From Opitutia bacterium ISCC 52 (GTDB taxonomy: Bacteria > Verrucomicrobiota > Verrucomicrobiia > Opitutales > UBA2995), in assembly GCA_014529675.2 (NCBI GenBank), contig CP076040.1:3181894-3245893 (forward strand): a stretch of DNA of 64,000 nucleotides. The letters run 5' to 3'. Position numbers and translations under genes: made by a program. The notes under the pieces were generated by a model. It was not told the DNA's origin and did not search any database. It saw only the letters and a list, made by a program, of their open reading frames with translations. This document shows positions 1-64,000 of the stretch, piece after piece (the stretch's first letter is position 1; every line of letters starts with the position of its first letter).

Positions 1-1718
1 GCTCCACGCCCGGGCTAAGGCCAGTTCCGTGGACTGAAACAGTTTGCTGTCCGCATAAAATATATTTTGCTCACCAATCTGATTTCGCAGACCCGACTTG
101 GTCATCACACGTTTCAGGTCATCTTCAATGCCACAGACGACCAAATGAATATCGCGTTTGGAAAGGATCTCCCAGAAATGATCGAGGATAGCCATGGCAG
201 TACTACCCACAGCTCGAAGCCGCTTCATCCTCAGAATCACCACCCGCGTCTTCGACGTTATACAACCGAGCATTTTGTAATCCAGGTCCTCAGCAGCTGC
301 AAAGTAGAGATCTCCTTCCATATTCACCGTCACCACCGCAGAGGGGGCAGCCCGCTCGAAAGGAACTTCATCAAAACCAGAATCCATTCGAGGAACCAGT
401 TGAGTCAGATCGGTTTCACCGGTTACACGAAGTAGTAATACCAAAGATAAAGTTACACCGACAAAGATCGCGTATTCGAGAGGGAGAACCTAGGTGGAGC
501 CCAGGGTACCGAAGAGAACCAACCTTGAGTGTCGGCTCGATTTCCAGGTTACCGCCAAGCGCCGTTTGTCAATCATGGTGTAAGCAATCACCACTAAGAT
601 GCCTGCCAGGCTAGCCTTCGGAATGTAGTTGGCTACATCGGCTAGAATCAAAATCGTCAGCGCCGTCCAGATCGCTGAAAAAATCGCCGCCATTCGGGTG
701 CGCCCTCCTGACTTAAAACATACGGCCGTTCTGGTAAAAGAACCGGATCCGGCAAAGCTGGAGAAAAAGGACCCAACCATATTACCAGCGCCCTGCCCGA
801 CGAACTCACGATTAAAATCCAAGCGCTGTCCGGACTGCCCTGCCACGGCACGGGCGATGGATGCAGCCTCGATCAAACCCAAGACCGCCAAGGCAGCAGC
901 CCCAAGCCCCAATTCTCGAGTCAGTTCGAAAGGTGGCGGCTTCAATAGCTCAGGAACATGGAAGATCCCGGAGAAGGACGCTTTGATCGGTTCGATATCC
1001 TTCACGATCTCTACTTTCCCGTCACCCAAACCAGGGAGATGCCAGCCCATAAGATACGAAATGGCTCCCGTCAGGACCACCGCAATAAAAGCCCCCGGCA
1101 GCCGTTCATTGATCTTAGGAATAAGAATCACCAGAGCAATGGTCAGAATGCCTACAATCAAAGGAAAAGGTTTCGTCTGCGGTAGGTGTGAAATGGTTTG
1201 AATCACCACTTCGTAAAATCGTTCCGGTCGCTCCTCAAAGGTGACACCAATCAGATTCTTAACCTGATTGAAGGCAATAAGGATACCCGCACCTGCGGTA
1301 AATCCAATGACGACCGAGTGAGAGACATAGCGAATGACTCCTCCCATCCTCAGTAAACCAAAGGTCAGCTGAATCGCCCCGACCAGAAAGGTGAGAGCAA
1401 TACGATTTCAATAGCTCCATACCCATACTTGGCCGGCAAATGTGCCGTAAGACTGAGTATGACCATACAAAGCGCATTCGTGGGTCCCGTAACGAGATGG
1501 TTGGAACTTCCGAAAACAGCAGCAATCACACAGGTGATCATCGCCGTATAGAGTCCATACACCGGCGGCAGCTCGGCGATCACCGCATAGGCCATCGCTT
1601 GCGGCACCCCCATTACAGCCACTGTCAATACAGCCAGCACATCCGCTTTCATATCGACCTTCAAATACGAGCCAACCAAAGTCGGCCATTGTTTGAAGTT
1701 CAAAGCGGGAAGTTTCAT
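1..1718 (-). pseudogene. SulP-family sulfate/anion permease, broken (frameshift plus nonsense), runs off the left edge
   Basis: SulP proteins are inner-membrane anion transporters with a C-terminal cytoplasmic STAS domain. The N-terminal part (1718 down to about 1395) has the typical opening with the PQAMAYA motif. Near 1393-1400 the frame changes by one base; the downstream frame then gives the continuation LTFLVGAIQLTFG and most of the membrane domain. At 490-492 an in-frame TAG interrupts the sequence, and the same frame continues without another stop to base 1, giving LPLEYAIFVG and a full STAS-like region. The TAG probably replaces a Leu TTG codon. Both lesions lie inside otherwise normal family sequence, so this is a recent pseudogene or carries two sequence errors. 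The total, over 570 residues, is close to normal family length. The substrate cannot be told; sulfate is the default guess. Confidence 0.85.
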
Positions 1719-1858
1719 GCCGGATAATTAGAGAACGCCTTCAAAGTATTCACTTTCTCAAGACAGGCAAGCATTGCTTAAATCGGATCAACTATCTGTG
1801 AACTCGAATCTCAAAGTACCATTCAATAAAAACGAGATTCCCAAGAGCCATTGACTTA

Positions 1859-1936
1859 GGACCGCTCGTCGATCGGTCCCTACCCTTTTTCTTTTCAGAG
1901 GCAGGGCGCTATCGCCGTTTCGAGCAAAGCGACACC
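1859..1936. repeat. REP-like palindromic element (GGTAGGG family)
   Basis: In the 248-base gap between the SulP relic and maf there is an inverted repeat GGACCG/CGGTCC (1859-1864 and 1874-1879). On the minus strand it begins GGTAGGGACCGATCG, close to the copy at 38424. A second arm, GGCAGGGCGCTATCGCCG, lies at 1900-1917. No gene is supported in the gap. Confidence 0.6.
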
Positions 1937-1966
1937 AACAAGCGCCGATTTCAGTCTCACAAGGCA

Positions 1967-2527
1967 TCACAGCAAGCCATGCTTTTCCAATAGCGCTCTT
2001 ACTTCATCCACCGGAAAGCCCATAATGTTCGAGAAGGAACCCTTCCACCCTTCGATTATCATCTCCTTGCCTTCCTGAATGCCATAGGCACCTGCTTTGT
2101 CCAAAGGATTCACCACCTTAAAATACTCAGTGATCACCTCATCATCAAACGGCTTGAAGCTCACTTCGCTGGTCACAGTGAAAAGCTCTTCCAGGTTAAG
2201 GTCTTTTTTCATCAGGCACACCGCGGTGTAAACCGTATGGGTATTTCCGCTCATGCGCCGAAGCATGCCCCGGGCATCCTCAAGATCGACTGGCTTATTC
2301 AGGATCTCATTTCCGAGTGCAACCGTGGTGTCGGATCCCAGCACCCATTCTGACGAATGCTGAGCCGCGACCCAATCCGTCTTCAATCGCGCATTCGTTT
2401 CTACCAGCTCTTTCGGTTGGGGAAGATCATTCATCTCTTCCACATCGGCTGAGACTATTTGAAAGCTGGCACCGATCGATTCGAGCAGGTGTTTGCGACG
2501 CGGAGATCCAGAAGCAAGGATAAGCAT
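1967..2527 (-). CDS. maf: Maf-like nucleoside triphosphate pyrophosphatase
   Basis: Maf proteins hydrolyse non-canonical or pyrimidine nucleoside triphosphates (dTTP/UTP type in the YhdE branch) to monophosphates in the cytoplasm and are linked to division arrest. The 186-residue product has the N-terminal ASGSPRR signature (residues 5-11), the GSDTTVAL segment with the conserved Asp, the KP.D..A..ML..MSG..H.V.T block and the DKAGAYGIQ motif. Length is normal. It is transcribed divergently from nadE with 84 bases between them. DKAGAYGIQ favours the dTTP/UTP pyrophosphatase subgroup, but the substrate is inferred from family only. Confidence 0.92.
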   Translation of the reverse strand: MLILASGSPRRKHLLESIGASFQIVSADVEEMNDLPQPKELVETNARLKTDWVAAQHSSEWVLGSDTTVALGNEILNKPVDLEDARGMLRRMSGNTHTVYTAVCLMKKDLNLEELFTVTSEVSFKPFDDEVITEYFKVVNPLDKAGAYGIQEGKEMIIEGWKGSFSNIMGFPVDEVRALLEKHGLL

Positions 2528-2611
2528 AGTGGCAGATAAGAAGAAAATTAGCGGGAAGGTAAACCCGATATCTGAACAATTTTCCTTTCCTCCCCTTAAA
2601 GTATCCTTCTA

Positions 2612-4261
2612 ATGCAAACCATGCGGATAGGAATCGCACAGATTAACACCACCGTTGGTGACATTCCCGGCAATACAGATCGGATACTTGAAGCCTACCA
2701 ACAGCTCTGTCAGGATGGAGCTGAGTTGGTGGTGTTTCCCGAATTGGTAATTACTGGGTATCCACCCCGTGATCTGCTCTTTAAGCGTCGATTTGTGCCG
2801 GGTAATGAAGCCGCTCTGCTGGAAATTGCCCGCCATACGGAAAACATCCCGATCCTCCTTGGGTTTGTGGAAACCAATTCAGCCAAGAGCGGAAGGAATT
2901 TCTTCAATGCGGCTGCCTGGTGCCGCGGTGGTCAGGTTTATAAGGTTTTTCGAAAAACCCTGCTACCATCCTATGATGTATTCGACGAGGATCGTTATTT
3001 CGAACCTTCAAATGCCCCCGAGTGTATTGAGTACAAGGGCTGCAAAATCGGAGTCACCATTTGCGAGGATATCTGGACTCATCCCATCGTTGAAACCCGA
3101 CACCGCTATGGGAAAGACCCGCTGAAAACTCTGGCGGAAGAAAAGGTGGACTTGATCGTTAATCTCTCCGCGAGTCCTTGGCACAATGAAAAGAACGAAA
3201 TCCGTTCCACTCTGATCACCGATGCGGCCAGCCAGTGTAAATGCCCCATCATTTATTGCAATATGGTCGGCGGTAACGACGAGCTCATCTTTGATGGGCG
3301 CAGCTTGGTCGCGAATGAACAGGGGGACGTCATTTGCGCCATGGAGGCATTCAAGGAAGATTTCAAGGTGGTCGATCTCGAGGATTCGCACTACCAGATT
3401 TCTGGGACTTACATTCAATCCGAGATGAGCGACATTCACGATGCGCTGGTACTCGGATTACGGGATTACGCTCAAAAGACCCACTTTAAGAAAGCCTTGA
3501 TTGGACTCAGTGGCGGTATTGATTCTGCAGTCACTGCTGTCATCGCAAAAGAAGCCCTGGGCGCTGAGAATGTCATCGGCATCAGCCTGCCCTCAGAAAT
3601 TTCCAGTCAACATAGTAAAGACGACGCAGAAGATTTGGCTAAGAATCTCGGCATCGAGTTTCACTACCTGCCAATCGGTGAGGTGGTTGCAGCTTCCGAA
3701 GATACATTGCAGACGCTTTTTGCAGGAGCAGAAAAAGATGTTACTGAAGAGAATATCCAGGCCCGTGCCCGTGGACTCCTTCTCATGGCATTGTCCAATA
3801 AGTATGGAGCACTGCTTCTAACTACCGGTAACAAAAGTGAATTGGCAGTGGGCTACTGCACGCTTTACGGAGATATGTGTGGAGGTCTGGCGATCATTTC
3901 GGATCTTCCCAAAACCAAGGTGTTTGAGCTGGCTCGCTTCATGAACCGGAAAGGCGAAGTCGTTCCAGACTCCACGATTACCAAACCTCCTTCCGCAGAA
4001 TTGCGCCTCGACCAAAAGGACGAAGATAGCCTCCCTCCTTACGATGTCCTGGATGCCATACTCAAAGCCTACGTCGAGGAAGGTTTGTCCCGCGACGACA
4101 TCGCCGCAAAAGGATTCGATCCGGAAGTAGTCAATGACATGGTCCGCAAAGTCGATCTCAACGAATACAAACGGAAACAAGCCGCCCCAGGATTAAAAGT
4201 CACACCGCTTGCCTTCGGTGTCGGCCGCCGCATCCCTATCGTACAGCGCTACGTGCATTGA
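2612..4261 (+). CDS. nadE: glutamine-dependent NAD+ synthetase
   Basis: This enzyme makes NAD+ from deamido-NAD+, ATP and ammonia released from glutamine, the last step of NAD biosynthesis. The 549-residue protein has an N-terminal nitrilase-type glutaminase domain (about 1-265) with the catalytic triad visible as Glu44 (FPELVITGY), Lys115 (RKTLLPS) and Cys151 (TICEDIW). The C-terminal synthetase domain (about 275-549) carries the PP-loop SGGIDS at 300-305 and the [11 protein letters not shown] block. The length fits the bacterial two-domain form. ATG at 2612 is used; an internal ATG at 2621 (MRIGIAQ) is equally plausible and fits the usual domain start better. It is monocistronic as far as can be seen. 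Confidence 0.95.
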
Positions 4262-4297
4262 GATTTCCAAATGTTATATTTAATAATATTCAAAGCT

Positions 4298-4366
4298 GTA
4301 GGAGGGGGTTTATCCCCCGATTGCATTGAGGCCTTACGCAATATCGCGGTATAAAACCGCTCCTAC
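4298..4366. repeat. Pair of inverted REP-like palindromes (GTAGGAG family)
   Basis: Two head-to-head hairpins fill the nadE-hemL gap. The first is GTAGGAGGGGGTTTATCCCC (4298-4317). The second, on the minus strand, reads GTAGGAGCGGTTTTATACCG from 4366 downwards. The arrangement resembles a BIME. It ends only 15 bases before the hemL ATG, so it may also serve as the nadE terminator and part of the hemL leader. Confidence 0.7.
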
Positions 4367-4381
4367 AATCCCCAATTACCT

Positions 4382-5659
4382 ATGAATCAATCAAACGACC
4401 TTTTCGAACGCGCCCAGAAAATTATTCCAGGCGGAGTAAATTCCCCGGTAAGGGCTTTCCGCTCAGTTGGAGGAACCCCTTTCTTTACCAAACGAGCTGA
4501 AGGAGCTGCACTGTATACGGCCGACGACCAGGCTCTGGTTGATTTTGTCTGCACGTGGGGACCGTCCATTCACGGGCACAATGATCCCACCATAAAGCAA
4601 GCCATCTCCAAGGCGTTGGATTCCGGTACCAGTTTCGGAACTCCCAATCCTTACGAAGTCGATATGGCGGAACGGATTGTGGCCATGGTGCCATCCGTCG
4701 AAAAAGTGCGCATGGTCAATAGCGGAACCGAAGCAACCATGTCAGCGATCCGCCTCGCACGCGGATACACCCAGCGAAATAAGATCATCAAATTTGCCGG
4801 CTGTTACCATGGGCACGTCGATTCGCTTTTGGTTCAAGCAGGATCCGGAGCCCTCACCCTGGGCAATCCAGACAGCGCAGGCATTCCACCCAGCTTCGCT
4901 GCCGAAACCATCGTTCTTCCCTACAACGATCTCGAAGCATTGAACCAAGCTTTTAAGGAATACGGTGAAGAACTGGCTGCCGTCATCGTTGAACCGTATC
5001 CCGCCAATGTGGGCCTGATCTTCCCTCAGGATGGCTATCTGGAAGGAATGCGAAATCTTTGCACGCAGCATGGAACCGTACTCATCTTCGATGAAGTCAT
5101 GACCGGCTTCCGTGTCGCAGCCGGTGGGGTTCAGGAAAAAACCGGAATTAAACCTGATCTCACAGCGCTTGGTAAAATCATCGGCGGTGGGCTTCCCGTA
5201 GGCGCCTTTGGCGGTAAAGCGGAGATTATGAATTTTATTGCCCCTCTCGGACCCGTATATCAGGCCGGCACACTCAGTGGTAATCCACTCGCCATGGCCG
5301 CTGGAATCGCAGCCCTCGATAAGCTGACCAGCGAAAACCCCTACCCTCAATTACAAGCTTTCGGTGAACAAATACGCGACGTGCTCCTGGGAGCAGCCAA
5401 GGAGAAAGGGCTCCCCTTGCAGGTCCCACAAACCGGCAGTATGTTCTGCATGTATTTTTCCGATACACCAGTGACCAACTACGACGAAGCGGTGGCGAAT
5501 GACACAGCTCACTTCAAAACTATATTCCATAAGGCCCTGGAAAAGGGTGTCTACCTTCCCCCATCCCCCTTTGAGACCTGCTTCATTTGCTCAGCCCATG
5601 AAGGAAAAGCTATTAATCTGGCTTGCGATGTGCTGAGTGAGGCTATTAAAAGTCTCTAA
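4382..5659 (+). CDS. hemL: glutamate-1-semialdehyde 2,1-aminomutase
   Basis: HemL converts glutamate-1-semialdehyde to 5-aminolevulinate, the committed precursor of heme, in the C5 pathway. It is a cytoplasmic PLP enzyme of the class III aminotransferase fold. The 425-residue sequence shows the N-terminal [12 protein letters not shown] motif, NSGTEATM for cofactor phosphate binding, the substrate-loop [14 protein letters not shown] with the PLP-ring Asp (about residue 237) and the Schiff-base lysine in [13 protein letters not shown] (Lys265). Length is typical. A REP-like pair ends 15 bases upstream and no strong Shine-Dalgarno is visible. hemA is not in the window. Confidence 0.96.
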
Positions 5660-5667
5660 ACTGCCAA

Positions 5668-6564
5668 TTGGATCCCAACACTGAACAACTCCTCCTGTTT
5701 GATTTACCAAACCCTCTGACGAAGATCATGGGGCGCGATTTCTTTTTGTCTCTACCCGAAAGGCCCGGAGTTTACCAATTTCTCGGGTATGAGGATAAGA
5801 TCCTCTACATCGGTAAATCCAAGAACCTCAAGCAGCGACTCAACTCCTATCGCAGCATCAAGGCAGAAAAGGCCGACAAGCGACACTTACGCCTGGTCAA
5901 CGCCACGCGAACCATCATTTTTAAAACCTGTAAATCTGAAAAGGCTGCCCTTCGATTGGAGAACCGCCTGATCCGTAAGCACAATCCTCGCTATAATCGA
6001 GCCCAGGTGTATCCCTACAAAAATCCCTACGTCATTTGTCGCTATGAGGGAGATCGCTTCGCCATCCGAAGACAATCGGGCGAAACGGTTCCCGAAATCA
6101 GCAGCGACGAAATGCTCTTCGGATCCTTTCCGGCTGGTCTCACCCCACGAGCGCTACGTGCCTGGCAACGCCTGCTACTGATCCTGCAATCACGCTCCAG
6201 AAGCGGATTCACTCTACCGGAGAACGTCATGGAAAACCAGTATTACAAGCAGCTGACCCTTTCATTCGGGCGCGGTCGCTTCAACTATTGGGTGCAAAAA
6301 AAATTTCTTTCCTACCTCGAAGGAAAACACCGGCTGGCACTATGGGCACTCTCCTTACCTCTGCTTCTTAACCTGATTCGCATGGATCGGTCCTTACGAC
6401 GCCTTTGCTTGCAGGACTGGAAATATGCCTTTCGATTTTTTGCCGCTGGCCCACGACGCAACCGCAAGCTCAACAAGCTCTACGGTCAACCTCTCCGAAA
6501 GCCCATCAGCCAGGCCAATATCTCCGACTGGCAACTCGAACAGCGCCTGTCTTCGATCGGGTAA
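5668..6564 (+). CDS. GIY-YIG nuclease, UvrC-N-terminal/Cho-like
   Basis: The 298-residue protein carries a GIY-YIG endonuclease domain at about residues 27-115: GVYQF (34-38), YIGKS (47-51), the conserved Arg in LKQRL (Arg57) and Glu98 in RLENRLI, followed by the HNPRYN motif typical of UvrC N-termini. It lacks the UvrC C-terminal RNase H-like and HhH domains, and its size matches the UvrC homologue Cho, which makes a 3' incision in nucleotide excision repair and is SOS-induced in E. coli. The C-terminal 170 residues are not recognised. The first start is TTG at 5668, eight bases after hemL; the ATG at 5728 (MGRDFF) is a good alternative. lexA lies about 1 kb downstream. Confidence 0.7.
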   Translation: MDPNTEQLLLFDLPNPLTKIMGRDFFLSLPERPGVYQFLGYEDKILYIGKSKNLKQRLNSYRSIKAEKADKRHLRLVNATRTIIFKTCKSEKAALRLENRLIRKHNPRYNRAQVYPYKNPYVICRYEGDRFAIRRQSGETVPEISSDEMLFGSFPAGLTPRALRAWQRLLLILQSRSRSGFTLPENVMENQYYKQLTLSFGRGRFNYWVQKKFLSYLEGKHRLALWALSLPLLLNLIRMDRSLRRLCLQDWKYAFRFFAAGPRRNRKLNKLYGQPLRKPISQANISDWQLEQRLSSIG

Positions 6565-6565
6565 A

Positions 6566-6980
6566 CTTCCTCCTCTTACTCTTACTCGTCCTCTTACTTT
6601 CCGCTTCGCAGGAGTCCTACTTTTGAAATTTCAGTTACTGGGACATTTAGAAATCAGTCTGAATGCTTCCACTACTTATCGCTTATAGTAAAAAACTCTA
6701 TTTCGGGGACGACGAGGAGTAGGAGGAAGAGGACGATTTATCAGTCTGAAACCTGAACACTGACACCTCCTCTTGTTCCGGTTCACTACGTGCCCGGTCT
6801 TTTCGTCGCTGTGCTCCTCTTCCTCTGATACCGTATTCAAAGCGGCGCTCTCGGCGATAGCGCCCTACCAAAATTTGCAGAAATAGGTAGGGCTCGATCG
6901 CCGAGCGAGCCGAGACAACGACTACCCCGAAAAGACAAAGGATCAAAATTTAAGTAAGCCGACGAGTAGGAGGACGATCC
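6566..6980. repeat. Scattered pyrimidine/purine-rich repeat copies flanking the ABA4-like gene
   Basis: The gap 6565-6998 holds no supported gene. It contains a pyrimidine-rich copy at 6566-6601 (core CTTACTCGTCCTCTTACTTT) and two inverted, purine-rich copies at 6709-6737 (GACGAGGAGTAGGAGGAAGA) and 6959-6980 (CGACGAGTAGGAGGACGATC). A fourth copy in the first orientation lies at 7467-7502. The copies are diverged but clearly related, and there are short CTCCTCTTCCTCT stretches between them. Confidence 0.55.
6842..6914. repeat. Inverted pair of REP-like elements (GGTAGGG...ATCGCCGAG)
   Basis: Two convergent copies of one palindrome face each other: on the minus strand from 6869, GGTAGGGCGCTATCGCCGAG, and on the plus strand from 6886, GGTAGGGCTCGATCGCCGAG. 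They share 17 of 20 positions. The same family occurs at 1859, 38424 and 38499. Confidence 0.65.
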
Positions 6981-6998
6981 CCCACACTGACACCTACC

Positions 6999-7454
6999 CT
7001 ACCTCCTCTCCCGATAATTCGCCCAATACCTCACCGCAAAAATCATCAGCCCGATCGGGCCCAGCAACCATACCAGTACCAGAGAGAATTTCCCAGCTGT
7101 CCCTTCACCCTCCTTCGTTCGGTTCAACATCATTCCGCAAAAAAGATCGAGGATCATCCGGTGCGCCCACAGCGAAAGAAACAAAAACGGCTGGCTCCAA
7201 AACTCCCGCACCCCTTTCATCGATGGATCCGGCACTTCCGGTGCACTCGTGATCGTGAATAGGAGATACACGGTATAGATATGCAAACACCCCAATAAGG
7301 GCGGTATCAGCCACGGATGACAAAGCGCCTTGGCCCAACCATGCCGACCGAAGAAAAGCATCAGAATCCAAAAGGGGGCCGTTGATCCGGTGATAATCCA
7401 AAACAACAGATTCAATCGGGCTTCCCCAAACATCTCTACGATCCAGACAGGCAT
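6999..7454 (-). CDS. ABA4-like (DUF4281-type) integral membrane protein
   Basis: This 151-residue protein has about four hydrophobic segments (roughly 15-35, 48-68, 85-108 and 122-143) and the W-rich, P-rich pattern of the ABA4-like family (formerly DUF4281): an early PFWILM segment, PWLIPPLL in the second helix, and an HRMILDLFCG segment before the last helix. The plant member ABA4 is needed for neoxanthin formation; bacterial members have no settled function. It stands alone on the minus strand between repeat-rich gaps. The assignment rests on pattern memory, so the family is likely but not certain. Confidence 0.6.
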   Translation of the reverse strand: MPVWIVEMFGEARLNLLFWIITGSTAPFWILMLFFGRHGWAKALCHPWLIPPLLGCLHIYTVYLLFTITSAPEVPDPSMKGVREFWSQPFLFLSLWAHRMILDLFCGMMLNRTKEGEGTAGKFSLVLVWLLGPIGLMIFAVRYWANYRERR

Positions 7455-7466
7455 ATTAATTCTCTA

Positions 7467-7502
7467 TTCGTCTTCTTCCTCTTACTCGTCCTCCTACTTT
7501 CT
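7467..7502. repeat. Pyrimidine-rich repeat copy upstream of the ABA4-like gene
   Basis: This shares the core CTTACTCGTCCTC(C/T)TACTTT with the copy at 6581-6600, in the same orientation and 900 bases away, so the two bracket the ABA4-like gene as direct repeats. The rest of the gap up to the lexA promoter (7503-7591) shows nothing recognisable. Confidence 0.55.
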
Positions 7503-7591
7503 TCAGAAGCTTCAAGAACGCCAGCCCCTTCACTTCACGAATTTCTGACAGCTTAATCAGCCTCACCTGAAAAAAAGTTCACTACGCACAC

Positions 7592-7620
7592 TTGACACTG
7601 AACATATTAACAGTGATTAT
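7592..7620 (+). promoter_or_regulatory. lexA promoter
   Basis: A consensus -35 TTGACA (7592-7597) is followed after 17 bases by GATTAT (7615-7620), a four-of-six match to TATAAT. Transcription would begin near 7627, so the lexA message would be almost leaderless (ATG at 7630). Confidence 0.65.
7598..7613. promoter_or_regulatory. candidate LexA operator (SOS box)
   Basis: CTGAACATATTAACAG is a 16-base box with the CTG...CAG ends and ACAG right arm of the E. coli type CTGT-N8-ACAG; 12 of 16 positions match CTGTATATATATACAG. It lies exactly in the spacer between the -35 and -10, where a repressor would block RNA polymerase. A second perfect palindrome, AGTGAT-TATTTT-ATCACT (7612-7629), overlaps the -10 and touches the start codon. 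Confidence 0.6.
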
Positions 7621-7629
7621 TTTATCACT

Positions 7630-8262
7630 ATGGATGACTTAACTTTACGCCAGCAGGAAATCCTGGGATTCCTTCAAATATTCTCCCAGGAAAAGGGCTT
7701 TTGGCCCAGCATTCGCGAGATCCGCGATCACTTTGGTTTTAACAGCACCAACGCCGTTGTCGGCCACCTCCGTGCCCTCGAAAATAAAGGCTACATCACC
7801 CGGATCGCCGGGCAGGCCCGTACCTATCGCATCACTTACGAAAACTCAGAAGAACCACCTGCCGAATCCCTCGAAGTGATCGACATGCCCGTCTACGGCA
7901 ATATCGCCGCTGGCTATCCCGACGGGATCGAACAAGGCGACGCCATTGACCGCATCCAGGTTGATATCAATACCGCTGGCATCCGTCGATCTCGACGCTC
8001 CTTCGCACTCAAAGTACGAGGCGAGAGCATGATCGATGCAGGCATCTACGACGGCGACATGGTCATCATCGAACCCGCCCTACCCAACGACGGTGATATC
8101 GTGGCCGCCCTCATCGACGGCGCCACCACCCTCAAACGCTTTATCAAGCCAAGCAACCAACCACCTTACCTCAAAGCGGAAAACGCCAACTACCCAGATC
8201 TACATCCCGTATCCGAACTCGTGATACAAGGCATTGCCCGCTCGATTGTGCGGAAGCTGTAA
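7630..8262 (+). CDS. lexA: LexA repressor, SOS regulator
   Basis: LexA represses the DNA-damage regulon and cleaves itself when activated by RecA filaments. The 210-residue protein has an N-terminal winged-helix domain (1-70) with a recognition helix around STNAVVGHLRAL (39-50), sharing the central Asn-Ala with the E. coli protein. The C-terminal peptidase domain shows the scissile Ala94-Gly95 (NIAAG), nucleophile Ser133 (RGESMID) and general base Lys169 (TTLKRF). All parts needed for autocleavage are present. Expression is probably autoregulated through the operator in its promoter spacer. ATG at 7630 is the only sensible start. Confidence 0.95.
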   Translation: MDDLTLRQQEILGFLQIFSQEKGFWPSIREIRDHFGFNSTNAVVGHLRALENKGYITRIAGQARTYRITYENSEEPPAESLEVIDMPVYGNIAAGYPDGIEQGDAIDRIQVDINTAGIRRSRRSFALKVRGESMIDAGIYDGDMVIIEPALPNDGDIVAALIDGATTLKRFIKPSNQPPYLKAENANYPDLHPVSELVIQGIARSIVRKL

Positions 8263-8278
8263 AAGGTTTCGGCAAAAA

Positions 8279-8303
8279 GTAGCACAGGCATCTTGCCTGT
8301 GTT
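8279..8303. repeat. Hairpin after lexA (CACAGGCA palindrome), REP-like
   Basis: CACAGGCA (8283-8290) and TGCCTGTG (8294-8301) form an eight-base-pair stem with a TCT loop, 20 bases after the lexA stop and followed by TTT. It begins GTAGCACAGG, similar in layout to GTAGGAG REPs. It could act as a weak lexA terminator. Confidence 0.5.
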
Positions 8304-8349
8304 TGGATCGAAAAGGTTCAACTAACCGTTCAGGTGAACTCCACTGCCA

Positions 8350-8946
8350 ATGTATTTCAACTCACACGCCAAAGTTGAAATAACAAAGCGCCAACTACCT
8401 CATTGGAGTCAACAAGGTGTTACCTACTTCGTCACATTCAGATTAACGGACTCTGTCCCACAAGCAAAACTCCAACTTTGGAAATTGAAGAGAGATGAGT
8501 TTCTCGAAGCTCATCCCCAACCGCTGACCGAACAAGATAAGCAGAAATTCCATCAACAATTTACGCAGAAGATGGAAGATTACCTGGATGCAGGAATGGG
8601 ATCTTGTATCTTTACATAAAAAACCACCTCGCGGCTATTAGCTCAGACGATAAGTCACTTTGATGGAAGCCGCTATAAACTGGGAGATTGGGTGATTATG
8701 CCTAATAATGTTCACCTCACCATAGTTCCGAAACCAGGCTTTGAACTCAAAAAGATACTACAAAGCTGGAAGTCCTATTCGGCGAAAGAAATAAACAAGA
8801 GCTTAGGTCGGCAGGGCAAGTTGTGGCAGGATGAATCGTTTGATCAAATCGTGAGAAGTGAAGAGCATGGTTACCGAATCAAGGAGTATATTGAAAGAAA
8901 TCCGGAAAGAGCGAGAATCACGGTTCATCACGCGTCTTGGATGTAA
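8350..8946 (+). pseudogene. REP-associated tyrosine transposase (RAYT, Y1_Tnp/IS200-like), inactivated
   Basis: RAYTs are single-copy Y1 transposases that process REP palindromes. The first part (8350-8616) gives the family opening with VTYFVTFRLTDSVP and DYLDAGMGSC. The frame then changes twice between about 8608 and 8668: KNHLAAISSD is read in one frame and FDGSRYKLGDWVIMPNNVH in another. The last part (to 8946) has KSYSAKEIN with the likely catalytic Tyr, GKLWQDESFD and the IKEYIERNPERA end. The metal-binding HUH motif, normally PNHVH, reads PNNVH, so the first catalytic His is also lost. This is a dead copy in a genome region rich in REP-like repeats. Confidence 0.88.
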
Positions 8947-9035
8947 TTGAACCTCTAGAAGAAAACACAGGCACTTCCGAGGAACGAATGTGACGACATG
9001 ACCGGATTTCGAAGGAATACCGGACCATGCCCGCA

Positions 9036-11657
9036 CTACTCTACCGCCACGGTCTTGATCAACTGAGAGTCCACTTTGGAACCGGCGACTGCCGTAAGTA
9101 GTAACTGAGTACCAACCGGAATGTCGGGCAAGCCTGCGACGGGTAGTCTTCCGTTCTTCAGACTACGCGTTCCCAAGATGGGTCGACCATCAGCGTGGCG
9201 AATATGCACGTCAGCATGAGACAGTGTTTTTACTGAAGGAAGTGAAGACTGGGGGAAACGACCCGTCGAAGAAGCAACCCTTGAAAACGGACCACCACCC
9301 CTTACAGCATCGCCGGGAGCATCAATGATGTTGCGAATGTTAACCGTCATCACTGGATCGGCTGGACGTGGGTCAAAGATCGTCTCCAGAAAATTCCAAG
9401 TCTGGGGATCATCAGCTGCAGGAAGTTCCAAATCTGGATTAATGGCCTTGCCGCAATAAAGAGCATGCAAAGTTACTTCGCGACCATCGTAGTCGACCAT
9501 CTCCCGACCAAATCCGTTTTTGAATGCACGACCGCCGTAGTTCCGACCAATCGGCCCACAGGAAGCTTCGATAATGCGGTGTGCTTTATTTTCCACAACG
9601 CTACCCAAATGAATATCGCCATAGACACTGAGCATACCGGGACGGGCTCCCATAACTTCGACAATGCGATCTATACCAGCTGTCACCCAACCAGAGTAAT
9701 CAGCCGCAATACGGTCTTCCTGGCCGAATTTATCTAGCAGCTCGGGATCCATGATGCCTCCTTTGAATATGGGAAACATGCAGTTCACTCCACTCACCAT
9801 GATCAAAGGTGAAGTGTCCGTACGAACCAGTTCCTGGAACCAGCCAAACTGTTCTTCTCCCAGTAAAGTCCTAGTTACATCACGCCGATCGTAGAGCGAT
9901 TTCTTGTGCCCCCACCCTTGTTTGGTCCAAACATTCGTATCCTGAGACGAACGCCAGAGCCTTGACTCAAGAACAACGAGGGAAAAATCACCATTAGGCA
10001 TTTTCCACTGTCGCCAATCCTTCGGGTTCTCCGTACCGATCCAATGCTCCGTTCCCTGAATCAAGTGATGATTAATAGAAAAATTTCGCTGCATATAGAG
10101 CGGGTCCTGCCCCAGGTCATCGTGTTTACGAACCATGATTTGCTCAGGGCCCTTCACATCATCCATACCATAGTCGTGGTCTCCAGGATTGATCACATTC
10201 CAATGCCGCATCATCTGCCAGCGACTGGTGGGATTTGCGATCGAAAGGGTGATCACTTTATACGCATCATCCGTACTTGGTGGAGCCTGAATAAGTTCAA
10301 GATACCACACATCATCTTCCCAATTAAGGACCTGCAATCCGAAGTCTTCAAAATGCTCGTAGGCTCCTTCGATTGGCTGACCATGAATCCAATTTCTTTG
10401 ATAGGTCCCATTCTCAGGCAGAGTCGATCCGTTGTGATGCAGGGCATGACAGCTTAAAGTCGCCAACTTATAGGGAGCCGTAAGCTGAGGCAATCGCCCG
10501 ACATAGTCTTGCCTGCCAAAATAGCCATCTTCCCTGGGAGCCTTCCGAGGGTCCTGAGTAACATCAACTCCATCCTTCCAGATCGTATAATAAAGCTCCT
10601 TTTCTGCTGGATTGGACGGCAAGATCACATCCACCACGGAGGTAAACCGTCGCCATTCATTATCCACAATCGCTGCTTCGCCCGCGACCGGTACTTGTTC
10701 CCAACCTCCACGAGGATTCTCCGTATCGGCGATTCGAATACTCACCTTCTTTCCATCACTACGGAAGAGTGCGATAAACTTTGCGGTCCAGTCTTCACCC
10801 ACTTTCTTTAAACTGTCCCCTAGCGGATAGGCCACATGAAGGTCGTTCACCAACAATGGAGAAGCAGCATTTTCACCTGGATCTATTTCGACCTTGTTTA
10901 CTTCAAAGTCCAGAGCTCCATAGGCCGCAAGTCCGAGATAGCCATCCGTATACATGGCACGATTCACTCCCTCCTTGGTAATTTCATAAGATCGTCCATC
11001 ATGCTCTAAGGTGGCGGTGAGGTCAGAGGTTTCACGATCGTCTCCGTGAACCTTAACAGTAAGAAGCAGCTCATCGCCTTCATTGAAAATGGGCGTGCCT
11101 ACTTCTTGAGTTCCTTCCAAGGGACGTTCCTTTTGTCCGTGCTCAGTTAATTTGTATGCACCGTCCTTTTCCCAGATCGCCATCCAGGAAGAAGCGCCCT
11201 TGGGAGCTCCTCGATACTCACGCGACTCAAACAATGATTCTCCTCCAAAAGCCAGTCCAAAGTAGCCCCCCTTTTCACCACGTCCTTCTGGGTTGATTTC
11301 ACGAAGGGTAATGGCGGCTCGAATGGAATAATTCCCGGTCAGACTCCAATCTCTTCGCCAGATCATCCCCATAGGCAAATCCGGCAACCCACTCTCCATT
11401 CGATTCTCGATCTCCTTACCACCATGAGACCAATGCCAGGGATAGTTGGTGATGGGGTTTCTATTTCCAAGGTTCTTCAAACGGCGCCGCAATGACTGAT
11501 CTTCCAATTTCCAATAGCCAGGGCTCAGCGTCTCCCAACCATGCCCATGATAACGTGAATCTTCACGATCGAAGTCATCAACGGTCTGCCAATCGGCATG
11601 GGCATGCACGAAACATACAAGAGAAATTATGACAGTCAGAAAGCGGAAGTGGCTCAT
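9036..11657 (-). CDS. secreted PhoD-like metallophosphoesterase
   Basis: The 873-residue protein starts with a signal peptide (hydrophobic core about 5-20, ending HAHA-D). An N-terminal half (about 25-270) looks like a laminin-G/concanavalin-like beta-sandwich (GGYFGLAFGG, DGYLGLAAYG). The second half resembles the PhoD alkaline phosphatase family: GDHDYGMDD at about 491-499, a SGVNCMF segment, and YGDIHLGS near 679 with the expected metal-binding His. PhoD enzymes are Ca/Fe-dependent phosphodiesterases or monoesterases acting outside the membrane. The canonical first metal motif is not obvious, so activity is uncertain. It is divergent from the Gfo/Idh/MocA gene, with 120 bases between the starts. 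Confidence 0.7.
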   Translation of the reverse strand: MSHFRFLTVIISLVCFVHAHADWQTVDDFDREDSRYHGHGWETLSPGYWKLEDQSLRRRLKNLGNRNPITNYPWHWSHGGKEIENRMESGLPDLPMGMIWRRDWSLTGNYSIRAAITLREINPEGRGEKGGYFGLAFGGESLFESREYRGAPKGASSWMAIWEKDGAYKLTEHGQKERPLEGTQEVGTPIFNEGDELLLTVKVHGDDRETSDLTATLEHDGRSYEITKEGVNRAMYTDGYLGLAAYGALDFEVNKVEIDPGENAASPLLVNDLHVAYPLGDSLKKVGEDWTAKFIALFRSDGKKVSIRIADTENPRGGWEQVPVAGEAAIVDNEWRRFTSVVDVILPSNPAEKELYYTIWKDGVDVTQDPRKAPREDGYFGRQDYVGRLPQLTAPYKLATLSCHALHHNGSTLPENGTYQRNWIHGQPIEGAYEHFEDFGLQVLNWEDDVWYLELIQAPPSTDDAYKVITLSIANPTSRWQMMRHWNVINPGDHDYGMDDVKGPEQIMVRKHDDLGQDPLYMQRNFSINHHLIQGTEHWIGTENPKDWRQWKMPNGDFSLVVLESRLWRSSQDTNVWTKQGWGHKKSLYDRRDVTRTLLGEEQFGWFQELVRTDTSPLIMVSGVNCMFPIFKGGIMDPELLDKFGQEDRIAADYSGWVTAGIDRIVEVMGARPGMLSVYGDIHLGSVVENKAHRIIEASCGPIGRNYGGRAFKNGFGREMVDYDGREVTLHALYCGKAINPDLELPAADDPQTWNFLETIFDPRPADPVMTVNIRNIIDAPGDAVRGGGPFSRVASSTGRFPQSSLPSVKTLSHADVHIRHADGRPILGTRSLKNGRLPVAGLPDIPVGTQLLLTAVAGSKVDSQLIKTVAVE

Positions 11658-11777
11658 AGTAAATCCAAGTTAGGGTACACTTTTTGTAGAGATAAAAAGC
11701 CAACCATAAGCGTTCTTCAGAGCTCGACCATACTTTTCCTAGATACCTGGCTTAAAATACTTGAAAGGCGCTGGTTC

Positions 11778-13112
11778 ATGGGTTACACTATTTATGTGTC
11801 TAATCTTATACCTCGTAACTCTCTTAGCCGTCGTAAATTTGTGGAAGTCAGTGGGAAAGCCGCTGCTGCTGCAGCTCTCACATCCGTTGCCTTTCCCAGC
11901 CTGTCCTTAGGAGTCGATCCGGGAAGCAACCCAGTCAAAGTTGGCCACATCGGCCTCGGTGTTCGCGGTGGTCGCCTTCTTCAATATACTTCCTCCATTC
12001 CAGCAGCAAAAGTAGTAGCCGTCTGCGATGTTTATAAACCTCATCTACAAAAAGGGTTTAATGGAGCCAACAACGAGAATGTGAAGACTTATCACGACTA
12101 TAGAGACCTTCTGGATGATCCCACAATTGAAGCCGTGGTCATAGCCTGCCCCGATCACTGGCACGAAAAGATGCTGATCGATGCCATGAAAGCAGGCAAG
12201 GATGTCTATTGCGAGAAGGGTTGGACTACTTCTGTTTCTGCAGCAAAGCGCATGCGCGCCGCGGTCAAGAAATACGACCGAGTCATGCAGCTCGGTCACC
12301 AGGGTCGTCAACACGCGGCTGCCGACGTAGCCAAGAAAATGATCGATGATGGAGCACTCGGTGACGTGACACTCATCAAAATCGGCCGCTACTTTAACGG
12401 TACGTCCGATCGACCACCCTGGCGCTGGTATGGAGCTTATTCCAACTACAATAAGCCCGATCCAAAAGACGTCATCAGAGACCTCGATTGGAAACGCTGG
12501 CTGGGCTCCTCCAAACGGATCGATTTTAATGAACGGCATTTCTGGCATTGGCGCTGTTACTGGGAGTATGGCACCGGTCAAGCAGGCGACCTCCTTTCAC
12601 ACGAAACGGATTTTATCCAATCCATTACCAATCATGGTATACCCAGCAGCTGCAACTGCTCAGGATTAAACGCATTCTGGAAGGATGATCGTGAAGTTCC
12701 AGACACCTGGATGAGCACATATCAATGGGAGGATAAAAACTGTACCATGCAATTTGAAGGTATCCAAAATTCCAAACGTCTTCAGCCTCCAGAATTTGTC
12801 GGTCGGGACGCACGCATGATTTTTAATGATATCGGGCAGGCTGCATCCCGATTCGAGGTTTACGCCGATGGACGAGCCTATGTCCCCTCTCAATACCCAC
12901 AACCCGAACCAACCTTTAAGTTTGCCGCTGGACGAGAGCATAGGAAACCCAGCCATATGGAAAATTTTCTAACTTGTGTACGATCGCGCGAAAAGACTTG
13001 GTGCAATGAGGACGAAGCTTTCATAGAAGCGGTCACACTTCTTATGTCGGTTGAATCCTATAAAAAGAAGCGGCAAGTTCGTTGGGACAAACGTCGGGAG
13101 AGGATTGTTTAA
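11778..13112 (+). CDS. Tat-exported Gfo/Idh/MocA-family oxidoreductase
   Basis: This is an NAD(P)-dependent sugar or cyclitol dehydrogenase-type protein. From the ATG at 11778 it has 444 residues. The N-terminus carries a twin-arginine signal (LSRRKFVEV followed by an Ala-rich stretch), typical of periplasmic members in Planctomycetes and Verrucomicrobia. The Rossmann motif GLGVRGGRLL follows, then VVIACPDHWHEKM and CEKGWTT, in which the usual EKP motif is EKG as in related secreted members. Longer in-frame upstream sequence to 11598 has no signal and overlaps the neighbouring gene, so the 11778 start is chosen. Substrate is unknown; the sulfatase-rich context suggests carbohydrate catabolism. 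Confidence 0.85.
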   Translation: MGYTIYVSNLIPRNSLSRRKFVEVSGKAAAAAALTSVAFPSLSLGVDPGSNPVKVGHIGLGVRGGRLLQYTSSIPAAKVVAVCDVYKPHLQKGFNGANNENVKTYHDYRDLLDDPTIEAVVIACPDHWHEKMLIDAMKAGKDVYCEKGWTTSVSAAKRMRAAVKKYDRVMQLGHQGRQHAAADVAKKMIDDGALGDVTLIKIGRYFNGTSDRPPWRWYGAYSNYNKPDPKDVIRDLDWKRWLGSSKRIDFNERHFWHWRCYWEYGTGQAGDLLSHETDFIQSITNHGIPSSCNCSGLNAFWKDDREVPDTWMSTYQWEDKNCTMQFEGIQNSKRLQPPEFVGRDARMIFNDIGQAASRFEVYADGRAYVPSQYPQPEPTFKFAAGREHRKPSHMENFLTCVRSREKTWCNEDEAFIEAVTLLMSVESYKKKRQVRWDKRRERIV

Positions 13113-13147
13113 AAATACTCCTCATTCCTCAAATAACTGAAAAATAA

Positions 13148-13962
13148 ATGGATAACTTTTTCTTTTTTATTCATGTGCCCAAAGCGGCCGGTATCACGTT
13201 CAGCGCAATTATGAAGCGCAACTTCCGACGTCAGCATAAAGACTTTCCAGGGCACTTATACGAGGACTCCATTTCAGCAGAAACTATTCCTTCGCTTTAA
13301 AGCAAGGAAGCGGATTACGAGCCGCATCGAGTCACCGGTTTACTGCTGATCTGCCCTACGACTTAGAGAACCTAAACATCGTCGGAATCTCCTTTCTTCG
13401 AAATCCGGTAGATCGGTTTATTTCTAACTATTATTGCGTAAAAAAATTACCGATCAAAAATAAGATTACCACCAGCCAATCACTCGAGCAATTTGTCGCC
13501 TTAATAGAAGCGAACCCAAACACCTATAATGATCAAAATCTTCAAAGCAAAACACTCAAACTCTCCTATGATTCGTTGGCTGAGAAGTTGCAAACGGGAC
13601 AGCTTCATCTCTTTCCTGTGGATAAGTACGACCATTCGTTGATGGTACTAAAGAAACGGTACCCACTTGATTTCCGTGATGTCTCCTATAAGCGACGAAA
13701 CGTCAATAAATCGAAGCCAGACACTACCCCAGAAGTTCTAAGAGCCAGAATCGCAAACTTAGAAAACATAGACCTAAAACTTTACGAACTTTCAAAGGAG
13801 TATTTGGACACCTCTCTCAAAAACGACTTCCAAGAAGGAGAAATCGAAACCTACCTTAAACCACATCGCAGAAATTGCAAAATCCGGGCCCTATTCCTGG
13901 ACTTCTGTGTCACCTTCAGTGAAAAAGTCCACTTACGTATTCGATCCATCACACTACCCTGA
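13148..13962 (+). pseudogene. sulfotransferase family protein, frameshifted
   Basis: Sulfotransferases move sulfate from PAPS to an acceptor such as a glycan. The first 50 codons from ATG 13148 give IHVPKAAGITFS, the PAPS 5'-phosphosulfate loop, and then stop at 13298-13300. A second frame, open across the break and running to 13962, gives LNIVGISFLRNPVDRFISNYY, which holds the 3'-phosphate-binding Arg and Ser, and a normal C-terminal region. One net single-base shift near 13260-13300 explains both halves. The gene lies 11 bases before a sulfatase gene. Without the shift the protein would be about 270 residues, normal for the Sulfotransfer_2 type. Confidence 0.75.
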
Positions 13963-13972
13963 TCCCAGTTAT

Positions 13973-15433
13973 ATGCCACCAACCACTCGGTCCATTATAA
14001 GATTAGCTTTTGCTCTTCTTACATTCATCTCCCTAATCCAGAAAACCGCCGACGCAGAGAGACCCAACATCATTGTCATCATCTGCGATGACCTCGGTTA
14101 TGGGGACCTGGCCAGCTACGGTCATCCTTACATCAAGACACCCAACCTCGACAAAATGGCGGCGGACGGAATCCGGTTTACGGACTTCTACTCTACCGCA
14201 CCGGTGTGCTCGCCTTCGAGAGTAGGACTCATGACTGGTAGAAGCCCCAACCGGGCGGGCGTGTTTGATTGGATTCCAGAAGGCCGTGCAGTTAGGCCAG
14301 ATGCAAGAGAACAGGTACACATGCGCAATTCGGAAATCACGATTCCGAAGCTGCTAAAGGAAGCAGGCTATGCAACTGCCATGGCAGGCAAGTGGCACTG
14401 CAACTCCCTTTTCAATTCACCCGAACAACCACAACCTGGAGATGCCGGCTTCGACCATTGGCTGGCCACACAGAATAATGCAGCGCCCTCACATGCCAAC
14501 CCGACAAACTTCGTGCGCAACGGGGAACCAGTTGGCCCCATGGAAGGATACAGCTGTCAGTTGGTGGCTGACGAAGGAATTGAGTGGATTAGCAATCATC
14601 ACAGAACAGATCCCGACCACCCGTTCTTTTTCTATATGGCGTTCCATGAACCCCATGAACCGATTGCATCCCCCGAGGAACTAACAGGCACATATCGAAA
14701 GGTGGCAGTATCAGAAAAAGAGGCTACCTACTTTGCAAACGTCGAAAACGTGGACCGCGCCGTGGGCAAATTACTGACTTCACTGAAAGATCTATCGATC
14801 GATAAAAACACCTTGGTCATCTTCACATCTGACAATGGTCCTGAGACCTTGAACCGATATCCCAATGCCAGCTATTCTTGGGGTCGACCAGATCCATTAC
14901 GCGGAATGAAACTCTGGACCACGGAAGCAGGCTTTCGCGTGGCAGGAATCATGCGCTGGCCCGCAAGAATCAAAAGCAACCAAACAGTCGAACATCCTGT
15001 GTCGGCTCTCGATTTCCTACCCACCTTCTGCGAATTAGCCGAGGCCGACATACCAGAAGACTTGGAACTCGATGGAGCGAGTTTTCTACCAGCGCTGGAT
15101 AACCGTCCTATCAAGAGAGATAAGCCGTTAATCTGGGCCTACTACAACGCCATCAATGAGCACCGGGTCGCAATGCGAAGTGATCAATGGAAAGTCTTGG
15201 CCAAAATGAATCTTCCCAAGCTCCAGAATGTTCACACTGGAAATATAGACGAAGTGAGAGCGGCCCAGTTGAGCGATATACAAATTTACAATATCGAGGA
15301 TGACATAGGAGAAGTTTCAAACTTGTCGGACGAGCACCAGCAGCTGAAAGAAGAGCTCACCAACAAACTGACGAAAGCCTACAATGATCTTGTAGCAGGC
15401 TCCCACGTCTGGGAACCGGTTCAATTGCCTTAG
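13973..15433 (+). CDS. secreted sulfatase (formylglycine, CSPSR type)
   Basis: Sulfatases of the S1 family hydrolyse sulfate esters using a formylglycine made from Cys in C-x-P-S/T-R. This 486-residue product, from ATG 13973, has a signal peptide (LAFALLTFISL, cleavage near TADA-E), the metal-binding CDDLGYGDL (Asp39-Asp40), the modified cysteine in APVCSPSR (Cys79), MAGKWHC with Lys and His, and FTSDNGPE with the C-terminal Asp-Asn metal pair. All core residues are present. An in-frame extension to 13907 overlaps the sulfotransferase relic and lacks a signal, so the later start is preferred. The substrate is unknown; it is likely a sulfated polysaccharide or its fragments. Confidence 0.92.
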   Translation: MPPTTRSIIRLAFALLTFISLIQKTADAERPNIIVIICDDLGYGDLASYGHPYIKTPNLDKMAADGIRFTDFYSTAPVCSPSRVGLMTGRSPNRAGVFDWIPEGRAVRPDAREQVHMRNSEITIPKLLKEAGYATAMAGKWHCNSLFNSPEQPQPGDAGFDHWLATQNNAAPSHANPTNFVRNGEPVGPMEGYSCQLVADEGIEWISNHHRTDPDHPFFFYMAFHEPHEPIASPEELTGTYRKVAVSEKEATYFANVENVDRAVGKLLTSLKDLSIDKNTLVIFTSDNGPETLNRYPNASYSWGRPDPLRGMKLWTTEAGFRVAGIMRWPARIKSNQTVEHPVSALDFLPTFCELAEADIPEDLELDGASFLPALDNRPIKRDKPLIWAYYNAINEHRVAMRSDQWKVLAKMNLPKLQNVHTGNIDEVRAAQLSDIQIYNIEDDIGEVSNLSDEHQQLKEELTNKLTKAYNDLVAGSHVWEPVQLP

Positions 15434-15563
15434 GCATCCCTATCTTCACTTCCCTCACCCACTGCTGGTGGTTTCCCAATAGGTTTTCTTCCGGGCTTTC
15501 ACATCGACTTCAACAGTTGATTGTACGCCTTAATGGAGGGCTGCCTAACCACCATCATAAAAA

Positions 15564-15588
15564 AAAGCGCTCCACAAGGGAGCGCTTT
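15564..15588. terminator. bidirectional rho-independent terminator
   Basis: AAAGCGCTCC (15564-15573) pairs with GGAGCGCTTT (15579-15588) around the loop ACAAG. The upstream A-tract serves the minus strand and the sequence sits between the convergent sulfatase and peroxiredoxin genes. The rest of the gap 15434-15671 shows nothing else. Confidence 0.8.
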
Positions 15589-15671
15589 GAAAATCATTTG
15601 CACAGTTACAAGGAGCCCATAAATTCGAAGAACTTATTACCTCCTCAGGCCCATCCGCTCAGCACCTCAAA

Positions 15672-16235
15672 TTAGCCGAGCTTCTTGAGTTGGGCTATGA
15701 CCGTAGAGGTATCCTCAGTGGCTTTCACTTTGTCGTTCTTGTAAACGACTTTGCCATCTTTGCTTATGATGAATGTCCAACGCATGGTGGTGAGCCCACG
15801 GGTAAGCACATGGGTAATGCCTTCCAACTGACGCTCGATTGAGCCTCCACCTTTTGTATCTACACCAAAAAGCTCAGCAATACTTCCGTCTGCATCGGAA
15901 AGAAGCGGGAAGTTCAAATCATTCGCTTGCTTGAAAAGCTTTAGGTTATTTACGGAGTCTCCGCTCACGCCGACTACAACCGCATCCACATCATTGAGGG
16001 CGGAAGATTGATCGCGGTAAGCACAAGCTTGCTTGGTACAGCCACCGGTCATGGCAGCAGGATAAAAATAGACGACAATGTTCTTTTTACCGATGTGTTC
16101 AGAAAGCTGCCAAAGATCTCCGGAATCTGCGTTTGCAATAAAGGGATCTACATTGGATCCCACCTCTAAACCAGCTGAAGCGGTCAATCCGCTGATGAGA
16201 AAGAGAAGTGACAATAAACTTAGGATACGTTTCAT
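15672..16235 (-). CDS. exported thioredoxin-dependent peroxiredoxin (PrxQ/BCP type)
   Basis: PrxQ/BCP enzymes reduce peroxides with thiols. The 187-residue protein has a signal peptide (about 1-21, ending TASAG), so it acts in the periplasm. The peroxidatic Cys66 lies in TGGCTKQACAYRD and a resolving Cys71 is five residues later, the C-x4-C arrangement of BCP-type enzymes. VVYFYPAAMTGG and ISKDGKVVYK fit the thioredoxin fold. The usual TPGCT reads TGGCT, so the Pro before the active site is replaced by Gly. It is convergent with the sulfatase gene and shares its terminator. Confidence 0.88.
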   Translation of the reverse strand: MKRILSLLSLLFLISGLTASAGLEVGSNVDPFIANADSGDLWQLSEHIGKKNIVVYFYPAAMTGGCTKQACAYRDQSSALNDVDAVVVGVSGDSVNNLKLFKQANDLNFPLLSDADGSIAELFGVDTKGGGSIERQLEGITHVLTRGLTTMRWTFIISKDGKVVYKNDKVKATEDTSTVIAQLKKLG

Positions 16236-16380
16236 GAGTGATATATCTATATTCTTAACATTAGGGTCAATGGATTTAGATCCACTGATTCTCAGATTAT
16301 TCCCCCATTGAACTCAGAAATTGCACTGGATATTGACCCAGCTCATTGTTTATCCCCTTAAAAGCCAGTATCATAGCCTC

Positions 16381-16969
16381 ATGTTTTTGAGAATTTTCAG
16401 CGTCATGCTTCTCGGATTATCCCCCTTTCTCTCGGGTGAGGAGAAGGAAGATCCAGGGTTGGTTGTATTCCGCGAACGCTGTATGGCCTGCCACATAACA
16501 ACGGGCATGGGTATTCGCGAAATGAACGCCCCTTCAATCGCGGGACTCCCCAGGTGGTACGTAGCAGATCAATTACGAAAATTCAGGCGAGACCAACGCG
16601 GTTTTCACGAAGACGACTTATCTGGTCACCTGATGCAGGTAAACGCGGTGGCCTTAGACGAACGGTCCATTTATTGAAAATCTCGAAGGAAACCAAGCGC
16701 GCAATACGGCGGGCATAGAGCTAAGCAGCCAGGCGGAGAAATCCTATCTACAAAACTGCGCCAGTTGCCATGGAGAATCCGCAGAGGGCAATCGATCCCT
16801 TCGCATTCCAACTCTGACCAGACAGCAGGATTAGTACTTATTAAAGCAAATGGCCAACTTCTCTGAGGAGAAACGGGTGCACCACGAAGAGAAGCAGGAA
16901 GCATTGAACGAGGAGGACTTGAAAGCCATCATTGCATGGATAAGCGAGCTGCCAAGCTCTGAAGAATAG
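16381..16969 (+). pseudogene. diheme cytochrome c (c4-like), broken
   Basis: The product begins with a signal peptide from ATG 16381 and a first heme motif CMACH, followed by APSIAGLPRWYVADQLRKF, typical of cytochrome c4-type subunits. A one-base shift near 16665-16675 moves the frame. The second half then gives NCASCHGE, the second heme site, but has an in-frame TAG at the position of a conserved aromatic residue (QQD-stop-YLLKQM), before ending at 16967-16969 with LKAIIAWISELP. One frameshift and one nonsense codon mark a dead electron-transfer protein for the periplasm. No partner dehydrogenase is adjacent except a fragment near 23.1 kb. Confidence 0.85.
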
Positions 16970-17020
16970 CTCCCCAGATCTCATCCACAGGTAACAGACT
17001 TGATAAGTCAGCTTCTTGGC

Positions 17021-17034
17021 ATTTACTGTTAAAC
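17021..17034. promoter_or_regulatory. candidate LacI-family operator before the regulator gene
   Basis: ATTTACTGTTAAAC ends three bases before the regulator ATG. Thirteen of its 14 bases equal the perfect inverted repeat GTTTA-CTGT-TAAAC at 18147-18160 in front of the TonB receptor gene. This suggests autoregulation. Confidence 0.6.
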
Positions 17035-17037
17035 CTA

Positions 17038-18072
17038 ATGAGGAAAGTTACACTACGCGATATTGCCCAAAAGTCAGGCGTATCGGTCACTTCGGTATCA
17101 CTCGCTATGCGAGGCAGCAGACGCGTCAGCCCGGATAAGACGAAAGAGATTCAAGAACTTGCCGAAGAGATGGGCTATGTACGCGACCCCATGATGAGTG
17201 CGCTTTGTTCCTACCGTGACTCCACTCGACCACGAAACAAAAACGCTAATATCAATTTCATGCAATTTGGATCCTCCTCTCCTGCAATGGAAGAGGCAGG
17301 CAAAGTGGCGAGCGATTTCTGGCGAGGGGCCCTTTATCAGACTCAACAACTAGGCTACAGCTTGAACACCATTTGGGCCGGTGATCCATCGCTCAATCCT
17401 GAACGACTGAAAAACATTTTAAATTCACGCGGAGTATCCGGACTCATCGTTTATGAAGCCAACTGCCCGGTCTCAAAATTTGAATCTATACTGAATAACT
17501 TTTCTTCCGTCTGGCTGGGTGACGGTCCCAAAGGTGCCAGCTTACACAGTGTGCGCTTGAATAGATTTTCATCGATGAACCTGGTCTGGAATCACTTGAG
17601 TCAACTGGGGTATAGAAACGGTGGGTTGATTATGGCGGACCATAGCCTGGATCAAAATTATGGAGAATGGGAAGCTGGCCATAATCACTTCCAACGTAAA
17701 TTCGTAGGACAACCTAATTTCATCCCTCCCCTCACCTTTGAATCGAAAGATCGCTGCGATAAAGCAGAGCTCAAATGCTGGGTAGATAGGTGGAAGCCTC
17801 AGGTGGTCATATCTACCTTTCGTGCTATTTACCCTATGCTTATTGAACTGGGTTATTCCATCCCCCACGATCTGGGTTACGTCTCACTATCAACCAAGGA
17901 AGGAAGTGATATTTCGGGCATTGACCAGCAGACCGAATCTATTTCTCAAACAGGCGTGCGCTTATTGGACCAACTTATTTGCAATCGCGAGCTGGGAATC
18001 CCCCATCATCAACAGATTATTGAGACCAACGGAGCCTGGACAGAGGGAAACACTTTGACTGCTCAAAGTTAG
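17038..18072 (+). CDS. LacI-family transcriptional regulator
   Basis: LacI-type repressors bind palindromic operators and release them on binding a sugar or related ligand. The 344-residue protein opens with the classic helix-turn-helix TLRDIAQKSGVSVTSVSLAM (residues 4-23), then SRRVSPDKTKEIQELAEEMGY, the hinge side of the domain. The rest is a periplasmic-binding-protein-like core, less conserved than in sugar repressors, with a YVSLSTKEGSDISGIDQQ segment where the ligand-binding fold normally ends. It lies immediately upstream of, and in the same direction as, a TonB receptor gene, and the same operator-like palindrome occurs before both. The ligand is unknown. Confidence 0.9.
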   Translation: MRKVTLRDIAQKSGVSVTSVSLAMRGSRRVSPDKTKEIQELAEEMGYVRDPMMSALCSYRDSTRPRNKNANINFMQFGSSSPAMEEAGKVASDFWRGALYQTQQLGYSLNTIWAGDPSLNPERLKNILNSRGVSGLIVYEANCPVSKFESILNNFSSVWLGDGPKGASLHSVRLNRFSSMNLVWNHLSQLGYRNGGLIMADHSLDQNYGEWEAGHNHFQRKFVGQPNFIPPLTFESKDRCDKAELKCWVDRWKPQVVISTFRAIYPMLIELGYSIPHDLGYVSLSTKEGSDISGIDQQTESISQTGVRLLDQLICNRELGIPHHQQIIETNGAWTEGNTLTAQS

Positions 18073-18144
18073 CACTGTGTTTTTGCGTAATAAAATCACC
18101 AAGAGCCTCCCGAAGCATACCCGAATTCCCCTAGTAAACATAGT

Positions 18145-18164
18145 GAGTTTACTGTTAAACTTAC
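18145..18164. promoter_or_regulatory. candidate LacI-family operator before the TonB receptor gene
   Basis: TGAGTTTACTGTTAAACTTA is a 20-base near-perfect inverted repeat; the inner 14 bases are perfect. It lies 155 bases before the receptor start. Nearby GTAAAC (18134-18139) and GTTTAC (18147-18152) give a second, overlapping inverted pair. The rest of the 247-base gap (18073-18319) has no gene. Confidence 0.65.
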
Positions 18165-18319
18165 AAGGGTGTTTAAAACAGTGCTCATAACTGTAGAGTT
18201 TAGACACTCTCGACCCCATTGTACCCCAATTCATTACCCTTTTTACTCCCAACAAGATACTCTATCATTCCCACTAAGGCCGCAGCATCGGCCTGTTTGT
18301 GAACCTAAAACACTATCAT

Positions 18320-21265
18320 ATGAAACTAACAAAACGAATCCTAACTGGATGGTTGCCTGCTACCCTAGTGTTGGCCGGATCCAGTCCGCTCGTTGCTCAA
18401 AACGAGGAAGACGAGATCTATGATCTGAACCCATTTCAGGTCGATGTCTCTCAAGACGTTGGTTACGCCGCACAGAACACTCTGGCGGGTAGCCGTATGA
18501 ACACCGCACTCAAAGATACTCCGGCTCCTATCTCTGTATACACGGCAGAGTTTATCAGTGATATCGGGGTCGATATGCTCGAGGAAGTCCTTGAATACTC
18601 CGTTAACATGACACCAGAGCTGTCCGATGTGGACGGCGGTTTCGGAGCGAATCAGCTGACGGCTTTCGACGCCCGCTATCGAATTCGTGGTTTGGATGCC
18701 GGATCGGCAAGAAACTATTTTGAAACCCGACTCGACCAAGATGTTTACAACGTTGAACGGGTCGACGAATCACGGGGTCCTAACTCCATTCTTTTTGGTC
18801 TGGGTCTTCCCGGTGGTGTATTGAACACCTCTACCAAAAAACCACGATACATCGATTTTACCACGCTTGATGTCACGGTTGGCGACGCGGATCGTTTTCG
18901 CACATCCATCGACACCAACAAGGTCCTGATCGAAGACAAATTGGCCATTCGGTTTAATGCTCTATACAATGAAGCCGGAGATCCTTCGCGTCCATCCGAC
19001 CACGTCTATCGTGAAGACAAACGTTATCACCTAGCCCTTCAATGGCGGATCGCGGAATCAACAACCTTCAACATCGAATATGAGCACGGAGATGTTGTTG
19101 ATTCTCCAACTACGCCATTTGGCCCAGCAGACAGAGCCAGTCTCTGGATTGAGAGCGGAAGGCCTGCGGCTGGCACTGAAGGAGGTTCAGCCATTGGCTT
19201 ATCTGGTTCCGGAAACAGACTAACCGTAGTTGATAACAACAGCTCCGTTGTGGACTGGAGAGGTCAAGCTCTTACGAACAATCTTTCCTACAATAGGAGT
19301 TTTCATTTCACCCCCGACAATGCCAGTATCAGCGACCCAGCAAACGGCGGCACCGTAGAAGTTCCTATTTTCGCAGCCACTTCAGGGCCTTGGCACATGC
19401 GCGGCGAACGGGATATCGACATGATGACCGCCAATATCCAACAGCAATTTGGTGAGAATACCTTCCTGGAATTAACCTACGCGAAGTACGATTACTTTCG
19501 CCCTAGCTTCCGCCTGGGTGGACCTCCAAATCTTCTCGGGGATCCTAATCCAACCTTGGTCGACGGTTCCACCAATCCCTATTTCGGCGAACTCTACTTT
19601 GAAGCTCGCATCGAACAAGACAACCGCGAGTGGGAAGATGAGTGGTTACGTGCCATGCTGTCCCATGAACAGGATTTTGAGAACTTCCTCGGTAAACACC
19701 GGCTTGCTGCACTCTGGGAAACCCAAGACGGCAAATTTAACCGGAATTCATTCCTCAATGCATGGACCGGACCAGGCCCCGCCAACAATCCCACTTGGAA
19801 CGGACCGTTCAACAACAATCCATACAACGGAAACAACCAAGTCATCTACCGCCACTACCTAACGGATATTACCAATTGGAATGACTGGAGAGTTGGCAAC
19901 GATCCTACACGATCTGGAGTTGGCTATTCACATACGCTTGAGGACGGAAGAACGGTCACCTCTGACTGGGTCCAGAATCGAAGTTTTAGAGATACGCGCG
20001 AAATCGATTCCGTCATGATCGCAGGTCAAAGTTACTTCTGGGACGACCGTATCATCGCCACCTGGGGAATTCGTGAAGATGATTTCTTCAATTCTTCACC
20101 GAACCACTTCAACAATTCCACGAACGGCCAAAGAACGGAGAACGATTTTGCCAATCCTCGAATTACCAGTCTTTCTGGTGAAAGGACCGAAACCTACGGA
20201 TTGGTTTTTCATGCCACCGATGTCATTTCATTCTCAGCCAACAAGGCCAACAACGCTGGTTTGTCGGCCTTTGCTGAACGAGATATCATGGGACTACCAG
20301 GAGAAGCTGGGCAACCCGTACCGGTTCCTGCAGGAGAATCCGAAGATTATTCTATCATGTTCGATCTCATGGACGGGCGCCTTTTCATCAAAGGTACTGT
20401 ATACGAAACCTCCGCGCAAAAAGAGGCTTCATTTATCTCGTTTAATGATTTCAGTGCCATCAACGCACCCAAAGAAATCTATGAGAATCTTGCAGCCGGT
20501 GATCCGAATGCGGATCCCCCAATCGCTCCGTTTATCTCCGAAGCCGTTAGAGAAGCCCAAATCCCTTCTGCTGCAGTAGGAACTACCTCCAACTCCTCTG
20601 AAGGTTGGGAACTATCGGTCACAGCCAACATCACTGACAATTGGAGATTCACGGCTAATGCCTCTCACATTGATTCTGCCATCTCCGACATATTCTCGGA
20701 GTTCTACCCCTGGTGGGAAGGTTCGACTGGAAAACCATTCTTCAGTCAGTTTGATCAAAACTTTATTCTACCGGACTCAGGCATATGGGGCAGTGTAGTT
20801 CCTAATGGTGATGCTGATGGCCTACTTACTCTCGGTCAGGCCATAGCAGCGACAGAAGCGGAGGCCGATAGTCTACAAGAACGCATTGGTGGTGTCAGCC
20901 CTGGTCAACGCCACTACAAATTCAATCTGTTCACGAACTATTCGTTCACTGAAGGTGCATTGGAGAATTTCTCTATTGGTGGTGGTGCCCGTTACCGTAG
21001 TGGTGCCACCTGGATTCAAAACTCCCCCCTGGGACAGCAAGAATTTAACGGCATGACCATCTTCGATCTCGTCGGTGGTTATAGTACCGAGCTTTTCGGT
21101 ATCCCTGTTCAACTTCAGCTCAATGTGAGAAACCTTTTTGATAAGGAAGATTTCTCAATCGTACGTTTGGGCGATACCCTTAACCCCAGTAGCGGATACA
21201 ATGTATTCAAATATGTCCACACTCCAGGACGCGATATTCGCCTGAGAGCAAGATTTAGATTCTAG
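18320..21265 (+). CDS. TonB-dependent outer-membrane receptor
   Basis: This imports large or scarce ligands across the outer membrane with TonB energy. From ATG 18320 the protein has 981 residues: a signal peptide ending near LVAQ, a mature N-terminus with EIYDLNPFQVDVS, a plug domain (about 50-190; GSRMNTALKDTPAPISVYT, then RVDESRGPNSILFGLGLPGG) and a beta-barrel that ends in RLRARFRF with the terminal Phe needed for barrel assembly. There is no SusD-like partner, as is usual for Opitutae. The LacI gene upstream and the sulfatases around it suggest uptake of a sulfated saccharide, which is inference. An in-frame start at 18299 is less likely. Confidence 0.92.
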   Translation: MKLTKRILTGWLPATLVLAGSSPLVAQNEEDEIYDLNPFQVDVSQDVGYAAQNTLAGSRMNTALKDTPAPISVYTAEFISDIGVDMLEEVLEYSVNMTPELSDVDGGFGANQLTAFDARYRIRGLDAGSARNYFETRLDQDVYNVERVDESRGPNSILFGLGLPGGVLNTSTKKPRYIDFTTLDVTVGDADRFRTSIDTNKVLIEDKLAIRFNALYNEAGDPSRPSDHVYREDKRYHLALQWRIAESTTFNIEYEHGDVVDSPTTPFGPADRASLWIESGRPAAGTEGGSAIGLSGSGNRLTVVDNNSSVVDWRGQALTNNLSYNRSFHFTPDNASISDPANGGTVEVPIFAATSGPWHMRGERDIDMMTANIQQQFGENTFLELTYAKYDYFRPSFRLGGPPNLLGDPNPTLVDGSTNPYFGELYFEARIEQDNREWEDEWLRAMLSHEQDFENFLGKHRLAALWETQDGKFNRNSFLNAWTGPGPANNPTWNGPFNNNPYNGNNQVIYRHYLTDITNWNDWRVGNDPTRSGVGYSHTLEDGRTVTSDWVQNRSFRDTREIDSVMIAGQSYFWDDRIIATWGIREDDFFNSSPNHFNNSTNGQRTENDFANPRITSLSGERTETYGLVFHATDVISFSANKANNAGLSAFAERDIMGLPGEAGQPVPVPAGESEDYSIMFDLMDGRLFIKGTVYETSAQKEASFISFNDFSAINAPKEIYENLAAGDPNADPPIAPFISEAVREAQIPSAAVGTTSNSSEGWELSVTANITDNWRFTANASHIDSAISDIFSEFYPWWEGSTGKPFFSQFDQNFILPDSGIWGSVVPNGDADGLLTLGQAIAATEAEADSLQERIGGVSPGQRHYKFNLFTNYSFTEGALENFSIGGGARYRSGATWIQNSPLGQQEFNGMTIFDLVGGYSTELFGIPVQLQLNVRNLFDKEDFSIVRLGDTLNPSSGYNVFKYVHTPGRDIRLRARFRF

Positions 21266-21291
21266 TTGTAGTTTGTTCTAATTCGTATGGG

Positions 21292-21320
21292 AGCGGCGTG
21301 CTGAAAAGTGCGCCGCTTTT
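21292..21320 (+). terminator. rho-independent terminator of the TonB receptor gene
   Basis: AGCGGCG (21292-21298) pairs with CGCCGCT (21311-21317) and is followed by TTTATTT, starting 26 bases after the receptor stop codon. Confidence 0.8.
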
Positions 21321-21351
21321 ATTTAGACAACTGCCAGGCAGGTCTTGAAGC

Positions 21352-23037
21352 TTGAGAAGTTATGCGAAAAAGTGGGGAGCAACCGTGAAGGTCAAAAATA
21401 CAATACTGATTACCTCCATTCTTTGGGTTTCGACCCTTTCGGCTCAGGACATCACCTTCAACGAACACATCGCTCCCATCATCTTCAATCATTGTACGGC
21501 CTGTCATCATCCAGGAGGATCAGCTCCGTTTTCCCTAAATGATTAACTGTCTGTTTCCAAACGATCACAACAGATAGCTAAAGTTACGGAGAGTATGTTC
21601 ATGCCTCCCTGGAAACCTGACGCTGATTATGGCCCACACCTAGAGGGCGAACGACGATTAAGTAAGCTACAGATCGAACACATCCAACAGTGGCATAAAA
21701 ACGGAGCCCCAGAAGGACAAACACGCTTATCGATTGAGCCCCCAGAATTCTCTAATGAATGGCAACTGGGCGAGCCCGACTTGGTCATTGCTCCAGAATC
21801 GCCTTACATTCTACCAGCGGAAGGAAACGACGTCTTTCGCAACCTCGTTATTCCCATCCCTGTCACCACAACCCGCTATGTGCGAGCAGTTGAATTCAAA
21901 GCGAAGAACCTGAAAGTCGTACACCATGCGTCTATGATGATTGATCAAACCATTAGCTCGCTGCAAAAAGACCGAGCCGAGCCAGGAGTTGGATTCGATG
22001 GAATGGCCGGTCATGAAGCAGCAAACCCCGATGGACACTTCTTAGGCTGGACTCCCGGCCAACGTCCGTATGAAGCTTTTCCCGGGACTGCATGGCACAT
22101 GGCCCCTAACTCCTACTTGGTCGTCCAAATACACATGATTCCATCCGGTAAGACGGAAGAAGTACAGCCATTGATCGGGTTTTACTTTTCAGAAGAACCT
22201 CCGGAAAACAGGCCTTCGTTCTGCTTTTAAAAAGCCAAACGATTGACATCCCAGCCGGAGAAGCAAGTTACCAGATTGAAGAACGCTTTGAGATCCCTGT
22301 ATCCGTGGATATCCTGCGAGCGTATCCGCATGCTCACTACCTCGGGAAAGACCTTCAAATATTTGCGGAGCTACCATAGGGTGGACAAAAAGAAATTATT
22401 CGAATCAGCGACTGGGACTTTAACTGGCAAGGGGACTATCGGTTCGCTGAACCATTATCACTTTCAGCCGGGAGCACTTTGGTCATGCGCTACCAATATG
22501 ACAATTCAGCGAACAACTTCAGGAACCCAAACCATCCCCCAAAACGAGTTCGCTATGGATGGAATTCAACGGATGAAATGGGGGAAATCTCCTTACAGGT
22601 AATGACTGAGAATAAAAATGATCTGATGGTTCTTCAATCAGACTATTTTAAATACAAACTCAGATCTGAACCGAATAATCCCTATACGTATAACTCACTC
22701 GGCTACGCTCTGGCCTAACAAGGAAAGAAACAGGAAGCGTCCGAGCACTACCTGAAAGCACTTTCCATCAAACCGGATCTCGCATCCGCCCATAACAACC
22801 TAGGCGTCATTTATTCCGACAGAAACGAGGTTGAGAAAGCGCACTACCACTACCATCGAGCGACCCAAATCATTCCTAATTACTCCGAAGCTTATCACAA
22901 CCAAGGAATCCTTTATCTGGAGAACCGCAAAGCTGAGGAAGCCCGCGCTCAATTTCAGAGTGCTTTAGAACTGAGACCCGAGCGACACCCAACTCGACTC
23001 TCCTTGGCAAAGGCTGAAATGGCTCTACGAAATTTTG
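21352..23037 (+). pseudogene. cytochrome c / copper type II monooxygenase-like / TPR protein, heavily decayed
   Basis: The reading begins with a signal peptide and a heme motif CTACHHPGGSAPF. It continues with MPPWKPD, VVHHASMM and HMAPNSYLVVQIHMIPSG, which fit the C-terminal domain of ascorbate-dependent type II copper monooxygenases (His ligands visible), and ends with tetratricopeptide repeats (SLGYALA..., AHNNLGVIYSD, EAYHNQGILYLENRKAEEA). In-frame stops occur at 21544 (TAA), 22377 (TAG) and 22716 (TAA), and a one-base shift near 22200 changes frame. Multidomain proteins of this build are frequent in Planctomycetes and Verrucomicrobia. The TPR end is cut at about 23037, where it meets a minus-strand fragment, indicating a deletion. 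Confidence 0.82.
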
Positions 23038-23237
23038 AGACGGTTATGCGTATGCGACTCGATCACGTAGACCTTGTCATCCGCTCCTAAAACCATACCA
23101 ACCGGCGTGACGATATCCGGATCTTCGGCAAACAGCGTGAGCTTGAGGTCAGGTTCGTGGACTTCAGGTAGTTGAGCCGTCAGATTGGCAGCTACCGAGA
23201 AAGCGAAAAGCAAGTGGGGTATTAGCTTGGTAAGCAT
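23038..23237 (-). pseudogene. N-terminal remnant of a PVC-type secreted dehydrogenase
   Basis: About 65 residues remain: a signal peptide (PHLLFAFSVAANLTAQ) and the start of a beta-propeller, LFAEDPDIVTPVGMVLGADD and VYVIESHTHNR, well known as the N-terminus of large PVC-type dehydrogenases that end in a cytochrome domain. After HNR the frame ends quickly in sequence that belongs to the neighbouring TPR relic. The remaining 90 percent or more of the gene is gone. Confidence 0.75.
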
Positions 23238-23441
23238 TGAAGTATAAGATCTATCAATTTAATTAACGTAGATATTGGGAAAAGTAGATAAAATTATAAC
23301 CCTGAGCAGCAGGCGTTAGCCAGAAACTGCGAGGTCTTTTCAAAAACCTCTTGGGAGACCCGGATTCCATGATTTTGATATCAATGATTTTGTCTTTTTT
23401 CAGTTATTACAGAATAATGGGTACAGAATCATCATGTTAAG

Positions 23442-23516
23442 ATGGTAGGGCTACCGCACGTGCATTGCCACAGCCTGCTATATGGAACGGCTGGTCTCTG
23501 CAGTGCCGTAATGATT
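23442..23516. repeat. 75-base repeat, second copy at 39709
   Basis: GGTAGGGCTACCGCACGTGC (from 23444) continues with TTGCCACAGCCT and ends GCAGTGCCG. The copy at 39709-39780 has the same order of blocks: GGTAGGGCAACTGCGCGTGC, TTGCCACAGCCT, TTGGTC, GCAGTGCCG. The gap 23238-23530 holds no gene. Confidence 0.65.
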
Positions 23517-23530
23517 AACCACGCCTCAAA

Positions 23531-24385
23531 CTATTTTAAAAACTGATCGAAGAAATCTCGCACGCGCAATTGGACTTTCTCGGTAGCAAACAGAGGTCCG
23601 CCGTGCCCGGCTCCGGCAAGTATGTCCAATTCGGAGTAAACGCCCTGAGCCTGAAGTGCGTGGTAGAGGCGTGTACTTTGGGAGAGAGGAACTCCAGGAT
23701 CTTCATCACCATGCATGATGAGAAAGGGAGCATCATCGGAACTCACCTGGTAATACCCGCTCACTTGCTTTGCTAATTCTGGACACTCCCTGACCGTGCA
23801 CCCGAGCAATTTGGCTCCATTGGAATTGGCCACATCCTCTTCGGTGCGGCCGTTGCCTACATTGTTCGGTGGCATCGTAAGCAGATCCGTTGGACCATAC
23901 CAATCGCATACTGCCTGGACGCGACTGGAGACCTTTTCGTTTGGATCATAGGGCAAGGTACCCATCAGTGCAACGAGATGCCCGCCTGAAGAACTACCCC
24001 AGACACCGATTTTATCCGGATTCAATTGATACTCGTTAGAATGGGAACGGAGCCAACGGATCGCGTTGCGGCAGTCATCAATTTGCGCAGGCCACATGGC
24101 ATCGTGCGATTGTCTAAAATCTATGCTGGCAACGGCATACCCATGCTCGACCAGGTATTTAGCTTTGGGGTTGTCCTTATTGCCATTCATCCAACCCCCG
24201 CCATGAACCCAAACCAACACGGGCAATAGACCTTTCGTATCCTTTGGGAGATAGAGATCCAACCCTTGGGGATTTCCTTCAGCCTCCGAGTAAATGAGGT
24301 CCGACTTAAGCGTGTAAGGGACTTCCTCCGCAAAGAGGACCGAACCACTGATAATGAGAAGTAGCGTAAATAAACGGGGTAGCAT
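23531..24385 (-). CDS. secreted alpha/beta hydrolase (esterase/lipase-like)
   Basis: This predicted carboxylesterase probably acts on acyl or acetyl esters outside the membrane. Counting from ATG 24385 the 284-residue product has a signal peptide (LFTLLLIISGSVLFA), the oxyanion-hole motif HGGGW (about 61-65), the nucleophile Ser in GSSSGG (about 132), an acid in HGDEDPGVP (about 227-229) and the His in GAGHGG (about 261). This is the BD-FAE/acetyl-xylan-esterase-like branch found near polysaccharide genes. A TTG five codons upstream (24400) is also possible. It is convergent with nothing close; an inverted-repeat element lies upstream. Confidence 0.85.
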   Translation of the reverse strand: MLPRLFTLLLIISGSVLFAEEVPYTLKSDLIYSEAEGNPQGLDLYLPKDTKGLLPVLVWVHGGGWMNGNKDNPKAKYLVEHGYAVASIDFRQSHDAMWPAQIDDCRNAIRWLRSHSNEYQLNPDKIGVWGSSSGGHLVALMGTLPYDPNEKVSSRVQAVCDWYGPTDLLTMPPNNVGNGRTEEDVANSNGAKLLGCTVRECPELAKQVSGYYQVSSDDAPFLIMHGDEDPGVPLSQSTRLYHALQAQGVYSELDILAGAGHGGPLFATEKVQLRVRDFFDQFLK

Positions 24386-24429
24386 GGCATGATCTAACAA
24401 GGAGGTGCTCGCTTACAGCAACGTATTTC

Positions 24430-24601
24430 TTAATCGCGGATGGACACAGATGAACGCAGATTTAAATACAACAACTGAAAAATGAGAGTACTCTACTCTG
24501 GATCAATTGCTACTTAATTATTAAGCCACTGTAATTGGCACTGAATTATCAGAAACCATATGAATCAATATCTGTGTTCATCTGCGTCCATCTGCGGTTA
24601 A
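24430..24601. repeat. MITE-like element with 35-base imperfect terminal inverted repeats
   Basis: The left arm (24430-24464) contains CGGATGGACACAGATGAACG; the right arm (24567-24601), read on the minus strand, contains CAGATGGACGCAGATGAACA. The arms match at about 30 of 35 positions. The 100-base core is AT-rich and carries no gene. Its right end lies 57 bases before the ATG of the next sulfatase gene. Confidence 0.65.
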
Positions 24602-24657
24602 CTCCTTCCAACCACTCTTGACCCAAAAGAAGCCAATGGCCAGATTTGACCCAGCTT

Positions 24658-26031
24658 ATGGAAGACAAACCCAATATCATTCTCATCAATTGCGACGACC
24701 TGGGCTACGGGGACCTCGGTTGTTACGGCTCGACCAAGAATAATACTCCGCATCTGGACCGACTGGCAGCGGAGGGAAAGCGTTTCACTGATTTCTATAT
24801 GGCCTCACCGGTTTGTTCGCCTTCACGAGGAGCCATGATGACAGGCTGTTATCCTCCGAGAATTGGTTTTGGAGAATTCGATGGAGAGATCGTGCTCTTT
24901 CCGGGGGACCCAATTGGTCTGAGTAACGACGAGACAACCATAGCTTCCCAACTAAAGGATGCCGGCTACACCACCAAGATTATTGGCAAGTGGCACTGTG
25001 GAGACCAACCCGAGTTTCTTCCGACCAATCATGGATTCGACGAGTATTTTGGCCTCCCTTACAGCAATGATATGGGACGACAATCCGATCGGCCGACGCG
25101 TCCACCGCTTCCCCTCCTGAGAAATGAAACCGTCATCCAGGAACAGCCGGATCAACGTGGCATCACCGAGCGTTACACGGACGAAGCGCTCCAGTTTATA
25201 AATAAAAACAAGGACCAGCCCTTCTTTCTCTACCTGGCACACATGTATGTGCACGTACCCCTCTTTGTGCCCAAGCAATTCCTTGAGAGTTCACGCAATG
25301 GAGCTTACGGTGGAGCCGTCGAATGTATCGATTGGTGCATGGGCGTCTTGTTGGACCAGCTCAAGCAACTCGGACTCGATGACAATACCTTGATCATCTT
25401 CACCAGCGACAATGGATCCCGTGCCCGCGACGAAGGCGGCAGCAACCAACCCTGTCGAGGCACCAAGGCGACCACCTGGGAAGGTGGACAGCGCGTCCCC
25501 TGTATCATGCGTTGGCCCAAGCGTATTCAGCCGGCCACTACTACCGAAGCTATTACCAGCTCGATAGACTTCTTCCCTACCCTATCCAATCTTGTCGGCG
25601 TCCCCAATTCCACCGAACGCAAACTCGACGGGGTGGATATTCAAGGCCTCATGTTCGATGAAGCCGGAGAAGCTCCTCGCGAAACCTTCTTCTACTATGC
25701 CCAAAACAATCTGGATGCTGTACGTGTAGGGGATTGGAAACTACACTTCTTAAAGGAAGGCAACCCGATCAAGGAGCTCTATAACTTGCGAGAAGATGTC
25801 AGCGAACAAAACAACGTCTATGAAGACAATCCACACATCGTAGAAGCCCTCTCAGCCAAAGCCGATGCAATGCGCCTGGACATCGGCGACGATGCCACCG
25901 GAGTAGTTGGTCAAAACATCCGCCCGGCCGGCCGACTCCCTGAAGGCAAGCCCCTCACCGAATACCGGGAAGACCACCCCTACATGATCGCCATGTACGA
26001 CCTCCCAGACATGCCAACAATGTCGGGCTAG
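24658..26031 (+). CDS. sulfatase without a visible signal peptide
   Basis: The product hydrolyses sulfate esters by the formylglycine mechanism. From ATG 24658 it has 457 residues and starts almost directly at the first metal motif: NCDDLGYGDL (Asp13-Asp14), then PVCSPSR with Cys53, GKWHCGD and FTSDNGS. Core residues are complete. Family members are usually exported; here a stop lies in frame at 24619 and no hydrophobic leader precedes the domain. A MITE-like inverted repeat ends 57 bases upstream, so the original 5' end may have been lost. TTG 24646 is an alternative start and adds only four residues. Either this is a cytoplasmic enzyme or a truncated, mislocalised one. Confidence 0.88.
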   Translation: MEDKPNIILINCDDLGYGDLGCYGSTKNNTPHLDRLAAEGKRFTDFYMASPVCSPSRGAMMTGCYPPRIGFGEFDGEIVLFPGDPIGLSNDETTIASQLKDAGYTTKIIGKWHCGDQPEFLPTNHGFDEYFGLPYSNDMGRQSDRPTRPPLPLLRNETVIQEQPDQRGITERYTDEALQFINKNKDQPFFLYLAHMYVHVPLFVPKQFLESSRNGAYGGAVECIDWCMGVLLDQLKQLGLDDNTLIIFTSDNGSRARDEGGSNQPCRGTKATTWEGGQRVPCIMRWPKRIQPATTTEAITSSIDFFPTLSNLVGVPNSTERKLDGVDIQGLMFDEAGEAPRETFFYYAQNNLDAVRVGDWKLHFLKEGNPIKELYNLREDVSEQNNVYEDNPHIVEALSAKADAMRLDIGDDATGVVGQNIRPAGRLPEGKPLTEYREDHPYMIAMYDLPDMPTMSG

Positions 26032-26032
26032 A

Positions 26033-26335
26033 ATGACTCCATCCCAAGGATCAAGTTCTCAGCATATCCAAGGGACTCGGCACTCCCACGCCAGGTTGGG
26101 ACATTTACTAATTTACGATACGCCACAATTCCAGCAGGTCGGAGCGACCACCTCCATTCCCTATTCCTCATACGTGAACTACGCATTTTCTGCAGATTAC
26201 GAGAATGATAAGGCAACGTTACAATGGACCTTAGTAACTCTAGAAGATGGAACTCTTAAAGCCTGGGCCATGAAAATTAATTCTGATGCCTTCCTGGACA
26301 CCCTTGAAAGCTCTGAAGAAACATCGACTAACTAG
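26033..26335 (+). pseudogene. possible C-terminal remnant of an unidentified protein
   Basis: The 439-base gap 26032-26470 has one open stretch. Its last 45 codons (about 26200-26335) look protein-like: YENDKATLQWTLVTLEDG followed by TLKAWAMK, a pattern that recalls the end of a calcineurin-like phosphoesterase, though I cannot place it firmly. The part before about 26190 does not look coding and includes a palindrome GGTCG-GAG-CGACC (26140-26152). No ribosome-binding site or start suits a real gene. Bases 26340-26470 show nothing. Confidence 0.3.
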
Positions 26336-26470
26336 ATGGACGTCGAATATTAAGGATCCTTCTCAGGCAATTCAGAGAGAAACGTCTGCCACCTTGCTTC
26401 TACCAACAATACCTACAACAAACTGTAATCACTACCCTCTAAAGTTCTCATCTCATACTTTATTAATAGA

Positions 26471-26935
26471 ATGAAAACCTACCTCATCTATTTTGTAGAT
26501 CATAACCGTGATGTTAACGAGCAAGCCCTGTCCTTGGGAGAGCAGATGTCCGAAGGCGAATACGCAATCGAAGAGACGTCAGAGCAAAAAGACAGAAACC
26601 GCGACCTTGCCCGATACTTTGAAGACAAATATGACGATCTCAATGAATTCATTAATCCATTTGGCAAGGAGGAGAGCGAAGAGTTAGGCATAGATTGGGA
26701 TGATGATTCGGAAGAATCATTAGTACTGGCTGATTCGCAGGGGATGGAGTTGAAGCTCATCGGCAACTATTTTTTCCTGAGGCTTCCTCAACTCAAAACG
26801 ATGTGGGAATCAGATCTAATTGATCGGCGAGTGGTAGAGATCATTTCCCACTGTCAAAAGCACTACACCGTTTTGGCTTTCGATGAAGAAGACAAAGAAC
26901 TGCTCGACGATATCTCTGAGAGTCCTCAGATTTAG
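26471..26935 (+). CDS. hypothetical acidic protein
   Basis: I do not recognise this family. The 154-residue product begins MKTYLIYFVDHNRDV, is strongly acidic (runs such as WDDDSEES and DEEDKELLDD), and has no signal peptide, membrane segment or cysteine pair; one Cys occurs near residue 137. The mix of a short beta-strand start and helical acidic middle suggests a small soluble cytoplasmic protein. Codon use looks normal and the reading frame is continuous. It ends 26 bases before a sulfatase gene in the same direction, but nothing else ties it to that function. Confidence 0.55.
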   Translation: MKTYLIYFVDHNRDVNEQALSLGEQMSEGEYAIEETSEQKDRNRDLARYFEDKYDDLNEFINPFGKEESEELGIDWDDDSEESLVLADSQGMELKLIGNYFFLRLPQLKTMWESDLIDRRVVEIISHCQKHYTVLAFDEEDKELLDDISESPQI

Positions 26936-26961
26936 CGAGTGTACTTCGTTCTACCTCGTTC

Positions 26962-28434
26962 ATGAAACTCCCTACCCTAGTTCTTCTTATTCTGTCATTT
27001 TCCCTGCTGTCATTCGGTAAAGACAGGCCAAATATTGTATTCATCCTCGCGGACGATCTGGGGATCGGAGACATCAAGTGCTTCTATGAGCCTTCGCAGG
27101 TGGAGACACCCAACATCGACAAGCTGGCAACTCAAGGTATGCGATTCACCCAGGCCTATGCATTGGGTTCGGTTTGCTCGCCAACTCGCTACGGATTGCT
27201 CAGTGGATTTTATCCCAGTCGTGGGCCTTTAAGGGAGAGCCCAGCCAGTGCATCAAGTCCTATATCGTTTGCTAAGGACATGCTTACCTTGCCCGCATTC
27301 TTAAAAAAGCAAGGTTACCGAACGGCGCATATTGGCAAATGGCATTTAGGCTATGGAGGTGAAAGCGGAATAACAAATTGGGCGGGCAAGCTGAGTCCGG
27401 GACCCAACGATATTGGTTTTGACTATCACCTGGGACTACCGACTAACCACAATGACAATTTCAAAACCTATGTGGAGAATGATCGATTACTCTGGCTCAA
27501 ACAAGGCATCACTGAGCTACCTGAGAAACCGACGAAGGAGCAACTCAGCAAGATTCGTTACGATGACGAGGTCGACTCTACGCTAACGTCGAAAGCGATC
27601 GAATTCATAAAGGACAACCAAGAGGAACCTTTTTTTGTCTACCTGGCACTCGTGGCCACCCACACTCACATTACGCCCCATAAACAGTTTCGTGGCAGGA
27701 GTAACATTGGGCAATTGGGTGACTATATCGGTGAACTGGATTATCATGTTGGTGAAATCATGGAGGTACTTGAAGAGCTTAATCTGACGAACAACACATT
27801 ACTCTTCTTTTCCAGCGACAACGGTGGACAGCAAAATGACCATCACACTGCTGGTAACAACCTGGACTTACGAGACGAGTCACAGGATGTTGCGGAAAAA
27901 TCAAAGACTTCAAAGACAGTCGCTCGTGTAGAGTTTGGGCATCGCACCAATGGTGATTTCAATGGCTATAAAGGGAGTAATTTCGAAGGCGGATTCCGCG
28001 TACCCTTTATTGCCCGTTGGCCTGGAAAAATTGCCAAAGGAACGACGTCCGATCAAGTCATTGCACTCACCGACATGTTGGCGACCACAGCTGGTGTTCT
28101 GGACGAAGAGCTACCACCATCCGCCGGAGGCGATTCCTTTGACCTTAGTCCGGTGCTCTTAGGTAAACAGGTCAAAAAGCCCATCCGCCGGTCCACGATT
28201 CTACAAACTGGCCGGGGACTGTTGTCTTTTCGTTATAATGACTGGAAACTTCGTCTTACGAAAAATCCCACTTGGCATGGAGATAAGGTAGAGCTGCCCA
28301 ATGATGAGTATGAGCTTTACCAGCTTGCCGATGATCCCGCGGAAACAAATGATCTATTTGCGAAATACCCCGAGCAAGTAGCAGAGCTGAAAGGACGATT
28401 ATTGGATCTGCTGAATAAAGGAAGAAGCCATTAA
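26962..28434 (+). CDS. secreted sulfatase (CSPTR type)
   Basis: This S1-family sulfatase of 490 residues has a signal peptide (LPTLVLLILSFSLLSFG), ADDLGIGDI (Asp31-Asp32), the formylglycine cysteine in GSVCSPTR (Cys72), HIGKWHLGYGG and SSDNGGQQNDH. The long insertion with FKGY-type sequence (NGDFNGYKGSNFEGG) before FRVPFIARWPG is typical of arylsulfatase A-like members. Core residues are intact. It is followed after four bases by another sulfatase reading frame, so the two probably formed an operon. The substrate is not predictable from motifs. Confidence 0.92.
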   Translation: MKLPTLVLLILSFSLLSFGKDRPNIVFILADDLGIGDIKCFYEPSQVETPNIDKLATQGMRFTQAYALGSVCSPTRYGLLSGFYPSRGPLRESPASASSPISFAKDMLTLPAFLKKQGYRTAHIGKWHLGYGGESGITNWAGKLSPGPNDIGFDYHLGLPTNHNDNFKTYVENDRLLWLKQGITELPEKPTKEQLSKIRYDDEVDSTLTSKAIEFIKDNQEEPFFVYLALVATHTHITPHKQFRGRSNIGQLGDYIGELDYHVGEIMEVLEELNLTNNTLLFFSSDNGGQQNDHHTAGNNLDLRDESQDVAEKSKTSKTVARVEFGHRTNGDFNGYKGSNFEGGFRVPFIARWPGKIAKGTTSDQVIALTDMLATTAGVLDEELPPSAGGDSFDLSPVLLGKQVKKPIRRSTILQTGRGLLSFRYNDWKLRLTKNPTWHGDKVELPNDEYELYQLADDPAETNDLFAKYPEQVAELKGRLLDLLNKGRSH

Positions 28435-28438
28435 ATCC

Positions 28439-29887
28439 ATGCGCTTACGCCACTCCTTATTCTTGATAGTCGGATGCAGTATTCTAACTACATTTGCAGG
28501 AGCAGAAAGAAAACTGCCTAACATTGTTATGATCATGGCCGACGATCTCGGCTGGAATGGATTGTCCTGCTAAGGGACAGAGCTGATTGAAACACCTCAC
28601 CTGGATCAATTGGCCGCTGAAGGAATGCGTTTCACAGATGCTTACGCACTCTCACAATGCCTCCCTACTCGAGCTGCTATTTTCTCAGGACAATATGGGG
28701 CACGCACCGGACTCACTTCAGTAGAAACATCGTCTCCTGACTACACGCCGCTCATCTCACCTGGTCGCCCTGAAGGACTCTCACCAGAAACCTATACCCT
28801 ATTCGAAATGCTTCGCGATGCCGGTTACACAACGGGAATGAGCGGCAAATGGCATATCGGCGGAGCCAATGGCATCAACTCACTCTTGAACAAACACGGG
28901 ATCGAATTCTTTAACGATTACGGACTCGATTGGGTCAAACCGGGTCTACCCAATCGAAATGACAAACAGGTATCGGCCATAACGGATGACATGCTTGGAT
29001 TTACCGAATCGAACAAAGACAAGCCCTTCATCGCCTACCTGGCCCATCGCTCCCCACACACAAGATTCGACGTACCCGAGGAAGCTATACAGAAAGTTCT
29101 CAAGCGTGGCTTCAAGCGAAGCAGCGATTCGGATGGTTTTTTTCACGAACGTGTCACCGCAGACTATATAGCGATGATTGAATACCTGGATGCTTCCGTA
29201 GGTAGAGTGCTCAACAAACTGGATGAACTGGAACTGACTGAAAACACTCTCGTTCTTTTTCTATCGGACAATGGAGGGCTCACCCGGGTCTGGTTCAACG
29301 ACCCACTTCGCGGTGGGAAGGGTCAACTTTATGAAGGTGGTATTCGAGTCCCTTTGATTGCTCGCTGGCCAAACCATATCGAAGCGGGAACTACCAATTC
29401 CACACCCGTGCACGTGGTCGATCTGTTTCCTACGTTCATGGAGCTTGTAGGAGGACAGTCACAACCGGATCAAATCCTCGACGGCGTCAGCTTCCTACCA
29501 TTGCTGCAAGGAAAGAAAATAACTCGTGAAGCGATCTACTCACACCACCCGGAATATGTAGTCGCATTTGCCAAGACACCCTGCTCCATGATTCGGAAAA
29601 GAAACTACAAACTCATCCACTACTTTGGCGATTATCTGGATCCGGAAGGGTGCGAACCCAAGGCGCATAGCCTCTCGGGCCGATTTATCCTAGGTGCTCG
29701 CACAGAACTGTTCGACCTCGCAAAGGATCCGGGTGAAACACGAGACCTTGCAGGTGCATTGCCGGAAATAACAAAAGAGCTCATGGCCGACCTCCAATCA
29801 TGGTGGAATGATACCGATGCCAAAATGCCCACGCCCAATCCAAATATGGATCGCACTCAATGGATTTGGAACACAGTCACTGAGTAA
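28439..29887 (+). pseudogene. sulfatase interrupted by one nonsense codon
   Basis: From ATG 28439 the frame gives a signal peptide (SLFLIVGCSILTTFAGA), MIMADDLGWNGLSC, then TAA at 28571-28573 (codon 45), then continues in the same frame with GTELIETPHLDQLAAEGMRF, the formylglycine motif SQCLPTR, SGKWHIGG and LSDNGGL to 29887. Relatives have Tyr at the stop position (SCYG), so a TAC or TAT to TAA change is the simplest cause. Restarting at ATG 28610 would lose both N-terminal metal aspartates and the signal, so that product would be inactive. Otherwise the gene is complete at 482 codons. The CLPTR variant still fits C-x-P-T-R. Confidence 0.88.
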
Positions 29888-30343
29888 ACTTAAAATCTTT
29901 ATCCCTTAAGTTTCCAGACCCGAAAAGTGGGACGACTTATATTATCGAAGCAGTCGACCAACGATCGAATCGGTCGATGTACTGGGCCATTATTCTAAGC
30001 TGGTTGGGCCTCGCCGAGTATAGGTTGTTCATCGAGGCAGTGAAGTACCTGTGAGGATTTATCCCTGAGGGCGGAAAGTTTTGAAACCGCAGATGAACTC
30101 AGATTCACGCAAATAGTTTTTTGTATACTAAAAAGAGCCAAATGATCAGGTAGGTAGCACAAAGAATGATACTATCAACTATAAAAAAGGCTGTAACCAC
30201 GATTCCAATGAGCCTCAAAGAGTCCGCGATTGGGACGGCGGCGTCTTAACCTTATATTCAATGCTAAACTCGATAGACCGAGAACGACTGACAAAAGGAA
30301 AACTATTAAGGAATTAACCACTACCAAATGGAATGACACCCCG

Positions 30344-30436
30344 CCAACGGACACCAATGAACACGAATAAACAATTACGGCAGAGCTGAACTGACGTTTA
30401 GACAATTCGTGTCAATTAGTGTCCATTCGTCCTTAA
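30344..30436. repeat. 93-base inverted-repeat element
   Basis: The left arm contains GGACACCAATGAACACGAAT (30350-30369). The right arm, on the minus strand from about 30431, contains GGACACTAATTGACACGAAT. A related half-site, CCGCAGATGAACTCAGATTC, lies at 30088. The gap 29888-30457 otherwise holds no supported gene; small open frames across it are made of these repeats. Confidence 0.55.
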
Positions 30437-30457
30437 CTATTAGTAATTGAAAATTAG

Positions 30458-31996
30458 TTAAAACCGGCTTCTTCCGTCGTCGATGATCTTGGCGAGCTTG
30501 GACTTCATGTCCTCGAAAACTTCTGGATGGACCGTAGCGAGGTTGTTCTCTTCGCGGGGATCGGTGGAAAGGTCGTAGAGTCTGTAGCGAGCGACATCGG
30601 TGTTGGCCAGTTTGTTGGTCACCACGATGTTGCGGGCTTTACCTGAGTCGTGGCGCTGTAGTTTCCAATTGCCCACGCGAAACCCATAGTTGTTACCTTT
30701 GCCGTTGTCTTGCTGAACCAGGTGGTCGCGGCCCTTGGCTCCGGGCTCACCTAGCAAGGCTTCATGCACGTCAAAACTATCGAGGATGCCATCGGAAGGT
30801 AGATCGATTCCGGCCATCGACGCCAGACTTGCTGCCAGGTCGATGGTGCAAACCACTTCTTCGGAAACAGCAGGCTTAATTTTTCCTGGCCACCAGGTAA
30901 TGAACGGAGTGCGTGTACCTCCTTCGTAGACGGAGTATTTACCACCGGTAAAAGGACCGTTGGGAGCGTGGTCGCCATTCGCTTCAAGCGCTTCATCCGC
31001 ATAACCATCGTCACCCACGGGTCCATTGTCAGAACAGAAGACGATCATGGTATTATCATCGATCTCCAGACGCTTGAGCGTCTTGACCAGCTCGCCGACA
31101 CACCAGTCAAGTTGCACGATGGCATCGCCACGGAAGCTGAGCTCGCTCTTTCCCTGGAAACGCTCGTGAGGGATGCGTGGCACGTGCAGGTCATGGGAGG
31201 CAAAAAACAGGAAGAAGGGTCCGTCTTTGTTTTCTTCGATCCATTTGTTGGATTGATTGACCCAGGCATCGGCCAGGTCTTCATCGCGGAATCGGGCTGC
31301 ATGCCCACCGGTATAAAAGCCGATGCGACTGATGCCGTTATGGATGGTGGAGTTGTGTCCATGGGACCAATCCATTTTCAAAGTGTCGCGGTGGGTGATT
31401 CCAGTGGGGTGATCTTCCGATGGTTTTTTGCTTCCCACCCACAGTGGATCCGCCGGATCGAGGTTCAGCACGCGATGGTTTTCCACATACACTTGTGGAA
31501 CACGGTCGTTGGTGGTGGGCAGTAGGAAATTGTAGTCGAAACCAATTTCGCGGGGTCCTGGCTTTAGCTCACCATTCCAATCCGGTCCATCGGGGCCACC
31601 CAGACCAAGGTGCCATTTTCCGATCACCGCGGTCTTATATCCACCTTGCTGCAAAAGCGAGGCAATGGTCTCCGTCCCAGGCTTCACAACTGCCGGGCTG
31701 TTGGGTGGAGCGATCCCGGTATTCGGAAAACGAAAGGCATAGGTGCCAGTGAGAAATGAATAACGGGTCGGCGTGCAGGTTGAGGCAGAACAATAGCCAC
31801 TGGTAAATTGGATCCCCTCCTCAGCGAGCTTATCGATGTGGGGTGTTTTGACCCGTGTGGCGCCGTAGGCCGAGATGTCACCATAGCCCAGGTCATCCGC
31901 CATGATGACGATCACATTAGGTTTTTCGGCGGACAGAAAGGGCCCAGCAGCTAGAAAAGCGATTAAAAGAAGTGTGTGTCTAAGTAGTCGGTTCAT
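30458..31996 (-). CDS. secreted arylsulfatase-like sulfatase (CTPTR type)
   Basis: The 512-residue product has a signal peptide (LLLIAFLAAGPFLSA), IMADDLGYGD (Asp34-Asp35), SASTCTPTR with the formylglycine cysteine at 74, IGKWHLGLGG and FCSDNGPVGDDGY. GPFTGGKYSVYEGGTRTPF follows, as in arylsulfatase A-type enzymes. All core residues are present. It is transcribed away from the plus-strand genes that begin at 32082, and its stop faces the repeat-filled gap downstream of the broken sulfatase. The substrate is unknown. Confidence 0.92.
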   Translation of the reverse strand: MNRLLRHTLLLIAFLAAGPFLSAEKPNVIVIMADDLGYGDISAYGATRVKTPHIDKLAEEGIQFTSGYCSASTCTPTRYSFLTGTYAFRFPNTGIAPPNSPAVVKPGTETIASLLQQGGYKTAVIGKWHLGLGGPDGPDWNGELKPGPREIGFDYNFLLPTTNDRVPQVYVENHRVLNLDPADPLWVGSKKPSEDHPTGITHRDTLKMDWSHGHNSTIHNGISRIGFYTGGHAARFRDEDLADAWVNQSNKWIEENKDGPFFLFFASHDLHVPRIPHERFQGKSELSFRGDAIVQLDWCVGELVKTLKRLEIDDNTMIVFCSDNGPVGDDGYADEALEANGDHAPNGPFTGGKYSVYEGGTRTPFITWWPGKIKPAVSEEVVCTIDLAASLASMAGIDLPSDGILDSFDVHEALLGEPGAKGRDHLVQQDNGKGNNYGFRVGNWKLQRHDSGKARNIVVTNKLANTDVARYRLYDLSTDPREENNLATVHPEVFEDMKSKLAKIIDDGRSRF

Positions 31997-32081
31997 CTTA
32001 AGTTCAGGTAGAATGAACCTTGCTTATACGACTCATCGTCAAAGAATCACAAGGCAAAGGAAGCCATCTTCAAAGATTTGC

Positions 32082-32627
32082 ATGAAATACCCTGACAATT
32101 TCGTACCCGTTCCGGAAGTATTCTGGTCTTTTGAAACAGGAGCCCCGTTCAAGGCCTGTTCCGTTTGTGGTACAGACCTGAGGGCGCCTGGCACCCACTA
32201 CTTCATCGAGAAAGCATTCAAGAAAGAGGAAGTGATTTTTGAATATGCGATGTGCTGGGAATGCCGGGAGGAGATCTCCAAAGATCTTTCCCAGAAGAGT
32301 ATGGAACTCATAGTAAACTATTTCCAACAGCACGTGGACCCGGATAAGAGAAATGCGCAACTCAAGCAGGAAGCCCAGTTATCCACCGATGATTGGCTCG
32401 GAAACTGTTTGATTAAAGATACGCCCCTTTTGGAAGCTAAGGAGCATCAGATATACGGCCACTTTCTAGATGAAAACATGGTCTTCGATGTTTTCCCCTT
32501 TGCCCTCAGCGATCTCGCGGTCGATGACCTGATAAAACTGCTGTCCGACGAAACGCTGGGAACGCTGAATGATTTTTCGAACAAGCTCTTCGATATCGAC
32601 CTCTCGAACCCGGTATTGATAATATAA
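32082..32627 (+). CDS. hypothetical protein with two CxxC pairs (zinc-ribbon-like)
   Basis: I do not recognise this family. From ATG 32082 it has 181 residues. CSVCGTD near residue 24 and CWECREE near residue 57 form two Cys pairs about 30 residues apart, likely to bind one zinc. The rest is helical and acidic with a WLGNCLIKD stretch. There is no signal or membrane segment. The frame is open further upstream to 31902, but that stretch overlaps the sulfatase on the other strand. It starts a co-directional run that leads to pyrR, with 33 bases to the next gene. Confidence 0.6.
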   Translation: MKYPDNFVPVPEVFWSFETGAPFKACSVCGTDLRAPGTHYFIEKAFKKEEVIFEYAMCWECREEISKDLSQKSMELIVNYFQQHVDPDKRNAQLKQEAQLSTDDWLGNCLIKDTPLLEAKEHQIYGHFLDENMVFDVFPFALSDLAVDDLIKLLSDETLGTLNDFSNKLFDIDLSNPVLII

Positions 32628-32660
32628 ACCCTCAGTTCATTTGTCTTTGAAGTTACTCTT

Positions 32661-33983
32661 ATGAGTTCCGGCTTACCTACGCTTTCAGAAAATCGCTTCC
32701 TCAGGTTTTTTACTGTGACTGCACTCTATATGGCGCAGGGTATCGTCATGGGGGTGATCATCATTTCGCTTCCGGCTGTTCTGGCCGCCGAGGGCCTCAC
32801 CGCGACCCAGGTAGGCAGCTTTGTGGGACTGGTTATGCTTCCCTGGTCCTTCAAGATATTGTTCGCGCCCCTGATGGATCGATTCACGGTCATAGCTATG
32901 GGTCGGCGCAGGCCCTGGATACTCGTTGGAATCATTGTTTCCGCCATTGGGTATTTTGGCATGGCCTCAATACAGAATCCGACTGAAAACCTGCCCCTCT
33001 TGATAGCCATGGGAATGGTCGCGGTAGGATGCAGCGCACTGATGGACGTTTCCGTCGATGGCATGGTAGTGGATATTCTACCCACCAAGGAACAGGCCCT
33101 GGCCAATGGACTCATGTGGGGAGGCAAGGTTCTGGGAACCGCGATCACCGCCTGGGCATCCGGTTGGATGTACAAAAACGTGGGCATCTCGGAAACGTTG
33201 TATGCTGCAGGGCTTCTCACTCTTGCGTTTGCCCTCTTTCCGTTGCTCATACGGGAACGATCCGGAGAGAGACTACTTCCCTGGACCACAGGCCAGGCTT
33301 CCGAGGAAACACTCAAGCTGCACGAGGGAAGCTGGCTATTCATTGGCAAAGGACTGCTCAAAGTCTTTCTATTACCTACCACCCTTTGGATGGCGCTGCT
33401 CGGTGCCACTGGCGGAAGTCTACAAGGATTTCTGGACGCCATGTTGCCTGTCTTAACTGTGCAGGAGCTCCAATGGCAGGCAGATGACTACTCAAACATC
33501 GGAGCGCTGTCCCAACTCATCTCCGGATTAATTGGCATGGTCCTTGGCGGTTGGTTGGCCAACCTACTTGGTTACAAACGGGCAGTAACACTTTTCTTGT
33601 CCATGCTCCTTTTAGCCAACGCAGCCGCTGCGCTTGCGGCACCTATCTGGGAAACACGATCCACCATCGTCAGTATCGCTATCATACACACTGCCCTGCG
33701 CACACTATCCATCATAACCTTCTTTTCCATCGCCATGGCCTTGTGCTGGAAGAAGATCGCCGCCAGCCAGTTTGCCATGTATATGATCTTTGCCAATTTT
33801 GGTTTCTCCTCTGGCTCTATTCTCTTCGGTCAGCTTTCCCAGGTCATCAGTTTCTCGCAGATGTTTTACGTCATGGGAGGTATCTGCTTTGTTGGGATCT
33901 TCGCGACAAGCCGCATTCATATTGATAAGCACAGCGAGCGTCTCACTACTCTTGATCAGGAGTCCTCCAGTCAAATCTCATAA
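32661..33983 (+). CDS. MFS permease, AmpG-like
   Basis: This is a 440-residue, 12-helix major facilitator. LPWSFKILFAPLMDRF (helix 2 to the A-motif loop) and MGRRRPWI match the AmpG/PAT branch, whose best-known member imports anhydro-muropeptides for peptidoglycan recycling. The central loop (about 200-230) is charged, as expected. No ampD, nagZ or beta-lactamase gene is nearby, so muropeptide transport is only one option; other members of this branch carry acetyl-CoA or sugars. It is co-directional with its neighbours with short gaps (33 and 45 bases). Confidence 0.75.
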   Translation: MSSGLPTLSENRFLRFFTVTALYMAQGIVMGVIIISLPAVLAAEGLTATQVGSFVGLVMLPWSFKILFAPLMDRFTVIAMGRRRPWILVGIIVSAIGYFGMASIQNPTENLPLLIAMGMVAVGCSALMDVSVDGMVVDILPTKEQALANGLMWGGKVLGTAITAWASGWMYKNVGISETLYAAGLLTLAFALFPLLIRERSGERLLPWTTGQASEETLKLHEGSWLFIGKGLLKVFLLPTTLWMALLGATGGSLQGFLDAMLPVLTVQELQWQADDYSNIGALSQLISGLIGMVLGGWLANLLGYKRAVTLFLSMLLLANAAAALAAPIWETRSTIVSIAIIHTALRTLSIITFFSIAMALCWKKIAASQFAMYMIFANFGFSSGSILFGQLSQVISFSQMFYVMGGICFVGIFATSRIHIDKHSERLTTLDQESSSQIS

Positions 33984-34028
33984 AATCCTTCTGGTCAAAA
34001 GAATCATCGCTTTCATAATGCGCCCAAG

Positions 34029-34856
34029 ATGAACAAGATCTCTTTCATCACCGCCAACTTTGTGGCGCGTGAACTGGGCTACGAGCTCACCGAAGGTTGG
34101 CACCAGGGCAATAATGCGACGAACGACTATTTTCGGTCCATTGATACCTTTCCCAAACGATTTGATGCATTGCTGAAAGAGATCAAACGCATGGGATTCC
34201 AGTCGATCGACCTATGGGTCTCTCACTTGCATTGGGCCTGGGCGACGAAGGAGCACAGCAAGATCGCCAATTCGCTGATAAACAAGCATCGGCTCAGGGT
34301 GGCCAGCATGGTGGGGAATTTCGGAGCCACTCGTCTTGAGCTGGAGGCCGCATGCCAAATGGCGAATGCCATGGAAATCCGTCTACTAGCGGGATCCGTC
34401 CCCTTCCTGCGCATCAACCGAGACGAAGCCGTAACGGTCCTCCGTGATTATAGCCTGGAATTTGCCCAAATGAATCAGAAGGAGGAATCCGCCGATCAAT
34501 TGCTTAAAAAGGTCGGCTACGACAACCACGACATTCTGGGTATCGCTATCGATACCGGCTGGTATCAAGTTTTGAATGAGGGTCTCTTCGATGCCTTTGA
34601 GGAATTATCGCCCAATCTAAAGTTGGTCCACCTCAAGGATGTAGTCGCGATGGAGGGCAACACCACCTGCACTTATGAGAAGGGCGTAATCCCCGTCCAC
34701 CAGTGCATTCAAAAGCTTCAGGAGATTCGGTTCAACGGATCCATCACGGTCGAGCACCATCCATTTGATCGGGATCCAGCAGAAGAATGCCAACACAACT
34801 TTGAGTTACTCAAGTCCTGGTTAACACCTCAAAACCAGCGCGCTCGAAGTCGGTAA
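34029..34856 (+). CDS. sugar phosphate isomerase/epimerase-like TIM-barrel protein
   Basis: The 275-residue product has the xylose isomerase-like barrel pattern: FQSIDLWVSH near the N-terminus, AIDTGWYQ (metal Asp), LVHLKDV (metal His) and ITVEHH (final Glu). The strand that usually carries ENHP with the first metal-binding Glu instead reads MNQKEES, so that ligand seems lost and this enzyme may be inactive or use another ligand. Length is normal, without signal peptide, so it is cytoplasmic. Its position after an MFS gene suggests metabolism of an imported sugar or sugar acid. Confidence 0.75.
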   Translation: MNKISFITANFVARELGYELTEGWHQGNNATNDYFRSIDTFPKRFDALLKEIKRMGFQSIDLWVSHLHWAWATKEHSKIANSLINKHRLRVASMVGNFGATRLELEAACQMANAMEIRLLAGSVPFLRINRDEAVTVLRDYSLEFAQMNQKEESADQLLKKVGYDNHDILGIAIDTGWYQVLNEGLFDAFEELSPNLKLVHLKDVVAMEGNTTCTYEKGVIPVHQCIQKLQEIRFNGSITVEHHPFDRDPAEECQHNFELLKSWLTPQNQRARSR

Positions 34857-34899
34857 GGAATATTTGCTTTCTAAAAAGACTCCTTCATAGAACAAGACC

Positions 34900-35385
34900 A
34901 TGAGAATCACGCTACAGATCGCTACCCTACTCGCCTGCCTATGCGCACTGATGGGATGCAGCGGCAATGTCGAGTCGGGTGCGCTGAAGAAAGCCGGACT
35001 ACTCGACTACGATTTTGTGATGGTCCAGGGAGCAAAACCTGTAAAAGGGAAACCCTTGGTCATTGAATTCTGGGCTACGTGGTGCGGCCCCTGTCATCGC
35101 CTCTTTCCCCATCTCAACGAAATGACTGAGGAACTGAAGGGAACCGATATTCAGTTTGTGGCGGTCACGAACGAGGCCTTCAACCTCACCAAAGAGTTCA
35201 CCCGTGTTCGTCAGCTCAAGTATCCTGTAGCCTCGGACATAAAGGATCTTTATGGTCGGGCACTGAACGTCAGCTATATTCCCTTCGCTGTTATCGTGAA
35301 TGCAGAGGGAGAAGTGGTGTGGTCAGGCCACTCTGGAAAACTCTCAAAACACCGCATTGAGTCCACCCTCGCTTCAAAAAGTTAA
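34900..35385 (+). CDS. TlpA/ResA-like thioredoxin-fold lipoprotein
   Basis: The 161-residue protein has a lipoprotein signal peptide with lipobox ALMGC (Cys20), then a thioredoxin fold with WATWCGPCHR (redox Cys62 and Cys65), and a cis-Pro region near SYIPFAVIV. It should reduce or exchange disulfides at the outer face of the inner membrane, for example in cytochrome c maturation. No cytochrome maturation genes are adjacent. It ends 57 bases before pyrR and may be in the same transcript, though the function is unrelated. Confidence 0.88.
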   Translation: MRITLQIATLLACLCALMGCSGNVESGALKKAGLLDYDFVMVQGAKPVKGKPLVIEFWATWCGPCHRLFPHLNEMTEELKGTDIQFVAVTNEAFNLTKEFTRVRQLKYPVASDIKDLYGRALNVSYIPFAVIVNAEGEVVWSGHSGKLSKHRIESTLASKS

Positions 35386-35442
35386 AAACGCCCAAAAAGT
35401 CATTGCCCCCTGGGAAAAATCCTCTTCTTTCTAAGGGACAAT

Positions 35443-35976
35443 ATGCAGACATCCCAACCACCATCCCACGAGGACATCGCTGAAGCGATCAAGCGGTTGA
35501 CTGTTGAATTATCTGAAGCTTATCCCGATCCCTCAAAATTGACCCTCATTGGTATCGCCCGTGGAGGAGTTGAATTAGGAAAACGCATCCAGAAAGCATT
35601 GGCCGAGAAATTGAGCCGGGACATTCCGTATGGGGTCGTCGATATCTCATTCCATAGAGATGACATTTCATCGAATCCCGTTCCCAACATTCAATCTTTT
35701 GCCAACCTCCCCTTCAATGTTGAAGGAAAACACGTAGTACTAATCGATGACGTTGTCTTCTCAGGCCGTTCCGTACGAGCAGCCTTGAATGAAGTCTTTG
35801 ACCAAGGGAGACCCAACTCTGTCAAACTCGCAGTGCTGGTCGATAGAGGAGGACGGAGCCTACCGATACAACCGGATTTCGTAGGCCTATCCCTCGATGT
35901 GGAAGATGGCCATCGAGTAGAAGTGAGCATCAGTGATCAGTCAGACACCCCCGATACAATTTCGATTGAAACCTAA
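35443..35976 (+). CDS. pyrR: PyrR: pyrimidine operon regulator / uracil phosphoribosyltransferase
   Basis: PyrR has a type I phosphoribosyltransferase fold. In Bacillus it binds pyr mRNA leaders in response to UMP and has weak uracil phosphoribosyltransferase activity. The 177-residue product shows LIGIARGGVELGKRI near the N-terminus, the RDD-type segment (FHRDDIS) and the PRPP-binding VVLIDDVVFSGRS (about 99-111), with LVDRGGRSLPIQPDFVG towards the end. Length is normal. It begins the pyrR-pyrB-pyrC operon, eight bases before pyrB. The 57-base upstream gap shows no clear anti-antiterminator, so control by attenuation is not demonstrated. Confidence 0.9.
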   Translation: MQTSQPPSHEDIAEAIKRLTVELSEAYPDPSKLTLIGIARGGVELGKRIQKALAEKLSRDIPYGVVDISFHRDDISSNPVPNIQSFANLPFNVEGKHVVLIDDVVFSGRSVRAALNEVFDQGRPNSVKLAVLVDRGGRSLPIQPDFVGLSLDVEDGHRVEVSISDQSDTPDTISIET

Positions 35977-35984
35977 CTGCTGCT

Positions 35985-36932
35985 ATGGAATGGACCCGCA
36001 AAGATCTCATCGGAATCGAACCTCTCTCACGGGAGGAACTCGAAGCCATATTCACCGTCGCATCTGGATTTAAACGCATCCTTGGGCGCTCAGTAAAAAA
36101 GGTCCCGGCCTTGAGGGGAAAGACCATCGTCAATCTCTTCCTGGAACCGAGCACCCGAACCAAGCTCGCATTCGAAATGGCCGCATCCAGACTCAGCGCA
36201 GATGTGATCACGGTCAATGCCGACGCCAGCAGCTTCGTAAAAGGTGAGACACTCAAGGATACTGCACGAAATATCTGTGCGTTGAATGCGGACATGATTG
36301 TGCTCCGCCATTCTGCTCCTGGGTCAGCAAAATACCTGAGCGAGATTGTGGATGTTCCCGTGATCAATGCAGGGGATGGTTCACACGAGCACCCCACTCA
36401 GGCTTTGTTAGATAACTTTACGATGCTTGAGCATCTAGACTCACTAGAGGGCAAGAAGGTCACCATCTTGGGAGACATTCTTTTTAGCAGAGTAGCTCGC
36501 TCAAATATTTTTTCCCTTACCAAGTTGGGCTCCGAAGTCACCGTCGCCGGACCAGCCACCCTGGTTCCTAAAACGTTTGAATCGATGGGCGTAAAAGTCA
36601 TTCACGACTTAAAGACCGCACTCGCAGACGCAGATGTGGTCATGTTGCTACGGATACAACACGAGCGTCAGTCCTCAACCCACTTTCCGTCACTCGGTGA
36701 ATACACGAGTATGTTCGGCATCAATAAGGAACGTGCCCAATGGCTCAAGCCAGACGCCTTAATCATGCACCCGGGGCCAATCAACCGAGGCGTGGAAATC
36801 GACTCCGAGCTGGCTGACTCAGATCGCTCAGTCATCCTGGAACAAGTCACCAACGGAATCGCCACTCGCATGGCAGTCCTTTACCTTTGCACAGGCGGAT
36901 CCATATCCGCTTTGGAGAACTCTGCAGAATGA
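35985..36932 (+). CDS. pyrB: aspartate carbamoyltransferase catalytic subunit
   Basis: PyrB joins carbamoyl phosphate and aspartate in the first committed step of pyrimidine synthesis. The 315-residue product carries LEPSTRTKLAFEMA with the carbamoyl phosphate STRT loop (about 54-57), the FVKGETLKDTARN segment, the HPTQALLDNF motif and HPGPINRGVE near the end. It lacks a pyrI partner in the window, as in the PyrR-containing operons of other bacteria. The stop overlaps the pyrC start as ATGA, so translation is probably coupled. Confidence 0.95.
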   Translation: MEWTRKDLIGIEPLSREELEAIFTVASGFKRILGRSVKKVPALRGKTIVNLFLEPSTRTKLAFEMAASRLSADVITVNADASSFVKGETLKDTARNICALNADMIVLRHSAPGSAKYLSEIVDVPVINAGDGSHEHPTQALLDNFTMLEHLDSLEGKKVTILGDILFSRVARSNIFSLTKLGSEVTVAGPATLVPKTFESMGVKVIHDLKTALADADVVMLLRIQHERQSSTHFPSLGEYTSMFGINKERAQWLKPDALIMHPGPINRGVEIDSELADSDRSVILEQVTNGIATRMAVLYLCTGGSISALENSAE

Positions 36933-38224
36933 GCAGCCTACGCATCATCAAAAATGGTCGGATCATCGATCCGAAAAATGATCGAGACGAAGTCGCCGAT
37001 CTATACATCAAAGACGGCAAGATTGCCGAATCACTCAGCGATGAAGAGATTCAAAATGCTGAGACCACAGACGCAAAAGGCTTAGTCGTCTGCCCCGGAT
37101 TGGTTGACGTACACGTTCATTTGCGCGAGCCAGGACAGACCCACAAGGAAACCATTCAAACCGGTTCCTGGGCGGCAGCGGCGGGAGGATTTACAACGAT
37201 CGTTTGCATGCCGAACACAAATCCGGCTGCAGACACTGCAGGCACGATTCAGTACATCAACGATGCTGCAAAGCGTGATGCCGTCGTGCATGTCTACCCA
37301 ACTGGGTGTATCACCCAAGGCCGTTTGGGCGAAAAGCTAGCTCCCATTGGCAGTCTCAAAAAAGCGGGCGTGGTAGCGATTACCGACGATGGAGATTGCG
37401 TACAAAACAACGAGATCATGCGCCGTGCCCTCGAATATTGTAAGATGTTCGACCTGCCGATCATGGACCATTGCCAGGACATGTCTCTCACTGAAAACGC
37501 CGTCATGAATGAGGGCGAGTGGTCAATCCGGCTTGGTCTCAAAGGTTGGCCGGCAGCAGCGGAAGACATTATTGTCGCACGAAATGCTTTACTTTCGGAA
37601 ATGACCGGAGCACATGTGCACATGCAACACATCAGTTCTGCCGGTGCCGTGGAAGTCATGCGTCGCGCCAAGCTTCGCAATGTCAATGTGACCGCGGAAG
37701 CAACTCCCCATCACCTCGCGCTGACGGATGCCTGTATCAAAGATTACGATACCAATTGTAAAATGAATCCCCCGCTTCGTACAGAGGCAGACCGACAAGC
37801 GCTCATAGAGGGACTCAGGGATGGCACCTTGGATATCCTGGCCACTGACCATGCCCCTCATACCAATTACGAGAAGGACAAGGAATTTGATTATGCACCC
37901 TTTGGCATTCTGGGTTCAGAAACCTGTTTTGCGGTTTCCCAGCAAATCTTGTGCGGAGAAGCGGGCATCCCTTTGAATGAGGTCATCGCCTGGCTCACCT
38001 ACAAACCAGCTGAACTCGTGAAACTTCCAGCGGGGACACTCACCCCGGGAGCACCAGCCGATGTGGCAATCCTGGATCCGGAAGGAACCTGGACGGTGAA
38101 TGAAGAAACCATTTTCAGTAAGTCGCAGAATTCACCTTGGTGGGGTGATGAACTAACCAGTAAGACCGTGGCAACTATCGTCGCTGGAAAGACCGTTTTT
38201 GAAGACGGTCAGATTGTCGGGTAA
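36929..38224 (+). CDS. pyrC: dihydroorotase (class I)
   Basis: PyrC closes carbamoyl aspartate to dihydroorotate using bound zinc. Counted from ATG 36929 it has 431 residues. DVHVHLREPGQTHKET carries the first two zinc His and the substrate loop; MDHCQDMS, HMQHISSAG and TATPHH-like TAEATPHHL add further ligands, and ILATDHAPH the final catalytic Asp. The length and PAEL...LTPGAPADV end are class I features. The ATG that overlaps the pyrB stop is chosen; a start 14 codons earlier lies inside pyrB. The gap after the gene (38225-38528) is filled with REP-like repeats. Confidence 0.95.
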   Translation: MSSLRIIKNGRIIDPKNDRDEVADLYIKDGKIAESLSDEEIQNAETTDAKGLVVCPGLVDVHVHLREPGQTHKETIQTGSWAAAAGGFTTIVCMPNTNPAADTAGTIQYINDAAKRDAVVHVYPTGCITQGRLGEKLAPIGSLKKAGVVAITDDGDCVQNNEIMRRALEYCKMFDLPIMDHCQDMSLTENAVMNEGEWSIRLGLKGWPAAAEDIIVARNALLSEMTGAHVHMQHISSAGAVEVMRRAKLRNVNVTAEATPHHLALTDACIKDYDTNCKMNPPLRTEADRQALIEGLRDGTLDILATDHAPHTNYEKDKEFDYAPFGILGSETCFAVSQQILCGEAGIPLNEVIAWLTYKPAELVKLPAGTLTPGAPADVAILDPEGTWTVNEETIFSKSQNSPWWGDELTSKTVATIVAGKTVFEDGQIVG

Positions 38225-38265
38225 AGATAGGGTATCCTCGGTATCACAACTGCGGTGAATTCAAT

Positions 38266-38340
38266 GTAGGGCCAGTTGCTTGCAACTCGGCCTCTTGGAC
38301 GCGACACCTATTTGGCATCGATGCAAGCATCGAGCCCTAC
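38266..38340. repeat. Inverted pair of REP-like hairpins (GTAGGGC type)
   Basis: The left unit GTAGGGCCAGTTGCTTGCAA (from 38266) and, on the minus strand from 38340, the right unit GTAGGGCTCGATGCTTGCAT share the layout GTAGGGC-x-TGCTTGCA. Each unit is itself a hairpin around TTGCTTGCAA or GATGCTTGCATC. They lie just after pyrC. Confidence 0.65.
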
Positions 38341-38382
38341 GAAAGAGAATTAAACGATCGAAGCCTCAACGGTAGTTTACGC

Positions 38383-38516
38383 TTCGCTGTCGGCGTTCGC
38401 CTCGGTAGTTCGCGACCCAGATTGGTAGGGACGGATCGCCGTACCGAGGCGAAGCCGACATCACCCACCGTCCGTTTGCAATGTCGTAGGGTGCCCTCGG
38501 CGAGGTCGCCCTACCC
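38383..38516. repeat. REP-like elements of the GGTAGGG...ATCGCCG family
   Basis: The plus-strand copy GGTAGGGACGGATCGCCG lies at 38424-38441 and continues TACCGAGGCGAAGCCGAC; its inverted partner GTCGGCGTTCGCCTCGGTA starts at 38390. A minus-strand copy, GGTAGGGCGACCTCGCCG, runs from 38515. Together with the previous pair they fill the pyrC-obgE gap, between convergent genes. Confidence 0.7.
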
Positions 38517-38528
38517 ATTCCAGTCAGG

Positions 38529-39560
38529 CTACTCCCCTGCTGCTTCAGCCGCTTGTTTTTCAGCCACTTCAATTTTGGTTACCTCATCAAGGAAGCGTCG
38601 CAACAATTCTGGAATGCCTTCGTCGCTCAAACAGGAGATGGGAGAGATTGCGACGTCGTGTTTTTCCTTGAAGGCCTTTAAGTTCTCCTGAGCCGTTTCT
38701 TCATCCATTTTGTTGGCAACCACCAGAATGGGTTTTTGAAGCAAGCCCGCATCATAGTTGTCCAGCTCGGCTAACAAATCCGTGTAGTCCTCCGCCGGAT
38801 CCCGGCCTTCCATCCCAGCCATGTCGATAATGATGCACAAGAGTTTGCAGCGCTCGATGTGACGGAGAAAACGGTGGCCTAATCCACGGTTTTCACTGGC
38901 CCCTTTGATGAGCCCAGGAATATCCGCTAGAATCAAACGGCGGTAATCGTCGGGATACTCAATGATACCGATATGCGGATTCAGAGTAGTAAAGGGATAA
39001 TCTGCGATCGTGGGGTGAGCACGAGTGATCTCATTGGTCAGGGATGATTTCCCTGCGTTGGGAAATCCCACGAGTCCGATTTCAGCAATGATTTTGAGGA
39101 CCAGTTTAAAATCTCCCCGCTCTCCTTCGGTTCCTGGATTAGCGCGGCGAGGCGTTTGGTTAACCGAGCTTTTAAAGTGGGTATTTCCCCAGCCACCTGA
39201 ACCGCCCTTACAGATAATAAATTCTTCTTCGTGGGTGAGGAGCTCTTTGACAGGCCGCCCTGTGCTTTTGTCGATAACGATCGTGCCCAAGGGAACTTTC
39301 AATAAGCGATTCTCCCCCGTTTTACCATGTTGGTCGGATCCCCTACCCGGCTCTCCGGATTTACCTTTATAGGTATGGGTATAGCGATAAGCTGTCAGGT
39401 CACCTACGTTTTCGTCGGCCTGCAAAATAACATGGCCACCATTGCCGCCATCTCCCCCATTGGGTCCTCCGTGGGGAATATATTTTTCCCTTCGGAAACT
39501 GATGCAGCCATGGCCACCATCACCAGCAATCAGGGTTACCTCTACCTCATCTATAAACAT
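38529..39560 (-). CDS. obgE: Obg-family GTPase
   Basis: Obg (CgtA) is a slow GTPase bound to the large ribosomal subunit, with roles in ribosome maturation and stress. The 343-residue product has the glycine-rich Obg domain (1-158; GGDGGHGC, GPNGGDGGNGGHV), then the G domain with GFPNAGKSSL (P-loop), DIPGLIKGA (G3) and ANKMDEE (G4). It ends in a short charged tail with an AEKQAAEAAGE end rather than an extra OCT domain. rplU and rpmA, its usual upstream partners, are not beside it; the AlkD-like gene is divergent across a repeat-filled gap. Confidence 0.95.
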   Translation of the reverse strand: MFIDEVEVTLIAGDGGHGCISFRREKYIPHGGPNGGDGGNGGHVILQADENVGDLTAYRYTHTYKGKSGEPGRGSDQHGKTGENRLLKVPLGTIVIDKSTGRPVKELLTHEEEFIICKGGSGGWGNTHFKSSVNQTPRRANPGTEGERGDFKLVLKIIAEIGLVGFPNAGKSSLTNEITRAHPTIADYPFTTLNPHIGIIEYPDDYRRLILADIPGLIKGASENRGLGHRFLRHIERCKLLCIIIDMAGMEGRDPAEDYTDLLAELDNYDAGLLQKPILVVANKMDEETAQENLKAFKEKHDVAISPISCLSDEGIPELLRRFLDEVTKIEVAEKQAAEAAGE

Positions 39561-39637
39561 GGCGGCCTAATGGAGAGCAGTTTACGGGTGCAGTCAAGCA
39601 GCGTACGAGCGCTATTAGGTTAGGCCGATGGCATCCC

Positions 39638-39780
39638 TTCCACGCCTTTTGTGGAGGCGTGTGGAACGGCAGAGCGGGGACGCTCTTGCCCTACCTTTCG
39701 ACTATAATATGGTAGGGCAACTGCGCGTGCCTTGCCACAGCCTCCTGGCGGCGGTTGGTCCTCGCAGTGCCGAAATATTT
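39638..39780. repeat. REP-like cluster between obgE and the AlkD-like gene
   Basis: A hairpin TTCCACGCCT (39638-39647) with AGGCGTGTGGAA (39655-39666) is followed by a minus-strand GGTAGGGCAAGAGCGTCCC (from 39695) and the 72-base repeat 39709-39780, which is the second copy of the element at 23442. The gap 39561-39802 has no gene. Confidence 0.6.
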
Positions 39781-39802
39781 TGTTTCAATCAACAAACTTA
39801 CA

Positions 39803-40516
39803 ATGAACAACTCCCTTAAAGACATTCAGTCCTACATTCGCGAACTGGCCAACCCAACCATTGCCGAGCATTCGGCACGTTTCTTCAAATCCGGGCCCGG
39901 AGAATACGCAGAAGGAGATCTTTGTCTGGGCGTTCGGGTGCCTGTCATTCGCCAAATCGCCAAGCAGTTCGCTCAAGCTGAACTCCAGGTTGTCTTCAAA
40001 TTACTCGAATCTATGTATCACGAGGAACGTCTGCTTGCCTTGATCATGATGGGCAACCGATGCAAGAAAGCCCCCGATTCGGCAGAACACAAAGTCATCT
40101 ACGACCACTACTTGGCGAACACCCAATATGTAAATAACTGGGATCTGGTTGATTGTTCCGCACACTACATCGTAGGCCGGTACTTACTCCACCGGAGCCG
40201 AAAGCCGCTCTATAAACTGGCCAAGTCCTCCCTGCTCTGGGATCGCCGCATATCCATGATCACGACCTGGATCTTTATCCGGGAAGATGAGACCGAGGAT
40301 GTCCTGAAGCTGGCCGAAATATACCTGAACGACGAACACGACCTGATGCACAAGGCCGTGGGTTGGATGCTTCGTGAAATGGGAAAACGACATCCCGCCG
40401 CAGAAACTGCATTCCTGGATCAACATTACAAAACAATGCCCCGGACCATGCTTCGTTACGCGATCGAAAAATACCCGGAAAAGGATCGCCAAGCCTACCT
40501 CAAAGGCTTGCGATAA
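39803..40516 (+). CDS. AlkD-like DNA alkylation repair protein (HEAT-like)
   Basis: AlkD-type glycosylases remove positively charged alkylated purines from DNA. From ATG 39803 the product has 237 residues and is built of paired helices (HEAT-like) throughout. LCLGVRVPVIRQIAK near the N-terminus, NNWDLVDCSAHYIVG with the signature Trp and catalytic-type Asp, RRISMITTWIFIREDE and LMHKAVGWMLREMGKR are all typical of the family. An upstream in-frame start at 39755 overlaps the repeat element, so 39803 is preferred. It is divergent from obgE. Confidence 0.9.
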   Translation: MNNSLKDIQSYIRELANPTIAEHSARFFKSGPGEYAEGDLCLGVRVPVIRQIAKQFAQAELQVVFKLLESMYHEERLLALIMMGNRCKKAPDSAEHKVIYDHYLANTQYVNNWDLVDCSAHYIVGRYLLHRSRKPLYKLAKSSLLWDRRISMITTWIFIREDETEDVLKLAEIYLNDEHDLMHKAVGWMLREMGKRHPAAETAFLDQHYKTMPRTMLRYAIEKYPEKDRQAYLKGLR

Positions 40517-40549
40517 TCTTAATCACTTTCCCCACACCACAGCTACCCC

Positions 40550-41482
40550 ATGAAAAACGCCCTTCTTCTTCTGTTCGCATCCACCGTTCTATTATCTTCC
40601 ACGCACGCGCAATCCGGTCGGGAGAGCTCATTTATCCAATGGAATCACGAAGAGCCAAGAGACCGTGATCTGCCTGTCCCGGACTACTACCTTCACAAGA
40701 CCTTCCAATCGAAAGCGGCTGGTCAGGAAGTTGGATACTGCATTTACCTGCCTCCCGACTATGACGCAAACACCGGTAAACAGTACCCCGTCATATACAA
40801 CCTTCATGGTAACGGCGGAAGTGAATGGAACCGCGGACAGGAATGCACCGTACTTCACGAAGGTATTCTTTCGGGGAAATGGCCGCCAATGATCATGGTC
40901 TTTCCCAACGGAGGCAAAACGACCTTCTATAAAGATTCTTACGATGGCGAACTCCCCATCGAGACGATGTTCATCAAAGAATTAATTCCCCACATTGATT
41001 CGACCTACAGAACGATTGCACGCCGCGGAGGTCGAGCCATCGAGGGGTTTTCCATGGGAGGAAGAGGCTCTACCCGGCTGGTGATGAAGTACCCCGAGAT
41101 GTTCTGCTCGCTATTTTGCCAGGCTGGGAACGTTCCTCGCCTGGCCGATTGGTACCACGAAAGTACAGCCGACGCCTACCCCAGGTATTACCTCGGACCC
41201 GAAAAGCGGGCCTACATTGAAAACGATGCTTTCCTGTTACTGGAGAAGAACCTCAAAGCAATAAAGCAAGTACGTATTCTCATCGCTTGTGGCACGCAGG
41301 ATGACACGCACATCGTCACGATTCGGGACTTTCATCAGGCACTACTAGACGCGGGTGTAGATCACACGTATTGGGAACTGGAGGGCTTGGCCCACAACCG
41401 GAAGAAGTTCATCGAACTGCTCTCCCCCATCCTCTACGACTACCATGTAGAATCATTCAGACGGGCCCAAGCGATCGACTGA
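40550..41482 (+). CDS. secreted esterase (esterase D/feruloyl-esterase-like)
   Basis: The 310-residue product has a signal peptide (LLLLFASTVLLSSTHA), then an alpha/beta hydrolase fold: YCIYLPPDYD, PVIYNLHGNGG with the oxyanion region, and the nucleophile in IEGFSMGGRG (Ser168). An acid is likely in CGTQDDTHI and the final His in GLAHNRKKF. This is the putative-esterase family that includes feruloyl esterases and enterochelin esterase. It is probably exported to act on plant or algal esters or on other acyl esters. It starts 33 bases after the AlkD-like gene; the pst operon follows at a distance of 171 bases. Confidence 0.82.
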   Translation: MKNALLLLFASTVLLSSTHAQSGRESSFIQWNHEEPRDRDLPVPDYYLHKTFQSKAAGQEVGYCIYLPPDYDANTGKQYPVIYNLHGNGGSEWNRGQECTVLHEGILSGKWPPMIMVFPNGGKTTFYKDSYDGELPIETMFIKELIPHIDSTYRTIARRGGRAIEGFSMGGRGSTRLVMKYPEMFCSLFCQAGNVPRLADWYHESTADAYPRYYLGPEKRAYIENDAFLLLEKNLKAIKQVRILIACGTQDDTHIVTIRDFHQALLDAGVDHTYWELEGLAHNRKKFIELLSPILYDYHVESFRRAQAID

Positions 41483-41505
41483 TCGAACGAGTGGCCACCG
41501 TTTTC

Positions 41506-41524
41506 CGTAACACATTCGTAACAC
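41506..41524 (+). promoter_or_regulatory. candidate Pho box (11-base direct repeat) for the pst operon
   Basis: CGTAACAC occurs at 41506-41513 and again at 41517-41524, exactly 11 bases apart, within TTCCGTAACACATTCGTAAC. PhoB/PhoP-type regulators bind direct repeats with an 11-base period. It lies about 130 bases before the pstS start; TACAAT at 41557 could be a -10. Consensus bases for this phylum are not known to me, so the assignment is by spacing and context. Confidence 0.5.
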
Positions 41525-41653
41525 TCCCTACACAAACATTTGACGATAGATGACTATACAATGCACAAGCTGTGTGTTCTTATTGATCGCTTCAAGGTGT
41601 TTTAGGGCTCCCACCCTGAAGGAAACATATTAGGGAAAGAAAGGGTCAGCAGT

Positions 41654-42634
41654 GTGATCTTAGGTGCGGTGCGTAGATTAAAAAAATATGGTGTGCTACT
41701 TGGACTCGTGGGAATAACTACGGGTGCCTTCGCTGCGCCATCCCCAAAGTCATCCCTCAAAAGCTACGAACCCATTTCAGGTATTTCCGGCAACCTGACC
41801 ACGGTGGGCTCTGACACCTTGAACAACTTGATGACGTTGTGGGCAGAGTCCTTTCGGGCCTACTACCCCAATGTTAATATTCAGGTAGAGGGCAAAGGCT
41901 CCTCTACCGTTCCGCCAGCATTAATTGAGGGCACCGCTCAATTTGGGCCCATGAGTCGGGCAATGAAGTCGGGGGAAATCGACGCATTCGAAAAGGAGTA
42001 CGGGTACAAACCCACCAAGATCGGTGTAGCGATCGATGCACTAGCAATTTTCGTGCACAAGGACAACCCCATCGATGGACTGACGATGAGACAGGTGGAC
42101 AGCATATTCTCCAACACCTTCAAGACAGGAGGATCACCCATCTGGACCTGGGGAGACGTCGGTCTGAAAGGAGATTGGTATGACCGCTCGGTTAGTCTTT
42201 ATGGAAGAAATAGCGCTTCCGGAACATACGGTTATTTCAAACAGGTGGCACTCAGGAAAGGCGACTACCGGGAAAGCGTAAAAGAGCAGCCGGGATCTTC
42301 GGCCGTGGTTCAGGGTATATCGGCCGACGTTTATGGCCTCGGGTATTCTGGAATTGGATACCACACATCAGGAGTAAAGCCTCTGAGACTCGGAGTCTCC
42401 GAACTCTCGATGTTTGAACCTACCTTTGAAAACTGTATCAGCGGTGACTATCCCCTCGCCCGCCTACTGTATATTTACATTAACAAAAAGCCGAATCAAT
42501 CGGTCGATATGCTGACACGAGAGTTCCTCAAATTCATACTCTCCAAAGAAGGACAAACAGTCGTGGTAAAAGACGGCTACTTCCCTCTTCCACCTGAAAT
42601 TGTGGATGATATGATTTCGATCGTAGAAGAGTAA
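41654..42634 (+). CDS. pstS: phosphate ABC transporter substrate-binding protein
   Basis: PstS binds phosphate in the periplasm and passes it to PstC-PstA. The 326-residue product starts with GTG at 41654 and has a signal peptide (LLGLVGITTGAFAAP). The type II binding-protein fold shows TVGSDTLNNL, GKGSSTVPPAL with the phosphate-binding Ser-Thr, GPMSRAMK and GRNSASGTYGYF with Arg and Ser-Gly-Thr ligands. It heads the pstSCAB-phoU run, followed by a hairpin and a 146-base gap to pstC, which fits higher expression of the binding protein. Confidence 0.93.
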   Translation: MILGAVRRLKKYGVLLGLVGITTGAFAAPSPKSSLKSYEPISGISGNLTTVGSDTLNNLMTLWAESFRAYYPNVNIQVEGKGSSTVPPALIEGTAQFGPMSRAMKSGEIDAFEKEYGYKPTKIGVAIDALAIFVHKDNPIDGLTMRQVDSIFSNTFKTGGSPIWTWGDVGLKGDWYDRSVSLYGRNSASGTYGYFKQVALRKGDYRESVKEQPGSSAVVQGISADVYGLGYSGIGYHTSGVKPLRLGVSELSMFEPTFENCISGDYPLARLLYIYINKKPNQSVDMLTREFLKFILSKEGQTVVVKDGYFPLPPEIVDDMISIVEE

Positions 42635-42641
42635 TTCAAAA

Positions 42642-42664
42642 CCAGAAATCAGCATGGTTTCTGG
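42642..42664 (+). terminator. hairpin after pstS, possible partial terminator
   Basis: CCAGAAA (42642-42648) pairs with TTTCTGG (42658-42664). No T-run follows, so it is more likely an mRNA-stabilising or attenuating hairpin between pstS and pstC than a full terminator. Confidence 0.4.
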
Positions 42665-42780
42665 ATTTGAGCTTAGAAGCTTCCCAATATTTAAGGCTCG
42701 TCTAAGCAGCCCGTCAAAATCAAGTTGTATCTTTTTATCAGTATCTGTGAGCTACGACCTGAGTCCTCCCGGAAACCAGG

Positions 42781-45081
42781 ATGAAACATAAGTACCAAGC
42801 CTTCAAAGTCCCAAAACGCTTTCGCGTACAAAGCAAAACGCTTTGGTTCGACCACTTCATGAACTACTTCATTGTAGTAGGCGGAGCCGCCGTCATTGCG
42901 GCGGTATTGGGCATATTCGTCTTTATCTTCATGCAGATCCTCCCTTTGTTTCGGGGCGCCAACCTCCGTCCATTGGCAGAATACAAAGTGACTGAGAAGA
43001 CTGAAGACCTGCACGCATTCGATATGGACGAATGGGCTGAATTGCCGGTCGTCATTCACAAGGATGGAACCCTACGCTACGTCGATATCAGCGGTGACCG
43101 GGGCACCATCGAATACGCAGCTGTGTTTGGTGAAAACCAAACGATAGCTGCACTTAGCTACAACAGCCTCAAACGCATCCTGGTCGCATCCAACGATTCA
43201 GGCCAATTCGCATTTGCAAACCTGGGCTACCGATCAGAGTTTGATGAGCAGGGCAACCGAACCATTCATCCCGTAATTGAAGCCTCCGATTGGTATCCGT
43301 TGGCCGCTGACGGGGAATCGATCCAGGCCATCGATTACGGCGATGGGGATTCCAATAAAATGGCAGCAGCAATTTGTGAAGACGAATCGGGGAACAAACG
43401 GATACGAGTAGCCACGCTCAACCAACGAAGGTCACTCTTTGGAGGAGGGGGAGAAATATCAATCGGCCTTACTTTCGAGCTATCTGAAGCTATTCAAGCG
43501 GAGGTAAAGTCCATTGATGTAAGTCCCAATGGAGATCTCCTCTTAATAACGGCCAACGACGGAGAATTGATTTTATTTGTTTATGAAGATGGTGGCCTTG
43601 AGCAGCGGCAGCGTTTCCACCCATTTTCAGCTGGCCAAGATACCACTCTAGCAAAAGCGGAATTCTTACTCGGGGACACGTCCCTGAGTATCGTGGGAAG
43701 CAACGGTGAAAATGTGATTCACAGCCTCTCACTCGATTCAGGATTAGGCAAACGGGTGTTTTCAAAGACCAAGGAAATGAAACCGCTTCCAGGTGAGGTA
43801 ATCCACTACTACCCTGGTGTCAGAAACAAAAGTTTTTTACTGACCACCCAGCACCATGCATCCCTCCGATACAGCACGACAGAAGACATCCGCTGGAAAG
43901 AGGACTTTGATTTTGAAATAACGGAAGGAATCATTGGCGAAAAATACGATCGTATCGCACTGCTGGACACAGCTGGAATGCTTCATGTTTTTCTACTGGA
44001 TGACCCCCATCCTCAGGCCGGTTTCAACGCCTTCTTTGGAAAGATCCATTACGAAGGTCAGGCACAGGCCGACTATGTATGGCAATCCACGGGCGGCACT
44101 GATGACTTTGAACCGAAGCTCTCACTGATCCCCCTGATCATTGGTACTTTAAAAGGCACCTTTTACGCCATGCTTTTCGCGATACCGATCGCTCTGCTGG
44201 CGGCACTCTATACCTCCCAATTCCTTGACCCTAAATTACGCGACTTCGTCAAACCCACGATGGAAATCATGGCGTCGCTTCCTTCGGTCGTGCTTGGGTT
44301 TGTCGCGGCGCTTTGGTTAGCTCCGTTGGTGGATACTCGCATACCGTCGCTCATGCTTATCGTCCTGGTTGTGCCAACTGCGACGCTTATATTTGCTTGG
44401 TTTTGGTCAAAGCTCCCAAAGCAGTTTCGACTCCGCATACCATCTGGCCTGGAATTCATCATACTCACGCCGATCCTTCTGATAGTCTGCTATTTCTGCT
44501 GGAATCTTGGGCCCGTTTTCGAACGTATTTTCTTTATCGTGACCAATCCGACCACCGGAGAACGGGTCGCAGATTTCCGGCTCTGGTGGCCTGAATTCAC
44601 TGGCGCCACCTATACGCAACGCAATTCGCTGATCGTGGGATTCATGATCGGTTTTGCCGTCATTCCTATTATTTTCACGATCGCGGAAGACGCGATGAGC
44701 AACGTGCCACCAGCCATACGATCCGGTTCTCTTGCCTTGGGAGCGAGTCGCTGGCAAACGGCCATTAACATCGTGCTGCCGACGGCTTCTCCGGGAATCT
44801 TTTCCTCTGTCATGATCGGCTTCGGCCGAGCCGTTGGAGAAACAATGATCGTTGTAATGGCGACGGGAAATACTCCGCTGAAAGATTTTAATATTTTCAG
44901 TGGTATGCGCACCCTATCTGCCAACATTGCTGTCGAACTACCCGAAGCCCCATACCACGGAACCCTCTACCGAACACTCTTCCTGGGCGCTCTAGTCCTG
45001 TTCGTCATGACCTTTGTGGTAAATACCGTAGCGGAAGTGCTGCGCGATCAACTCAAGGATCGCTACAAAACCGGCGAATAA
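42781..45081 (+). CDS. pstC: phosphate ABC transporter permease PstC, long form
   Basis: PstC pairs with PstA to form the membrane channel of the phosphate transporter. At 766 residues it is more than twice the E. coli size (about 320). After a first membrane helix (about 30-53) comes a soluble region (about 60-445) with recurring beta-strand segments such as LRYVDISGDRG, SIDVSPNGDLLLITANDGE and RYSTTEDIRW, consistent with a beta-propeller in the periplasm. The permease domain follows from about 448, with the EAA-type loop LGASRWQTAINIVLPTASPGI and several helices. Long PstC forms also occur in pseudomonads. The propeller could contact PstS or a sensor, which is inference. Confidence 0.92.
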   Translation: MKHKYQAFKVPKRFRVQSKTLWFDHFMNYFIVVGGAAVIAAVLGIFVFIFMQILPLFRGANLRPLAEYKVTEKTEDLHAFDMDEWAELPVVIHKDGTLRYVDISGDRGTIEYAAVFGENQTIAALSYNSLKRILVASNDSGQFAFANLGYRSEFDEQGNRTIHPVIEASDWYPLAADGESIQAIDYGDGDSNKMAAAICEDESGNKRIRVATLNQRRSLFGGGGEISIGLTFELSEAIQAEVKSIDVSPNGDLLLITANDGELILFVYEDGGLEQRQRFHPFSAGQDTTLAKAEFLLGDTSLSIVGSNGENVIHSLSLDSGLGKRVFSKTKEMKPLPGEVIHYYPGVRNKSFLLTTQHHASLRYSTTEDIRWKEDFDFEITEGIIGEKYDRIALLDTAGMLHVFLLDDPHPQAGFNAFFGKIHYEGQAQADYVWQSTGGTDDFEPKLSLIPLIIGTLKGTFYAMLFAIPIALLAALYTSQFLDPKLRDFVKPTMEIMASLPSVVLGFVAALWLAPLVDTRIPSLMLIVLVVPTATLIFAWFWSKLPKQFRLRIPSGLEFIILTPILLIVCYFCWNLGPVFERIFFIVTNPTTGERVADFRLWWPEFTGATYTQRNSLIVGFMIGFAVIPIIFTIAEDAMSNVPPAIRSGSLALGASRWQTAINIVLPTASPGIFSSVMIGFGRAVGETMIVVMATGNTPLKDFNIFSGMRTLSANIAVELPEAPYHGTLYRTLFLGALVLFVMTFVVNTVAEVLRDQLKDRYKTGE

Positions 45082-45098
45082 CGCTCTCAACCACTGGC

Positions 45099-46778
45099 AT
45101 GAACACCTTCGCAAAAAAAGAGAAATCAAGCTTCCCGGACGAGATTGCCGTCTGGTTTTCTTCTCTTGGTCTCTGCCTGGGTCTTGTAATGATTTTGGGG
45201 CTACTTTCAGTTATCGCTTACAACGGCATCACTGTATTCTGGCCGAAGCGCGTGGCGGAAATTCAGCTATCGTCCGAAAGTGTCGAGGACTTTTCCGGTC
45301 GAGAAAAAGCGGCGGGTATCATCGTATCCAAACAAGTAGTGACCAATGATCGCTCGCTGGATACCGCCATCGCTCCGCGAGAAGAGTGGCAGCTCTTTCT
45401 GGGAAACAAAGATGTATTCGGATTCTCATACAAATTCTTTAATCGGTCAGAAATACATTCAGTTAGCTATCCGGAACATGTCGCAGTACTGGAAAGGTCG
45501 GAGTACGGCAATGCAATCGTATACCCCGAACATATAACGACCGAGGAAGGTGAAACCATCGAAGTGGACGCGGAAGCGTTCGATGAAAAGCTTTTGGAAG
45601 TGGTAGAGATATGTAAGCAACGGCGCCTCGACATAAGGCACCTGGAACAAGTCGAAATTGGCGCTATTAATCGCAAGCTGGAAGCGCTTCGTTTATCGGA
45701 ACTCAAGATTACCCTAAAATCAAAGATGGATGAACGCGATTCAAGGGCTCTTGACAACATCAAAGAAGAGCGAGCGACCCTGCAGTCTTCATTTCAAGTG
45801 ATCGCAAGAGAAGCTCGGGCTCTACGTGCAATTCAGGACAAGTCCCGATTGAAATACCGACTGGCCTCAGGTGAGGAAGGTGAAATTTCCGGAGGAGACA
45901 TATTCCATCTCTACTTTCCTAATCGCCTGGGTTTCTTTGGCCAATGCTCGATCTTCTTTGTACAGATACGGGAGTTTCTCACAACCGAACCCAGAGAAGC
46001 GAATACGGAGGGCGGCGTCTTTCCTGCTATTTTCGGAACCTTTGTAATGACGCTAATTATGAGCTTGGCGGTCGTCCCATTCGGTGTTCTGGCAGCCATT
46101 TATCTACGCGAGTATGCAAGTGATGGTTTCTTTGTGCGATCAGTCAGGATTGCTATTAATAATCTGGCTGGTGTGCCATCCATCGTATTTGGCGTATTTG
46201 GCCTGGGTTTCTTTGTCTACTTCGTCGGTGGTAGCATCGATCAACTTTTCTATTCTCTTCGACTTCCGACGCCAACCTTCGGAACAGGAGGAATTTTCTG
46301 GGCCTCATTGACCCTGGCCATCATGACGGTCCCCGTAGTTATCGTTGCTACAGAAGAGGCGCTCTCTTCTGTGTCGCAAGGCGTCCGCGAAAGCTCCCAA
46401 GCCTGCGGAGCATCCAAGTGGCAAACGATTCAGCGTATCATTCTCCCGGCCAGTGCACCGGGTATACTGACAGGTATGATACTGGCTATGGCTCGAGGAG
46501 CTGGAGAAGTAGCCCCCTTAATGATGGTCGGAGTAGTCAAGGTGGCGCCGAGCCTGCCTATTGATGGCCAATTTCCTTTCGTGCATCTGGAGCGAAAGTT
46601 CATGCACCTCGGTTTTCACATCTATGACCTGGGGTTCCAGTCTCCCGATTCTGAAGCTGCCTTGCCCATGGTATTTGCCACCACCCTTTTACTAATTGTT
46701 CTGATTGTCTTCCTGAACTTTGCAGCCATTCTTCTTAGGAATCGCTTAAGAAGAAAGTACAAGACCTCGACTTTCTGA
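45099..46778 (+). CDS. pstA: phosphate ABC transporter permease PstA, long form
   Basis: PstA is the second permease subunit. The 559-residue product, against about 300 in E. coli, has a first helix near 20-45 and then a long extracytoplasmic insert (about 50-285) rich in charged residues and predicted coiled coil ([20 protein letters not shown]). The permease domain starts near 304 ([16 protein letters not shown]), with the ABC-contact loop [21 protein letters not shown]. It starts 17 bases after pstC. The matching enlargement of PstC and PstA suggests that the two inserts fit together outside the membrane. Confidence 0.92.
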
Positions 46779-46789
46779 TCCTTGCCTTG

Positions 46790-47614
46790 ATGGAACCACA
46801 AACCACAACAGATTCACCGAAATCAACCTCTCAGAAGCCTGCGGAAAATCAAACGATCCAGGCCGACTATATTTCACTGAAGAAATACAACTTCTGGTAC
46901 GGTAAGAATAAGGTCCTGCACAACCTGAATTTCGCCATGCCGCAAAATAAGGTCACCGCCTTCATTGGCCCCTCAGGTTGCGGGAAATCGACTCTCCTTC
47001 GTTCATTCAATCGTATGAACGATTTGGTTAAGGAATCGCATCATAAAGGGGATATCACCATCGATGGTCACAGCATTTTTGATCCACTGGTAGAAGTCAT
47101 CTCTCTGAGAAAACGAATAGGCATGGTGTTTCAGCAATCCAACCCGTTTCCGAAATCGATCTACGAGAATGTGGTCTACAGCTTGCGTGTTGCCGGAAAG
47201 AACAAGAAATCTCTCCTGGACGAAGTTGCCGAACGCAGTTTGAGAGCAGCAGCCTTGTGGAGTGAAGTGAAAAATCGACTGGGTGAAAGTGCGCTCAATT
47301 TGTCAGGCGGTCAGATGCAAAGACTCTGTATTGCGCGGGCAATAGCTAATGAACCTGAAGTTATCCTCATGGATGAACCTTGCTCCGCGCTCGATCCCAT
47401 CGCGACGGCAAAAGTAGAGGAACTCATCAACATTCTAAAAGCGAAGTACACGATCGTAATTGTGACGCACAATATGCAACAAGCAGCACGAGTTTCAGAC
47501 AAAACAGCTTTCTTTTTTGAAGGAAAGTTGATTGAATTGGATGATACTAAGGAAATTTTTCTGAATCCAAAGAATGAGCAGACTGAGGCGTATGTCACCG
47601 GTCGCTTTGGATAG
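46790..47614 (+). CDS. pstB: phosphate ABC transporter ATP-binding protein
   Basis: PstB powers phosphate import. The 274-residue product shows Walker [10 protein letters not shown], the Q-loop [15 protein letters not shown] typical of PstB, the signature [14 protein letters not shown] and Walker [14 protein letters not shown], then the switch His in [13 protein letters not shown]. An N-terminal tail of about 25 residues (Thr- and Ser-rich) precedes the domain. ATG 46790 is preferred over a TTG one codon earlier. It is 11 bases after pstA and 16 bases before phoU. Confidence 0.96.
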
Positions 47615-47630
47615 GTGCATCTCCTACTAG

Positions 47631-48308
47631 ATGGAACGTTTTTTTGAGAAGAACCTAGACGATTTGCGGGTCAATTTGAACCGCATGGCGGAGCTTGCTT
47701 ATGCAAACGTAAACACGGCGGTTCAAGCATTGATCGATCGCGACACGGTGTTGGCACAACAGACAATTCAGGCCGACGAAGAAATCGATGAATTGAACAA
47801 GTGGGTTGATCATCACGTCGTCGAACACATCTCCCTCTGCTCACCGGTGGCATCCGATGTGAGAATGCTTTATACAACTATCAAAGGTTCCCGCGATTTG
47901 GAACGTACCGGTGATGAAGCCACAACGATCGCCAAACGCGCTCTTAAAATTATTCGTACTGGTTATTCGGGAGACTTGTTTGAAATCCCCGTCCTATGCA
48001 CCCAAGCCAGCAACTTGATTAACGAAGCCATGGGTTGCTTTCTCAAAGCAGATCTCGAGATCGCCATGGGTTTAAAGGCCAAGGATCGAGAGGTGGACAA
48101 GTTATACAAGCGTATAGACCAACAGATCAGTAAAAAGATCTCAGATGGGACGCTGGATCCCAAAGACGCTCCGGCTTTGATTGACCTCATGTTTATTGCA
48201 AAGTCGCTGGAACACGTGGGAGACCATGCCGTCAATATCACCATGGAAGTCATCTTCTACCTGACAGGAAGGGACGTTCGTCACCTCGAAGAGGTTAAGC
48301 GGGATTAG
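47631..48308 (+). CDS. phoU: phosphate uptake regulator PhoU
   Basis: PhoU links the Pst transporter to the PhoR/PhoB signal system and shuts down uptake when phosphate is ample. The 225-residue all-helical product has two repeats of the three-helix bundle, each with an E/D-x3-D metal-type motif: DEEIDELNKWVDHHVVEHI and KDREVDKLYKRIDQQI. RDLERTGDEA and LEHVGDHAVNI are the conserved helix motifs. It ends in a four-base overlap with the stop of the convergent PiT-like gene. The histidine kinase and response regulator are not in the window. Confidence 0.95.
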   Translation: MERFFEKNLDDLRVNLNRMAELAYANVNTAVQALIDRDTVLAQQTIQADEEIDELNKWVDHHVVEHISLCSPVASDVRMLYTTIKGSRDLERTGDEATTIAKRALKIIRTGYSGDLFEIPVLCTQASNLINEAMGCFLKADLEIAMGLKAKDREVDKLYKRIDQQISKKISDGTLDPKDAPALIDLMFIAKSLEHVGDHAVNITMEVIFYLTGRDVRHLEEVKRD

Positions 48309-49300
48309 AGTGATTTAATAAAGTGGATCAGCGCTACAAGCGCGATACTGGCCACCAAACCAATCGTCACTTTCCCCAGATCCATCACGACCATCTTGTT
48401 GAGCTTTTTGGACAGCTTTTTGCTGTCGAGACGAATGTTCAGCGCATACTCTCGGCCCGCCAGCATTCCAATAAATACCCAGGTAGTACTCATAGGAATA
48501 CTGTTAACTTCTTTAAAGTAGTAGAGAACGATCCCGAAGATAAGGTCAATGATCGTGGCCGAACGAATATCGGATGTGTTTCTTTTAGCACGAACGATGT
48601 GTTGGATTTTTCCACCACGCTGGTAAAAGATGTAGGCCAGTAATCCTAACAGGACCACAAGGGAAACGCCGAGCTCCAAGGCCGAGATTTTTCGTGGCAG
48701 GTAAACATAGATGTTAGCAAAATCCTGAGCCAACCATTGCGACCACAGAAATCCTGTAGAGCACCACTGAGCCAAAGTCCACCACTTCCTGGAATCGGGA
48801 TAATCGTCGAGGCTGTTGTTGAGAAACCGTTTCTCGATTGCTTTGGCGACTATAAAGTAGAAGACCAGCGCCGTAACAAACGCGACTCCATATCCGGAAA
48901 GCGATTTGATCAGCATATCTCCCAAATTACTGGGAGCAAAAAAAGTAAGGATCAGGAAGGTAGTGCTGACAGGTATGCCCAAGCGGGTAATGACCAATAG
49001 CACTACCGGCGGTAAAATATACCACCATTCAAAAGGATCCGCCACAGGATACTTCGGATTATCAAATCCAAAACCATCTTCAGCATCTCCAATCAGACGC
49101 GCGTAAGACACATCCCCATCATTGATTACCCATCCGTAAATCAGGGAGACAGCCATAATTGACCCCGCAAAAATCCACAAAACCCACCACTTCCTTTTAC
49201 TGTTGGAAGTCAGGAATGTGCCCAGAGTCTGGATCACATCATTTGCAACAACGGAATATGCAGCCAGCACAAACCCGAGGTACATTAGAAATGGAGTCAT
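48305..49300 (-). CDS. PiT-family (PHO-4) phosphate transporter-like protein
   Basis: PiT proteins are cation-coupled, low-affinity phosphate carriers. The 331-residue product has about eight hydrophobic segments and both halves of the family signature: ANDVIQTLGTFLTS near the N-terminus (family GANDVANxxGT) and GIPVSTTFLIL and NSIPMSTTWVFIGML (family PxSTTH). It is diverged in the first signature, lacking the Gly before AND, and carries a soluble loop at 60-85. Ending tail-to-tail with phoU, it pairs a low-affinity uptake route with the Pst system. Confidence 0.82.
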   Translation of the reverse strand: MTPFLMYLGFVLAAYSVVANDVIQTLGTFLTSNSKRKWWVLWIFAGSIMAVSLIYGWVINDGDVSYARLIGDAEDGFGFDNPKYPVADPFEWWYILPPVVLLVITRLGIPVSTTFLILTFFAPSNLGDMLIKSLSGYGVAFVTALVFYFIVAKAIEKRFLNNSLDDYPDSRKWWTLAQWCSTGFLWSQWLAQDFANIYVYLPRKISALELGVSLVVLLGLLAYIFYQRGGKIQHIVRAKRNTSDIRSATIIDLIFGIVLYYFKEVNSIPMSTTWVFIGMLAGREYALNIRLDSKKLSKKLNKMVVMDLGKVTIGLVASIALVALIHFIKSL

Positions 49301-49406
49301 AAAAGCTAAGTCATCTGGTCAACTATTAAGATTCCGATAAGTAGCGGCTTTCATTTCCAATGCAACCCTCAAAGCGAAGAAATCGCAAATTTTGGCTGCA
49401 GCAGAA

Positions 49407-50666
49407 CTAGTTCAAAACCACACGTATTCCCCGCCTCAGGTAGGTCGGCACATCCAGGTCGAACCCCTCATGCTCATTACGACCCGTCTCTTCGAAAAAA
49501 CCACGGTGCTCTTCCATGCCTTCGAAAATGAGCTCCTGTTGGATATTTGGAATAAGTTCCAATTGGCCCTTCTTCCGCGCATCCCCCGCTGAAACTGGAT
49601 TCCTGAGAGATCGTGAAGTCGTAACCGGCTTTCTAACGGGCTCTGGCTTTTCCCGCGGAGCAGGCGCCTTGTGAGCCGCTGGTTGAACTCCCCGAAAATT
49701 CCCACCCATGTCGGTGGTTCCCATGACGCAGATTTCGACCGTGTTGGTTTTTCCTTCGTCAATCACTGCGCCAAGAACGGTATTTTCCCGACTGCCAAAC
49801 TTCTCGGTCACAAAATTCATAATCTCATTCACTTGAGACATCGAGAGGTCGGTCCCCCCTACGATATTCACCAGCAGATTATCCGCCCGTTTTGAGAAAT
49901 CTGGAACGTGTAACAAGGGGCAAATGACCAGGTCGTCGAGCGCATCCTGAATAAAGTTGGGGCCCTGCCCGACTCCAAACCCAAACAAGGTCTTCGCACC
50001 TCGAATGCTGAAGACTTCACGCAGGGAAGAAATATCTACATTGATGAGGCCAGACTTCAGCAAGATGGCCCAAATAGACTTCACTCCTCGGGTAATCCAC
50101 TCATCCGCTTTCGAAAAGGCTCCCAGAACTGAATCCTGAGCCGACTCCTCCTGTAAGAGCATATCATTGGGCAACGGAATAACCGCGTCGGCGGTTGCAC
50201 GTAATTCTTTTAAAGCATTTTCAGCAGATTTAAAACGACGCTCTCCTTCGAAGGTGAATGGCATGTTTACGAAAGCGATTACCAATGCACCTCGTTCCTT
50301 GGCTACTTCGGCGATGACTGGAGAAATACCGGCCCCTGTTCCACCACCAAGACTTGCGACGATAAAGATGAGCTCAAAACCATCGACCATACGTGTGATG
50401 ATTTCAAGATCCGAGTCGGCAGCCTTACGGCCCAACTCAGAATCACCGCCTGTGCCAAGTCCCCGAGTCAGGTTTCTTCCAATCAAGTGCGTTTCTCCAA
50501 CCGGGGAATCAGAAAGGGTTTTCAGGTCCGTATTAACACAAGCCAAGCTCAGACCTTCCAGGTTCTCCATATCCATCCGGATACGATCAACCGCATTGTT
50601 ACCAGCACCGCCGGCCCCGATAACTTTTATCCGGATACTGCTTTCAAATAGATTTTGAGAGTCCAT
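49407..50666 (-). CDS. ftsZ: cell division protein FtsZ, divergent
   Basis: FtsZ is the tubulin-like GTPase that forms the division ring. The 419-residue product has GAGGAGNNAVDRI at the N-terminus, the GTP signature GGGTGAG at 107-113 (normally GGGTG followed by T or S, then G), NMPFTFEG and the T7 synergy loop NVDISSL at 209-215. In the E. coli protein the T7 loop is NVDFADV with catalytic Asp209 and Asp212; here the second aspartate is Ser214. The C-terminal tail ends in DVPTYLRRGIR, the ZipA/FtsA-binding type peptide. The length is normal. It overlaps ftsA by one base. Confidence 0.93.
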   Translation of the reverse strand: MDSQNLFESSIRIKVIGAGGAGNNAVDRIRMDMENLEGLSLACVNTDLKTLSDSPVGETHLIGRNLTRGLGTGGDSELGRKAADSDLEIITRMVDGFELIFIVASLGGGTGAGISPVIAEVAKERGALVIAFVNMPFTFEGERRFKSAENALKELRATADAVIPLPNDMLLQEESAQDSVLGAFSKADEWITRGVKSIWAILLKSGLINVDISSLREVFSIRGAKTLFGFGVGQGPNFIQDALDDLVICPLLHVPDFSKRADNLLVNIVGGTDLSMSQVNEIMNFVTEKFGSRENTVLGAVIDEGKTNTVEICVMGTTDMGGNFRGVQPAAHKAPAPREKPEPVRKPVTTSRSLRNPVSAGDARKKGQLELIPNIQQELIFEGMEEHRGFFEETGRNEHEGFDLDVPTYLRRGIRVVLN

Positions 50667-51883
50667 TACGCGCCAAATCCTAAGAGTTGTTTAAAGCCTT
50701 TGATCAATCGCGTACTCCGACTCTTCTCGGAGAAGCGCGAATCATCCTTGTAACTGAATCCAAAGTAAAGGAGGCCGAGCGCCGTGCTGAAATCCGGTCC
50801 TGCAAGATCAGATGCGACCCATGAAGGATTCTCCCCCTGAGTCACAGGAAGGCCGAACACCTTTTCGCCAAGTTTTTCGATATCCTTTAGTTTTGAGGTT
50901 CCACCCGTCAAAACAACCGACGAGATTTCGCGGCTGGAGCAATACTCAGCAACATGCTTGTCAGCTCGGATTAGCTTAAACAGCTCATCCACCCGCGCAT
51001 TAATGATCTGACAGACCCCGCCGCGAGAAATGGAACGGTCGCCGATAGTCAAATCACCTATAAGCATCACCTTGTCATTCTTCGATCTGGGCTCGAGAGT
51101 GGCTTTGCCGTTCTTGACTTTCAGCATCTCGGCCAATTTTGCGTTCGTCCGTAGGCCGATGCTTAAATCGTTGGTAATATGATCCCCCCCGACGGCAATA
51201 ACCCCGGTATGGACCACGTATCCATTTTTAAATAACACGTAATCAGTGCTCCCGCTTCCGATATCGATTACTAATACACCACTTTGGCGTTCCTCATCGG
51301 TCGTAACCATTTTACCCGAAGCAAGACTACTCACAATCAGGTCTTCCACCTGGAGGCCAAATCCGTTGATGATGTGAATGGAATCACTCATTTTCTTCAC
51401 CGAACCGTGAATATTCCAGTAACCCACCCCTAACTTGTGGCCTTCCAAATGCTCGGGATCGTCCACCAATTCGCCATCGAGCAAGAATCCAGCTCGAATG
51501 TGGTGAATAATTGCCCGGTCTTCAGGAAGTTGCTTACTCTTAGCTTCTGTGAGTAATCGCCGAATATCAGCTCGTTGGACTAAATTGTCGGAGGATTTAA
51601 CGGTAACCTCCGCGTCGTTGTAGAAGGTCTCGAGGTGCATTCCGGATTGGGCGAGGTAAACCGCCTCCACCCGCACACCAGCGCTTTCTTCTGCTGCCAT
51701 TATGGCTGCGTGAGTACAGTCACTAGCCGCATTGAAATCGATAATTTCGCCTTTCTTAACACCGCGACTGGAAGAGACTCCCATGCCAACAATATTCAGC
51801 GTTTTTTCGTTAACAATCTCGCCAACAAGGACGACGACTTTACTAGTACCGATCTCGACAGCTCCGATGATTTTGGAGTTCAC
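50666..51883 (-). CDS. ftsA: cell division protein FtsA
   Basis: FtsA is the actin-like protein that ties FtsZ filaments to the membrane. The 405-residue product shows the phosphate 1 region VEIGTSKVVVLVGE, the SHS2 (1C) subdomain region, phosphate 2 LVIDIGSGSTDYVLF, the adenosine motif VVLTGGTSKLKDIE, and a C-terminal amphipathic helix LIKGFKQLLGF. The normal VGE-type GIDIGT opening reads AVEIGT. Length fits. It stands between ftsQ and ftsZ in the usual order; its stop shares one base with the ftsZ start. Confidence 0.94.
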   Translation of the reverse strand: MNSKIIGAVEIGTSKVVVLVGEIVNEKTLNIVGMGVSSSRGVKKGEIIDFNAASDCTHAAIMAAEESAGVRVEAVYLAQSGMHLETFYNDAEVTVKSSDNLVQRADIRRLLTEAKSKQLPEDRAIIHHIRAGFLLDGELVDDPEHLEGHKLGVGYWNIHGSVKKMSDSIHIINGFGLQVEDLIVSSLASGKMVTTDEERQSGVLVIDIGSGSTDYVLFKNGYVVHTGVIAVGGDHITNDLSIGLRTNAKLAEMLKVKNGKATLEPRSKNDKVMLIGDLTIGDRSISRGGVCQIINARVDELFKLIRADKHVAEYCSSREISSVVLTGGTSKLKDIEKLGEKVFGLPVTQGENPSWVASDLAGPDFSTALGLLYFGFSYKDDSRFSEKSRSTRLIKGFKQLLGFGA

Positions 51884-51904
51884 GATAGGAAGGATAAGGT
51901 AGGA

Positions 51905-52834
51905 TTAATAAAAGGAGTTAGGAAAAGAGTTGTTAGCAAACTCCACCGTTGGTTGGTCCAAGAGGGAGAGGTTCACACGAAAAACGGACGATACAGTAGG
52001 CCCCCCTTCACTGTCGAGGATGTATTCAAGTTTTTCCAACTGCTCAGGGAAGTTTTCTGGACTGAATAAAATCTCATTTACGCCGGTAGATCGCACTCGA
52101 ATGTATCCCTCGGTAAAGGTCTCTGCCATGATCAGCTGATCGGCAAATATGACCTCCCATCCACGAGATAAATCTGGGTATTCAGTTCGTGCAACTTGCA
52201 ATAGCTCTGAAAGAAAAGGAACCGAATCGATGGAATGATATCCAATATCACTCTTATGAAGATTTACACCAGCCAGGAAAGGCAACCGACCTACTACACT
52301 GTTCGGAAATTTAATGTTTCTAAAAACAAAGCCTTCATCATCAACCAATAGTATTTCGGAGACTCCATTGGGTTGCTTAGCCTTTATCCGAAAGACAGGA
52401 AATCGTTCGTGCACTTTAACACACAGGGTATTCGGAAATCTCCGCTCTATGGATACGTCTTTGATTTGAGGAAATCGCTCAACGGACTTTTTCAAATCAC
52501 TCATATCCACTTGCATGAGTCCCAAATTTTGCTCCAAACCCATGCGAAATTCGATCCAGGCTTTGGGAAGAACTCCATCTGTCTCGATATCCAGGTTTAT
52601 AAAGGAAGCAGCAGCCGCATGTATGGTCGGTGCCTTGGGAGTGTTCACAATATAGTAACCGAGTAAGGACAATGCCAATACAGCACATCCAGTTCCCAAG
52701 CTGATCGTAGCAAAGTGAAACAGTTTTCGCATACGTACGATTTGAGATTCACGAGTAATCGCCTGTTTACCCGCACGCTGGGGTATTTTTTTCCAGGAGG
52801 TTTTAGGACGAGTTGGTTTTTTCTTTTTAGGCAT
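51905..52834 (-). CDS. ftsQ: cell division protein FtsQ
   Basis: FtsQ is a bitopic division protein that links early and late divisome parts. From ATG 52834 it has 309 residues: a short basic cytoplasmic tail (KKKKPTRPKTSWKK), one membrane helix (about 45-62; ISLGTGCAVLALSLLGYYI), and an extracytoplasmic POTRA-type domain with VSIERRFPNTLCVKVHERFP, followed by the beta domain with GVNEILFSPENFPEQLEKLEYI. An in-frame start seven codons earlier is possible but lacks support. The gene lies between murC/murB and ftsA. Confidence 0.88.
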   Translation of the reverse strand: MPKKKKPTRPKTSWKKIPQRAGKQAITRESQIVRMRKLFHFATISLGTGCAVLALSLLGYYIVNTPKAPTIHAAAASFINLDIETDGVLPKAWIEFRMGLEQNLGLMQVDMSDLKKSVERFPQIKDVSIERRFPNTLCVKVHERFPVFRIKAKQPNGVSEILLVDDEGFVFRNIKFPNSVVGRLPFLAGVNLHKSDIGYHSIDSVPFLSELLQVARTEYPDLSRGWEVIFADQLIMAETFTEGYIRVRSTGVNEILFSPENFPEQLEKLEYILDSEGGPTVSSVFRVNLSLLDQPTVEFANNSFPNSFY

Positions 52835-52861
52835 GAGATGGTAGCAGTTGAGCAAATAATG

Positions 52862-55204
52862 TTACCCCGACGATACAGGTTCCGTGGTACAAGAATCTTC
52901 AGGTAAAGCATCCAGGTAGTTCTTCCAATCGTCTCCAAATAGAATAACCTCAGGCTCAAGTTGATAGCCTGTTGCACGGTATACTTTTTGGCGCAATTGA
53001 TTGATTAAAGAAATGACATCCGAGGCGGTAGCGTTGCCTTTGTTGATTACGAAATTGGCATGAATATCTGACACTTCAGCTGCTCCAACGCCAAAACCTT
53101 TTAATCCCGCTTCATCCACAAGCTTACCCGCAGCTGAACCTTCGGGGTTCTTAAAAGTACAACCTGCACTGGGCTGACGAGGCTGGGATTCTTTTCGAGA
53201 ACTCTGGTAGGTATCCATGGTATGCTGAATGGATTCGAGACTCGAAGCATCTCCCGCTTTGAAAATAACCGCTAATCCGATGGAATCATGAAGCTCTCGA
53301 CAATGCCGGTAACCAAAATGGAGTTGCTCAAACGGAACGGAATACACCTTACCATGGAAATCCATGAGCACGACTTCAGAGATGACATCGGAAATCCATC
53401 CGCCCATCGCTCCTGCATTCATACGCAGTGCACCGCCTACATTGCCAGGTACACCTTCCAGAAATTCAAATCCTGCGCGCTCGTGCTTCCTCATGAAGCC
53501 ACAAAGCTCTTTCAAGCGAACTCCGGCCCGGGCACGAATACGACCATCCTCTAAAACTTCGGTTTGCTGAAAAAATGGCTGCGTCAAACGTATGACTAAT
53601 CCCCTTACTCCAGAATCCGGTACAATTAAGTTGGATCCACGTCCTAATATCGACACAGGCAAGGATGCCTTGGAAGCATACCGCAAAAGTAGTTGTAGAT
53701 CTGTTTCACTCGCTGGTTCGGCGTAGAAATCCGCATTTCCTCCCACTCGCAATGTCGTTTTGTTTGCCAAAGGCTCATCCTGCTTAAAAACGGATTCAGC
53801 AGATAAACCCTCGCGCGCTGCGGTCGCAAAATCAAAGGGTAGCAACGGATTGGCAATTTCCAGTTGGTTTACGTACTTTGCCGCCACATCTTGAATGTTA
53901 CCGGCCCCGAGAAATAAGAGGACTCCTTTTTTAGGTGTGATAATCTCTAGTCGCTCCAATACAGCTGATTCATCCGGACAGAAAAAGGATTCACGGTGAG
54001 GGGCCATCTCAGAACAAGTTTCAAACAAATGAGTCCCGTATCCGCCGAGAATGGGTTCCTCTCCTGCTCCATAGACCTCCATCACGATAAGCTGATGAGC
54101 TTTGGATAACACTTCAGCGAACTCATGTTTAAACTGGAGCGTGCGCGAGTATCGGTGAGGTTGAAAAACCACAATAAGAGGACCTGCACGCCGACTAAGC
54201 GCTTCAAACAATCTGCGAATTTCAGTCGGGTGGTGCCCATAGTCTTCGATGACGCAAAACCCGTCCGTTTCATAGATAACTTCCTGCCGACGCCAAAGCC
54301 CTGGAAACTCTTTGAACATCGATGGAGTAATTTCTGCAAAATCGTTCACCACAGTAAGGGCGGCCAATGCATTATGAGCGTTAAAGAGCTCATCAAAAGG
54401 AACGGGCAGAGAACAATCTGGCAACCGACCTCCAAAGCGTAAGGTATGATTGTCGAAATGAATGATTCGAGCATCCCCACTCTCCCCAAAGGTATGAACA
54501 TCCGCTTTGAGTCCTTCCAAGTGCAACTCCTTGGAGATTTCGCAGGAAGCATTAATGAAAACCTGTTCCTGGGTACGATCAATTAAGCCCTGAAAGGTAT
54601 GCACACACTTCCGTTTTGTCTTATAGAAGTCGGCATGATCCCAATCGACATTTACAATGAGGCTAATGGAGGGTTCGAAAGAATGAATACTTCCGTCACT
54701 CTCATCGACTTCGATAATCAGCCAGGGGCTATCCCCCTCGAAGTGACCGGGCAAAATAGAATCGTCGGAGAACAATCCTCCTAAAATAAAGTTACAGGGG
54801 AAGCCCGCTTGACCTAACGCATAGATCATCAATCCACAAGTCGTCGTTTTCCCATGAGAGCCCGCAACCGCAATGGTTTTAAAACGTTTACTGAGCGTTC
54901 CGAGAAATTCTCCCCTTCGCATGATAGGTGCACCCACCTTACCTGCTGATTTCAAGGCGGGATGAGCGGGACCAATGGCATTGGAGTAAATAATACCGTC
55001 TACCGACTCGAGGTCAGACTTCTTACTAAGTGCAACACCTGCATCGATAAGCATCTGGTGAACCCGCGGATGAAAGTTATCATCCTCTCCCGTGATTTTG
55101 CAGCCAGCCTGTTTTAAGAACATAGCCAGAGGTGCCATTCCCATTCCCCCCACACCCAGCATGTGGAAATGTATTTTGGAAAAATCTGATTCGCGAGTAA
55201 TCAT
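52862..55204 (-). CDS. murC/murB: MurC-MurB fusion: UDP-MurNAc-L-alanine ligase and UDP-MurNAc dehydrogenase
   Basis: Two steps of precursor synthesis are joined here. The ligase part (about 1-465) has HMLGVGGMGMAPLAM, AVAGSHGKTTT (P-loop), EVDESDGS and EDYGHHPTEI, all MurC motifs. The reductase part (about 470-780) has LANKTTLRVGGNADF, ILGRGSNLIVPDSGV, FLEGVPGNVGGALRMNAGA and QPSAGCTFKNP, in which a Cys (about 681) stands at the proton-donor position that is Ser in E. coli. The final Glu is in LEPEVILFG. A MurB/MurC fusion has been studied in Verrucomicrobium spinosum. MurB would act on UDP-GlcNAc-enolpyruvate and feed the product straight to MurC. The gene overlaps murG by four bases. Confidence 0.95.
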   Translation of the reverse strand: MITRESDFSKIHFHMLGVGGMGMAPLAMFLKQAGCKITGEDDNFHPRVHQMLIDAGVALSKKSDLESVDGIIYSNAIGPAHPALKSAGKVGAPIMRRGEFLGTLSKRFKTIAVAGSHGKTTTCGLMIYALGQAGFPCNFILGGLFSDDSILPGHFEGDSPWLIIEVDESDGSIHSFEPSISLIVNVDWDHADFYKTKRKCVHTFQGLIDRTQEQVFINASCEISKELHLEGLKADVHTFGESGDARIIHFDNHTLRFGGRLPDCSLPVPFDELFNAHNALAALTVVNDFAEITPSMFKEFPGLWRRQEVIYETDGFCVIEDYGHHPTEIRRLFEALSRRAGPLIVVFQPHRYSRTLQFKHEFAEVLSKAHQLIVMEVYGAGEEPILGGYGTHLFETCSEMAPHRESFFCPDESAVLERLEIITPKKGVLLFLGAGNIQDVAAKYVNQLEIANPLLPFDFATAAREGLSAESVFKQDEPLANKTTLRVGGNADFYAEPASETDLQLLLRYASKASLPVSILGRGSNLIVPDSGVRGLVIRLTQPFFQQTEVLEDGRIRARAGVRLKELCGFMRKHERAGFEFLEGVPGNVGGALRMNAGAMGGWISDVISEVVLMDFHGKVYSVPFEQLHFGYRHCRELHDSIGLAVIFKAGDASSLESIQHTMDTYQSSRKESQPRQPSAGCTFKNPEGSAAGKLVDEAGLKGFGVGAAEVSDIHANFVINKGNATASDVISLINQLRQKVYRATGYQLEPEVILFGDDWKNYLDALPEDSCTTEPVSSG

Positions 55205-56331
55205 CCTTGCGTGTGCGGAATGGGCAGAGCTTGGCCATTTAAACTATGAGAAATCATCTCTTCCAATGATTCTGCAATACGCTTTGCTTCATCAGGCCGA
55301 TCCAGCGACTTCAACTGCTTTCTCATAGTATCGCTGTTAGAGTCATTCCAGAGGAGTGCGTTCACCTCATCCATCAAGGTAGTCAGCTGAGTTTCCTGCA
55401 CGATTCGAGCCGCATCCTTTTGCACGACAAACTCAGCATTAGCCGTTTGATGATCATCACGCGCAAATGGATAGGGTATCAGAATCGCCGGTACACCACA
55501 GCGGATGATTTCACCGATACTTCCAGCACCGGCTCGTGACACAACCACATCTGCCGCAGACAAGACAGCAGGCATCGAATCAGAAAACGGAACAAACCTT
55601 GAACGCACCGTGCCGTGAGTCGTGGTTTTGATTTCCTGTTCACCAGGAAGTTCACTCCGCATGCCTGTCAAACAATACAGGGACACACCTTTTTGGGCTA
55701 AGTCGTCCATGGACTCCTTGGCCCAGTTATTGAGTGCAGAGGCTCCTTGGCTACCTCCGAATACCACTAAGAGTCTCTCGGCTGGTTGGATATTTAGCGT
55801 TTTCCTCGCATCATCCCGGCTCATCGATACGAATTCTTTTCGCAGAGGTAATCCAGCGAATTGAATTTTACTGGAATCGGTTCCTGGGATCGTCACTTCA
55901 TCCGGAAGAAATACCCGCTTCGCAAATCGACTCAGGAACCGGTTAGACCTTCCCACAATACGATTCGCTTCATGCAGTGCGAATGGAATGCCCTTAACAT
56001 ACCCGGGTAGCGCAATCCCCGCAGTCACGAATCCACCAAAGCCTAAAATCAGGTCCGGCTTGATTCTAGATAACAAGCGCAGCGCAAAGAAAAATGCGGT
56101 CAACTGCACCCAGATAAACTTAAGTAGTTTTACAGGATGCCAGGCAAAGGGAGCACCAGGAGCATCGACGAACTCCAAAGTCGGATAGTTTTGAATCAAT
56201 CGAGCATCGACCTTCTTCCGCGAAACTACCAAAGAGCAATGGTGACCGCGTTCGAGCAGCTCTTCAGCAATAGCGATACCTGGCGTCAGGTGACCCCCTG
56301 TTCCGCCGCAAACTATTAGCACTTTTGCCAT
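55201..56331 (-). CDS. murG: MurG glycosyltransferase (lipid II synthesis)
   Basis: MurG moves GlcNAc from UDP-GlcNAc to lipid I at the inner face of the membrane. The 376-residue product opens with IVCGGTGGHLTPGIAIAEEL (family GGTGGHxxP, donor side), has GFGGFVTAGIALPGY with the second glycine loop, FGGSQGASALNNWA in the C-terminal half and VSRAGAGSIGEIIRCGVPAILIPYPFARDDHQTANA, which binds the nucleotide sugar. It is the normal length. Its ATG overlaps the ftsW stop as TGATG, and its end overlaps the murC/murB start. Confidence 0.95.
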   Translation of the reverse strand: MAKVLIVCGGTGGHLTPGIAIAEELLERGHHCSLVVSRKKVDARLIQNYPTLEFVDAPGAPFAWHPVKLLKFIWVQLTAFFFALRLLSRIKPDLILGFGGFVTAGIALPGYVKGIPFALHEANRIVGRSNRFLSRFAKRVFLPDEVTIPGTDSSKIQFAGLPLRKEFVSMSRDDARKTLNIQPAERLLVVFGGSQGASALNNWAKESMDDLAQKGVSLYCLTGMRSELPGEQEIKTTTHGTVRSRFVPFSDSMPAVLSAADVVVSRAGAGSIGEIIRCGVPAILIPYPFARDDHQTANAEFVVQKDAARIVQETQLTTLMDEVNALLWNDSNSDTMRKQLKSLDRPDEAKRIAESLEEMISHSLNGQALPIPHTQG

Positions 56332-57491
56332 CAGCCCGTTATTTCGACTAGTTTCCTTCGTTCACTTCGCATGGGAAGACTTTCCCAACTTCGAAGACAA
56401 TTGATGAGTACGCCCGTAAAGACACACATCACTACTAAATTGGATCCACCGTAACTGATGAAAGGCAGGGACATCCCCTTAGTCGGCAACAACCCGGTCA
56501 CCACCCCCATGTTGATTAGGGCCTGTAGCATGATCATCAAAAGAGACCCCAACACCAGTAGCGCCTGAAACATCGAGGGCGCCCTCCGCATGGATAAAAT
56601 AACCGTGGTGAATATGACCAGGAAAAGCACCACCACCAAACAGGTAACCATGAACCCAAACTCTTCCCCAATAATGGAGAAGATGAAATCGGTGTGGGCC
56701 TCTGGAAGAAAACTGTTTTGAGATCGGCCATTGCCGGCTCCCAATCCACTGAACCCACCATTACCAAAAGCCATTTGCCCTTGGTGGAGCTGATAGGTTG
56801 CGTCGTCTTTATTTCCCTCCACATCGAGGAAGGATAACAAACGGCGAAGACGCACTGGATTCTGAAAAATCAGATATAGGAACAGTGTCCCAGAACTAAT
56901 CACCGTAGGAATCAAATAGGTCAATCTGGCCCCAGCCAAATAGAGTAGCATCAAGCCAACGGCACCATACAAGGCGCAGGTCCCGAAATCGGGCTCCAAA
57001 ATGATGAGAATACAAAACACCCCGATAATCGCCAACGGTATGATGAATCCTCTCATCAAGGTTTTAAGAAAGCGTTGGTTTGCACTCAAGTAATAGGCCA
57101 TGAGGAAAACAAAGGGTATCTTGGCAAATTCTGAGGGTTGAAAACCTATAGACCCAATGGTGATCCAGCGACGACTTCCATTAATCGGTTCAGCAATGGC
57201 GGGGATGAGTACCGCTATTAAAAAGACAATTCCAAGGACTGCCCCAATAGGTATAAGTTTCTTGGGTCGTTCTAGATCGATCATAGAGGCAGCCACACCG
57301 GCTACGACAGCTATGCCGAGCCACATGATTTGCCGCTCAAGGAATCGATAGGAATCTGCATCCAGCGATTGGGTAGCGCTGAAGATAGAGATAAGACCAA
57401 TCAGAACCAGCGTAGAGACGCTGATTACAATGACTAGGCGTTGGTAGAATGAATGACCAGTGTTAGCAGTTTCTTTGGTAGCTTTGCTCAT
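56331..57491 (-). CDS. ftsW: FtsW-type SEDS peptidoglycan glycosyltransferase
   Basis: FtsW polymerises lipid II in the septum together with a class B PBP. The 386-residue product has about ten membrane segments. It carries the SEDS features SEFAKIPFVFLMAYYL, ILEPDFGTCALYG with the catalytic Asp side (LEPD), the large loop between helices 7 and 8 with TYQLHQGQMAFGNGGFSGLG, EAHTDFIFSIIGEEFGF and GLLPTKGMSLPFISYGGSNLV. All are intact. It lies downstream of the LysM lipoprotein gene and upstream of murG. Confidence 0.94.
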   Translation of the reverse strand: MSKATKETANTGHSFYQRLVIVISVSTLVLIGLISIFSATQSLDADSYRFLERQIMWLGIAVVAGVAASMIDLERPKKLIPIGAVLGIVFLIAVLIPAIAEPINGSRRWITIGSIGFQPSEFAKIPFVFLMAYYLSANQRFLKTLMRGFIIPLAIIGVFCILIILEPDFGTCALYGAVGLMLLYLAGARLTYLIPTVISSGTLFLYLIFQNPVRLRRLLSFLDVEGNKDDATYQLHQGQMAFGNGGFSGLGAGNGRSQNSFLPEAHTDFIFSIIGEEFGFMVTCLVVVLFLVIFTTVILSMRRAPSMFQALLVLGSLLMIMLQALINMGVVTGLLPTKGMSLPFISYGGSNLVVMCVFTGVLINCLRSWESLPMRSERRKLVEITG

Positions 57492-57518
57492 TCAGAATGG
57501 TTGGGAGCTATAACAGTA

Positions 57519-58670
57519 TCAATCTTGCGGGACGACCTCCACTTCCGGAATGTCCTCCAAGCTATTGAATACGGAATCATCGAACAAGGTTGGGGTGGAA
57601 ACGGGTCGGGATGCAGGCTGTGAAGATGGAGGAGGTGTCGTTGGGGTAGAGGCCGGTTGAGCAACACCCAAGAAAATTTTCAGTTTTTGGCCGACGCGAA
57701 TCTTGCGTGCATCACTGATGCCATTGTCCTTCATCAGTTGCGAAGTCGTTATGCCATACTTCCGAGCGATAATGCTGGGATTTTCTCCTGCGGCGACCAC
57801 ATGAAAGATTCCATCAAAATCACTGGCGGCCGGCTGAGGTGTTGGCGCCGAATAAGTAGTCGTTGGCGTAACGGTCGGCTGCGGCGTAGAACTCGTCGCA
57901 GTTGAAGAACGACTATTCACTGGAATTGTCAGACTCTGATTGAGTTGGATCACATCAGACCGGAGACCATTCGCAGATTTGATAGCGCTCACAGTCGTAT
58001 TAAAATTTCTGGCAATTTTAGAGAGCGAATCTCCTTTCACGACCGTGTAGCTTTCGGAAGTAGTAGTGGGCGCAGCCGAATAGGTAGGCGCTGCAACAGA
58101 GGTAGCTCCACCGGTATCGGAAGGAATCACCAAAGACTGCCCCGCATTGATCGTGGAGTTTTGGATGAGTCCATTCGCCTGAAGCAGGTCGTTGAGAGAA
58201 ACACCAAAGTCGCGAGAGATCTTCCAGAGACTATCTCCTTTGGCCACGACATACTCAATCGCAGGGGAAGTCACTGTGGGATCGACCAACGGAGTCAGTA
58301 TTTCCTCATTAAGCATTGGATTAATTTCAGGCGTAGCTTGATTAGCATACCCACTGTCGCTGGGACGGCGCGGTGCAGAACGCTCACCTCCACGATTGGG
58401 GCTGGGAACGTTATAGGCCTCTGAACCGGTGTTAAAGGCTGGATCGAGCGGGGTGCTTTGCTCAGGTGTATTGACCTCGGTCACCACTAGGTTGTCGTCC
58501 TCAACTGGGCGATTCGGTTGCGCATAGCTGTCGTAAATGGAGCCTCCGGTGGAACTCGGGCTGGTATCGCCTGCTGATGGTCCGCTGCTTGAACAGGCGG
58601 ATAATAAATACAATCCGGCGATGACAACGACGTGAAACGCGAGAACGGAGATAAATACGTGGGCTTTCAT
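57519..58670 (-). CDS. lipoprotein with three LysM domains
   Basis: LysM modules bind the GlcNAc-MurNAc backbone of peptidoglycan. The 383-residue product has a lipoprotein signal with lipobox LLSAC (Cys26), a Ser/Thr/Pro-rich linker (27-135), and LysM domains at about 139-184 (EYVVAKGDSLWKISRDFGVS), 207-251 (YTVVKGDSLSKIARNFN) and 288-334 (FHVVAAGENPSIIARKYG), separated by Thr/Pro/Ala-rich linkers. No peptidase or amidase domain follows. It sits inside the dcw operon between murD and ftsW, where no LysM protein belongs in the standard order, so a role in septal wall binding is likely but unproven. Confidence 0.9.
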   Translation of the reverse strand: MKAHVFISVLAFHVVVIAGLYLLSACSSSGPSAGDTSPSSTGGSIYDSYAQPNRPVEDDNLVVTEVNTPEQSTPLDPAFNTGSEAYNVPSPNRGGERSAPRRPSDSGYANQATPEINPMLNEEILTPLVDPTVTSPAIEYVVAKGDSLWKISRDFGVSLNDLLQANGLIQNSTINAGQSLVIPSDTGGATSVAAPTYSAAPTTTSESYTVVKGDSLSKIARNFNTTVSAIKSANGLRSDVIQLNQSLTIPVNSRSSTATSSTPQPTVTPTTTYSAPTPQPAASDFDGIFHVVAAGENPSIIARKYGITTSQLMKDNGISDARKIRVGQKLKIFLGVAQPASTPTTPPPSSQPASRPVSTPTLFDDSVFNSLEDIPEVEVVPQD

Positions 58671-58678
58671 AGTAAATA

Positions 58679-59959
58679 TTAGAGGGTTAATTGTAAGTTG
58701 ACCTTAAGCTCGGACACCACTTTCTCAAAACATTTCCCTCTTTCTTTGTAATGTCGAAAAGGTTTTTGGCTGGCGAATCCCGGACTGAACAGAACGACGC
58801 CTCCCGATGAAGCTTCACCGTAAGCTCCTTTGATCGAATTCTCTAAAGATTCGAAGGTGTCGCACGGGACTCCAAGGCCCTTAAAAACCTTGGCGACTTC
58901 CTCTGCAGTTTCACCTGAGAGAAAGGCTTTTTTAATGCGGTGACCGATTCGTTGGGCGAAAGCATCGATGCGGCCCCCTTTATGCCGACCTCCTCCGATC
59001 CAATAAACAGGTTGATGAAAGTGTTTTAATGCGGCTTCAGCCGATGAAAAATTGGTTGCCTTTGAGTCGTTCCAAAATTCGATGCCATTAATCTCAGAGA
59101 CCGGGGCCAGGCGGTGTGGGCTTTGACGGAACGATCGAACCGAATCGTGCAACATCTCAGGATCGTATCCCCAAGCTCGAAAGAGAACAGCCGCTAACTG
59201 GAAATTTTCGCGCTGAGGTTTAAGATTAAAAATGGAATGCTTTGGAACTCGAATATAGGGACTATCGACCACGTAAGTATCACGAGGTAGGGAATGTCCA
59301 AAATCGCAGTAAGCAGACAGCACTTCCTTGCCCATGTAGACCGACTTGGCCTTGGCAACATTCAGAAGCTTCGCCTTGGCCAGGAAGTAACTTTCCATAT
59401 CCCCATAGCGATCCAAGTGATCTTCAGAAAAATTCGACCAGACAACCGAATCAGCTCGAAAGCGTTTCATAAGCTCCGCCTGAAAAGAACTGACTTCAAC
59501 GACGGCCCAAGCATCGGGATCGTTTGTCTTAGTGAGTAACTTCGCAAATGGATACCCAGTATTCCCTACCGCAAAAGCATTATGGCCTGCGTAATTCAGG
59601 GAATGCGTAATAAACTCAACCAGAGTTGTTTTTCCATTGGTTCCGGTGATAGCGAGCACCCGACCGTGCCAAAGCATAGAGGCGAGGTCTAACTCTCCCA
59701 TAATTTCACAACCGGCAGCTTCGGCAGCTACCAACCATGGATGCTCCAACTCAAAGCCTGGACTCACAATCACAAGGTGATGTTTAGAAGCTTGAGTTTT
59801 TGTAAATGAATCAGGGAAGTCGGAATTCTGCTCATCGAATACAACACTGGAACCACCCAGATGATCCACTAAATCAACCACAGCTTTGCCACTCACTCCG
59901 GCGCCGAGAATGGCAACGGGCTTCTTCAGCCAAGCTTGGATGTCTTTAGAAATCTCCAT
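58679..59959 (-). CDS. murD: UDP-N-acetylmuramoyl-L-alanine:D-glutamate ligase
   Basis: MurD adds D-Glu to the nucleotide precursor. The 426-residue product shows VAILGAGVSGKAVVDLV (N-terminal Rossmann domain), AITGTNGKTTLVEFI (P-loop), VVEVSSFQAELM, NFSEDHLDRYGDMESY and EFWNDSKATNFSSAEAAL, the family block for the substrate and metal. The C-terminal domain has YWIGGGRHKGGRIDAF and VVLFSPGFASQKPFRHYKERG. All are standard. It is followed after eight bases by the LysM gene and overlaps nothing upstream; six bases separate it from mraY. Confidence 0.95.
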   Translation of the reverse strand: MEISKDIQAWLKKPVAILGAGVSGKAVVDLVDHLGGSSVVFDEQNSDFPDSFTKTQASKHHLVIVSPGFELEHPWLVAAEAAGCEIMGELDLASMLWHGRVLAITGTNGKTTLVEFITHSLNYAGHNAFAVGNTGYPFAKLLTKTNDPDAWAVVEVSSFQAELMKRFRADSVVWSNFSEDHLDRYGDMESYFLAKAKLLNVAKAKSVYMGKEVLSAYCDFGHSLPRDTYVVDSPYIRVPKHSIFNLKPQRENFQLAAVLFRAWGYDPEMLHDSVRSFRQSPHRLAPVSEINGIEFWNDSKATNFSSAEAALKHFHQPVYWIGGGRHKGGRIDAFAQRIGHRIKKAFLSGETAEEVAKVFKGLGVPCDTFESLENSIKGAYGEASSGGVVLFSPGFASQKPFRHYKERGKCFEKVVSELKVNLQLTL

Positions 59960-59965
59960 GGTAAT

Positions 59966-61066
59966 TTAGCGCAATTTCAGCGTCCCTAGGCCTGCAAGAG
60001 CAAATGCAAGTGAAAGTATCCAGAAACGTATTACGACTTTGGACTCAGGCCAACCTTTTAATTCAAAATGATGATGAATAGGTGCCATTTTAAAAACACG
60101 TTTTTTCCGGGTTTTGTAAGAGAATACCTGAATGATCACCGATAGGGCCTCCATCACGAAAATTCCCCCAACAATAACCAAGGTAAGTGGCTGGTGAACC
60201 ATGAATGCAATGACTCCAATCAAACCACCCAAGGCTAAGGATCCCGTATCTCCCATAAAGACTTCTGCAGGATGTGAGTTGTACCACAAAAATGCCAATC
60301 CTGATCCTACCAGGCACCCACAGATAATACTTAACTCCCCTACTCCAGGCACGTAACTAATAAATAAATAATCAGCAATTATCAGATTACCTGTGGAATA
60401 AGCCATAATGGCATAAACCAATGCCACTGAGATAGTGCACCCAATCGCCAAACCATCAATTCCATCGGTTAGATTGATAGCATTGGACGATCCAACTAAT
60501 ATGAAAAAGAGGAAGACAAAAAGGAACGGAAGGGGTAAGGCCAGGACCAGTGGGTCTTTAAAGAACGGAACCCACAATTCTTTTACCTTAGTCGCACTGT
60601 CAGGGTGAATAAGCAGCATGCTCAAAGCAGCTACCGTAATGAGCGTCTGCCAGATAATTTTCTGCTTCTTACTAAGACCCGCACTATTCTTTTTCGTTAC
60701 CTTTGCATGGTCATCTAGAAAGCCTAACACGGTAAGCCCGGTATACACGACCAAAGCAGTCAGAACATACACATTGGGCTCAGCCCAAAGGAAGGTACTA
60801 AAAGTCACCGAAAGGTAGATCATCAATCCACCCATGGTTGGAGTGCCTTTTTTACCTGCATGCAATTCTGCAAGATTTCCCACTTCTGATTTATCACGAA
60901 GCGATTGATGCAACTTAAACCGTCCCAAGTGCTCAAACAGCGGACCAGCAATAATGAATCCCAACACCAACGCGGTGGCAGAACCGAAAAGCGCACGGAA
61001 TGTAATATAGCGAAACAACCGTAGCGGGCCCCAGTATTGCTCAAAATCTGCCAGATAGCTTAACAT
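59966..61066 (-). CDS. mraY: phospho-MurNAc-pentapeptide transferase
   Basis: MraY transfers phospho-MurNAc-pentapeptide to undecaprenyl phosphate to make lipid I. The 366-residue product has about ten membrane segments. The aspartate-rich FLDDHAKV, NAINLTDGIDGLAIG, FMGDTGSLALGG and MAPIHHHFELKGWPESKVVIRFW motifs, which bind Mg and the uridine substrate, are complete. GKKGTPTMGGLM stands near the N-terminus. Its 5' end overlaps the murF stop by seven bases. Confidence 0.96.
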   Translation of the reverse strand: MLSYLADFEQYWGPLRLFRYITFRALFGSATALVLGFIIAGPLFEHLGRFKLHQSLRDKSEVGNLAELHAGKKGTPTMGGLMIYLSVTFSTFLWAEPNVYVLTALVVYTGLTVLGFLDDHAKVTKKNSAGLSKKQKIIWQTLITVAALSMLLIHPDSATKVKELWVPFFKDPLVLALPLPFLFVFLFFILVGSSNAINLTDGIDGLAIGCTISVALVYAIMAYSTGNLIIADYLFISYVPGVGELSIICGCLVGSGLAFLWYNSHPAEVFMGDTGSLALGGLIGVIAFMVHQPLTLVIVGGIFVMEALSVIIQVFSYKTRKKRVFKMAPIHHHFELKGWPESKVVIRFWILSLAFALAGLGTLKLR

Positions 61067-62454
61067 GTCGATTCAACAGGCCGGAAAATTTCCTTCAGTT
61101 TATGATAGATGGTTTCCAAAGCATAGCTGCGACTCCCTTTTAAGAAAACAGCTCCTTCAAGGTGACGGAGCTCCTTAACGACTTCCGCCGGATCTTTAAA
61201 TACTTTCACATGCTCTTCGTCTCGACCAGCGGCACGGAATCCAGAAAGGAATCCATCCACCTCATCCCCCGTCAGATAAAGACGGTCAACAGAACGAAGT
61301 TTAAAGGACCGTCCAAGCTCTCGATGATATTCCTCCGTGTACTCACCCAGTTCCTTCATCCCACCAATCACATAATAACGCGGCGTCTCCTCAGGCGTGG
61401 TGGAATTAAAGAACTCAATGGAATCACGCATGCTCGCCGGATTGGCGTTGTAGCAATCGATAAAGAAATCCAATTCACCCAATTGGTCCCGCTCACATCT
61501 CATGTCAGTCGGCTGCCAATTTTCCAAATGGTTTTGCAGGGTATATGTGTCCAGACCGAGTTCTAAAGCCAGTGCGAGGGAAAGTACAATATTGCGAGCC
61601 ATGCCATCACTCGTCCGACCTACTGTGAAGCTCAGTACCGCTCCACCCTTGGGACGCAATACGATGTCTGTTTTGTCCAACTGCTGGTCCAGGCTGAAAT
61701 CGATGAAAGTGGAAGCCTTCGGATATTCTCTTCCCGGTTCAGGTTTTCCAACGATTAGGCAGGGTGTAGTTATGGATGCAAAAGCAGGAAACCTGAAACA
61801 TTGAACCGGAAGCACAGATAGCTTTTTGGTTGCCTTTACTAATTCTGCTTTCTCTTCGGCCACACCTTGCAGCGAATGAACCCCTTCAAGATGAACCGGC
61901 GCGACCGTGGTAATAATCGAATAATCCGGCTGGAGAATACGCGACAGGGATGCAATCTCACCGGTTGCATTCATTCCCACCTCCACAACGGCCTGCTTGT
62001 AGTTCGGGCGCAGACGAAGTAAGGTCAAAGGAACTCCCAAGTGGTTATTGAAATTGGCAAAGGTCTTTAGGGTATCTTCACCGAGCAGCAAGGCCAACAT
62101 CTCCTTGGTCGACGTCTTACCACAACTACCCGTAATACCTATAGCCGTTCCGGAAAATTCGATACGCTGTTGGATCGCCAAATCCTGTAATGCCTTCTCA
62201 ACATCGGCAACAATGAGTTGAGGCAGATCGATATGCGCTTGGGCCTTCGAAACAAGCGCTGCTGACGCACCCCTTTCTTTGGCTTGTTCCACAAAATCGT
62301 GACCGTCTCGAGCGTCTGATGTGATAGCCACAAACATCTGACCCGACTGGAGTTTCCGCGTATCGATCATGAGATCATCCACCGATTCTGGCGGAGTACC
62401 TAGCCAATGACCTCCCGTCCAATCTGAAAAATGCTGCGTACTCAGGGGCGTCAC
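61060..62454 (-). CDS. murF: UDP-MurNAc-tripeptide:D-Ala-D-Ala ligase
   Basis: MurF adds the D-Ala-D-Ala dipeptide and finishes the cytoplasmic pentapeptide. The 464-residue product has an N-terminal UDP-binding domain (DDLMIDTRKLQSGQMFVAI), AIGITGSCGKTSTKEML as the P-loop (family GSNGKTT variant), VVEVGMNATGEIASLSRI, DCYNANPASMRDSIEFF and the C-terminal GGMKELGEYTEEYHRELG. The P-loop residues Cys and Ser in GSCGKTST are unusual but keep the key Gly-Lys-Thr. It overlaps the murE stop by four bases. Confidence 0.94.
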   Translation of the reverse strand: MTPLSTQHFSDWTGGHWLGTPPESVDDLMIDTRKLQSGQMFVAITSDARDGHDFVEQAKERGASAALVSKAQAHIDLPQLIVADVEKALQDLAIQQRIEFSGTAIGITGSCGKTSTKEMLALLLGEDTLKTFANFNNHLGVPLTLLRLRPNYKQAVVEVGMNATGEIASLSRILQPDYSIITTVAPVHLEGVHSLQGVAEEKAELVKATKKLSVLPVQCFRFPAFASITTPCLIVGKPEPGREYPKASTFIDFSLDQQLDKTDIVLRPKGGAVLSFTVGRTSDGMARNIVLSLALALELGLDTYTLQNHLENWQPTDMRCERDQLGELDFFIDCYNANPASMRDSIEFFNSTTPEETPRYYVIGGMKELGEYTEEYHRELGRSFKLRSVDRLYLTGDEVDGFLSGFRAAGRDEEHVKVFKDPAEVVKELRHLEGAVFLKGSRSYALETIYHKLKEIFRPVESTC

Positions 62455-63950
62455 TTTTTTCTGCCCTTAACCAGTTGTTTCATTTCAAGCAAATCGCGTG
62501 CAACCACCCGATCATCGAACGGTACAATTCGATCTTTAAATTCCTGCATGGTCTCATGCCCTTTTCCTGCAATGAGCACGGTATCGCCGGGTTCAGCCAT
62601 GTCCAAAGCTCGACTAATGGCCGAACGACGATCTGCAATATACTCTACTTCGTCCGGTTTGGTGACCCCTTCTCGCATGTCGGACAAAATAGACTCCACG
62701 GATTCACCACGTGGATTATCAGAAGTTGCACACACAAAATCTGCGTGCTTTTGCGCCACTTCCATCATAGATTTCCGCTTGTCCCGGTCACGATTACCAC
62801 CGCAACCAAAGGTTACGATCAGCCTACCTCGCGTAATTTCACGAAGCATGCCCAATGCTTTGTCTAAAGCATCATCGGTGTGAGCATAGTCGACGAACAC
62901 ATCAAATCCTTCGGCACCTTCGATACGTTCCATTCGCCCCGGCACTCCGGCAAATTTTTTCAACGCAGGAAACACACTGTGCAAGTCCAAGCCAACTCCC
63001 TGGCAAACTGCCAATGCGGCCAGAATGTTACTTAAGTTATAATGACCAGCTAGTGGCGTTGAAAGGCTCTTGCTCTCCCCATTCCAATGAAGCGTGAACA
63101 TCGATCCTTCGTGATAACAGGTGTATTCCCCTAAGTAGATATCTGCATCCGAATTATTAAGCGAAAAGGTAATCACCTTCGTATCTTCGGGAAGATCAGT
63201 AACCAGTCGTCTGCCAAACTCATCGTCGAGGTTTACAACAGATACCTTCGGGATCTTTCCTACTTCGCCTGTAAAAAGCCGACGCTTGACCTGAAAGTAG
63301 GTCTCAAAATCCTTGTGATAGTCGAGGTGATCACGAGTTAGATTGAGAAAAACGGCGACGTCGAATTCAGCCCCAAAAATACGTTGTTGATCGATGCCAT
63401 GACTACTCACTTCCATCACACCTCGTTGACATCCCCCGTCAGCTATTTGCTTAAGCAAAGCAAACGTATCAATCGCTTCAGGTGTTGTTTTGAAGGAAGG
63501 GATGGTGCGCTCTCCAAGATCATATTGGACCGTACCGATCAATCCTGTCTTTTGGGTCTTGGAGGCGCTATTCAATAAACTCTGCACCAAATACGAAACC
63601 GTGGTCTTTCCATTCGTTCCAGTTATCCCAATCAGGTCCAATTTTTTATCGGGAGTGCCATAAAAGTGACGCGCAACGCGCGCAACTACTTCGCGTATAT
63701 TGTCAACCTGAATGGTTGTCGTCTGAGGATAAAGGCGATCACTTTCTGAAACAACAGCTACAGCCCCACGATCGATAGCTTCCTCTACGAAATAGGTTCC
63801 GCTGGTACGCAGACCTGGGATGGCAAAAAAAACAGCTCCAGGTATAACGCGACGGCTATCAGTCACCAGAGCCGATACAGGTCGATTCAAGTTTCCAACA
63901 TGCTTTACGCGCAGTGATTCTGGAAAGAGTTTCTGGAGGGTTGGTTGCAT
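62451..63950 (-). CDS. murE: UDP-MurNAc-L-Ala-D-Glu:meso-diaminopimelate ligase
   Basis: MurE adds the third residue of the stem peptide. The 499-residue product has VSALVTDSRRVIPGAVFFA, GITGTNGKTTVSYLVQSLL (P-loop), TTPEAIDT, MEVSSHGIDQQR, FLNLTRDHLDYHKDFETYF and VTFGCGGNRDRDKR. The discriminating motif is TSDNPRGE (about 411-414 for DNPR), which marks meso-diaminopimelate rather than lysine use, so the wall is of the Gram-negative A1gamma type. It is the first full gene of the dcw run in this window. Confidence 0.95.
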   Translation of the reverse strand: MQPTLQKLFPESLRVKHVGNLNRPVSALVTDSRRVIPGAVFFAIPGLRTSGTYFVEEAIDRGAVAVVSESDRLYPQTTTIQVDNIREVVARVARHFYGTPDKKLDLIGITGTNGKTTVSYLVQSLLNSASKTQKTGLIGTVQYDLGERTIPSFKTTPEAIDTFALLKQIADGGCQRGVMEVSSHGIDQQRIFGAEFDVAVFLNLTRDHLDYHKDFETYFQVKRRLFTGEVGKIPKVSVVNLDDEFGRRLVTDLPEDTKVITFSLNNSDADIYLGEYTCYHEGSMFTLHWNGESKSLSTPLAGHYNLSNILAALAVCQGVGLDLHSVFPALKKFAGVPGRMERIEGAEGFDVFVDYAHTDDALDKALGMLREITRGRLIVTFGCGGNRDRDKRKSMMEVAQKHADFVCATSDNPRGESVESILSDMREGVTKPDEVEYIADRRSAISRALDMAEPGDTVLIAGKGHETMQEFKDRIVPFDDRVVARDLLEMKQLVKGRKK

Positions 63951-64000
63951 TCGCTTTGGTTGAGACTGGGATCCGTGCTCGGCTGTTCCCCAGCGTCTGT
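63905..64000 (-). CDS. possible C-terminal end of the gene upstream of murE (ftsI expected)
   Basis: On the minus strand a frame different from murE is open from the window edge to a TAA at 63905-63907, overlapping the murE start by 46 bases. The 31 residues are hydrophilic and carry no motif. In the standard dcw order the gene here would be ftsI. This is position-based only. Confidence 0.25.
   Translation of the reverse strand, partial: TDAGEQPSTDPSLNQSECNQPSRNSFQNHCA

Follow-up and report, generated by a model that had tools for sequence, protein, structure and literature searches.

The FtsZ encoded in the window, i.e. the whole analysed stretch of 64,000 nucleotides from Opitutia bacterium ISCC 52, has serine in place of the second catalytic aspartate of the T7 loop (Asp212 in Escherichia coli). 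The original prediction had treated this loss as a trait of a single FtsZ; it was found to be order-wide in Opitutales instead, and to be one case of an erosion of the catalytic loop which extends over the phylum Verrucomicrobiota. A substitution private to the window genome was rejected, since Opitutales relatives are likewise without an acid at position 212.

Identity of the window FtsZ and its gene cluster

The ftsZ gene lies at 49407..50666 on the minus strand as an ORF of 419 AA with an ATG start; the plus-strand frame over the same positions is broken by stops. The genome consists of one contig of 4.8 Mb with a single match each to TIGR00065 and PF00091, and the window protein is its sole FtsZ and its sole match to a tubulin/FtsZ model. 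Both domains scored above their cut-offs (PF00091, 141.4 bits with a cut-off of 33; PF12327, 44 bits with a cut-off of 27). The best NCBIfam match was the ftsZ equivalog TIGR00065 with 269.6 bits, below the curated cut-off of 295.2, which is a naming threshold failed by most of the phylum. An AlphaFold model with 38 aligned sequences had a mean pLDDT of 79.5, a disordered tail and values of 93-95 around the T7 loop. Compared with the first solved target, the model gave a TM-score of 0.91 at 2.0 A. Solved FtsZ structures were at the top of the Foldseek search and 50/50 of the matches among those listed were FtsZ, which places the predicted structure in the FtsZ fold.

The C-terminal tail DLDVPTYLRRGIRVVLN (49410..49460, minus strand), by its resemblance to other FtsZ tails a putative FtsA-binding peptide, is conserved in the family: of 14 ends compared, 12 have the tail, and the other two (L106 and L037) end early, apparently at contig ends. 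The tail DLDVPTYLRRGIR is kept across the window's family. No second FtsZ or tubulin was found in 8 genomes of the family, as each of them gave one match to a tubulin/FtsZ model (8/8); a second FtsZ or tubulin doing the work was thus rejected. When E. coli FtsZ was used as query against viral contigs, no match was obtained.

The genes of the dcw cluster follow in the order mraZ, mraW, a 132-AA ORF, a transpeptidase, murE, murF, mraY, murD, a triple-LysM protein, ftsW, murG, murC-murB, ftsQ, ftsA and ftsZ, with the start of the cluster beyond the window edge and ftsZ as its last gene. The order ftsQ-ftsA-ftsZ inside the cluster is the one expected of the orthologous FtsZ family. The cluster genes given below with coordinates are all on the minus strand. 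Directly upstream of ftsZ, ftsA (50666..51883) matched PF14450 and, above the cut-off, TIGR01174 (290 bits). It is preceded by ftsQ (51905..52855; PF08478 POTRA_1), a murC-murB fusion forming one gene of 780 AA (52862..55204) and murG (55201..56331), for which TIGR01133 gave 240.7 bits, slightly below the cut-off of 250.25. A murC-murB fusion is also reported for Verrucomicrobium spinosum (PMC12283558). By domain and gene order, ftsW (56331..57491; PF01098) and, from low to high coordinates, murD, mraY, murF and murE (58679..63950; Mur ligase and Glycos_transf_4 domains) were named. Between murD and ftsW, a protein with three LysM stretches (57519..58670; PF01476) is encoded; to our knowledge, a LysM gene is not usual at that position. 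The penicillin-binding transpeptidase is ftsI by position, the 132-AA ORF after mraW had no Pfam match, and the scanned genes of the cluster did not include a ddl. On the other side of ftsZ, a membrane protein of 331 AA (48305-49300, minus strand; no Pfam match) adjoins phoU and a phosphate-type ABC-transporter operon. Its stretch ANDVIQTLGTF resembles PiT phosphate transporters, and we assume that it may be a diverged one.

The T7 loop in the window, in Opitutales and across the phylum

The T7 (synergy) loop NVDISSL (residues 209-215; 50022..50042, minus strand) was compared with the family motif NxDxx[D/E]. For numbering, E. coli FtsZ from MG1655 was used as the reference, which aligns with the window protein without gaps across the loop. 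Asn209 of the window corresponds to Asn207 of E. coli, the retained Asp211 (codon 50034..50036, minus strand) to Asp209, and Ser214 (codon 50025..50027, minus strand) to the catalytic Asp212; the predicted exchange is thus confirmed by the alignment. Published FtsZ motifs are NxDxx[D/E] for hydrolysis and GGGTG[T/S]G for binding (PMC12583498), and NVDISS fails the former, which is that of canonical hydrolysing FtsZ. The window protein was classed with the orthologous FtsZ family but outside the canonical hydrolysing FtsZs.

The T4 GTP-binding loop GGGTGAG (residues 107-113; 50328..50348, minus strand) has Ala112 at the place of E. coli Thr110, and this alanine for Thr/Ser had been pointed out as a second deviation. 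The residue is present as described and departs from the stricter GGGTG[T/S]G, but it is no anomaly: GGGTGAG matches the PROSITE signature PS00227, [SAG]GGTG[SAT]G (quoted in PMC1845146), and is a permitted variant which says little. In the 44 Opitutales loci described below, the E. coli 110 position is occupied by Ser (34), Ala (7), Val (1), Thr (1) and Gly (1). Because PS00227 allows alanine and the position varies in Opitutales, Ala112 was set aside. As for the expectation that all other features are intact, the remaining nucleotide-site motifs looked at were present, as was the dcw cluster from mraZ to ftsZ.

The Opitutales set comprised 37 FtsZs, namely that of the window genome and those of 36 of the 41 other genomes of the same order with a match (G039, G108, G175, G207 and G210 were left out). 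Six loci (L032-L037) are duplicates of genus or family loci and were excluded from the survey, the 44-locus count and the trees; the pairs L032/L104, L033/L100, L034/L105 and L037/L106 were compared and are identical, and L035/L102 and L036/L101 were judged duplicates by identical tails and equal distances. An acid at 212 was found in 0/37 of these FtsZs and Asp209 in 37/37. When the genus and family members were added to the survey sequences (44 loci), the residue at 212 was Thr in 24, Ala in 10, Ser in 8, Gly in 1 and Gln in 1. No replacement chemistry is conserved at the position, and a catalytic role taken over by Ser or Thr was rejected, as the position can equally hold Ala, Gly or Gln. 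A compensating new acid within the loop was rejected as well: none is conserved across the order in the loop or at the start of helix H8. Another species of the window's genus (G294) has the identical NVDISSL. Six species of this genus were compared, two of which read N-D-S and four N-N-T at positions 207/209/212; the latter four, with Asn for Asp209 and Thr for Asp212, have lost both acids. At several sites, nearly all of the 37 Opitutales carry a new charge which the controls rarely have (Arg191, Lys222, Arg255, Lys256 and Asp258, in E. coli positions), e.g. Lys or Arg at 222 in 36/37 and Asp or Glu at 258 in 36/37. These order-specific charges are possible interface changes accompanying the loop.

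For the phylum, a profile search of 288 evenly drawn Verrucomicrobiota genomes found FtsZ in 281, with 23 above the TIGR00065 cut-off, which was passed by 13/14 control genomes. From the 281, 159 FtsZs were read, which corresponds to roughly one for each genus (146 genera, 62 families); the 30 matches with the highest scores were chosen first and the remainder were hand-picked by genus. Five of the 159 loci were dropped for gaps at the loop, leaving 154 with all three loop positions. Asn207 was found in 68 of the 154, Asp209 in 112 and an acid at 212 in 72; the full NxDxx[D/E] set is present in 14/154, spread over 11 of the 62 families. The rest of the class, without Opitutales, has Asp209 in 1/20 and an acid at 212 in 18/20, and here Asp209 is mostly replaced by Gly and Asn207 often by Arg or Lys (e.g. 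GLVKLGLDDL). Other lineages have Ala, Pro or Ser for Asn207, or Arg at 212. The alignment of the phylum that had been proposed together with the prediction thus bore out the loss of Asp212, but not as the only loss, since other lineages lose Asn207 or Asp209. The equivalent of Glu138, which we take to be a GTP-contacting residue, was retained in all 154 sequences.

In the 24 control FtsZs, Asp was found at 209 and at 212 in 24/24 and Asn207 in 22/24, and given these controls the substitution is beyond chance. The controls came from Pseudomonadota, Actinomycetota, Bacillota, Bacteroidota, Spirochaetota and archaea and consisted of E. coli, one archaeon and 22 loci chosen for diversity among the 60 plasmid records listed out of 117; the set was hand-picked, not random, and Omnitrophota are absent from it.

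At the lower end of the scores, nine loci (L069 and L092-L099, from G083, G008, G042, G208, G246, G265, G252, G179 and G194; families f33, f9 and f35) gave FtsZ matches of only 29-67 bits, and their T7 loop had no confident alignment. No FtsZ model match was obtained in 7/288 genomes of the phylum. Both may reflect an extreme stage of the same decay or a division protein of another kind. In four genomes of family f12 (G187, G190, G199 and G234), two or three FtsZ model matches per genome were found, and the extra matches are possibly bacterial tubulins or FtsZ paralogues. MinC is an antagonist of FtsZ. Its model PF03775 matched in 0/46 genomes of the order and class, in which the Z-ring may be placed by another system, but as MinC is also absent from 8/14 control genomes, no inference was drawn.

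Relaxation by site and history of the losses

Per-site counts were made for the 40 sites with an identity of 95% or more among the controls. The 173 rows of these counts include the six duplicates L032-L037, five further genus loci, two family loci and L038. By frequency of loss, Asp212 ranks fifth of the 40 sites (retained in 66/169), behind G314, T110 (mostly to Ser), L189 (mostly to Ile) and G149. Asp209 was retained in 119/169 rows, and Asn43 and Asn24 are often changed in the phylum too. Strongly retained sites are Glu138 (170/173), Pro134 (173/173) and Gly19 (171/171). In agreement with earlier authors, FtsZ is relaxed as a whole in the phylum, and the catalytic loop with it, but not several core residues of the GTP site; among the near-invariant sites the T7 loop is not singled out and is only partly special.

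Trees were built without the loop columns, and families f33, f35, f9, f24, f16 and f13 were left out for weak alignment. With FastTree (165 rows), all 37 Opitutales formed one clade (SH 97), as did 16 rows of the rest of the class (SH 99), from which four rows of f9, f13 and f16 had been left out. The fewest changes needed on this tree were 18 at 207, 15 at 209 and 12 at 212. With IQ-TREE, 70 chosen rows were used: Opitutales (21 rows) were supported with 100/99, the other class clade (15 rows) with 100/97 and the phylum (60 rows) with 100/100 against the controls, and the fewest changes were 9 at 207, 4 at 209 and 4 at 212. The simplest account is that Asp212 was lost once before the order radiated and Asp209 once in the rest of the class, with more losses elsewhere. 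The two groups of the class are not adjacent in the FtsZ trees, and trust in such trees is therefore limited.

Consequences for GTP hydrolysis and division

In filaments of FtsZ and tubulin, the GTPase site of a subunit is completed by the T7 loop of its neighbour, and we take Asp212 of FtsZ to correspond to position 254 in the T7 loop of tubulin. In microtubules, Glu254 in the T7 loop of alpha-tubulin is catalytic, and Lys254 of beta-tubulin leaves GTP uncut (PMC13394414). In tubulin, the inactive interface is confined to the one within the heterodimer, whereas in FtsZ, a homopolymer, all interfaces would be affected. In E. coli, hydrolysis of GTP by D212A is much slower; over-expressed beside wild-type FtsZ, this mutant gives filament bands like those of unmodified cells, but wider, and D212G is cited as functioning in division (all PMC4383033). 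For D212G, the GTPase is almost tenfold lower, with below 1% also cited in the same study, and its rings are static instead of treadmilling (PMC7320174). In one study, D212G without suppressors does not replace FtsZ and does not complement an ftsZ null (PMC5405962); static FtsZ is therefore not simply harmless. These mutants lack the same carboxylate with the rest intact, hydrolyse slowly and still polymerise. They are laboratory point mutants, whereas the loss in Opitutales is natural and fixed in the order. A natural FtsZ with low GTPase is reported for Ca. Thiosymbion oneisti, but its catalytic residues are reported as conserved, so that the cause is not the loss of a T7 acid (PMC8953583).

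From the E. coli D212A and D212G data and the tubulin T7 254 rule, we infer slow GTP hydrolysis and slow filament turnover, with filaments close to static, in Opitutales FtsZ, and judge this to be rather probable. The window FtsZ would be the single working FtsZ of the cell, with a weakened T7 loop. Binding of GTP, polymerisation and tethering by FtsA would proceed as usual, and the loop inserted into the neighbour's GTP would lack the carboxylate of Asp212, so that GTP would be cut slowly. Slow hydrolysis would give slow filament turnover and slow treadmilling, and other factors would presumably recycle the filaments.

Alternatively, Asp211 together with altered interface residues could hold the water or ion, and hydrolysis would run at a normal rate. 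This compensated catalysis seems rather unlikely, although several counts speak for it. Asp209 is kept in 37/37 Opitutales, which suggests that selection still maintains some catalysis in the order; in the rest of the class the pattern is reversed, with the acid kept at 212 (18/20) and Asp209 in 1/20. Most sequences of the phylum retain one acid, as neither is present in only 9/154 (4/142 without the six weakest-aligned families), and the new charges, e.g. at E. coli 222 and 258, are nearly fixed in the 37 Opitutales. Against it stand the four of six species of the window's genus that read N-N-T, the lack of a new acid conserved across the order in the loop or at the start of helix H8, and the E. 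coli mutants, in which loss of D212 alone suffices to slow hydrolysis (PMC4383033, PMC7320174). The tendency to keep one acid is striking in the counts, but it was not significant in an independent-pairs test, which allows for relatedness and had too few informative pairs; selection making the losses at 209 and 212 mutually exclusive was thus suggested by the counts and not supported by the test.

The gene is constrained. Between the window and the nearest relative compared, dN was 0.037 and dS 1.78 (near saturation), giving a dN/dS of about 0.02; two species of the sister genus gave a dN of 0.055, a dS of 0.31 and a dN/dS of about 0.18. Hence, ftsZ is under purifying selection. TraDIS in V. 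spinosum found ftsZ and ftsA essential (PMC12283558). Because of the purifying selection, the tail conserved in the family and the essentiality in V. spinosum, the window FtsZ very probably works in the cell; the original prediction of a probably functional protein is well backed by orthology and constraint. It is very improbable that FtsZ is a decaying relic in cells divided by another machinery, like those of Planctomycetota and Chlamydiota: FtsZ diverges fast throughout the phylum and scores very low or is absent in some families, but the purifying selection, the complete dcw cluster with adjoining ftsA, the conserved tail, Glu138 in 154/154 and the essential ftsZ of V. spinosum (PMC12283558) argue against it. 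An error in sequence, frame or alignment is next to inconceivable and was refuted by independent genomes, given that another species of the genus has the identical loop, that the loop aligns without gaps and that 44 loci show the same class of substitution.

The marked divergence of verrucomicrobial FtsZ was already known (PMC1845146, PMC9871819), as was its accelerated evolution in M. infernorum and Prosthecobacter (PMC2474590). In the FtsZ of V. spinosum, eight odd positions were marked and the protein was named canonical (PMC1845146). This FtsZ resembles that of the window in belonging to the same phylum, in its divergence, in its dcw cluster, in binary fission and in an essential ftsZ (PMC1845146, PMC12283558). 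A difference lies in its relatives in the rest of the class, which mostly lose Asp209 and Asn207, not Asp212. Family f12 of the survey appears to be Verrucomicrobium-like, from its open frames of 597-693 AA compared with the 673 AA reported (PMC1845146). In the accessible text of the open-licence PMC literature, no prior report of a loss of the hydrolysis motif in Opitutales or in most of the phylum was found. The erosion of the catalytic loop across Opitutales and the phylum would thus be new, whereas the general divergence of FtsZ was known.

The dependence of division on GTP hydrolysis by FtsZ and on treadmilling is disputed, and impaired laboratory mutants have been the main means of studying it. 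Verrucomicrobiota provide a natural experiment carried out several times: Asp212 is missing in one order, Asp209 in most of the remaining class, and both in some species of one genus. No other member of the superfamily was found beside FtsZ in the 8 genomes of the window's family. Targeted mutagenesis is reported for V. spinosum (PMC12283558), which is genetically tractable, so that the phylum itself offers a direct test of the question. Neither the published FtsZ hydrolysis motif nor ideas for inhibitors resting on it generalise to Verrucomicrobiota. The findings suggest that Opitutales divide with FtsZ filaments which cut GTP slowly or not at all. More tentatively, the FtsZ of the phylum may be turning into a filament which binds GTP and hardly hydrolyses it, each lineage having lost a different part of the loop; assembly and turnover of the Z-ring and guidance of wall synthesis would then proceed without treadmilling driven by hydrolysis.
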